From the NCBI GenBank assembly GCA_021161465.1, contig JAGHAM010000019.1, forward strand, positions 1 to 39,014: 39,014 nt of DNA, given 5' to 3'. Positions 1 to 39,014 of this stretch are shown here, in pieces (positions within the stretch are counted from its first letter, which is position 1; every line of letters starts with the position of its first letter). A model generated the notes under the pieces. It ran no database searches. It saw nothing but the letters and a program-made list of their open reading frames with translations, and was not told where the DNA came from. Made by a program: the position numbers and the translations under genes. The DNA comes from Candidatus Iainarchaeum sp. GTDB taxonomy: Archaea; B1Sed10-29; WALL01; JAGHAM01.

Positions 1-59
1 AACTATTTATATAAGAATTTGCTAAAATATCACACACTATACTAAAAGGAGGTAACAAT

Positions 60-338
60 ATGGCAGAAGACGAGAACACCGTGTACGTTGGGAAGAAAGG
101 CGTGATGAGCTATGTCCTTGCTGTTGTCACGCAGTTTAACAAAGGAGTAAAGCAGGTCCAAATTAAGGCTAGGGGGAGAGCCATATCCCGAGCAGTTGAT
201 GTTGCGGAGATAGTCAGGAACCGTTTTGTAACTGAAGCTCAGGTTAAGGATATAGCAATTTCCACAGAGGAACTAAGCGAGGATAAAGAGAAAGAACCAA
301 CGAAGGTTTCAGCGATTGAAATAACCCTTACAAAGTGA
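60..338 (+). CDS. albA: Alba-family DNA/RNA-binding chromatin protein
   Basis: 92 aa ORF with Alba-like sequence ([21 protein letters not shown]...[12 protein letters not shown]). AAAGGAGGT Shine-Dalgarno just upstream and a TATA-like TTTATATAAG at about 6-15. Confidence 0.92.
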
Positions 339-377
339 TTGCCAACGGGCGCCACCTCCTTTTGATGAGGTGGAGCT

Positions 378-878
378 ATGCAAGCCCCAATATGCACAAC
401 CTGTGCTAGAAGTGGAGTTCTTTGTCCAGAATGCAGGAAGAAGCTCGAGAATAATGAGATAACCAAACTTGACATCGAGCTAGCTGGGCTGCTGTGCAAG
501 ATGGAGGACAAAGAACTGATTAAAGGGGAGGCGTCATTTGAGAGGACTATAGCAGTGGACAGTTTGTTGCTTGTTCTGACAAAGGGTGATATACCTACTC
601 TGATTGGCAGGGGTGGAAGGGTTGTACGATATCTTAGCCAGAACTTGCGCAAGACAGTTAGAGTAATTAAGGACACTGACTTCAAAACACAAGTTATGGA
701 CCTGATTGCCCCCGCCAGGCTTTTGGGTATTAATATAGTGTACAAGCCGGATGGCGATGAGACACTGATCATTATACCAAAAGAGGATGAATCGAAGCTT
801 GTTGCGGATTTAGGGACTATTGAGAAAGCCGCCTGCTTGCTTCTGGGAAATGATAATCTTAAAATTAAGCTGAAGTGA
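378..878 (+). CDS. NusA-like KH-domain RNA-binding protein (archaeal, aspS-adjacent type)
   Basis: 166 aa ORF with N-terminal CxxC pairs (CTTCARSGVLCPEC) and a KH-like IPTLIGRGGRVVRYLSQ segment; directly precedes aspS. Confidence 0.75.
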   Translation: MQAPICTTCARSGVLCPECRKKLENNEITKLDIELAGLLCKMEDKELIKGEASFERTIAVDSLLLVLTKGDIPTLIGRGGRVVRYLSQNLRKTVRVIKDTDFKTQVMDLIAPARLLGINIVYKPDGDETLIIIPKEDESKLVADLGTIEKAACLLLGNDNLKIKLK

Positions 879-882
879 TTAC

Positions 883-2178
883 ATGAGAACACATTATTCT
901 GCTCAACTTGAGCCCACGATGGATGGTAAGCTTGTAAAGGTAGCTGGCTGGGTTAACGACATACGGATTCTTGGGAAGATAGCATTCATAAATCTAAGGG
1001 ACAGGGAGGGCTATATCCAATTAACGTTTCCAAAAAGTAAAGTTGGAGAGCTCTTTGATGAGTTGAAGAAGGTAACCAAGGAAACAGTGGTGTCTGCTGA
1101 GGGTATTGTTAAGGCAAACAAAGAAGCCCCGCGTGGGATTGAGATAATACCTCAAAGCATGAAGATAATATCAAAAGCCAAGGCACCACTCCCCATGGAC
1201 TTCTCTGGCAAGATAAACAGTGAGCTGGAGACCCGCTTGAATGCGCGCTTCATGGACTTGAGGAATCCAAGGGTTGCAGCAGTCTTTAGCATACGTGATT
1301 CCCTGCTTACTGGCGTTCGGGAGTTTATGGATGACAACGATTTCATAGAAGTTCACACACCGAAGATAGTTGCCACTGGAGCAGAGGGGGGCGCAACTTT
1401 ATTCCCGGTAAAATATTTCAATGAGAAAGCATATCTCTCTCAGAGCCCACAGCTGTTCAAACAGGTTTTGATGGCAACAAACTTTGATAGGGTTTATGAA
1501 ATTGGGCCTGCTTTCAGAGCGGAAAAGAGTGATACAACGAGGCATTTAAGCGAGTTTACAAGCTTTGATTTTGAGATGGCTTTTATAGACTCGATGGAAG
1601 ATGTAATGAGCTTAATGGAGCAGATGATTGTAAGCGTAGTGGAACACCTAAACAAAAATGTTTCTGATGAGTTGGATTTGCTCGGAATACTTTTAGATCC
1701 CCCTAAATTGCCATTTAAGCGCATAACCTTTGATGAAGCTAGAAATCTACTTGAGAGGAAAAGCATGGATGTTGGGGAGGACTTGGACACAGAGTCAGAG
1801 AAGGCACTTGGCGAGATAATGGCAAAACGGGGCTATGATTTCTATTTTATAACAGAATTTCATTCGGATGTTAGGCCGTTTTACATAATGGAGAGAGATG
1901 ATGTGCACTGTCATAGTTTCGATCTGGATTACAGGGGAAGTGAGCTTTCGAGTGGTGGCCAAAGGGAGCACAGGTACGAGCACCTCGTTAGAAGAATGAA
2001 GAAACAGAACTTAAACCCGAAGGACTTTGAGTTCTACCTGAACGCATTCAAGTACGGTATGCCACCGCATGGGGGCATGGGGCTTGGTGTTGAGCGCTTT
2101 GTGCAAAAGCTCCTCAACCTTCCGAATGTGCGTGAGGCTGTATTGTTCCCAAGGGACAGGTATAGGCTTGTTCCTTAG
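883..2178 (+). CDS. aspS: Aspartyl-tRNA(Asp/Asn) synthetase
   Basis: 431 aa class II aaRS: OB-fold N-terminus, motif 2 YEIGPAFRAEKSDTTRHLSEFTSFDFEM, motif 3 GMGLGVERFVQKLL. Confidence 0.95.
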   Translation: MRTHYSAQLEPTMDGKLVKVAGWVNDIRILGKIAFINLRDREGYIQLTFPKSKVGELFDELKKVTKETVVSAEGIVKANKEAPRGIEIIPQSMKIISKAKAPLPMDFSGKINSELETRLNARFMDLRNPRVAAVFSIRDSLLTGVREFMDDNDFIEVHTPKIVATGAEGGATLFPVKYFNEKAYLSQSPQLFKQVLMATNFDRVYEIGPAFRAEKSDTTRHLSEFTSFDFEMAFIDSMEDVMSLMEQMIVSVVEHLNKNVSDELDLLGILLDPPKLPFKRITFDEARNLLERKSMDVGEDLDTESEKALGEIMAKRGYDFYFITEFHSDVRPFYIMERDDVHCHSFDLDYRGSELSSGGQREHRYEHLVRRMKKQNLNPKDFEFYLNAFKYGMPPHGGMGLGVERFVQKLLNLPNVREAVLFPRDRYRLVP

Positions 2179-2498
2179 AATTTGATGTGGTCATCCAGAA
2201 TTAGATGCGACATGAAGCTTGTGAATGCAAGCAGGCTTAGCAATACGATATCATCTGCTGGAAATAGAACTGATGAGGCTATGGCAACAGCTGAAGTGTA
2301 AATGAGACCAAACCTTATGGTGTGTGTTACCCCCCTGTGCTTTAGCCATGGCTTAAAAAGCAAATCTACATCTGGCAGGGACGCGCCGAATACATTAACA
2401 AAGAAAGAGGCAATCATGAATCTTTGTGTTGTTCTAAACAGGACTACAAAACCCCATATAAGAAGGCCAAGCGCTATGTGCACTTTATTTGATGCCAT
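2175..2498 (-). CDS. Small YdjM/DUF457-like membrane protein (putative metal-dependent hydrolase family)
   Basis: 107 aa hydrophobic ORF with HIALG, GASLPDVDLLFKPWLKHRGVTHT and SHLILDD, typical of the YdjM-like membrane family. Confidence 0.65.
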   Translation of the reverse strand: MASNKVHIALGLLIWGFVVLFRTTQRFMIASFFVNVFGASLPDVDLLFKPWLKHRGVTHTIRFGLIYTSAVAIASSVLFPADDIVLLSLLAFTSFMSHLILDDHIKF

Positions 2499-2515
2499 AG
2501 GGTGTCACCTACAGA

Positions 2516-3733
2516 TTATGCCCCATATTTCTTGCTTTTGTCCATTAGGTCTATAATTATTGGCATGAGAGAAAGCCCGTTTATTCTGTTCAACCCACCT
2601 CTTGATACAGAAACTTCGTCGAAACTTACTACATCATCCGGTCTAACTCCAGGTCCTGCCATCACTAAAGGCACGGGGTCACCAGAATGATCCATGCGTG
2701 AGCATGGAGTTGAGTGGTCACAAGTGAATACTATTAAAGTGTTTCTTAACCTCATGAATTCTTTTATCATACTATCTATCTCTTCTATAATCTTGACCTT
2801 CTCTAATGGATTCCCATCATGACCTGCGATATCTGGTCCTTTAATGTGGACAAACACAAAGTCGTTCTTTTTTAGGGTCTTTAAAGCGGTTCTAGCAAAA
2901 CTAGCATAATTCTCGTTTATGCCACCAGTCGCCCCGGTTGGTATCACTGTTTTCATACCAACAGCTCGAGCAACACCTGAATAAAGCGCGCCTTTAGCTA
3001 TGCCAGTAGCCCTTAAACCATATCTCTTTCTCATACTGGGCATTGGCAAAAAGCTGCCTGCACCTCTTAGAAGAACTGCATTCGCCTTCAACCTACTACC
3101 TTTATTTTTTGGATGGCCTTTCAAGACACTCATTGCCTTATTGGTGAACTCATTGATTGCTAGAGCAGTTCTCCTGGCAGCATCCGAGTCTTTTAGCGGT
3201 TTTGAAGCTAAAATACTCTTCCCTGTTTTGTGCGGGTCAGTATCTGTGACGTTTGGTGACAATTCCTTGCCCCTTAATATGAGAACGAACCTATGTTCAA
3301 CTGTTGCCCTCACTATTGGTTTAACTCCACGCACACTTGTTATCTTTATGTTTTTCAGGACTTTCTCAAATGGTTTAGAATCTCTTCTTCCAGCTCTCCT
3401 GTCAATGATGATGCCATTTTTAACTGTGGCTATGTTGCCTCTGAGGGCAATATCTCCCTCCTTCAATTTTACACCTGCTCCCAGTGCTTCAAATGGCCCC
3501 CTTCCAGAGTAGTATATTTTGGGGTCATAACCGAAAAGTGCCAGGTGAGCTGTATCACTTCCAGGCGGTAACCCAGGTGAAATTACATCCATTAATCCTG
3601 TTATGCCTCTCGAAGCTAGCGAATCAAGATTGGGTGTCTTGGCTGCCTGAAATGGTGTCCTACCTTTGAGTTCCTTGCATGGCCTGTCTCCTGCTCCGTC
3701 AGCGATAATAAGCAAGCACTTCATTGAAACCAA
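2516..3733 (-). CDS. apgM: 2,3-bisphosphoglycerate-independent phosphoglycerate mutase (archaeal type)
   Basis: 405 aa; alkaline-phosphatase-like MKCLLIIADGAGDRPCKELKGRTPFQAAKTPNLD and FVHIKGPDIAGHDGNPLEKV. Confidence 0.93.
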   Translation of the reverse strand: MVSMKCLLIIADGAGDRPCKELKGRTPFQAAKTPNLDSLASRGITGLMDVISPGLPPGSDTAHLALFGYDPKIYYSGRGPFEALGAGVKLKEGDIALRGNIATVKNGIIIDRRAGRRDSKPFEKVLKNIKITSVRGVKPIVRATVEHRFVLILRGKELSPNVTDTDPHKTGKSILASKPLKDSDAARRTALAINEFTNKAMSVLKGHPKNKGSRLKANAVLLRGAGSFLPMPSMRKRYGLRATGIAKGALYSGVARAVGMKTVIPTGATGGINENYASFARTALKTLKKNDFVFVHIKGPDIAGHDGNPLEKVKIIEEIDSMIKEFMRLRNTLIVFTCDHSTPCSRMDHSGDPVPLVMAGPGVRPDDVVSFDEVSVSRGGLNRINGLSLMPIIIDLMDKSKKYGA

Positions 3734-4977
3734 CCTACGTAACTAACGCCCTCTCTCTCGATTTCAAGAAGCCTGTTGTACTTTGCTAGCCTCTCTGACC
3801 TGCACGGCGCGCCGCTTTTTATTTGCTCTGCCCCTATACCAACTGCTAAATCTGCTATGAACGGGTCACTGGTTTCCCCGCTCCTATGGCTCACCATAAT
3901 CCTATAATCTGACTGCTGTGCCATCTTGGCTGCCTGGATAGCTTCTGTTAGTGTGCCTATCTGGTTTACCTTCAAGAGTAACGCGTTGCAGGCTCTAACC
4001 TGAATGCCATGCTTTATCCTTTCAACATTTGTCACAAATATATCATCACCAGTTACCTGTATGTCCATTGCATCAGTCATCTTTGCGAATTCTTTGAAGT
4101 CTTCTTCATAGAATGGGTCTTCTATGTTCATTATTGGATAGTTCTGGATTAGCTTCTCATAGAACTTCAAAAGCCCATCCGCGCTAAGAGCTTTTCCATC
4201 TATATGATATTTACCTTTTTTGAATATCTCAGATGCTGCAACATCTAATGATAGGTATGCCTCATCCTCATGACCTGATGCCTTCACAGCTTTCAGTATC
4301 AGCTTTATTGCTTCCTCTGTTTTCGAAATTGGCGGGGCGAAACCACCCTCGTCGCCAACATTTGTGGCTGATTTGCCATATTTCTTCTTAAGCATCTCAC
4401 CAAGCTCGTGGTATACCTCGACACCAACTTCCATGGCTTTAGCAAAAGATTTTGTTTTTGGCGCTAACATGAATTCCTGTACAGCTAGCTTGCTACCGGA
4501 GTGTACTCCCCCATTTATTATATTAAAGAACGGCACGGGTACTTTGAATTCCCATTCATGGCTGATACTCCCTATATGATGATAGAGGCCTATTTGCTTA
4601 GCGTTAGCTGCTGCCCTACAGCAGGCAAGTGAGACAGCGGTTGTAGCATTAGCTCCTAACCTGCTTTTGTTTGGTGTGCCATCAAGTTCTATCAAGATCT
4701 TGTCTATCTCTTCCTGTCCTCTTACATCCATACCGATGAGCTGGGGAGCGATTATTTTATTTATGTTGGCTATGGCTTTGGAAACGCCTTTTCCATTGTA
4801 TTCCTTCCCGCCATCTCTAAGCTCTATCGCTTCATGTTTCCCTGTGGATGCACCTGAGGGAACTCTAGCACTCCCCGCGCCTTTACCAACGTTGACAGTA
4901 CATTCTATTGTTGGGTTGCCCCTCGAATCAAAAACTTGGCGGGCATCCAATCCAATTATCTCATATTTCCTTACCAT
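3721..4977 (-). CDS. eno: Enolase
   Basis: 418 aa; ARQVFDSRGNPTIE, GVHSGSKLAVQEFM, LLLKVNQIGTLTEA, MVSHRSGETSDPFIADL. Confidence 0.96.
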   Translation of the reverse strand: MVRKYEIIGLDARQVFDSRGNPTIECTVNVGKGAGSARVPSGASTGKHEAIELRDGGKEYNGKGVSKAIANINKIIAPQLIGMDVRGQEEIDKILIELDGTPNKSRLGANATTAVSLACCRAAANAKQIGLYHHIGSISHEWEFKVPVPFFNIINGGVHSGSKLAVQEFMLAPKTKSFAKAMEVGVEVYHELGEMLKKKYGKSATNVGDEGGFAPPISKTEEAIKLILKAVKASGHEDEAYLSLDVAASEIFKKGKYHIDGKALSADGLLKFYEKLIQNYPIMNIEDPFYEEDFKEFAKMTDAMDIQVTGDDIFVTNVERIKHGIQVRACNALLLKVNQIGTLTEAIQAAKMAQQSDYRIMVSHRSGETSDPFIADLAVGIGAEQIKSGAPCRSERLAKYNRLLEIEREGVSYVGWFQ

Positions 4978-5080
4978 AGTTAGTCACTCATCTATCACAA
5001 GCATTAAGCATATAAAAAATTATCCCCGAAAGACTAAAGGATTTAAAGCCCTTTTGAGTATTACACTGCAAGGTGGAGTC

Positions 5081-6373
5081 ATGAAGAAGGGTATCGGCCT
5101 GTGGTCAGCTGTTTCCATTGGAGTAGGTGGTATGATAGGTGCAGGCATATTCTCAATTCTAGGGGTTGCAACACAGATTGCAGGTAATGCAGTGTATCTG
5201 TCATTCATCATTGCAGGTTTTGTTGCCTTGCTGAGCACTTACTCCTATGCAAAGCTTGGAGCAAGGTATCCATCAGCTGGAGGCCCAGTGGAATTCCTTA
5301 TTAAAGGATTTGGTGGTGGAGTTTTCAGTGGCGGGTTTAACATACTCCTTTGGATTGGCTATATCTTTGCTTTGTCACTTTATGCAAGGGCGTTTGCCAG
5401 CTATGCCATGACTTTCCTCCCTGCAGGTTCTTCTGGATTATGGTTGTATATTTTTGCTACGGGAATTGTGGTGTTGTTCACTATCGTTAACTTTGTTGGT
5501 GCAAAGGCAGTTGGGTCATCGGAAACCCTGATTGTTGCCATAAAAGTTGGTATCCTATTACTGTTTGCGCTGATTGGTTTATTTTTTATCAATCCCTCAC
5601 ACCTCTCACCCTCGTTGTGGCCTCTTGGTAGCAATATACTCTTCGGGGCCGGGATAGTTTTCCTTGGGTATGAAGGATTTGGATTGATAACCAATGCAGC
5701 TGAGGATATGGATAACCCAGGAAAGACGCTACCTAGGGCGCTATACCTTAGCGTGTTTATCACCATGATAATATATGTGCTGGTTTCTGTGGTTGTCGTT
5801 GGTAGCCTTAAAATCCCTAGTATACTAGCAGCTAAGGACTATGCACTTGCAGAGGCGGCGAGACCTTTCCTAGGCCTAATTGGATTTAAGCTTATGGCAC
5901 TGGCTGCTTTGTTCTCAACGGCATCTGCGATAAATGCCACACTTTATGGCGGTGCGAATGTAAGTTACACGATTGCAAAGGATGGTGGCTTGCCTAAAGT
6001 GTTCGATAGGAAACTCTGGGGTAAGAGCACTGAGGGGTTGTTCATTACATCTGGCCTTGTGATACTGCTTGCGAATTTCCTTGACCTTGGAGGGATAGCT
6101 ATGATAGGTAGTGCGGCTTTCCTGCTGATATATGCTGCAGTAAATCTAGCCCATATGAACCTGTACAAACAGACAGGTGCTAATGTTTATATAATTATTC
6201 TAGCTGCTTTTAGCTGCCTTGTAGCACTTGGGATTCTCATATACTACACTGCGGTATACTCCCAGATGACTTTGATAGTACTACTAATGATTATCACTGC
6301 TACATTCGTTGGAGAGTGGGCATATAGGAAATACTCTCTCAGAGTGCTGAGAGCCAGGTACGTGAAAGGCTAG
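5081..6373 (+). CDS. APC-superfamily amino acid permease
   Basis: Start placed at ATG 5081 (MKKGIGLWSAVSIGVGGMIGAGIFSILG); the longer ORF from 4667 overlaps eno antisense and is not credible. Multiple hydrophobic helices and an APC N-terminal motif. Confidence 0.88.
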   Translation: MKKGIGLWSAVSIGVGGMIGAGIFSILGVATQIAGNAVYLSFIIAGFVALLSTYSYAKLGARYPSAGGPVEFLIKGFGGGVFSGGFNILLWIGYIFALSLYARAFASYAMTFLPAGSSGLWLYIFATGIVVLFTIVNFVGAKAVGSSETLIVAIKVGILLLFALIGLFFINPSHLSPSLWPLGSNILFGAGIVFLGYEGFGLITNAAEDMDNPGKTLPRALYLSVFITMIIYVLVSVVVVGSLKIPSILAAKDYALAEAARPFLGLIGFKLMALAALFSTASAINATLYGGANVSYTIAKDGGLPKVFDRKLWGKSTEGLFITSGLVILLANFLDLGGIAMIGSAAFLLIYAAVNLAHMNLYKQTGANVYIIILAAFSCLVALGILIYYTAVYSQMTLIVLLMIITATFVGEWAYRKYSLRVLRARYVKG

Positions 6374-6438
6374 TGTGTTTATGTGAACTTATGCCTTTTC
6401 TGTATTACTGCTCTGGTAGTTCCAATGGTTATGTAAAC

Positions 6439-6726
6439 TTATATCTCTTCTGCCCTGCCCACTTTCATGTTCCAGACAAGGGTTCTCCCAAACTTCTTTG
6501 CAGGCTCTATCAGTAGGCTCTTACCCGGCTGCTTAAGGGGGATTATGAAATACTCCTGTTGCTTTCCATTTTCATTTATTAGGATTAATTTTTTCTTCCC
6601 GCTGATTGGTCTCATTGTTCCAGGCTCTCTGTAGTCACAGAGAACATACCTTCCGCGTGAGACCAAAGTCCTAACCTCTGGTCCTTTGTCGGTTTCTGCT
6701 ATGACTTCCTTCGGATAGTTTGCCAT
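6439..6726 (-). CDS. Conserved hypothetical protein
   Basis: ORF with preferred internal start (MANYPKEVIAETDKGPEV...); no family recognised. Confidence 0.55.
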   Translation of the reverse strand: MANYPKEVIAETDKGPEVRTLVSRGRYVLCDYREPGTMRPISGKKKLILINENGKQQEYFIIPLKQPGKSLLIEPAKKFGRTLVWNMKVGRAEEI

Positions 6727-6789
6727 GGGAAAGATTTCAGCAAAAAGGTATTTATACAATGCGCACCTAACTCGTTTTGAGGGATTAAT

Positions 6790-7995
6790 ATGCGTCCACC
6801 GTATTCAAGAAGAGCTTCCCAGTTGAAGGCGTCTGACATAAGAGAGTTACTTAAGCTAACAAAGAAACCTAAGATAATCTCCTTTGCCGGCGGACTTCCT
6901 GACCCACAATGCTTCCCATACAAAGAGGTTGATGTGCTTTCGACAGAGGTCATAGAGGAAGACTATGTCAAAGCACTGCAGTATGGAACTACTGAAGGCT
7001 TCAATCGACTTAGAAGGGCGCTGGCTCGGAGAATGAACCAGAAGTTCAGGACGAAGGTACATGCTGATGAGATAATTGTAACCTGCGGCGCGCAGCAGGG
7101 GCTTGACTTGATTTCAAAGGTTTTCATAGATAGGGGCGATATCATACTGGTGGAGAATCCTTCCTACTTAGGCGCGCTTTCAGCTTTCAGGCTTTTCCAA
7201 GCGAAATTTGCAGGAGTTCCTATGGATAATGATGGCCTGAAAACAGACAAACTGGAGAAGGCGCTTAAGAAATTTGAGAAGAAGAGCAAGCGCCCGTTTC
7301 TTTATACTGTACCTTCCTTCCAAAATCCCACTGGAGTTAGCATGACACTTGAAAGGAGGAAGGAGCTTATGGAGTTAGCCTCACGCTATGACCTTGTGAT
7401 AGTTGAGGACAATCCCTATGGTGAGCTAAGGTACAGTGGCAAAGCGATGCCGCCGCTGAAAGCCATGGACAAGGAAGGCAGGGTAGTTTATCTAGGGACC
7501 CTCTCAAAGGTTTTGTCTCCTGGAATGCGGATTGGCTGGGTGGCTGCCTCTGAGGGGATACGGCATAAACTTGTTTTAGCTAAGCAGGCCACCGACCTAT
7601 GCACTAGCACGCTCATTCAGTATATTGCCCATAAGTATATTACAGAAGGACACATGGTCAGGCAAATAAAAAAGATAAATGCAGTTTACAAAAGGAAGAG
7701 GAATATCATGCTAAAAGCAATGGATAGTGAATTCCCTGAAGAAGTTAGTTATACTCGTCCAGACGGAGGAATCTTCATATGGGTGAAATTCCCGAAGAAG
7801 GTGAACTCACGTGAACTCCTTAAGAGGTCAATCAAGAAGGAAAAGGTTGCTTTTGTGCCGGGAGATGCCTTTTTCATAAATGAGGGTGAAGGCCTCGATA
7901 CGGCTAGGTTTAACTTCAGTTATCCAACAGAAGAAAGGATACAGGAAGGCATAGCACGGCTTGGAAGAATATTAAAGAAAGAGTTGCGTGCGTGA
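6790..7995 (+). CDS. PLP-dependent aminotransferase, class I/II fold (LysN/2-aminoadipate-like)
   Basis: 401 aa; ISFAGGLPDPQCFP, GAQQGLDLISKVFIDRGD, PSFQNPTGVSM, YLGTLSKVLSPGMRIGW. Confidence 0.9.
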   Translation: MRPPYSRRASQLKASDIRELLKLTKKPKIISFAGGLPDPQCFPYKEVDVLSTEVIEEDYVKALQYGTTEGFNRLRRALARRMNQKFRTKVHADEIIVTCGAQQGLDLISKVFIDRGDIILVENPSYLGALSAFRLFQAKFAGVPMDNDGLKTDKLEKALKKFEKKSKRPFLYTVPSFQNPTGVSMTLERRKELMELASRYDLVIVEDNPYGELRYSGKAMPPLKAMDKEGRVVYLGTLSKVLSPGMRIGWVAASEGIRHKLVLAKQATDLCTSTLIQYIAHKYITEGHMVRQIKKINAVYKRKRNIMLKAMDSEFPEEVSYTRPDGGIFIWVKFPKKVNSRELLKRSIKKEKVAFVPGDAFFINEGEGLDTARFNFSYPTEERIQEGIARLGRILKKELRA

Positions 7996-8226
7996 TTAAG
8001 CAGTTTCAATCTTAACGCGCCTTAGTTCTCTCTTCCTTGTCTTCCCGTTTATAGCGTCTTTCATTACCAAGTTCGCCAGCTTTTGAAGCTCGTCTTTTAC
8101 CTTTATCAGCTGTGCGGTCTCTCCTTCACCAAATTCTGAGTAAAAGAGAGGCTCTAACTCTTTCAGGTGGTCGTCCATATCCATTATTATCTGGAGTCTT
8201 TTCTTTTGAGTTTGATTAAATAACAT
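7996..8226 (-). CDS. Small hypothetical protein
   Basis: ORF with internal ATG start MLFNQTQKKRLQIIMDMDDHLKEL; charged, no family recognised. Confidence 0.5.
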   Translation of the reverse strand: MLFNQTQKKRLQIIMDMDDHLKELEPLFYSEFGEGETAQLIKVKDELQKLANLVMKDAINGKTRKRELRRVKIETA

Positions 8227-8365
8227 TTGGTCCCCCTCACATTGGAGGATAAACGAATGAACCCCCCTTTGCAATATTCTTTTATTATTGATTCGTTTAT
8301 ATTTAAAGCTTTTGTTGAAAAACAGTAAAACATTTTTATACTATCTAGTGCATAAATTTCTCTAT

Positions 8366-8608
8366 ATGAAATCCATTATGGAAGCAACAATTAGAATTGG
8401 AATAACTCTGGTTGGTTTCCTTTTTCTCCTAGCTGTAGCTGTTTTTGTAACCAAGCCAGATGGTGCTGCTGTCGTTACAGCAAGGGCCATTTCAAACCTT
8501 GGGCCAGGAAACCTTTATGGTTTGCTATTTTCTTTGGTTTTGCTGGCATTGGTTGCTACTTTTGTTATGGGATGGAGAATGCACGAAGAAGCAAGAAAGT
8601 CTGCATAA
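8366..8608 (+). CDS. Small membrane protein with two predicted TM segments
   Basis: Internal ATG 8366 preferred, with a TATA-like TTTTTATACTA about 30 nt upstream; hydrophobic stretches GITLVGFLFLLAVAVFV and LYGLLFSLVLLALVATFVMGW. Confidence 0.6.
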   Translation: MKSIMEATIRIGITLVGFLFLLAVAVFVTKPDGAAVVTARAISNLGPGNLYGLLFSLVLLALVATFVMGWRMHEEARKSA

Positions 8609-8631
8609 GTTTGTAGTTAGCACTTATAGTC

Positions 8632-9219
8632 CTATTTGACGGGTAGTTCTTTACCCTTCCAGACGACCTCATAGTATCTTTTTAAGAACTCTGTGTGTGG
8701 GTGGTCATGTAGCATGTCTATCATCATTTCAGTTTGATGTCGGTATCTCTCTTTCCTTTCTTCATCCCATTTCTGCATTGATGTAATATTGCTTATCCTA
8801 TCCAGTATCCTTATAGTCTTTTCATCCTCTTTCAGATGTTTTAGAGTATCAAGCAGGTTGGCTCCTTCTGGAACTGTGAGCCTGTGGACACCCTCAGCAA
8901 CTTCTTTCCCAAATTCCTCCTCAAGTTCTTCCTTTGTAATATCTGTGTCCTCAAGGGTATCATGCAGAAGTGCCTTACACACCAGCTCTTCTGTTGGCTT
9001 TTCGGTTATCCGTGCAGCATTGTAAGCTATTGGGAAAAGGTGGTTGTTTGGGTAGCTTAGGTGACCATCCCTGAATTGGCCTGCATGAGCTCTCTCCGCA
9101 AGCTGGATGGCTTTTTTCACTTTCTCCGTGTACAAGCCTTTCTCTTTAAGAAATTTTGTGAGGGGTTTCTTTCTGATTGCTATCCTCAAAGGATACCCGG
9201 GCTCTTCCATAATGTTCAT
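8632..9219 (-). CDS. Stand-alone HD-domain phosphohydrolase resembling the RelA/SpoT hydrolase domain
   Basis: AIQLAERAHAGQFRDG...LVCKALLHDTLEDTDITKEELEEEFGKEVAEGVHRLT; ALLHDxxEDT motif, no synthetase or TGS domain. Confidence 0.8.
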   Translation of the reverse strand: MNIMEEPGYPLRIAIRKKPLTKFLKEKGLYTEKVKKAIQLAERAHAGQFRDGHLSYPNNHLFPIAYNAARITEKPTEELVCKALLHDTLEDTDITKEELEEEFGKEVAEGVHRLTVPEGANLLDTLKHLKEDEKTIRILDRISNITSMQKWDEERKERYRHQTEMMIDMLHDHPHTEFLKRYYEVVWKGKELPVK

Positions 9220-9308
9220 TATTGTGACTGAGCTTGTTTAAGGCTTTTGCTGACGTAGACCATATGTTTTTAATAGTGATGTGCCTTATTGATTGACTAG
9301 GTGGTAAA

Positions 9309-9725
9309 ATGGATGGGAAGCATATATTATCTATTGTACTAATAATAATAGCTCTTGCTTTGGTCATTGGTACATTTCTACTCCAGTACAAGAGTTTCAA
9401 TGACTCTAATAATTTTGGGCGGGAGATGGCTGAAGGGTCAACCCCAAAGAGCATTAAGACCTGGTGTTCTTTCCACAATATTTCGTTAACAAACTTTGAC
9501 CATATCCCAACAAGTGCAAGGGATGCAGCCAGCTGGGTAGATGTTGAGTTTAACGGAAAAAAAGTAAGCCCGTGTAAATACTTAATGACTGATTCGTCTG
9601 ATATATTCCAACCTGCTGAGGTAGAAAGAATGGAAGACTTCTGCCGGGTAAAAGGCACTGTGGAAAAACCAGAGATGGCTCTCTTTGTGAACGACAGCTA
9701 CTGTGTTTTCGTTGAACATAGCTAA
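9309..9725 (+). CDS. Hypothetical protein, N-terminal signal/TM anchor, four cysteines in the extracytoplasmic part
   Basis: MDGKHILSIVLIIIALALVIGTFLLQ followed by a soluble region with Cys residues (WCSF, SPCKY, DFCRV, SYCVF). Confidence 0.55.
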   Translation: MDGKHILSIVLIIIALALVIGTFLLQYKSFNDSNNFGREMAEGSTPKSIKTWCSFHNISLTNFDHIPTSARDAASWVDVEFNGKKVSPCKYLMTDSSDIFQPAEVERMEDFCRVKGTVEKPEMALFVNDSYCVFVEHS

Positions 9726-9932
9726 CAGGTCAAAGAGGCTCTGGCGCGTATAAGCAATGCCCCTTATTGTTCCTCTCAAGAGGGGTGTTCTGATGGAACC
9801 TTGTGTGTGGAACATAAGTGTGTGGAATCAAGGGACATCCACTACATGAGCCAGTAAACAGGTAAATGTATTGATACCCAAACCAAAACAGTCATCTAGA
9901 GAACTAGAGAAATAACTTACGACTAAGTTTTA

Positions 9933-10217
9933 GGATAGTGGGCCGTAGTCTGCCTTTTGTTTTAGGTGGCATTTGACTAAGCGGCGTATGCGCCTTGCAC
10001 GGTTGGGCCTGCGGGCACGTTTCATTCCCTCAAACACCAGCTCGGTTGACTTCATTGCTTTTCCCCGTGGGCAAAGCCAGGGGAACGGCGAGTGAAGGAT
10101 TACGTTTCTGCTCCCGCATGGGGGCTCGCGCCCCAACATGGCCTACTAAACGCCCGTGGGCAGAACTTCCTCAGTTCGGACCCCGAAGGGGAACCGTTAG
10201 CCACTCACCCACTATCC
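9933..10217 (-). ncRNA. rnpB: RNase P RNA, archaeal type
   Basis: On the minus strand GGATAGTGGG...CCCACTATCC forms a closing P1 helix over 285 nt; GAGGAAGTTCTGCC (CR-I/P4 5') is complementary to GGCAGA near the 3' end (P4 3'); GAGGAA motif and GC-rich hairpins. Confidence 0.85.
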
Positions 10218-10262
10218 ATCTAATGTTTGGAAAAACAGAGTTTTTAAGTCTTTTGCAGAAAT

Positions 10263-10859
10263 TCATAGGATGCCAAAGTAAAATAGTGCAACCATGGCAT
10301 TTGCGGTTAGGTGCACGAAAATGCCTGGAACTATGTTTTTGTTCTCCCAGATGAAGAAGCCCCCTATCAGCAGGCCATAAAGGAAGGGAGTCACCCTCTC
10401 AGTGTGCATCATGGCGAAGGCGAACGCACTCATCAATACTATTATAACAACCCCTACGCCTTTCTTGTTGTTTTGGAGCATTCCTTCCAGGGTCCAACTG
10501 TTTCTGAAGTTGAGCAGGCCACTTATTATCCAACCCCTGTAAATTATCTCTTCCCCAACGACGAACACAAAAAGCGAGAACAAGAAGAATTGTGGAATAT
10601 TGTAGGTTACAAGGCCGTATTCATGGGTAAACATATGCAGAACCAGAGCAAGTGCTGCAGAACTTGCGACAGGTATCAATACGGTTTTTATTGGTTCCTC
10701 AAAGGATAGATTGAAGTTAAACAGCCATCTTTTTATCAGGTCTTTTTCCTCGGGCTTTATCTTCTCGGATCTCATGAGTATGTAAGCAAGTGGGTAAATA
10801 ACGAGAAAAGCGAACCATAGACTACCCAATACCAAGAGCTCCATACTGATAATTCTCAA
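10263..10859 (-). CDS. CPBP family intramembrane metalloprotease
   Basis: 198 aa hydrophobic; FVVGEEIIYRGWIISGL (EExxxR), AFAMMHTERV and FVHLTANAMVALFYF motifs. Confidence 0.85.
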   Translation of the reverse strand: MRIISMELLVLGSLWFAFLVIYPLAYILMRSEKIKPEEKDLIKRWLFNFNLSFEEPIKTVLIPVASSAALALVLHMFTHEYGLVTYNIPQFFLFSLFVFVVGEEIIYRGWIISGLLNFRNSWTLEGMLQNNKKGVGVVIIVLMSAFAFAMMHTERVTPFLYGLLIGGFFIWENKNIVPGIFVHLTANAMVALFYFGIL

Positions 10860-10930
10860 AACCCTTTAAAAAAGCTTTCGCTCGTGCAAAGCTCACACTA
10901 GCTATACAAAACCTTCTAGAAAAAAGGTTT

Positions 10931-10944
10931 GACGTTGTGTTGCA
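10931..10944 (-). repeat. 3' arm of the pre-23S processing stem
   Basis: GACGTTGTGTTGCA (plus strand) is the exact reverse complement of TGCAACACAACGTC at 14018-14031, which lies just upstream of the 23S 5' end. Confidence 0.85.
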
Positions 10945-10959
10945 TTTAAGGTAGGTCTA

Positions 10960-14003
<3,044 letters not shown>

Positions 14004-14017
14004 AGACCTATGACCTC

Positions 14018-14031
14018 TGCAACACAACGTC
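14018..14031 (-). repeat. 5' arm of the pre-23S processing stem
   Basis: 14-bp perfect complement of 10931-10944; a second inner pairing of 10 bp (14000-14009 with 10953-10962) follows an AGGT/ACCT 4-bp helix. Confidence 0.85.
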
Positions 14032-14122
14032 ATTGCGCTCCGGAGCACGACGGCGCGCTCGTTGTTCATATCACGATTTTGCTCGCGATACTCATACAAT
14101 AAAAATGAATGGACCCACTGGG

Positions 14123-14169
14123 ATTCCCCGTCCGCAGCTGCGAACCTGGTCGGAATTACTTCCGCATTT
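14123..14169 (-). other. Candidate T-loop intron of tRNA-Ala (47 nt; junction ambiguous within the T-loop)
   Basis: T-stem arms CTGGG/CCCAG are separated by TTCAAAT plus 47 extra nt; the insert contains hairpins CGGAA-GTAA-TTCCG and GTTCGC-AGCT-GCGGAC. Confidence 0.8.
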
Positions 14170-14228
14170 ATTTGAACCCAGGACCTCTCGCGCTCTTGAA
14201 CCGTGCGCTTGAGCGAAGCGAAACGCAC

Positions 14229-14250
14229 AAAGCGTTAACCGATTTTGCGG
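14229..14250 (-). repeat. 22-bp direct repeat copy 1 inside the tRNA-Ala intron
   Basis: AAAGCGTTAACCGATTTTGCGG (plus strand), identical to 14288-14309. Confidence 0.95.
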
Positions 14251-14287
14251 CCACACCTGGTGCTCTCACGCGTAGCGTGAGACACCT

Positions 14288-14309
14288 AAAGCGTTAACCG
14301 ATTTTGCGG
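14288..14309 (-). repeat. 22-bp direct repeat copy 2 inside the tRNA-Ala intron
   Basis: Identical to 14229-14250, offset 59 nt. Confidence 0.95.
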
Positions 14310-14678
14310 TTATGCAAGGCGAGCGCTCTTCCAGCTGAGCTATGGGCCCATCCTAACAGACCTGTATATTTCGATTTCTTAGGGTTTTGTAAAGGAGGTG
14401 ATCTAACCGCAGGTTCCCCTACGGTTACCTTGTTACGACTTAACCCTCCTCACAAGGCTCGGATTCGAATTAGCCCAAAGGACTAAACCTCATCCAGGCC
14501 TCACTCGGATGGTTTGACGGGCAGTGTGTGCAAGGAGAAGGGACGTATTCACCGCGCGATAATGACACGCGATTACTAGGGATTCCATCTTCATGAGGGT
14601 GAGTTCCAACCCTCAATCCGAACTACGCAACGGTTTATGGGTTTGGCTTCTCCTTTCGGAGTCGCATCCTATTGTCCG

Positions 14679-15347
14679 TTACATTGTAGGCCGCGTGTAG
14701 CCCAGGAAATTCGGAGCCTCAGCCGTCCTGAAAATCTTCCTACTCGGATGCCATTTAGGATGACACAAAAAAATCATGCTGAGAAAGCACTTAACGTCGT
14801 TTTGCCTATATAAGCTTACGACATGTGAGCCATCCTTCCTATTGTGGCGTCTCGGCTTCAGGTGCATGCTCTGAAGCGAGTTGTAGACAAAGTTGATGAT
14901 ATCATAGGATTCCATCTCAAGACGGATCCTTAGATACCTACCCTTATCTAATTCTAGCCACCCCTCTGCATCGAAGAGACCACCAAGGAAAAAAACTTGC
15001 TTACTATCTGCAACTATTGGTGCAGATTGAAAAGTTTTGTTTCCTCGTTTTATGCCATATCCAACTGTTAAATCTTCCACCAGCTTTTTAGACCTCACAG
15101 CACATTTCCATACATTCGCACTGCGATCAAAAAATACTGACGGTTTATATCCTAAGGATTGGAACGATGTATACAGAAATTTAGCAAAAGGCTTAGTTGC
15201 TGTGAAAGCAAGGACGCGATTTGCATTTCTTTCTACATGTCCATCTCCAAGGATGTAACCAGCTAGATATGCTTTTCTCTCTTCTGCATAGGGCAGATTT
15301 AACCCCCACCAAAAATTACTGATGGAAAGTTTAAATCTGTTTTCAAT
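14679..15347 (-). CDS. LAGLIDADG homing endonuclease, two motifs; start codon uncertain (open frame to 15362, no in-frame ATG in the N-terminal part)
   Basis: My translation upstream of the listed 14679-15098 ORF stays open in the same frame: ...ERKAYLAGYILGDGHVERNANRVLAFTATKPFAKFLYTSFQSLGYKPSVFFDRSANVWKCA then VRSKKL... Motif 1 is YLAGYILGDGH, motif 2 is FFLGGLFDAEGW. Confidence 0.85.
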   Translation of the reverse strand: MENRFKLSISNFWWGLNLPYAEERKAYLAGYILGDGHVERNANRVLAFTATKPFAKFLYTSFQSLGYKPSVFFDRSANVWKCAVRSKKLVEDLTVGYGIKRGNKTFQSAPIVADSKQVFFLGGLFDAEGWLELDKGRYLRIRLEMESYDIINFVYNSLQSMHLKPRRHNRKDGSHVVSLYRQNDVKCFLSMIFLCHPKWHPSRKIFRTAEAPNFLGYTRPTM

Positions 15348-15383
15348 AGGGGTTTCCGAGATTCATCAGATTTTCGCGGACGT
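14718..15383 (-). mobile_element. 16S rRNA intron encoding a LAGLIDADG homing endonuclease (ends +/- a few nt)
   Basis: 16S conserved sequence ...GGTAGGTCAGTAT is separated from GCTCCGAATTTCCTGGGCTACACGCGG by about 666 nt. Intron ends pair (GTCC..GAAAATC with GATTTTC.GGAC), with a TCAG/CTGA 4-bp helix beside the junctions, as in an archaeal BHB. Confidence 0.9.
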
Positions 15384-15479
15384 ATACTGACCTACCGTCG
15401 CCCGCTCCTTCCTCTGGTTTATCACCAGCAGTCCCCCTAGAGTGCACCTCCTCAAACAAGAAGGTTAGCAACTAGGAGC

Positions 15480-15512
<33 letters not shown>

Positions 15513-16181
15513 ACCTCACGGCACGAGCTGACGGTGGCCATGCACTACCTCTCAGCGTGTCAGGTAAGCCCTTCGGACTGACCATCATTCTGCTGTCTTC
15601 CCTGGTGAGTTGTCCGGCGTTGAATCCAATTAAACCGCAGCCTCCACCCCTTGTGGTACTCCCCCGCCAATTCCTTTAAGTTTCAACCTTGCGGTCGTAC
15701 TTCCCAGGCGGCTGGCTTAACAGTTTCCCTCCGGCACAGCATAACCTCGTGGGTTATGCCACACCAAGCCAGCATAATTTACTGCCAGGACTACCCGGGT
15801 CTCTAATCCGGTTTGCTCCCCTGGCCTTCGTCCCTCACCGTCGGGTACGTTCTAGTTGGACGCCTTCGCCACCGGCGGTCCTCCTGGGATTATAAGATTT
15901 TACCCCTACCCCAGGAATACCTCCAACCTCTCCCGTCCCCAAGCCCAAAGGTCTCCCTAGCACTTCCAGACGATTAAATCGCCGGATTTCACCAGGGACT
16001 CTTCAGGCAGGCTACGGACGCTTTAAGCCCAATATACGCGAACACCACTCGAGCTGCTCGTGTTACCGCGGCGGCTGGCACGAGTCTTACCCAGCCCTTA
16101 TTCATGGAGCTTTTTACACTCCACAAAAGACTCCGTGAGGAGTCACTTGGAGTCCCCTTATCACGCTTTCGCGCATTGTAA

Positions 16182-16212
<31 letters not shown>

Positions 16213-16590
16213 ATGGTCCTTGTCTCAGTACCATTCTCCGGGCTCTTGCTCTCACAACCCGTATGGATCTTAGGCTTGGTGAGCCATTACCTCACCAACA
16301 ACCTAATCCACCGCAGACTCATCCTGGAGCGCCCGAAGGCTTTCAAAAATGGGACGTTCCAGTGCCCATTTTCTATAGGATATTAGCCTCAGTTTCCCGA
16401 GATTATCCCCTACTCCAGGGTAGATTATCCACGTGTTACTGAGCCGTACGCCGAGTGCCGAAGCACTTTGACTTGCATGGCTTAGTCGAACTCCAAAAGC
16501 GGTATTCTCCAGCAGGATCAACTGGAATTTTATTGGCGGGTCCACTTTTACATGGTCCCTAAGAATTTCTCTTAATACAGGCCTGCATCG

Positions 16591-16626
16591 GACCTGAATG
16601 TTTGCGATGCAAACAGTGCTCAGGTC
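16591..16626 (-). repeat. Imperfect hairpin in the 16S leader
   Basis: GACCTGA-AT-GTTTGC-GAT-GCAAAC-AGTGC-TCAGGTC (plus strand). Confidence 0.7.
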
Positions 16627-16760
16627 TTCATGACATCACTTAATGATGAGCATAACTAATGATTGTCTTATCCATCGAACTTGCTTACCTACCCAAGTAA
16701 GCAAATCCATCATAGAAGGCGTCTTTTCTCCTTCTCCGCCCAATAATTTTGTAGAAATCT

Positions 16761-16771
16761 CTTTATAAACG
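16761..16771 (-). promoter_or_regulatory. Candidate rRNA operon promoter TATA box
   Basis: Minus strand CGAAACGTTTATAAAG (BRE/TATA-like) upstream of the 16S leader; a second TTTATAA lies at about 16811-16817. Confidence 0.55.
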
Positions 16772-16903
16772 TTTCGGTGCGCGCTCAGAGGTTTGCCTGC
16801 CCAGATGGGATTATAAAGAACAAGCTGCTAGATAATTGGCAGGGAAATGCTTTTTAAAACCATTGGTGTATAGAATAACATATAGGTAGTAGAGGAGTTG
16901 TGT

Positions 16904-17404
16904 ATGGGCGATATCGATAAAAAACCATGGAGAAGAAGGAACCCATTCTTTGATTTGTTTTCGGAGTTTGATAACTTCGATTCATTTTGGGACAATCTGG
17001 CAAAATCCTTAAATGACACCAATCTACAGCCGGGGAAGCCCTTGGTTTATGGCTTCTCCATGAGTGTGGGCCCTAACGGAAGACCAGAAGTTAGAGAGTT
17101 TGGAAACATAAAACCATCTGAGGAGAAGATAAACGTGGAGGATACTAGGGAGCCATTGGTTGATGTTATCGAAAGGGACGATGAGATTGATGTCTTAGCT
17201 GAGCTTCCGGGTGTCAATAAGGAGGATATAAATATCGAAGCCAGTGAAAACAATGTGTCGATTTCAGTTCCAGGTGAGTTTTACAGGCTAATTGAGTTAC
17301 CTTCTAGAGTTAACCCAAAAGAGGTTAACGCTAAATATAAAAATGGTGTTCTAACAGTCACATTAGCAAAAACTAAAGGCAAACCAAACGTCGAAATAAA
17401 GTGA
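16904..17404 (+). CDS. Small heat shock protein, Hsp20/alpha-crystallin family
   Basis: ATG 16904; REPLVDVIERDDEIDVLAELPGVNKEDINIEASENNVSISV...NAKYKNGVLTVTLAKT. Confidence 0.92.
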   Translation: MGDIDKKPWRRRNPFFDLFSEFDNFDSFWDNLAKSLNDTNLQPGKPLVYGFSMSVGPNGRPEVREFGNIKPSEEKINVEDTREPLVDVIERDDEIDVLAELPGVNKEDINIEASENNVSISVPGEFYRLIELPSRVNPKEVNAKYKNGVLTVTLAKTKGKPNVEIK

Positions 17405-17408
17405 GTGA

Positions 17409-17630
17409 ATGAGCTACGGAGACACGCTCACCAAAAGGATGCTTGCTGGGCAGGTGTCCGGAAGACAAAAGACACCCCAACCTCAAACAAAAAGACAGAG
17501 CCATAGAATGGAGATGCCTTTTTTGTACGCTTTGTTCTTTATGGTTGCGTTCTACTTCCTAACCAAAGACTTGGCTGTTTCTATAATTATTCCACTGGCG
17601 ATGTGGTTGTTCTTAAAATATAAGGGGTGA
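17409..17630 (+). CDS. Small membrane protein
   Basis: 73 aa directly after hsp20; C-terminal hydrophobic segments FLYALFFMVAFYFLT and LAVSIIIPLAMWLFLKY. Confidence 0.6.
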   Translation: MSYGDTLTKRMLAGQVSGRQKTPQPQTKRQSHRMEMPFLYALFFMVAFYFLTKDLAVSIIIPLAMWLFLKYKG

Positions 17631-17756
17631 TTTAGTGCTATTGTGTCCTTTCAAATAAATCTCTTGAATAACTCTTTAAATAACCCACTCTTATTTTTTG
17701 CTGGCGGTGTTCGTGAACCATTGTATTATCGGTTTGATCCTTATGCTCTTTTTGTT

Positions 17757-18710
17757 TTAAAGGGAAAAAAGCAAGTCAGGACACCTTAGACCAATAGACA
17801 AGACATCTCTCCTAGTTGTTTTTGTCTTAATCAGGTTATCTATGACTTTCGGATTGCACCTATTGAGTTTTTTCATAACCATATTTATCTTTTCTGGAGG
17901 AAGGTCCCAGAGTTTATCCCTCATGAAAGCTGAAAACCTATAAGCAAATCCAAATTCCTTTTTCAACAGCTTGGCATAGTTTCCACCCGTGCTTAAAGCT
18001 TTCGCAGCTATAATCGAGCTTAGCAAAGCTGGCCTAAGCCCCTCCCCCATGACTGGTGTAGCAGCGCTGAGAGCGTCTCCCACAAAAAGCTTGTTGTCCT
18101 CTTCCGGCTTTTTCATCTCGACAGGGATAACACCAGACTGGACCTGGAGAGGTTTTACACCAGCTCTTTTGTGCAATTCTTTCGCATAGGTTGGGGTTGG
18201 ACTGGTGTGCCAGACACTGATAAATGTTTTCCTCCCATGGGGGTAAATGAAAAAACCATGCTTCATAGAACTGATTTCAACGGTGGGCAGGTCCACGAGC
18301 TGCTTGTCAACCCAAAAACCATAGCAGTAGAAAGCTTTGCTAAACTTCCTCGTGCTGGAGCCCGTGGCAACTATGGTCTTCATTGATTGCACAGGATTAT
18401 CTGTAAATACGGCACCCTCAGATTTAGCCTCCTCCTTTAAAGATTTCATAACTCTAGCCCTATCAAGCAGCAAGAACTTCCCTTTTACTAGTAGCTTGGC
18501 CCCATAAGGGAACTGTTTTATCATCCCTTCTGGATACTTTTCAACTATCACGTTTTTGTCAGGAAGCAGCTTTAAAGTCCTTGGTGGTACAACCCATTCC
18601 GCCTGGGTCACATCACCTTCTTTGACAATCTCTGTCTTGAAACCTCTTCTGGCAAGTTCAGCAGCTGCTTTTAGGCCTGCAGGACCAGCCCCAATTACAA
18701 GCACTACCAC
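17757..18710 (-). CDS. FAD-dependent oxidoreductase, geranylgeranyl reductase family
   Basis: VVVLVIGAGPAGLKAAAELARRGF Rossmann motif; FVGDALSAATPVMGEGLRPALLSSIIAAKAL. Start likely GTG near 18710. Confidence 0.82.
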   Translation of the reverse strand: MVVLVIGAGPAGLKAAAELARRGFKTEIVKEGDVTQAEWVVPPRTLKLLPDKNVIVEKYPEGMIKQFPYGAKLLVKGKFLLLDRARVMKSLKEEAKSEGAVFTDNPVQSMKTIVATGSSTRKFSKAFYCYGFWVDKQLVDLPTVEISSMKHGFFIYPHGRKTFISVWHTSPTPTYAKELHKRAGVKPLQVQSGVIPVEMKKPEEDNKLFVGDALSAATPVMGEGLRPALLSSIIAAKALSTGGNYAKLLKKEFGFAYRFSAFMRDKLWDLPPEKINMVMKKLNRCNPKVIDNLIKTKTTRRDVLSIGLRCPDLLFSL

Positions 18711-19255
18711 ACCCCTACCCAGAAGCCAGTGGCAAGGAACAATAGGATGGCCCAAAGCAGCCCAAGACCTTTAACCCGTGAGAAGAACAACATCAGTGAT
18801 GCTAAGAAGGCCATTGGGGCGAATATGGGTATTAAGGTGACCACACAGAATAACCACTTAAGCCAACCTTCCTTAAGCAAAAGCGAATCCAAGTAGAATT
18901 CAAACAGTATCCCCATAGCGTTTCGCGCGTCTTTCTCACTTGGGAAGCAAAACACAGCTATTGAAAATCCTAGCCAGTAAAAGATTAGCATAGTGGCTAA
19001 CCCTAAGCTATCCAGTGCAAACCAATGCTTAAGACCTGTTTGAGCAACCCAGAGTAGCAGAATGGCAGTGAGGCTACCAAACAGGAACGGGGCGAATGAA
19101 ATAAAAAAGCCCCTCCATGGCCCTGTCCTGTGGTGTGTTACACTTCTGAAGCCAATCCGTGTTACCTTTGCTCCAACAAATAAGCATGCCAACATGTGGG
19201 AGAATTCATGGAAAAGCACTCCGGGGAAGAAAGCAAATTCTATCAGGTTCATCAC
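18704..19255 (-). CDS. M50-like zinc metalloprotease-related membrane protein
   Basis: LFHEFSHMLACLFVGAKVTRIGF (HExxH) near the N-terminus followed by several TM segments. Confidence 0.7.
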   Translation of the reverse strand: MMNLIEFAFFPGVLFHEFSHMLACLFVGAKVTRIGFRSVTHHRTGPWRGFFISFAPFLFGSLTAILLLWVAQTGLKHWFALDSLGLATMLIFYWLGFSIAVFCFPSEKDARNAMGILFEFYLDSLLLKEGWLKWLFCVVTLIPIFAPMAFLASLMLFFSRVKGLGLLWAILLFLATGFWVGVW

Positions 19256-19283
19256 AACATCTTTCGGTTAGGAGAAATAAAAA

Positions 19284-19341
19284 ACAATAACCTTTTTATT
19301 CGACAATTAACCCAAAAAAAGGGTTTCAAGGTGGTTATTGT
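19284..19341. repeat. Nested inverted repeat in a divergent intergenic region
   Basis: ACAATAACC (19284-19292) / GGTTATTGT (19333-19341) enclosing AACCC-A7-GGGTT (19309-19325). Confidence 0.8.
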
Positions 19342-19397
19342 AGGATATCGAATTATGTCGGTTTAGAATATTTAATCTAAAGAATGGTGGTGTTAGA

Positions 19398-21125
19398 ATG
19401 GAAGTAGAGATTTTCAAAAAAACTCCTGAAATGTACAAAGATGCGAATATGCAAAGTTACGAAAAGACCAGAGAGAACTTCAAATGGGAAGATGTTGAAA
19501 AGAACTTCTCCTGGCACAAGACTGGCAAAGTTAACATGGCTTATGAATGCATCGACAGACATGTTGATGAAGGAAGGGGAAATAAGGTTGCCCTGATATA
19601 CGTGAATGGTGAGGAACGAGAAGAGATGACATTCAAGGATATGCAAGCTTTAACGAACAAGTTTGCCAATGTCCTTAAAAATATGGGTGTCAAGAAGGGC
19701 GACAGAGTGTTTATATTCATGCCAAGGAGCCCTCAGTTTTATGTTGCCTTTATGGGAACAATTAAACTTGGTGCTATAGTCGGGCCTTTGTTTGAAGCGT
19801 TCATGAAAGATGCGGTATGTGACAGGCTGCTGGACAGCGGGGCTAAAGTGCTTGTGACTACTCCAGAGCTGGTTGGGAGAGTGCCTAAAGTGGACTTACC
19901 AGAGCTAGAAAAACTAATCATAGTTGGGGACAAAGAGCTTGACGATGATGAGGTCAGTTATGAGGATGAGATGAGCAAGGCATCTGAAGATTTTGATATA
20001 GAGTGGGTTGACAGGGAAACGCCAATGTTACTGCATTATACCTCTGGCTCTACGGGAAAGCCAAAAGGAGTAATCCATGTGCACAATGCAATGATTGGCC
20101 ACTATCTGACAGCAAAATGGGTTCTTGACCTTAAGCCTGATGATGTATATTGGTGCACTGCTGACCCTGGTTGGGTTACGGGAACATCCTATGGAATCTT
20201 TGGGCCGTGGCTCAATGGCGTTGGCAGCTTAATCCGTGGTGGCAGGTTTAGTGTTGATGGATGGTACAAGACTATAGAGGACTATGGTGTTACTGTGTGG
20301 TACAGTGCACCTACAGCATTTAGGCTACTTATGTCGGCTGGCGATGACAAAGTTAAACAGCACAACTTGAGCAGCTTGAGGGCAATTTTCAGTGTCGGTG
20401 AACCTTTGAATCCAGAAGTGATAAGATGGGGGTTGAAGGTATTCAAGCTACCAATTCATGACACCTGGTGGATGACCGAAACAGGGATGCAACTGATATG
20501 CAACTATCTATGTATGGATATAAAGCTTGGTTCCATGGGAAAACCATTCCCCGGTATTGAAGCTGCAATAATAGATGAAGAAGGAAAAGAGCTCCCACCG
20601 AACCAGATTGGACAGCTTGCGATAAAAGCTGGCTGGCCATCAATGACAAGGGGCATATGGAAAAACGAGGAGAAATACCAAAGCTATTTCAAGCTTAAAC
20701 CTTGGTACGTTTCTGGAGACTCCGCCCACATGGATGAAGACGGCTACTTCTGGTTCCATGGCAGGATAGATGATGTGATTATGAGTGCTGGAGAGAGAAT
20801 AGGACCATTTGAAGTTGAATCCAGGCTGGTAGAACACCCAGCAGTTGCAGAAGCGGGCGTTATTGGTAAGCCAGACCCTCTCAGAGGGGAAATAGTCAAA
20901 GCATTTGTAAAGCTAAGGGATGGCTACAAGCCCTCTGACGAGTTGAAGAAAGACATCACAGAATTCGTCAAGACAGGTCTCGCCGCGCATGCAAAACCAA
21001 GAGAGATAGAATTCATTGACAAGCTACCAAAAACCAGAAGCGGGAAGATAATGAGGCGCGTTTTGAAGGCTAAAGAGCTTGGCCTGCCTGTTGGCGATTT
21101 ATCAACCTTGGCGGACGATGAATAA
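19398..21125 (+). CDS. acs: AMP-forming acetyl-CoA synthetase / acyl-CoA synthetase
   Basis: 575 aa; LLHYTSGSTGKPKGVIHVH, WYVSGDSAHMDEDGYFWFHGRIDDVIMSAGERIGPFEVE, KTRSGKIMRRVLKA. Confidence 0.93.
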   Translation: MEVEIFKKTPEMYKDANMQSYEKTRENFKWEDVEKNFSWHKTGKVNMAYECIDRHVDEGRGNKVALIYVNGEEREEMTFKDMQALTNKFANVLKNMGVKKGDRVFIFMPRSPQFYVAFMGTIKLGAIVGPLFEAFMKDAVCDRLLDSGAKVLVTTPELVGRVPKVDLPELEKLIIVGDKELDDDEVSYEDEMSKASEDFDIEWVDRETPMLLHYTSGSTGKPKGVIHVHNAMIGHYLTAKWVLDLKPDDVYWCTADPGWVTGTSYGIFGPWLNGVGSLIRGGRFSVDGWYKTIEDYGVTVWYSAPTAFRLLMSAGDDKVKQHNLSSLRAIFSVGEPLNPEVIRWGLKVFKLPIHDTWWMTETGMQLICNYLCMDIKLGSMGKPFPGIEAAIIDEEGKELPPNQIGQLAIKAGWPSMTRGIWKNEEKYQSYFKLKPWYVSGDSAHMDEDGYFWFHGRIDDVIMSAGERIGPFEVESRLVEHPAVAEAGVIGKPDPLRGEIVKAFVKLRDGYKPSDELKKDITEFVKTGLAAHAKPREIEFIDKLPKTRSGKIMRRVLKAKELGLPVGDLSTLADDE

Positions 21126-21283
21126 GTACAAGCAATACCTGGTGCCAGCAACCTGGCACCACCATCACTTATTCTCATCAGACAATCCTTACTGCTTGGT
21201 TTTATACTCGAATGAACAAATACATCACCCTCACTTATTTTTAGCGAACGATAATCTTTTATATATCCATAACCTATTTTTTT

Positions 21284-22081
21284 GTGGTGAGTATTGTGGA
21301 TGGTCTAGGTGCTATCATATCCCTTCTTTTATTCTTTGGTCTTCCAGTGGGATTTTTTGTCTTTATCTATCTCTTAAGTGGAATAAAAGTGATAATGCAA
21401 TATGAGAAGGGAATTAAATTTACTTTGGGTCATTATTCAGGATTGATGCATCCTGGCTTGAATTATGTTATCCCCATATTCCAGAGCTGGATTAAGGTTG
21501 ATACAAGAGTTGTGACTGAGGATATACCTGGTCAGAATGTGATGACAAAGGATAATATCCCCGTAAATATAAACGCTGTCGTTTATTTTAGGGTAGTTGA
21601 CCCAGAGAGGGCAGTGCTTAATGTTGCGGATTACCATTATGCTATTTCGAAGTATGCTCAGACCTCATTGAGAAATGTGACTGGAGAAGTTGAGATGGAT
21701 GAACTCCTGACCAAGAGGCAAGAAATCTCGAAGAGACTTGAGAAAATACTGGATAACGCAGCTAAGGATTGGGGCCTTGATGTAACCATGATAGAGCTCC
21801 AGGACATTGACCTACCGCCTCAGCTTAAACGTGTTATGGCGAGGCAGGCCGAAGCAGAAAGGGAGAAAAGAGCAATCATAATTAGAGCCAAGGGGGAACT
21901 TCAAGCAGCGTATAACCTAGCAGAGGCTGCAAAGAAGTTTGCAATTTCAAAGCCATCTTTGTATTTGAGGACTTTAGAAACCATAAACAAGCTCTCACCT
22001 GAGCAGTCAAACACGGAGATATATGCGATTCCAGTGGAGGTTTTAAGAATGTTTGAGAAACTGGGAGGGAAGGGTGATTGA
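21284..22081 (+). CDS. SPFH/band 7 (stomatin-like) protein, copy 1
   Basis: N-terminal TM then KVIMQYEKGIKFTLGHYSGLMHPGLNYVIPIFQSWIKVDTRVVTEDIPGQNVMTKDNIPVNINAVVYFRV. Start is probably GTG. Confidence 0.92.
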   Translation: MVSIVDGLGAIISLLLFFGLPVGFFVFIYLLSGIKVIMQYEKGIKFTLGHYSGLMHPGLNYVIPIFQSWIKVDTRVVTEDIPGQNVMTKDNIPVNINAVVYFRVVDPERAVLNVADYHYAISKYAQTSLRNVTGEVEMDELLTKRQEISKRLEKILDNAAKDWGLDVTMIELQDIDLPPQLKRVMARQAEAEREKRAIIIRAKGELQAAYNLAEAAKKFAISKPSLYLRTLETINKLSPEQSNTEIYAIPVEVLRMFEKLGGKGD

Positions 22082-22082
22082 C

Positions 22083-22871
22083 ATGTGGGACATAATATTA
22101 TCACTCATTAGTTTTATTGCATTTATTGTTGGCCCAATTGTCATACTTATACTACTGGCTAGCATTAAGGTGGTCTATGAGTTTGAAAGGGGGGTTAAAT
22201 TCACGCTTGGTAAATATTCCGGGTTGATGAACCCCGGTGTAAATCTAATAATACCTATACTGCAAAGTTGGAGGCGCATTGATTTAAGGGTTCAGACAAT
22301 TGATATCCCACCACAGGATGTAATGACAAAGGATAATGTCCCAGCTTCTGTTGACGCTGTTGTCTATTTTAGGGTTAAGGACCCTGAGAAGGCTGTAATC
22401 AATGTTAGGGAATACACTTATGCTATCTCAAAGTATGCTCAAACATCATTGAGAAAGGTTGCTGGAGAGGTTGAACTTGATGATATGCTTTCAAAGAGAG
22501 AGGAGATAGCTGAGAGGCTGAGAGATATCGTTGACGTTGGAACTGACCCCTGGGGGCTTGATGTAACTACGATTGAACTTCAGGATATAAAGTTACCAGA
22601 AAATCTAAAACGTGCCTTTGCAAGGCAAGCTGAAGCAGAGAGAGAAAAGAGAGCGGCTATAAAGAGAAGCGAAGGTGAGAATGAGGCTGCAAATGACTTG
22701 GTTAAAGCTTCAGAACTGCTTACCAGCAACCCAGGTGCTTTGCATCTCAGGACATTAGCTACCTTAAATGATGTAGCAAGTGACAATACTAATACAGTGA
22801 AGTTCTTTATTCCTGTTGAGGCAGCTGAAACTTACGAGGAAGAATTGAAGGGCATAAAGAAGAGCAAGTAG
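22083..22871 (+). CDS. SPFH/band 7 (stomatin-like) protein, copy 2
   Basis: Tandem paralogue: FERGVKFTLGKYSGLMNPGVNLIIPILQSWRRIDLRVQTIDIPPQDVMTKDNVPASVDAVVYFRV. Confidence 0.93.
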   Translation: MWDIILSLISFIAFIVGPIVILILLASIKVVYEFERGVKFTLGKYSGLMNPGVNLIIPILQSWRRIDLRVQTIDIPPQDVMTKDNVPASVDAVVYFRVKDPEKAVINVREYTYAISKYAQTSLRKVAGEVELDDMLSKREEIAERLRDIVDVGTDPWGLDVTTIELQDIKLPENLKRAFARQAEAEREKRAAIKRSEGENEAANDLVKASELLTSNPGALHLRTLATLNDVASDNTNTVKFFIPVEAAETYEEELKGIKKSK

Positions 22872-23000
22872 TGGGTTCGTGAGAGTCAGAACAAGAGAAG
22901 TATAGAGTATTTGTAATTTTGGTCTGCATTGGGATATTGTTTGATGTAGTTTGTTAGGTTTCTAGTAGTAGCGTTGCCAAGCTCATAGTTAATCGCCGGA

Positions 23001-25151
23001 TTATTTGCGCCTCCTTTTTCCACGCTTTTTTCGGTGTTTTTGATTTCTTATGTGTAATATGGTCCCGATTGCAACCAGGCAAATGAAGATGAGTGAGAGC
23101 GCCAGAACTAACATTAGGTCTTCAATGCCAAACCATGAGGCTGGCCTAGGGGATTCAGGTATCTTAATGGTGGTTTCTTTTGTGTAAGCATTGCCAAGAA
23201 TATCATTCCATTTCAAAATGAGTTTATGCTCTCCTGGTGCGAGAGTCACTCCATGGTTGCTTTCATTTGTCTTATTAACGAATCCAACAGAGAGGTTGAC
23301 TACAGTAGGAGTCGTTATGAAGTTTATGTGTGTGATAAGGCTTCCATTAATCCTCTCAAACTGTAATGAACCAATTTTTGCAATGGCTGCTGGCAAAACT
23401 TTTATTGTATCCGAACTTATACTCACATCTCCGTCTGAAACCACAAATTGAATTGGCTTGTTTCCAGCATTGTTTGCTATAAATCTAAACGAAGCTACAT
23501 TTGTTTTATCCAATTCTAGGTAGGTTGTTTTGGTTTGGTTTTCGAAAATAGCAGATAACTTAATGCGTTTGGATGAGTTTTTCAGCATAACTGCAATGGT
23601 GAAATTCCTACCCGCTATGACAGCATCCGGTTTGATAATCTTTTGTACATAGTCCTCAGATGTGCCTGCAACAAAAAATTTTGCTACTGTAGTATTTCCC
23701 TCTGAGGAGTAAGCTATTACCTCATTTTCCCCCAACATATCTGCCTTGAAAGAGAACGAGGCCCTTGAGTCTATTGTGCTTTTTTCTTTTGTGTAATCTC
23801 CAACTATTATGCCTACTTTGGATGACTCTGGCGCAAACACACTAACGGTTTGCTCACCACCCAGCTCAACAACTGGCTTTTCAACCGAAACAAATATACT
23901 TGGTGAGTGATAACTATTCATGACGCTTAGGGGCACTACCCTCTCCTTTAGATAATTTGAATTTAAAGTCAATGGACAGGTGTATCTCATATTAGTTTGC
24001 AACAGGGGATTCGAGCTTACAATCCAGCTTACAATATTCGTTTTTCCAGGCTCTAAAATCAAATATTTTTCCTGCGAACTAACATTAACTATTCTTAAAG
24101 TTGAAAGGCAAGGCATCAAACTGACATCCACTACTCTGTAGTCATTAGATTCCATAGATAACAGAACAACAGTCTTGTCACCAAACCCTATTGCAGTTGA
24201 AGCTGCTTTTATGTCATAGCTGTCCAACTTTGGACTGACCTCCACAACACCTGCAGTTACGCCTGTTCCATTTGCATTTAGGAGCGAACCACTGGGCCAT
24301 TCTATCCTAGAGTTCATAGTTGCATTTGCCCTAACCTCATTTGATAGCTTTTCTTCAGCTGATGAGTAAAATGATATATGGGTTGCATCTAAGTTGCCTA
24401 CTTCAAGCCATGTTGGATCAACTGGAACCCATTTACCTAAATACACTTCATTCCATGAGTGACCCAGCCACCCAAAAGAACCATAAGCCTTACCCAACAC
24501 ATACCTCGTAGGGTATCCAAGCGAACGTGCAAGGGCAGTAAACAAGTTTGAGTGCTCCACACAGAGCCCTCGTTTATTTCTGAGAACCCACAGTGCGTCT
24601 TTGTCTGCCCCAAGCATACTGTAATCATATTTCACATTATTCGAAACCCATATAGCAAGCTTTGCGATTTTCTCAAAATCCGTTGTAGCGCCCCTGGTTA
24701 TATCCTCTGCTGCTTCCTTAATCTCAGTCGAGTTGCTCTGGGCCTTTTCCGTGGGCAACAGGTATTTGTTTAATTCGGGTGGGATATCATATGATTTTGG
24801 GAGACTCTTTGTAGTTCTTTCAAAGACCTTAACATTCGTGCTGTATGAGTATTCAAAGGGATTGGGCGGATTTTTAACATTTATGACTAGGAACTTATTC
24901 CCGTCAGAATCAGTTACGTTTCCCTCAAGCGTGGTTTCTTGGTATGGTTTTTTCTGTGGGATGGTTAGGTTTATTTCAAGGCTATACCAATTTCCGTTTA
25001 TGACCATTATCTTTCCTTTGTTTGTATAGGTACCACTGAGCTTACTTACAAGCTTTGGGTTTCCTATCTCTTGTGACACAACAAGGGGGACAAGAAATAA
25101 AGAAAACAATAAGGCATAACAAAACACCTGAAACAACTTCATAACTGACAT
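23001..25151 (-). CDS. Secreted, membrane-anchored transglutaminase-like protease-fold protein
   Basis: 716 aa; signal peptide, RGLCVEHSNLFTALARSLGYPTRYVLG...GHSWNEVYLGKWVPVDPTW (Cys-His-Asp), Ig-like repeats, C-terminal TM and basic tail RNQKHRKKRGKRRRK. Confidence 0.85.
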   Translation of the reverse strand: MSVMKLFQVFCYALLFSLFLVPLVVSQEIGNPKLVSKLSGTYTNKGKIMVINGNWYSLEINLTIPQKKPYQETTLEGNVTDSDGNKFLVINVKNPPNPFEYSYSTNVKVFERTTKSLPKSYDIPPELNKYLLPTEKAQSNSTEIKEAAEDITRGATTDFEKIAKLAIWVSNNVKYDYSMLGADKDALWVLRNKRGLCVEHSNLFTALARSLGYPTRYVLGKAYGSFGWLGHSWNEVYLGKWVPVDPTWLEVGNLDATHISFYSSAEEKLSNEVRANATMNSRIEWPSGSLLNANGTGVTAGVVEVSPKLDSYDIKAASTAIGFGDKTVVLLSMESNDYRVVDVSLMPCLSTLRIVNVSSQEKYLILEPGKTNIVSWIVSSNPLLQTNMRYTCPLTLNSNYLKERVVPLSVMNSYHSPSIFVSVEKPVVELGGEQTVSVFAPESSKVGIIVGDYTKEKSTIDSRASFSFKADMLGENEVIAYSSEGNTTVAKFFVAGTSEDYVQKIIKPDAVIAGRNFTIAVMLKNSSKRIKLSAIFENQTKTTYLELDKTNVASFRFIANNAGNKPIQFVVSDGDVSISSDTIKVLPAAIAKIGSLQFERINGSLITHINFITTPTVVNLSVGFVNKTNESNHGVTLAPGEHKLILKWNDILGNAYTKETTIKIPESPRPASWFGIEDLMLVLALSLIFICLVAIGTILHIRNQKHRKKRGKRRRK

Positions 25152-25316
25152 TTATCATAAAAAATATTTAATGATTTGGGTATGGCAGACAGGAAAGACA
25201 AATAGGATAACAACATGTAGGGGATACCAGTTGGTCTAACATGCACTAAAATCGGATGGGTTGTGTTCTTTCTGTTGAATAAAAGAAGGGGGTTGGTGGC
25301 TAGGCCACCAACGGTT

Positions 25317-26972
25317 TTAGTATCCCGGCATGCCTCCAGCTCCAGGCATACCACCTGGCATTCCTCCGCCTTCTTTGCCTTTGCTTGAAGCTGCAATGAT
25401 GTCATCTATCCTCAAAATCATCTCAGCAACTTCACTTGCACTGGCGATAGCCTGTTCCTTTATTCTGGTAGGCTCAAGGACCTTTAGCTTCTCCATATCA
25501 GCTGCCTTTGCTTTGAGCACGTCCACACCGTAGGTCTTGTTGCCCTGTTGATGTTTTGCCTTTAAATCAACAAGAGTATCTATCGGGTCCATTCCAGTAC
25601 TCTCTGCAAGTGTCCTTGGTATTACCTCTATGGCTTTAGCGAAGTTCATTATAGCTAGCTGTTCCCTTCCGCCTATGGTCTTGGCATAGTCTTCCAGTTC
25701 CAGGGATAGTTCAGTCTCTATGCAGCCGCCACCAAGGACAACTTTTCCGTCCTCTAAGGTGGATGCTACGACTCCAATTGCATCATCAATGGACCTTTCC
25801 GCTTCATCGACTACGTGCTCTGTGCCTCCTCTAATAAGAATAGTTACTGCCTTTGGTTCCTTACAATCCTCTATGAAAACCATATTTTCGCCTGCGATTT
25901 TCTTTTCCTCTATTCTGCCTGCCTCTCCGAGATCTGTGCTGCTTAGGTCCTTTATACTTGTGATTACCTTTGCCCCAGTTGCCTTCGACAATTTTTCCAT
26001 GTCTGATTTCTTAACTCTCCTAACTGCAAATATGCCCTCCTTTGCTAGGAAGTGCTGGGCCAAGTCGTCTATTCCCTTCTGGCAGAATATTACATTAGCT
26101 CCTGTTGATTTTATGTGTTCTACCATGTCCTTCAGCATCTTTTCTTCCTGCTCGAGGAACCCTTGCAGTTGCTCTGGTGATGTTATCCTGATTTCAGCGT
26201 TTGTTTCTGTTTCCTTTACTTCCAAAGCCGCGTCCAGCAACCCTATTTTAGCGTTCTTCACTAATTTTGGCATTCCAGAGTGGACTCTTTCCTTGTCTAT
26301 CACAATACCATTTATCAGTTCAGTGTCAAGGACATCTCCACCTTGTTTCTTCTCAACCTTGATGTAGTCTTTGTCAATGATGAGTTTGCCGTTTCTGGTT
26401 TCTGCTACCTGTTTGACTGCCTTTACAACTATTTCAGCGAACTTCTCGCCACCTCTAGCTGCACCCTTTCCAGTAAGGGATATCTTCGCTATTTGCTTAA
26501 GTTTCTCATCATCCTCTGGCGATACCTTAATAGAATTTTTGTTTAGTATCTCTATACATTTGTCAGAGGCCATTGAGTACCCCCTCACTATCAAGCTAGG
26601 GTGTATCTTCTGGTCTAACATTTCTTCTGCATTCTTTAGAAGCTCTCCAGCGATAACAACGGCAGTTGTGGTGCCGTCTCCTACTTCTTCATCCTGTGTC
26701 TTTGCAACCTCCACCATCATCTTCCCAGCTGGATGCTCTATGTTCATCTCATCCAGTATGGTTGCACCGTCGTTTGTTATCACTATATCTCCCAAATCAT
26801 CCACCAACATCTTGTCCATACCTTTTGGACCAAGAGTTGTTCTGATAGCGCTTGCAACCGCGCGAGCTACAGAGATATTCGTTCTTTGTGCATCTCTACC
26901 TAAAAGTCTTTGTGCCCCCTCGGGCAACACAAGTATTGGTTGTCCTCCTAATTGTCCTCCTAATTGAGCCAT
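25317..26972 (-). CDS. Thermosome subunit (group II chaperonin)
   Basis: 551 aa; [40 protein letters not shown]-rich C-terminus. Confidence 0.97.
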
Positions 26973-27049
26973 TTTAAATTACCTCCTTTAATTTTTTAAG
27001 CATTAATCTCAGAAGAGAAAAACACGCTTGTAGTTTTGTTAAAAACCCT

Positions 27050-27060
27050 CTTTATATACC
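27050..27060 (-). promoter_or_regulatory. Thermosome promoter (TATA box)
   Basis: Minus strand GGGGTATATAAAGAGGG, about 80 nt upstream of the ATG; AAAGGAGGT ribosome binding site downstream. Confidence 0.65.
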
Positions 27061-27138
27061 CCTTATTTTTGATGGATATCCAGTTCACAGTTTGACTAAT
27101 GGCAAAGATACTAATAAGGAGGATAACTAAAACTAGTT

Positions 27139-27777
27139 ATGGCAATCGAACCATTCGAAGAGCATAGCTTAGAATATGACAAATGGTTCGTCAAACACAA
27201 ATATACTTATTTGTCGGAGCTTGAGGCAATCAAATCCCTGTTGCCAAATGGTGAAGGTGTAGAAATTGGTGTTGGCACTGGAAGGTTTGCTGGTCCATTG
27301 GGTATCAAAATTGGAGTTGAACCATCGGAGAACATGTCTAAAATCGCTGAGAAACGCGGAGTAAAAATAATCCCAGCAGCCGCAGAGGATATCCCTATCT
27401 CAGATTTGCATTTTGATTACGCCCTGATAGTAACAACTATATGTTTCCTTGATGATGTTGGGAAGGCGCTACGGGAAACGCACCGTATACTAAAGGATGG
27501 TGGTTATATCTTGATCGGCTTTATAGACAGAGACAGTAAAATAGGTAAAGCGTATGAAAAACACAAAGAAGCCAGTGTCTTTTATAGAAACGCTAGGTTC
27601 TTTTCTACAAAGGAAGTGGTTTCACTCCTAGCTAAAGTAGGATTTACCGATTTCCAGTTTGTTCAGACTTTATTTAGAGAGCTAAATTCTATAAATAGTC
27701 TAGAGCCGGTTAAAGAGGGTTATGGGGCTGGTTCTTTCGTTGTTGTTAGGGGGAGAAAACCGAAAACTTCCTACTGA
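27139..27777 (+). CDS. SAM-dependent class I methyltransferase
   Basis: GEGVEIGVGTGRFAGPLGIKIGVEPSENM...DYALIVTTICFLDDVGKALRETHRILKDGGYILIGFID. Confidence 0.9.
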   Translation: MAIEPFEEHSLEYDKWFVKHKYTYLSELEAIKSLLPNGEGVEIGVGTGRFAGPLGIKIGVEPSENMSKIAEKRGVKIIPAAAEDIPISDLHFDYALIVTTICFLDDVGKALRETHRILKDGGYILIGFIDRDSKIGKAYEKHKEASVFYRNARFFSTKEVVSLLAKVGFTDFQFVQTLFRELNSINSLEPVKEGYGAGSFVVVRGRKPKTSY

Positions 27778-29005
27778 ACGCTACAAACAATAATACCGAG
27801 ACGAATGCAAGAACGCCCCCATAAGCAAACGTGTATACTGGGCTGAACTGCCAGAGGATTCCTGCAATGATGCTTGCTGGCAGAGCCATTATACCTGTAA
27901 CTGTATGGAACGTCCCAAGTGCGGTGGCCCTAAGCTCTTTGGAGGATAAATCAGAGACAAATGCTCTCTGGTTTCCATCTATAGTTGCGTTTACAATGCC
28001 ATACAACGCGAAGAGTGCAATAAACCACACCAGCGAGTTCGAGAAAATGAAACCAAAAGAGGTAACAGCGAAGAACAGGTAACCAAGCACAAGAACGCGC
28101 TTTCTCCCAAATTTATCTGAGAGTACTCCTGCAGGTATAGAAAAAGCAGCGTAGAAGATGTTAAACAAGGCATACAGCATGATTGGAATTATGATTGACA
28201 TCTCTTTGGGGAAGAAATCCTGAACCCTAAGCACGAAAAACATGTATGTGAAATTTCCGAGTGAGAACAGTCCAGAGACCACCAAGAAACGTTTCAATGA
28301 TGGCGTTAGGCCTTTTATGCTTACCACAAAATCAGTTTTAAGAGGTTCTGATTTCTTCTCTTTAACAAAGATAAGTGGGGCTAAAGAAAAGAAGGATAAC
28401 ACAGCGGCTATGAATATTATAAGCTTGAATAGTTCAGCCTGGCTTGTAATCTCAGAGCTGAAGAACCAGAACAACGCCAGCGCTGTTAAGGAACCCATAA
28501 CCGCGCCAGAGGTATCCAAAGCCCTATGGATGCCGAAACCTTCTCCCCTCTTCTTTGGCATAGACTCGGAGATGATTGCATCCCTGGGTGCAGTCCTCAA
28601 TCCCTTTCCTACCCGCTCCAAGCTGGCGAATGCAAGTACAGATTCCCAGGTCCTAGAGAAGGCAAGCAAAAGTTTAAAGAATGCAGAAGTAAGATAACCA
28701 GAGCTGACGAAGATTTTCCTCTTACCTGTTTTGTCTGACAGATAACCGAACAGAACTTTTAGAATACTTGATAGACTATCTCTAATACCACCCACCAGAC
28801 CTATAACCATGCCCGTGCCACCAAGAGACTTTATAAAGAATGGCAGTATTGGCATTATGGTCTCGCTACTCCAGTCATTCAAGAAACTTACCAGACCAAG
28901 CAAAAACACGTTTTTGCTGAAGCCTTTGTCTTTTTTCACTGTGACGCCAGTGGAGGTTGGTATTATGGGGGCTGGCATCCTTGGGAAACCTTTATCCTTT
29001 TTCAT
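27746..29005 (-). CDS. Major facilitator superfamily transporter (start ambiguous)
   Basis: 12-TM profile, SDKTGKRKIFVSSG and SDKFGRKRVLVLGY loops. Two alternative starts lie in a duplicated N-terminal segment. Confidence 0.88.
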   Translation of the reverse strand: MKKDKGFPRMPAPIIPTSTGVTVKKDKGFSKNVFLLGLVSFLNDWSSETIMPILPFFIKSLGGTGMVIGLVGGIRDSLSSILKVLFGYLSDKTGKRKIFVSSGYLTSAFFKLLLAFSRTWESVLAFASLERVGKGLRTAPRDAIISESMPKKRGEGFGIHRALDTSGAVMGSLTALALFWFFSSEITSQAELFKLIIFIAAVLSFFSLAPLIFVKEKKSEPLKTDFVVSIKGLTPSLKRFLVVSGLFSLGNFTYMFFVLRVQDFFPKEMSIIIPIMLYALFNIFYAAFSIPAGVLSDKFGRKRVLVLGYLFFAVTSFGFIFSNSLVWFIALFALYGIVNATIDGNQRAFVSDLSSKELRATALGTFHTVTGIMALPASIIAGILWQFSPVYTFAYGGVLAFVSVLLFVAFSRKFSVFSP

Positions 29006-29015
29006 TGTGACACCC

Positions 29016-29402
29016 CTAGTGGTTTCTATAATCATCTACTGCAGCCTTTAGTGCTTTGGTTGCAAGCAGTGAGCAGTGCATCTTTACAGGTGGTAGGCCA
29101 CCAAGCTCTTTTGCGATATCTGTGTCTTTTACTTTCAGCGCGCCTTTTAACTCCTTTCCCTTTATCATTCCAGTCAATACCGAGCTGGTTGCTATGGCTG
29201 CAGCACATCCATATGTAAGGAAGGAAACATCCTTTATTATTTCATTACCTTCATTATCTTTTTCTACTTTTATGTAGAGCTCCATCACATCTCCACAGGT
29301 AGGATTGCCCACTCTCCCAAACCCATCAGGGTTCTCCATCTTTCCATAGTTCCTAGGGTTTCTGAAATGTTCAATCACCTTATCTGTGTACATAACCTCC
29401 AC
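29016..29402 (-). CDS. iscU: IscU/NifU-like Fe-S cluster scaffold
   Basis: DKVIEHFRNPRNYGKMENPDGFGRVGNPTCGDVMELY...YGCAAAIATSSVLTGMIKGK...KMHCSLLATKALKAAVDDY. Confidence 0.95.
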   Translation of the reverse strand: MEVMYTDKVIEHFRNPRNYGKMENPDGFGRVGNPTCGDVMELYIKVEKDNEGNEIIKDVSFLTYGCAAAIATSSVLTGMIKGKELKGALKVKDTDIAKELGGLPPVKMHCSLLATKALKAAVDDYRNH

Positions 29403-30590
29403 CTAACCAAAACACTTATCGTCTATTGGTTTAACTTCTTTAGCAAGTGGCGAGAGCTCACGTAGCTCAGATACAACTTTCTTAACGTTCTCTAGGACAT
29501 AATCCACTTGTTTCTCATCGTTTTGCTTTCCAAGAGTTAGCCTAAGCGAGCCATGAGCTTCTTCAGGTGTCAGGCCTATAGCTGTTAACACATGCGATGG
29601 CCGCAGCTCATGCGAAGAGCATGCAGAGCCAGTGCTTGCCGCGATGCCTTTTTCATCAAGCCTTAAAATTAAGGACTCTCCCTCTATATACTTGAAAGAG
29701 AAATTAATGTTGTTTGGCAATCGATTTTGCCTGGGGCCGTTTAACCAGGAGTCAGTTATCTCAGAAAGCCCTTCTATGAGACATGCCTGTAGCTTAGCTT
29801 GCCTTTCGCCCTCCTTTTGCATATCTTTTTCAGCAAGTTCAACAGCTTTTGCAAACCCAACGATTCCTGCAACGTTTTCTGTTCCAGAACGCATCTTACC
29901 TTCGTGACCTCCCCCATTAAGCAGAGCTTCCACTTTGGTCCCCTCCCTCAAGAGCGCCAAGCCAACACCCTTTGGGCCATATATCTTATGCGAAGACGCA
30001 CTAAGGAAGTCAACATTTTCAAGGTTCAATGGGATTTTACCAAATGCCTGAACAGCATCCGTGTGGAATGGCACATCATGCTCATGTGCTATCTTGCCTA
30101 GCTCTTCTATTGGTTCTATCGTCCCAATTTCATTGTTTGCCGCCATTACAGAAACAAGGATAGTGTCATCTCGTATGGAATTCTCAAGTTCTTCTGCACT
30201 GACAAAACCTTCTTTATCGACTGGCAGGAAAGTTACATCAAAACCTTGTGACTTAAGCCAGTTGGCAGTGCTTATTACACTTGGATGCTCTATAGCAGTT
30301 GTGATTATGTGCTTTCCTTTCTTCAACGCGTAGAAAGCAGTTCCTTTCAGCACCATATTATTTGATTCCGTGCCGCCAGAAGTAAAGACTATCTCACTTG
30401 GTTTTACACCAAGAAACTTCGCAACCTTTGCTCTACTCTCTTCAAGAGCTTCCTTAGCCTCTCTTCCCCACTGATGTAGCGAGGAGGCATTGCCATATTT
30501 CTCAGAAAAAAATGGTTTCATGGCGTCAATTACCTTTGGGTCCACAGGAGTTGTAGCTGCATGATCCATATATATTTTCATTTTTATCAC
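29403..30590 (-). CDS. iscS: Cysteine desulfurase, IscS/NifS family
   Basis: MDHAATTPVDPKVI, FTSGGTESNNMVLKG, SASSHKIYGPKGVGLALLR, STGSACSSHELRPSHVL. Confidence 0.96.
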   Translation of the reverse strand: MIKMKIYMDHAATTPVDPKVIDAMKPFFSEKYGNASSLHQWGREAKEALEESRAKVAKFLGVKPSEIVFTSGGTESNNMVLKGTAFYALKKGKHIITTAIEHPSVISTANWLKSQGFDVTFLPVDKEGFVSAEELENSIRDDTILVSVMAANNEIGTIEPIEELGKIAHEHDVPFHTDAVQAFGKIPLNLENVDFLSASSHKIYGPKGVGLALLREGTKVEALLNGGGHEGKMRSGTENVAGIVGFAKAVELAEKDMQKEGERQAKLQACLIEGLSEITDSWLNGPRQNRLPNNINFSFKYIEGESLILRLDEKGIAASTGSACSSHELRPSHVLTAIGLTPEEAHGSLRLTLGKQNDEKQVDYVLENVKKVVSELRELSPLAKEVKPIDDKCFG

Positions 30591-30593
30591 CTA

Positions 30594-32507
30594 CTAAGCT
30601 AAAAGCGGGGCTAAAACCCGCATTAATATACCTCCAACCAGTATGGCAAACACTATCTCAAAAACTGCTATGTACAGTGCTTTCTTCCAGCCAAATTCTC
30701 TCTTCAGGGCAGCGATTGTTGCTATACAGGGTACATAAAGCATTGAGACCAGTGCAAGGGTAAACATCTGTAATTGTGTCAAAGCAGTTGCGAAGTTGGT
30801 TGTACCAAGAACAGATGCCAACATTACCAAGACTAACTCCTTCCGCAAGATGCCAAAGATAAGCAGTATTCCTGCTGCCTGTGGGAGTCCAAGCCACCCA
30901 ACAGTTATAGGGGATATAACAGCTGAAAACTCCCCCAAAACACCAATCTGCCTGAGGAATTCAATCACAAAGCTGCTTGCTATTATCAAAGGGAACGCTA
31001 TCTTTATGAATTCTTTAACACGTGCCCATGAGCTTCGTAGTGCTACTTTAATTGAAGGTAACCTGTATGGCGGCATCTCCATTATCAATCCCACAGGCTC
31101 GCCTGGCATAAATTTGTTCAGCAGTTTTCCGATAAGCAGGATTATGATGAAATCTATGATGTAAAGGGCTACCGCCCACTGGAATCCAAGAAATGCTGCT
31201 ACAAGACCTAAAATTATAACTGTTCTGGCAGCACATGGAACCAAGGTCACAAGGAAGGCTGTTATAAACTTTTCTCTTGGCCGTTCCATTATTCTGCATC
31301 CAAGGCAGGCTGGAACATTACAGCCAAATCCCAGTACCATTGGTATGAATGCCTTTCCATGAAGCCCAATTTTGTGCATCAAGCTGTCTGTCAGGAATGC
31401 AACTCTGGCAAGGTAGCCTGAGTCTTCTACAAAAGAGAGTATGATATAAAACGGTATTATATATGGCAATACTATTGCCACACCAGCTATCAGCCCATCC
31501 ACTGTGCTCCAAACCAAACTAAAAAGAAAGGGGTCTCTTATAGTATTTTTCAAGGGTTCCTGGATAACACTTAATAGGTTCACAAGCCAGTCAGAAAGCC
31601 AGCTGCCAAGATAAAATATAGTGAAAAGTGTTAGGCCCATAGCCAAAAACATTATGATATAGCCTGCAAACTTATTCGTGGTTATTTTATCCAGTTTATC
31701 TGATATCGTTTCTTTGTATTTTGACCTCTTGATTACCTTGCTGGTTATCCTGGCTGCGATGCTGTACCTTTCACTGGATATAACAACATTAGCCGGCTCC
31801 CCATGAATTTTCTCCAGCTCTCTTGAGTATTTTGAAACCAGCTTGAGAATAGATGGCTTTTTCTTCTCAACTATTCTAATGACTTCCTGGTCTCCCTCAA
31901 GCAATTTTATAGCAAACCATCTTGCTGGGAATGCCAAATCCATACCCGAAAGCTTTTTCTCGATTGAGGACACTCTCTCTTCAATCTCCTTGCCATATTG
32001 AATTGGTTTTGGTTTAGCGTGTCTGGTGGCAACCCTAATTGCTGCAGTCGCCATCTTTGAGATTCCTCGCCTCTTTATTGCAACTGTAGGTACAACAGGG
32101 ATGCCAAGCTCTTTGCTTAGTTTTTTGTAATCTATCTCCATCCCTTTCATTTTGGCTTCGTCGTACATATTCAGGGCCATTACCATTGGGAATCCTAACT
32201 CAATCAGCTGCAAGGTAAGGAACAAGTTTCTCTCTAGAATGGTCGAGTCAACTACATTGATTATTGCGTCTGGCCTTTGCTCTGAGAGATAGTTTCGAGA
32301 TATCAACTCCTCCATAGAAAAGGTTGAGAAAGAGTAAATCCCTGGCAAGTCAATCACATCAATATCTTTGTCCAAAAAGAAGAACGTGCCCTCTGCCTTT
32401 TCCACAGTTTTCCCCGGCCAGTTGCCTATGTGCTGGTGCATACCAGTCAATTCATTGAAAATCGCACTTTTTCCAACGTTGGCATTGCCAGCGAGAGCGA
32501 ATTTCAT
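30594..32507 (-). CDS. feoB: Ferrous iron transport protein B
   Basis: GNANVGKSAIFNELTG G1, DLPGIYSF, GYLARVAFLTDSLMHKIGLHGKAFIPMVLGFGCNVPA. Confidence 0.97.
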   Translation of the reverse strand: MKFALAGNANVGKSAIFNELTGMHQHIGNWPGKTVEKAEGTFFFLDKDIDVIDLPGIYSFSTFSMEELISRNYLSEQRPDAIINVVDSTILERNLFLTLQLIELGFPMVMALNMYDEAKMKGMEIDYKKLSKELGIPVVPTVAIKRRGISKMATAAIRVATRHAKPKPIQYGKEIEERVSSIEKKLSGMDLAFPARWFAIKLLEGDQEVIRIVEKKKPSILKLVSKYSRELEKIHGEPANVVISSERYSIAARITSKVIKRSKYKETISDKLDKITTNKFAGYIIMFLAMGLTLFTIFYLGSWLSDWLVNLLSVIQEPLKNTIRDPFLFSLVWSTVDGLIAGVAIVLPYIIPFYIILSFVEDSGYLARVAFLTDSLMHKIGLHGKAFIPMVLGFGCNVPACLGCRIMERPREKFITAFLVTLVPCAARTVIILGLVAAFLGFQWAVALYIIDFIIILLIGKLLNKFMPGEPVGLIMEMPPYRLPSIKVALRSSWARVKEFIKIAFPLIIASSFVIEFLRQIGVLGEFSAVISPITVGWLGLPQAAGILLIFGILRKELVLVMLASVLGTTNFATALTQLQMFTLALVSMLYVPCIATIAALKREFGWKKALYIAVFEIVFAILVGGILMRVLAPLLA

Positions 32508-32734
32508 ACAATCTCTTCCACAAATATTTTAGACGCAAGCCCCCAACCAACCACAAGCTCAGAGTGCTTGACCTCCAGTCGTATCGGACCTTTAAATGGA
32601 GCATTTCCAAGGACCTTGATTTGTGTTCCAGGAAGCAAACCCATGTCTGACAACCTTTGCTTTGCAGTAACGCCACCGTGTATTTCTCTAACAATTGCTT
32701 TCTTGCCTTTCAAATGAGTTAAGGGAACAAGCAC
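32504..32734 (-). CDS. feoA: Ferrous iron transport protein A domain protein
   Basis: VPLTHLKGKKAIVREIHGGVTAKQRLSDMGLLPGTQIKVL...LEVKHSELVVGWGLASKIFVE; overlaps the feoB start. A GTG at 32734 is the likely start; the longer ORF runs into the divergent promoter. Confidence 0.88.
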   Translation of the reverse strand: MLVPLTHLKGKKAIVREIHGGVTAKQRLSDMGLLPGTQIKVLGNAPFKGPIRLEVKHSELVVGWGLASKIFVEEIV

Positions 32735-32747
32735 TAAAACACCTAAA

Positions 32748-32760
32748 TTAACAGTGTTAA
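32748..32760. promoter_or_regulatory. Candidate operator palindrome between feoA and the divergent HTH gene
   Basis: TTAACA-G-TGTTAA, immediately adjacent to a TATA-like TTTAAATA (32762-32769). Confidence 0.55.
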
Positions 32761-32792
32761 CTTTAAATACAATTTGGTTTATAATCTTTTCT

Positions 32793-33095
32793 ATGAAACC
32801 CTTCTGCGAGGAGGTAGGTCGTAAGACCTTACCAGCCATAAGGGCGCTAATAGCAAATGAGCTGGCAAAGAAAGGTTTAACCGGTAGAGAAATTTCAAAA
32901 GCTATGGGAGTAACACCGGCATCTGTTACCCATTACCTGCACAAATCGCGTGGCAAACTGTCAGTTAAGGACAAGATACCCAAGACATTAGTTGAAGATT
33001 TTGTTGATAAGCTTGCAAATGGCAAGCTGACAGATGAAGAAAGGGTGGAAGGCCTCTGCTCTATTTGCAAAACAATCAGAGGAGTTGCTAATTAA
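32793..33095 (+). CDS. HTH transcriptional regulator (COG2522-like) with N- and C-terminal cysteines
   Basis: MKPFCEEVGRKTLPAIRALIANELAKKGLTGREISKAMGVTPASVTHYLHKSRGK...GLCSICKTIRG. Confidence 0.82.
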   Translation: MKPFCEEVGRKTLPAIRALIANELAKKGLTGREISKAMGVTPASVTHYLHKSRGKLSVKDKIPKTLVEDFVDKLANGKLTDEERVEGLCSICKTIRGVAN

Positions 33096-33106
33096 TCGGT
33101 GGTAAA

Positions 33107-33394
33107 ATGGTAGTGAAGAAAGAAGACATTATAAATGCCCTTGAAAATGTTATGGACCCAGAGATAGGATTGAATGTGGTTGACATGGGGTTAATATATG
33201 GCGTTTCTATTGATGGAAACAAAGTTGAGGTTAAAATGACTTTAACTACACCAGGGTGCCCATTGGCAGCTATGCTTGTGGATAAAGTAGGTGAGGCCGT
33301 TAGTAGTGTGCCTGGTGTGACTAAAACGGAGGTTAAGCTTGTGTGGGATCCGCCATGGACACCGGAGATGATGAAGAACCCTAAGGAGAAATGA
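33107..33394 (+). CDS. MIP18/SufT-like (DUF59) Fe-S assembly protein
   Basis: IINALENVMDPEIGLNVVDMGLIYGVSIDGNKVEVKMTLTTPGCPLAAMLVDKV...LVWDPPWTPEMM. Confidence 0.93.
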   Translation: MVVKKEDIINALENVMDPEIGLNVVDMGLIYGVSIDGNKVEVKMTLTTPGCPLAAMLVDKVGEAVSSVPGVTKTEVKLVWDPPWTPEMMKNPKEK

Positions 33395-33420
33395 GTAGGG
33401 ATTAACTCAGTTATAAAAAC

Positions 33421-33431
33421 CTTTAAATATA
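33421..33431 (+). promoter_or_regulatory. TATA box for the candidate ncRNA
   Basis: CTTTAAATATA, about 25 nt before GGGTGTCGAG at 33452. Confidence 0.5.
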
Positions 33432-33451
33432 TTTGAATGTAAAAATAATTT

Positions 33452-33606
33452 GGGTGTCGAGCAGTCTCAGGACAGGGGGGTAAGACGCCATTATAAAATT
33501 ATGAAGCACCTCGTTGCCTTAAATACCCGTGCTCATGATTTTGGTGCTTATATGTCCTTGGACAATTCACACCTAGAGTGGGGTTAATCCCCACTCTTTA
33601 GTTCTT
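33452..33606 (+). ncRNA. Candidate structured non-coding RNA with a terminator-like hairpin
   Basis: No credible ORF; TATA box at the expected distance; stems GGUGUC/GACGCC and AAGCACC/GGUGCUU; ends in AGAGTGGGG-TTAAT-CCCCACTCT followed by TTTAGTTCTT. Confidence 0.5.
33575..33597 (+). terminator. Perfect 9-bp hairpin, terminator-like
   Basis: AGAGTGGGG TTAAT CCCCACTCT followed by a T-rich run. Confidence 0.55.
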
Positions 33607-33649
33607 CATTGGTTATCTTAGTATCAAACCACATTTCAATATCTGAGGC

Positions 33650-33671
33650 TAATCCCCACTCTTTAGTTCTT
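33650..33671 (+). repeat. Second copy of TAATCCCCACTCTTTAGTTCTT
   Basis: Exact 22-nt direct repeat of 33585-33606. Confidence 0.9.
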
Positions 33672-33784
33672 TGAGCATTGCGGCTTAGCCTTAGGGGGTA
33701 CTACCTCAGATTCAATACTTCTTCAATTCTTCATGCATTGCATCCTGGGAAAAGATTATAAACTAAAAAGGAGTATGCCTAACT

Positions 33785-34666
33785 ATGAGAGAATACTTCC
33801 ATGATATAATAAAGCCAGCAGTTAAAGCCTTCAAGCCAGGTGAGGTGGTATTGTCTTTCCTGTTAACCCTTGTCCCAATAGTGAATATATTCACAATCCC
33901 TGGTTATTTCTTTAACTCGGCTGGTTATATTGCCAAGGGAAAAAGTAGGTTGCCTAAAGTCCGCTTAAGCAAGGCATTCTATACAACACTTTATGTCTAC
34001 GCTACTGTGTTCCTTCTAGGGATATTCGGCTGGCTCATTGTCATAGCAATAATGTCACCAGCCTGGCTTCTACTCTTGATTTCAAAGCAGATGGCTTTAT
34101 CCAATCCAATAGTGTCCTTCTTAAACTTAGTTCATTCTTTGTCAAGCTTCACCGCTGTCTTTGTTTTTCTGTTTTTGATTTTTATCTTGCCAATAGTGCT
34201 GGTTAGGCTTACGATTTACAGGTACTTCTCAAGGATTCTTGATTTCAGGCATATCTTAAGGCTTGTACTGAGCAAGGAGTACATGATATCTTTTATTGTT
34301 GTGAGTTTAGTCTCATTATTGCTCCTGAGTACTGGTATGGTTGCATATGGGAAGGTGGCTACTTTTCTTGGAAGCACGCCATATGTGGACGTAAACGGTA
34401 CTCCAGAGCTGGAGCAGGCCATATTAAACCCCATGGAAACACAATGGAACTACACTATCCTAAACCCAATGGAGAAAAAGTTTGACGTAGGCGCTTTTTC
34501 GTTTCTTTATTTCATCGATGCTACGTGCTTTTTTATAGTGATAGCTATTGCTTCAGTGCTTTTTGGCAGGAGCTTTTACATACTTGAAACCGAACATAAG
34601 ATTGACCACATCCCAAAGCATGCAAAGAGTGAAATAAAGCCGTTAAAAACATCAGAGTTAGAATAA
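33785..34666 (+). CDS. DUF4013-like multi-TM membrane protein
   Basis: 293 aa; several TM helices, GEVVLSFLLTLVPIVNIFTIPGYFFNSAGYIAKGKSRLPK. Confidence 0.65.
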   Translation: MREYFHDIIKPAVKAFKPGEVVLSFLLTLVPIVNIFTIPGYFFNSAGYIAKGKSRLPKVRLSKAFYTTLYVYATVFLLGIFGWLIVIAIMSPAWLLLLISKQMALSNPIVSFLNLVHSLSSFTAVFVFLFLIFILPIVLVRLTIYRYFSRILDFRHILRLVLSKEYMISFIVVSLVSLLLLSTGMVAYGKVATFLGSTPYVDVNGTPELEQAILNPMETQWNYTILNPMEKKFDVGAFSFLYFIDATCFFIVIAIASVLFGRSFYILETEHKIDHIPKHAKSEIKPLKTSELE

Positions 34667-34667
34667 C

Positions 34668-35048
34668 TCAGCTTTTGCCTTTAAGCCGTATCCTTAGCTT
34701 AGCTTTGTCATTACGGTTTATCCTTAAATTCTTGAGTGTTTTTATCCCAATCTTTTCACTTTCCTCTAGCAAGATGAATCTTGTTTCAGCAAGCACAGAG
34801 ATGCAGTATAAGACAGTCCCAAGTGCTGAAAATGAGAATATAACCGTAAACACTTTAGCTGTATCTGTGGTTGGCCTGAGGTCCCCATACCCTATGGTCG
34901 CTAAAGTTACGCCAGTAAAATAGAAAGAGTCAATCAAGTTCCAATTCTCAAGATAGCTAAATGCAAACGTTCCAATACCAAGGAGAACTCCAAGCAGAGC
35001 TAATGCAGTAACTACCCGCTTCTTCCTAGTGTCCTTCTCCCGAACCAT
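34668..35048 (-). CDS. Two-TM potassium channel pore-domain protein
   Basis: NLIDSFYFTGVTLATIGYGDLRPTTDTAKVFTVIFSF contains the TIGYGD selectivity filter. Confidence 0.88.
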   Translation of the reverse strand: MVREKDTRKKRVVTALALLGVLLGIGTFAFSYLENWNLIDSFYFTGVTLATIGYGDLRPTTDTAKVFTVIFSFSALGTVLYCISVLAETRFILLEESEKIGIKTLKNLRINRNDKAKLRIRLKGKS

Positions 35049-35126
35049 ACCAAGATCCCACAGCCATTACGTCAATGAAGTTTAAATTAGTTGCGATTCC
35101 GTAGGATCACAATGGTGTGGACATCA

Positions 35127-35351
35127 TCATTTTACTTTCTTTGGTTTTTGCGAATCTGATACCATAGTAAATAAAATCACTGCTGCAAGGCTAGTAGAGG
35201 CAAAAAATATTGTGATGCCAGAACCAAAAAACATAGATTGCCACCAGTTGAAATCATTAAAAAAAGCCATCAAAGCAACAGTTGAGAACACTAAAGCTGA
35301 AGATACGCCTACCCAGAATTTAGCCTCTTCTGGTATCACAAGCTGTTCCAT
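35127..35351 (-). CDS. Small two-TM membrane protein
   Basis: 74 aa with two hydrophobic segments; no family recognised. Confidence 0.55.
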   Translation of the reverse strand: MEQLVIPEEAKFWVGVSSALVFSTVALMAFFNDFNWWQSMFFGSGITIFFASTSLAAVILFTMVSDSQKPKKVK

Positions 35352-35398
35352 AATTACTAAAAGGTAAAATGCATTAAATAAGTTTTGGTATCAGCCCA

Positions 35399-36298
35399 CT
35401 ACAACTCCATCATCCTATCCAAGGCTCTCTTAGCCTTATTTACAACATCTTCATCTAAAGTTACCTCATATTGACCTGTCTTTAGTGAGGAAAGGATATC
35501 TTCGAGGGTTATTGCCTTCATCCCAGTGCATGTTCCACCGATAGGGTAAAATTCTTTCTCCGGCACTTCCATCCTCAATCTATTTACCATGCCTTCTTCT
35601 GTAGCTATTATGAACTCTTTAGCAGGGTTATCCTTGGCATAGTCAATCATGCCACCTGTGCTACAAACGTGGTCAGCTAAGTCTAATACAGCAATCTTAC
35701 ACTCAGGATGTGCTATGACTTTCGCGTCTGGATGTAACCTCTTTGCATCCTTCAAGGCATCAGGGGATATATGTGCATGCACATTGCAGAACCCTGGCCA
35801 CTTTATAATCTCTTTATCTGAATTCTTTTCAACCCAACTTGCAAGATGCTCGTCGGGGACAAATAGAATCTGTTTAGCTGGGAGCGAATTAACCACTTTT
35901 ATGGCGTTGGCTGAAGTACAGCAAATGTCGCTTTCGGCCTTAACTTCAGCTGATGTATTTACATATGAAACTATTGTTGCTTCTGGAAACTGCTTTTTCT
36001 TCTCCCGTAACGCGCTTGCAGTCGCCATTGCAGCCATTGGGCATTTAGCTGAGAGTTTTGGTATAAGGACTTTTTTCTCTGGATTTAGTATCTTTGCTGA
36101 CTCGGCCATGAAGTCCACACCACAAAACACGATTGTATCAGCATCAGTCTTTGCAGCAGCCTTGGCCAGCTCCAAAGAGTCACCAATTATATCAGCTACT
36201 TGATAGATTTCTGGTCTTTGATAGTTATGGACAAGGCATATAGCATTCTTCTCCGATTTAAGCTTCTTTATTTCGTTTATGATTTTACCAAAATCCAT
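35399..36298 (-). CDS. nadA: Quinolinate synthase
   Basis: AICLVHNYQRPEIYQVADIIGDSLELAKAAAKTDADTIVFCGVDFMAESAKILNPEKKVLIP; HPECK; GGTCTGMKAITLEDIL. Confidence 0.96.
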   Translation of the reverse strand: MDFGKIINEIKKLKSEKNAICLVHNYQRPEIYQVADIIGDSLELAKAAAKTDADTIVFCGVDFMAESAKILNPEKKVLIPKLSAKCPMAAMATASALREKKKQFPEATIVSYVNTSAEVKAESDICCTSANAIKVVNSLPAKQILFVPDEHLASWVEKNSDKEIIKWPGFCNVHAHISPDALKDAKRLHPDAKVIAHPECKIAVLDLADHVCSTGGMIDYAKDNPAKEFIIATEEGMVNRLRMEVPEKEFYPIGGTCTGMKAITLEDILSSLKTGQYEVTLDEDVVNKAKRALDRMMEL

Positions 36299-36351
36299 AC
36301 AGAAGATTTAGATTTTCCTGTTTAATTAGTTATCCTTCCTCAAAATAAAAG

Positions 36352-37101
36352 TCATAACGTCCAATCATCTGAAGAATCCGTCTTTTCCTCTGGCTTTTTT
36401 GATATGCTATTGTCCAGAGATTGTAGGTCATCAAATAAGTCATTAGACTGCAATGTTTTCTCTTGGGTCGTAGCTTCCGGTGTAACTGGTTCATTGGTAG
36501 TTTCAGTTATGGGCTTCTCTACTTTTGCTACATCTTTTATCTGGCTTATGTCCACAGCCATTTTAACGACTTCGGTTGCTGTTTTACCTATCAGCACTGT
36601 GACAGGTTCTTTTCCCTCTCCACCAAAAGAACAAGCAACATCAGGAACTCTTCCGTAGGATAAGCTGACCATTTGCTCGGCAAGCCATTGCATAGACTGG
36701 TTTTCTGATTGCTTAACCTCCGCAGGCTCTTTGGACCTGTCTATAATTACCATCAGTAAGCCTTTAATTTCGCAGTAGTCTGATAAAAGCTTTTGTAACC
36801 CTTTGCTGTATTTTATATCCATAGCAGCTCTTTTCGATGGATCTGTCTTCATTAGTGATATTATCAGTCTGGCTAGGTGGTTTGATGCCCCCAAACCAGG
36901 ATAACCGCATGCCCGCGGTTTGCCATCTACAACAGTTATCCTACCCTTAATGGCCGCAACTTCATCAGGAGTCACCGCAAGTGGGAGAGCATAGGCAACA
37001 TTGGTCCTTATTTCAGGTATTAGGTGGGAAACACTCTCTTCTTTTTCTAGCATACCCACTGCCTGCACAAGATTCCCTAAGACAGCATCTTTGTCGTCCA
37101 T
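36352..37101 (-). CDS. Stand-alone ThiN-domain protein (thiamine-phosphate synthase-like) with acidic C-terminal tail
   Basis: LIPEIRTNVAYALPLAVTPDEVAAIKGRITVVDGKPRACGYPGLGASNHLARLIISLMKTDPSKRAAMDIKYS matches the ThiN signature pattern. Confidence 0.75.
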   Translation of the reverse strand: MDDKDAVLGNLVQAVGMLEKEESVSHLIPEIRTNVAYALPLAVTPDEVAAIKGRITVVDGKPRACGYPGLGASNHLARLIISLMKTDPSKRAAMDIKYSKGLQKLLSDYCEIKGLLMVIIDRSKEPAEVKQSENQSMQWLAEQMVSLSYGRVPDVACSFGGEGKEPVTVLIGKTATEVVKMAVDISQIKDVAKVEKPITETTNEPVTPEATTQEKTLQSNDLFDDLQSLDNSISKKPEEKTDSSDDWTL

Positions 37102-37123
37102 GGATAGAAATTAAGGTCACTCT

Positions 37124-37852
37124 TTATTTAAACTTTTCCAATAGCTCTTTCAAAGAATCGATGAACACTAAACTCTTGCCTTCAAAGCCAGCAAATGACT
37201 TTTTTGGTATTATATATTTCCCATTTACTTTCCTTCTGACTACCACAACTTGGGTGCCTTTTGACAACCCTGCCAGGGCGTCTGAGGGCATGTCCCCAAC
37301 CAAAAGGCACTCATTTGGCTTGATGCCTTTCGCCTTAAGCTTATCCAACAAAAGCTGCAGCCTTTGTGACCTATCACGCGAATCCTCTCGCCCATAAATC
37401 AATTCTGTATCAAAGTAATCTATCAAGCCCTCTGTGCTAAGTCTTGAAAGCAATCTATTCTTATTTGAGAAAGAGCTAACTGAGAGTATGAGGCCTTTTT
37501 CGTTTAAATGCTCCAATGACGGCTTAACATCACTATAAAATGTGGAATGGTATCCCTCTTCATCTTCGGCTGCTTCTATCTTTTTCCTTAAACCCAGCAG
37601 TTCTTTATTGCTTAACTTTATTCCCGCGCGTTCATGCGCTTCTTTAATAAAGCTGTCCCAATTCATACGTTTCCAGAACCCAGACAAGGTGAACTCTTTT
37701 TTCCATTGCTCCAGCCCGTTTCTCCCAAGTTTTGAATGCTTCTCCATGCCTTTGATAATCCCCCTATGCAGATGCTCGTAGCTGTCAACGAGAGTCCCAT
37801 CAAAATCAAATATCACAGCCCTTACAGGCCTGGAACCAAACTTCTCTGGCAT
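37124..37852 (-). CDS. HAD-superfamily hydrolase
   Basis: VIFDFDGTLVDSYEHL, VSSFSNKNRL, CLLVGDMPSDALAGLSKGTQVV. Confidence 0.92.
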   Translation of the reverse strand: MPEKFGSRPVRAVIFDFDGTLVDSYEHLHRGIIKGMEKHSKLGRNGLEQWKKEFTLSGFWKRMNWDSFIKEAHERAGIKLSNKELLGLRKKIEAAEDEEGYHSTFYSDVKPSLEHLNEKGLILSVSSFSNKNRLLSRLSTEGLIDYFDTELIYGREDSRDRSQRLQLLLDKLKAKGIKPNECLLVGDMPSDALAGLSKGTQVVVVRRKVNGKYIIPKKSFAGFEGKSLVFIDSLKELLEKFK

Positions 37853-38010
37853 AGGATATTTCTTGTTGGTGTTGTATAAAAACAGCCATCATTCTCTGCG
37901 CTTTGTTGGAATGCAACTAAAAGTTAGTTGATGGTACTGCATTGAATACCCATCATTACCTCCACAAGGTTTGAATACAACTAAAAGAAGGATGGGCACA
38001 CTTGCTCAAT

Positions 38011-38586
38011 CTAACATAGTTTTTCCACTATGTCCTCTAGCTCATCATTAATATTTGTGTTCAACCCATTCTCGAATATGTCATTGTAGTTGCCTTTAAG
38101 CTCGCTCCTTGAGCGGAAGCTCTTTTTGGACACAACCTTCATCCTTAATGTTTCACAGAACCATTTTGCAACATGGTCCCTGCAGGCATCTATAAACTCT
38201 TGGTCTGTCCCAACTGTGATTACCACTGCTTTTTTCTTGGATAAATCAGGTTCCTTTGTAAAGTAATATGAGGTATATAACACACTGCACTTGTCAATGA
38301 AGTCCTTGAATAATCCAGGTGGCATCGCGAAATAATTCGGGGAAACGAAAACATACCCATCAGCTTCAATCATTTTTTGTATAATCTCGTTCATGTCATC
38401 ATTGTGTCTGCACTTTAAGTGCTTGTTGCAGTACTCAACACAACCCTCACATCTTTGGATGTTTTTCTTCCTCAACAAGATTATCTCGTTTTCCACACCC
38501 TTCTGCTCAAACATCCCTTTCAATCTGTCTGCAATTGCCTCCGAGTTACCCTTTCTTGGGCTACCACAGATGGTCAGTACCTTCAT
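38011..38586 (-). CDS. NADPH-dependent FMN reductase / flavodoxin-fold protein
   Basis: MKVLTICGSPRKGNSEAIADRL...ADGYVFVSPNYFAMPPGLFKDFIDK; C-rich CEGCVEYCNKHLKC segment. Confidence 0.9.
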   Translation of the reverse strand: MKVLTICGSPRKGNSEAIADRLKGMFEQKGVENEIILLRKKNIQRCEGCVEYCNKHLKCRHNDDMNEIIQKMIEADGYVFVSPNYFAMPPGLFKDFIDKCSVLYTSYYFTKEPDLSKKKAVVITVGTDQEFIDACRDHVAKWFCETLRMKVVSKKSFRSRSELKGNYNDIFENGLNTNINDELEDIVEKLC

Positions 38587-38677
38587 ATTGCTCACTTAAA
38601 TTCTTGGCGACAAGGAATTAAATATCTTTTGGGTAAACCGAAAAGTTAATGAATAAATCCCAACCAAACAGTTAATC

Positions 38678-39014
38678 ATGAAGATATTGGTAGGTACTGG
38701 CGGCGCGCCAATTAGCTCGAGGGAGCGAAACAATTTCTCTGGTGTTGAAAGAATAAGGGAACTCGGCTTGGATGCTATGGAGGTAGAGTTCACCTATGGT
38801 GTCCGTATGGGCAAGGAAACAGCAGAGCAGCTCGGTGAGCACGCCAGGAAATTTAATGTGAGCCTAAGCGTGCATGGCCCTTACTATATCAACCTGAACT
38901 CAAAAGAAGCTAAAAAAATAAAAGACAGCGAGCAGCGAATTCTTGACACTGCAGAGAAGGCCCATCTATTTGGCGGTGACAAGGTTGTATTCCATCCCGG
39001 CTTTTATTCTGGGA
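38678..39014 (+). CDS. Endonuclease IV-like TIM-barrel protein (truncated by window end)
   Basis: MKILVGTGGAPISSRERNNFSGVERIRELGLDAMEVEFTYGVRM...LSVHGPYYINLNS...LFGGDKVVFHPGFYSG. Confidence 0.8.
   Translation, partial: MKILVGTGGAPISSRERNNFSGVERIRELGLDAMEVEFTYGVRMGKETAEQLGEHARKFNVSLSVHGPYYINLNSKEAKKIKDSEQRILDTAEKAHLFGGDKVVFHPGFYSG

Follow-up and report, generated by a model that had tools for sequence, protein, structure and literature searches.

All 40 complete tRNA genes that we recovered from Candidatus Iainarchaeum sp., a 976-kb, 93%-complete, fragmented Diapherotrites-related MAG, are interrupted (40/40), and the most frequent site of interruption is the T-loop. Together they carry about 80 introns (~2.0 per gene), with 35 at position 59/60, 28 at 37/38, 14 in the D-loop and 3 elsewhere; the D-loop and other-site counts rest on loop length and comparison with the same-family genome G001, partly by eye. 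We consider it very probable that the T-loop inserts, of which the genome has at least 35, are genuine EndA-type (BHB) introns at 59/60, which would be removed by EndA and would have spread by recent transposition. The only EndA found in the genome is an α-type enzyme of a kind that has been regarded as narrow in its specificity.

The Twice-Interrupted tRNA-Ala(UGC) Gene of the rRNA Spacer

In the window (the whole stretch of DNA that was analyzed, 39,014 nt), the genes for 16S rRNA (14393-16528, minus strand) and 23S rRNA (10959-14003, minus strand) are separated by a spacer that contains a tRNA-Ala(UGC) gene, likewise encoded on the minus strand (14349→14110). An earlier, sequence-only reading had reduced this 240-nt gene to a 73-nt tRNA by taking out 120 nt of intron at 37/38 and 47 nt inserted into the T-loop, and both the exon sums and the stem pairing agree with it. 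Exon 1 (14313..14349; tRNA positions 1-37, with the anticodon TGC), exon 2 (14171..14192; positions 38-59) and exon 3 (14110..14123; positions 60-73), all on the minus strand, add up to 37 + 22 + 14 = 73 nt and rebuild a standard tRNA with a fully paired acceptor stem (7/7), anticodon stem (5/5) and T-stem (5/5). The strict BHB described for the 37/38 intron (14193..14312, minus strand), which contains the repeat module AACCGCAAAATCGGTT...ACGCTTT, is exact, with the helix CTTG/CAAG, the bulges CA|T and AG|C and the inner helix AACCG/CGGTT. For the T-loop intron (14124..14170, minus strand), the junction is indeed ambiguous from the gene alone, as had been stated, but the orthologs in the rRNA spacer fix it at 59/60, as TTCAAA|…|T. 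Likewise, no strict BHB is visible here, but a relaxed one is present, in which TTC is paired to GGG by three pairs, two of them G·U, with the bulges AA|T and AA|T. It is thus supported that an essential spacer tRNA has two introns, one of which is non-canonical and sits in the T-loop. An intact second copy of this tRNA, which the same reading had named, along with a missing spliced product, as grounds for calling the locus a pseudogene, was sought with RF00005 and BLAST, and neither turned up an intact tRNA-Ala(UGC) at another locus of the genome. Run on the window with introns allowed, ARAGORN detected no tRNA, and RF00005 missed the tRNA-Ala gene even at E ≤ 10.

The orthologous spacer tRNA-Ala has an uninterrupted TTCAAAT loop in G002 (same order) and reads TTCAAA|15 nt|T in G001; inserts of 13 nt and 33 nt are found in G004 and G006, respectively. 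Across the wider class, an insert of 36 nt is present in G015, and the loops of G011 and G014 are intact. The genes for tRNA-Val, Cys and Gly(TCC) carry T-loop inserts in the genome under study, and their G001 orthologs have the plain seven-base loops TTCGAAT, TTCAACT and TTCAAAT. Since the ortholog loops all agree on 59/60, the mature Ala loop is TTCAAAT. A T-loop intron in the spacer tRNA-Ala, which had been thought unusual, is not so for this genome, where 35 of the 40 complete genes have one, nor for the lineage, where four other members of the class have one in the same gene at differing lengths. Among the relatives, T-loop introns were found in Ala and Arg-TCT of G001, Gln-TTG of G002, six genes of G004 and Ala of G006. 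They are rarer there than in the genome under study, though these are minimum numbers because selected regions were examined.

The Splice Motif of the T-Loop Introns

In a set of 45 T-loop introns (35 from the genome itself and 10 from relatives), tRNA positions 54-57 are paired with intron positions -6 to -3 in 147 of 180 cases, as against 72±6 in shuffled introns (maximum 91 in 2000), and this register scores above every neighboring offset. Four pairs, in the full 3-4-3 register, are formed by 19 of the introns, with Gln-CTG as an example of a strict 4-bp motif, three pairs by 22, and two or fewer by the remaining four; the introns of Asp and both Glu tRNAs fit given a 4-nt 3′ bulge. The 37/38 introns of the same genome are equal in score (85/100 compared to 42±5 shuffled). 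The facing bases also covary: A57 meets U(-6) 16 times and C once, and G57 meets C(-6) five times and U never, although common descent within the intron families inflates these counts. In tRNA-Cys, the sequence TGC at 54-56 is matched by GCA at intron positions -5 to -3. By their pairing, the T-loop introns are predicted to form the same bulge-helix-bulge as the canonical ones, in a relaxed form in the window's gene. We also observed that the tRNA-Cys gene (C10:763-845) has the loop TGCGACT, with a G55 that replaces the near-universal T and pairs with the intron end.

In minimum-energy folding, 10 of 46 T-arms and 2 of 19 anticodon arms with canonical introns formed the central helix in register; as the canonical introns fail equally, isolated minimum-energy folding is uninformative for the BHB. 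An alignment of 14 T-loop introns by MAFFT combined introns of two architectures and was left out of the structure analysis. In many of the larger introns, the 5′ splice site is immediately followed by an additional hairpin that does not belong to the textbook BHB.

These features suggest how removal might proceed. In the pre-tRNA, the T-stem would serve as the outer helix, the pairing of 54-57 with intron positions -6 to -3 would give the central helix, and the bulges 58-59|+1 and -2,-1|60 would contain the cleavage sites. The T-loop (54-60) and the anticodon loop (32-38) have seven bases each and are closed by a five-pair stem each. Because both seven-base loops offer four helix bases, two bases before the cut and one after it, 59/60 is the geometric counterpart of 37/38; one enzyme could therefore serve both, which would explain the dominance of the T-loop site. 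Position 59/60 is already known as an archaeal intron position (PMC4090602). A single α-type EndA could thus cut the anticodon loop and the T-loop with one geometry, and RtcB would join the exons after the cuts. The introns would have transposed into T-loops and also into anticodon and D-loops. It is the splicing, the α4 assembly of the enzyme, the tolerance of relaxed motifs and the route of transposition that we infer here.

A Single α-Type EndA

The genome encodes RtcB and one PF01974 protein, a 170-residue α-type EndA with both Pfam domains. Aligned to the M. jannaschii enzyme (1a79), it is co-linear from residue 3 to residue 169 with just one gap, of one residue, which leaves no room for a CSL or an ASL as judged by sequence length rather than structure; no CSL- or ASL-like insertion was seen in this alignment. 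Tyr, His and Lys are invariant across the alignment at what we take to be the positions of the catalytic triad of 1a79. The protein presumably forms an α4 homotetramer. The PF01974 search of the 93%-complete genome found no second (β) subunit and no fused three-unit EndA. The subunit type, whose inspection the sequence-only reading had proposed, is, as far as this search detects, the single α-type of M. jannaschii, and the tie that it drew between T-loop introns and broad-specificity endonucleases does not extend to this genome, where the sole EndA found lacks a CSL/ASL-like insertion.

In the literature, α4 enzymes are classed as narrow, and efficient removal of relaxed introns is attributed to (αβ)2 and ε2 enzymes only (PMC6379350, PMC4033280). 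If α4 enzymes are as narrow as published, they should act poorly on relaxed motifs. The intron set speaks against an EndA that cuts the strict BHB alone. Either the specificity of the enzyme exceeds what its architecture would imply, or the motifs come close enough to strict under cellular conditions, or the assembly lacks a partner. That an α-only EndA without CSL or ASL gained a relaxed specificity by another route, and thereby released a runaway spread of 59/60 introns until every tRNA gene was interrupted, is a possibility we put forward tentatively, as somewhat short of probable. A rival to removal by the α-type EndA alone is the reading in which the introns are real and their removal needs more than this enzyme, whether a second subunit that is missing or has diverged, an accessory protein or a different nuclease. 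The published narrowness of α4 enzymes speaks for such a factor, as do the relaxed motifs of about half of the T-loop introns, and a second subunit could be missing from a MAG of this completeness. However, the members of the order with a match have exactly one EndA each, whereas the same search gives two in several other archaea, and the 19 of 45 T-loop introns with the full 4-bp helix fit the 3-4-3 register as they stand; accordingly, we regard an additional factor as unlikely.

The tRNA Inventory

The inventory was assembled by BLAST, with the G001 tRNAs and the intron sequences themselves as queries, from the stretches around the matches, so that genes may be missed; part of the complete genes were found with an acceptor stem of 7/7 and a T-stem of 5/5 required as a search condition, and the other genes with T-loop inserts showed these same pairings. 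No tRNA-Trp was found among the stretches around BLAST and RF00005 matches. Among the complete genes, nearly nine in ten (35/40) have a 59/60 intron, ranging in length from 12 to 321 nt, and it is absent only from Tyr, Pro-TGG, Leu-TAA, Asn and initiator Met. The three introns at other sites are found in the variable region of Tyr, within the anticodon stem of Lys-CTT and, probably, before the anticodon stem of Pro-GGG. Four introns interrupt Lys-CTT and probably also Pro-GGG. A tRNA with the anticodon TAT (Ile-UAU; C40:53222, minus strand) was observed with introns at 37/38 and 59/60.

These figures bear on the idea that the T-loop inserts are retained in the mature tRNA as extra hairpins at the elbow. 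In its favor, the short inserts (12-16 nt) form compact hairpins, for example AGC-UUCG-GCU in tRNA-Val, whose intron has 13 nt, but the lengths reach 321 nt, the T-loop could not fold with 54-56 paired to the insert end, 37/38 introns are present in many of these genes as well, and the orthologs have normal 7-nt loops. We therefore consider retention highly improbable, and removal as introns remains the preferred reading. Even less credible is that the genes are pseudogenes or an artefact of assembly or binning: some contigs do stop inside repeated tRNA introns, but each isoacceptor is represented by one copy and none is intact, the stems are fully paired, the genes are spread over many contigs, and T-loop introns also occur in independently assembled genomes of the same order.

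Partial genes (halves) of Ser(TGA), Ser(GGA), Thr(CGT) and Thr(TGT) were found at contig ends. Several of the ends of contigs C2, C5, C20, C25, C32 and C34 stop inside Ser or Thr tRNA genes; the repeats common to the introns of these tRNAs probably break the assembly there.

At E ≤ 0.001, RF00005 gave eight matches genome-wide, all of them to interrupted genes (8/8). In a survey of 149 archaeal genomes of at least 85% completeness, done with one filter set and with the best 30 candidates scored per genome, so that counts saturate at about 30, this genome had the fewest RF00005 matches (6) because its tRNA genes are broken up. The next lowest counts at high completeness were 9, 12, 12 and 14, in G104, G138, G093 and G012, respectively; these genomes may hide similarly interrupted tRNA sets.

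Families of Near-Identical Introns

The T-loop introns group into families, many of them near-identical in unrelated tRNAs. In the first family, the 60-nt intron of Gly-TCC is identical to that of Gly-GCC (60/60), its first 50 nt are those of the Phe intron (50/50), and its start is also common to introns in Ile, Met, Leu, Ser and Arg. Lys, Asp, Glu, Ala-GGC, Ser-GCT and others carry introns of a second family (ATAAGG...CCTTATAAGCC). The third module is the one seen in the window's 37/38 intron; it occurs in the anticodon introns of Ala, Ser and Thr, with a related form in D-loops. BLAST with the intron families gave 48 matches in the genome itself, and those checked were in, or directly beside, tRNA genes; in G001, the same search at E ≤ 0.01 gave none. 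The near-identity of introns in unrelated tRNAs points to a recent multiplication by intron transposition, a process described, with shared intron sequences, for Thermoproteales in work cited in PMC4090602.

T-loop-intron-like sequence was also seen directly downstream of tRNA 3′ ends, outside the mature gene, at Ala-GGC, Glu-CTC and Ile-GAT, with the downstream copies at C21:8156-8210, C35 after 69850 and C16 after 28254. The third module together with a hairpin recurs in the window (14193-14312, minus strand), in the D-loop of the G002 tRNA-Arg-TCT (L271) and at L221, L230 and L219; it is also present in another family of the order, and the changes in its stem look compensatory. Judging from its sequence, it is possibly a structured mobile RNA element.

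Comparison with Known Systems

Among the closest parallels are the multi-intron tRNAs of Thermoproteales (Sugahara 2008 and Fujishima 2010, as cited in PMC4090602, PMC4033280 and PMC8450103), which, as far as those citing papers relate, share with the present set BHB and relaxed BHB introns at canonical and other sites, including 59/60, several introns per gene, and similar introns across unrelated tRNAs. By the tRNAscan-SE 2.0 averages, Thermoproteales have 0.84 introns per gene and archaea 0.21 (PMC8450103); at ~2.0, the genome studied here is far denser. It further differs in the predominance of 59/60, in genes that probably have four introns, as against a published maximum of three per tRNA (PMC4033280), and in a lone α-type EndA instead of the (αβ)2 enzyme with a CSL. 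ARMAN-1/2 (Micrarchaeota; PMC12397907, PMC6379350) are likewise DPANN archaea with non-canonical tRNA introns, but their EndA is a three-unit, 390-residue ε2 enzyme with an ASL, in contrast to the single 170-residue unit without one here. Korarchaeum cryptofilum (PMC4033280) has non-canonical introns and an EndA without a β subunit; the korarchaeal α2 enzyme has a specific loop, whereas no such insertion was seen here. Cyanidioschyzon merolae and algal nucleomorphs (PMC4090602, PMC9602550) have introns in the D-, anticodon and T-arms of one tRNA, and the C. merolae endonuclease is reported to be without CSL or ASL (PMC6379350); theirs, however, is a eukaryotic, heteromeric Sen-type enzyme. In the literature searched, whose coverage left most subscription papers outside, we found no report of T-loop introns in DPANN or Diapherotrites.

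An Intron in the 16S rRNA Gene

The 16S rRNA match of the window covers 2136 nt, compared to the 1478 positions of the model, with an inserted stretch of ~660 nt. Inside this insert, an ORF (14679-15098, minus strand) codes for a LAGLIDADG protein (PF14528, E = 2.5e-06), and we read the insert as an rRNA intron with a likely homing endonuclease. The 16S match of G001 has a similar gap. A search of the ORF against viral contigs gave no matches.

Significance

Annotation of tRNAs breaks down in genomes of this kind, since a standard tRNA model recovers just eight of the 40 or more genes here, and such genomes may be wrongly judged to be incomplete or poor in tRNAs. In the accepted picture, non-canonical tRNA introns are tied to endonucleases built of two different subunits or with special loops (PMC6379350, PMC4033280). 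The densest tRNA introns known to us, together with an α-type EndA alone, would break this subunit or loop rule; alternatively, they would mean that the geometry of the loop, and not the position in the tRNA, is the deciding factor. In either case, the genome offers a recent, still recognizable case of intron transposition.
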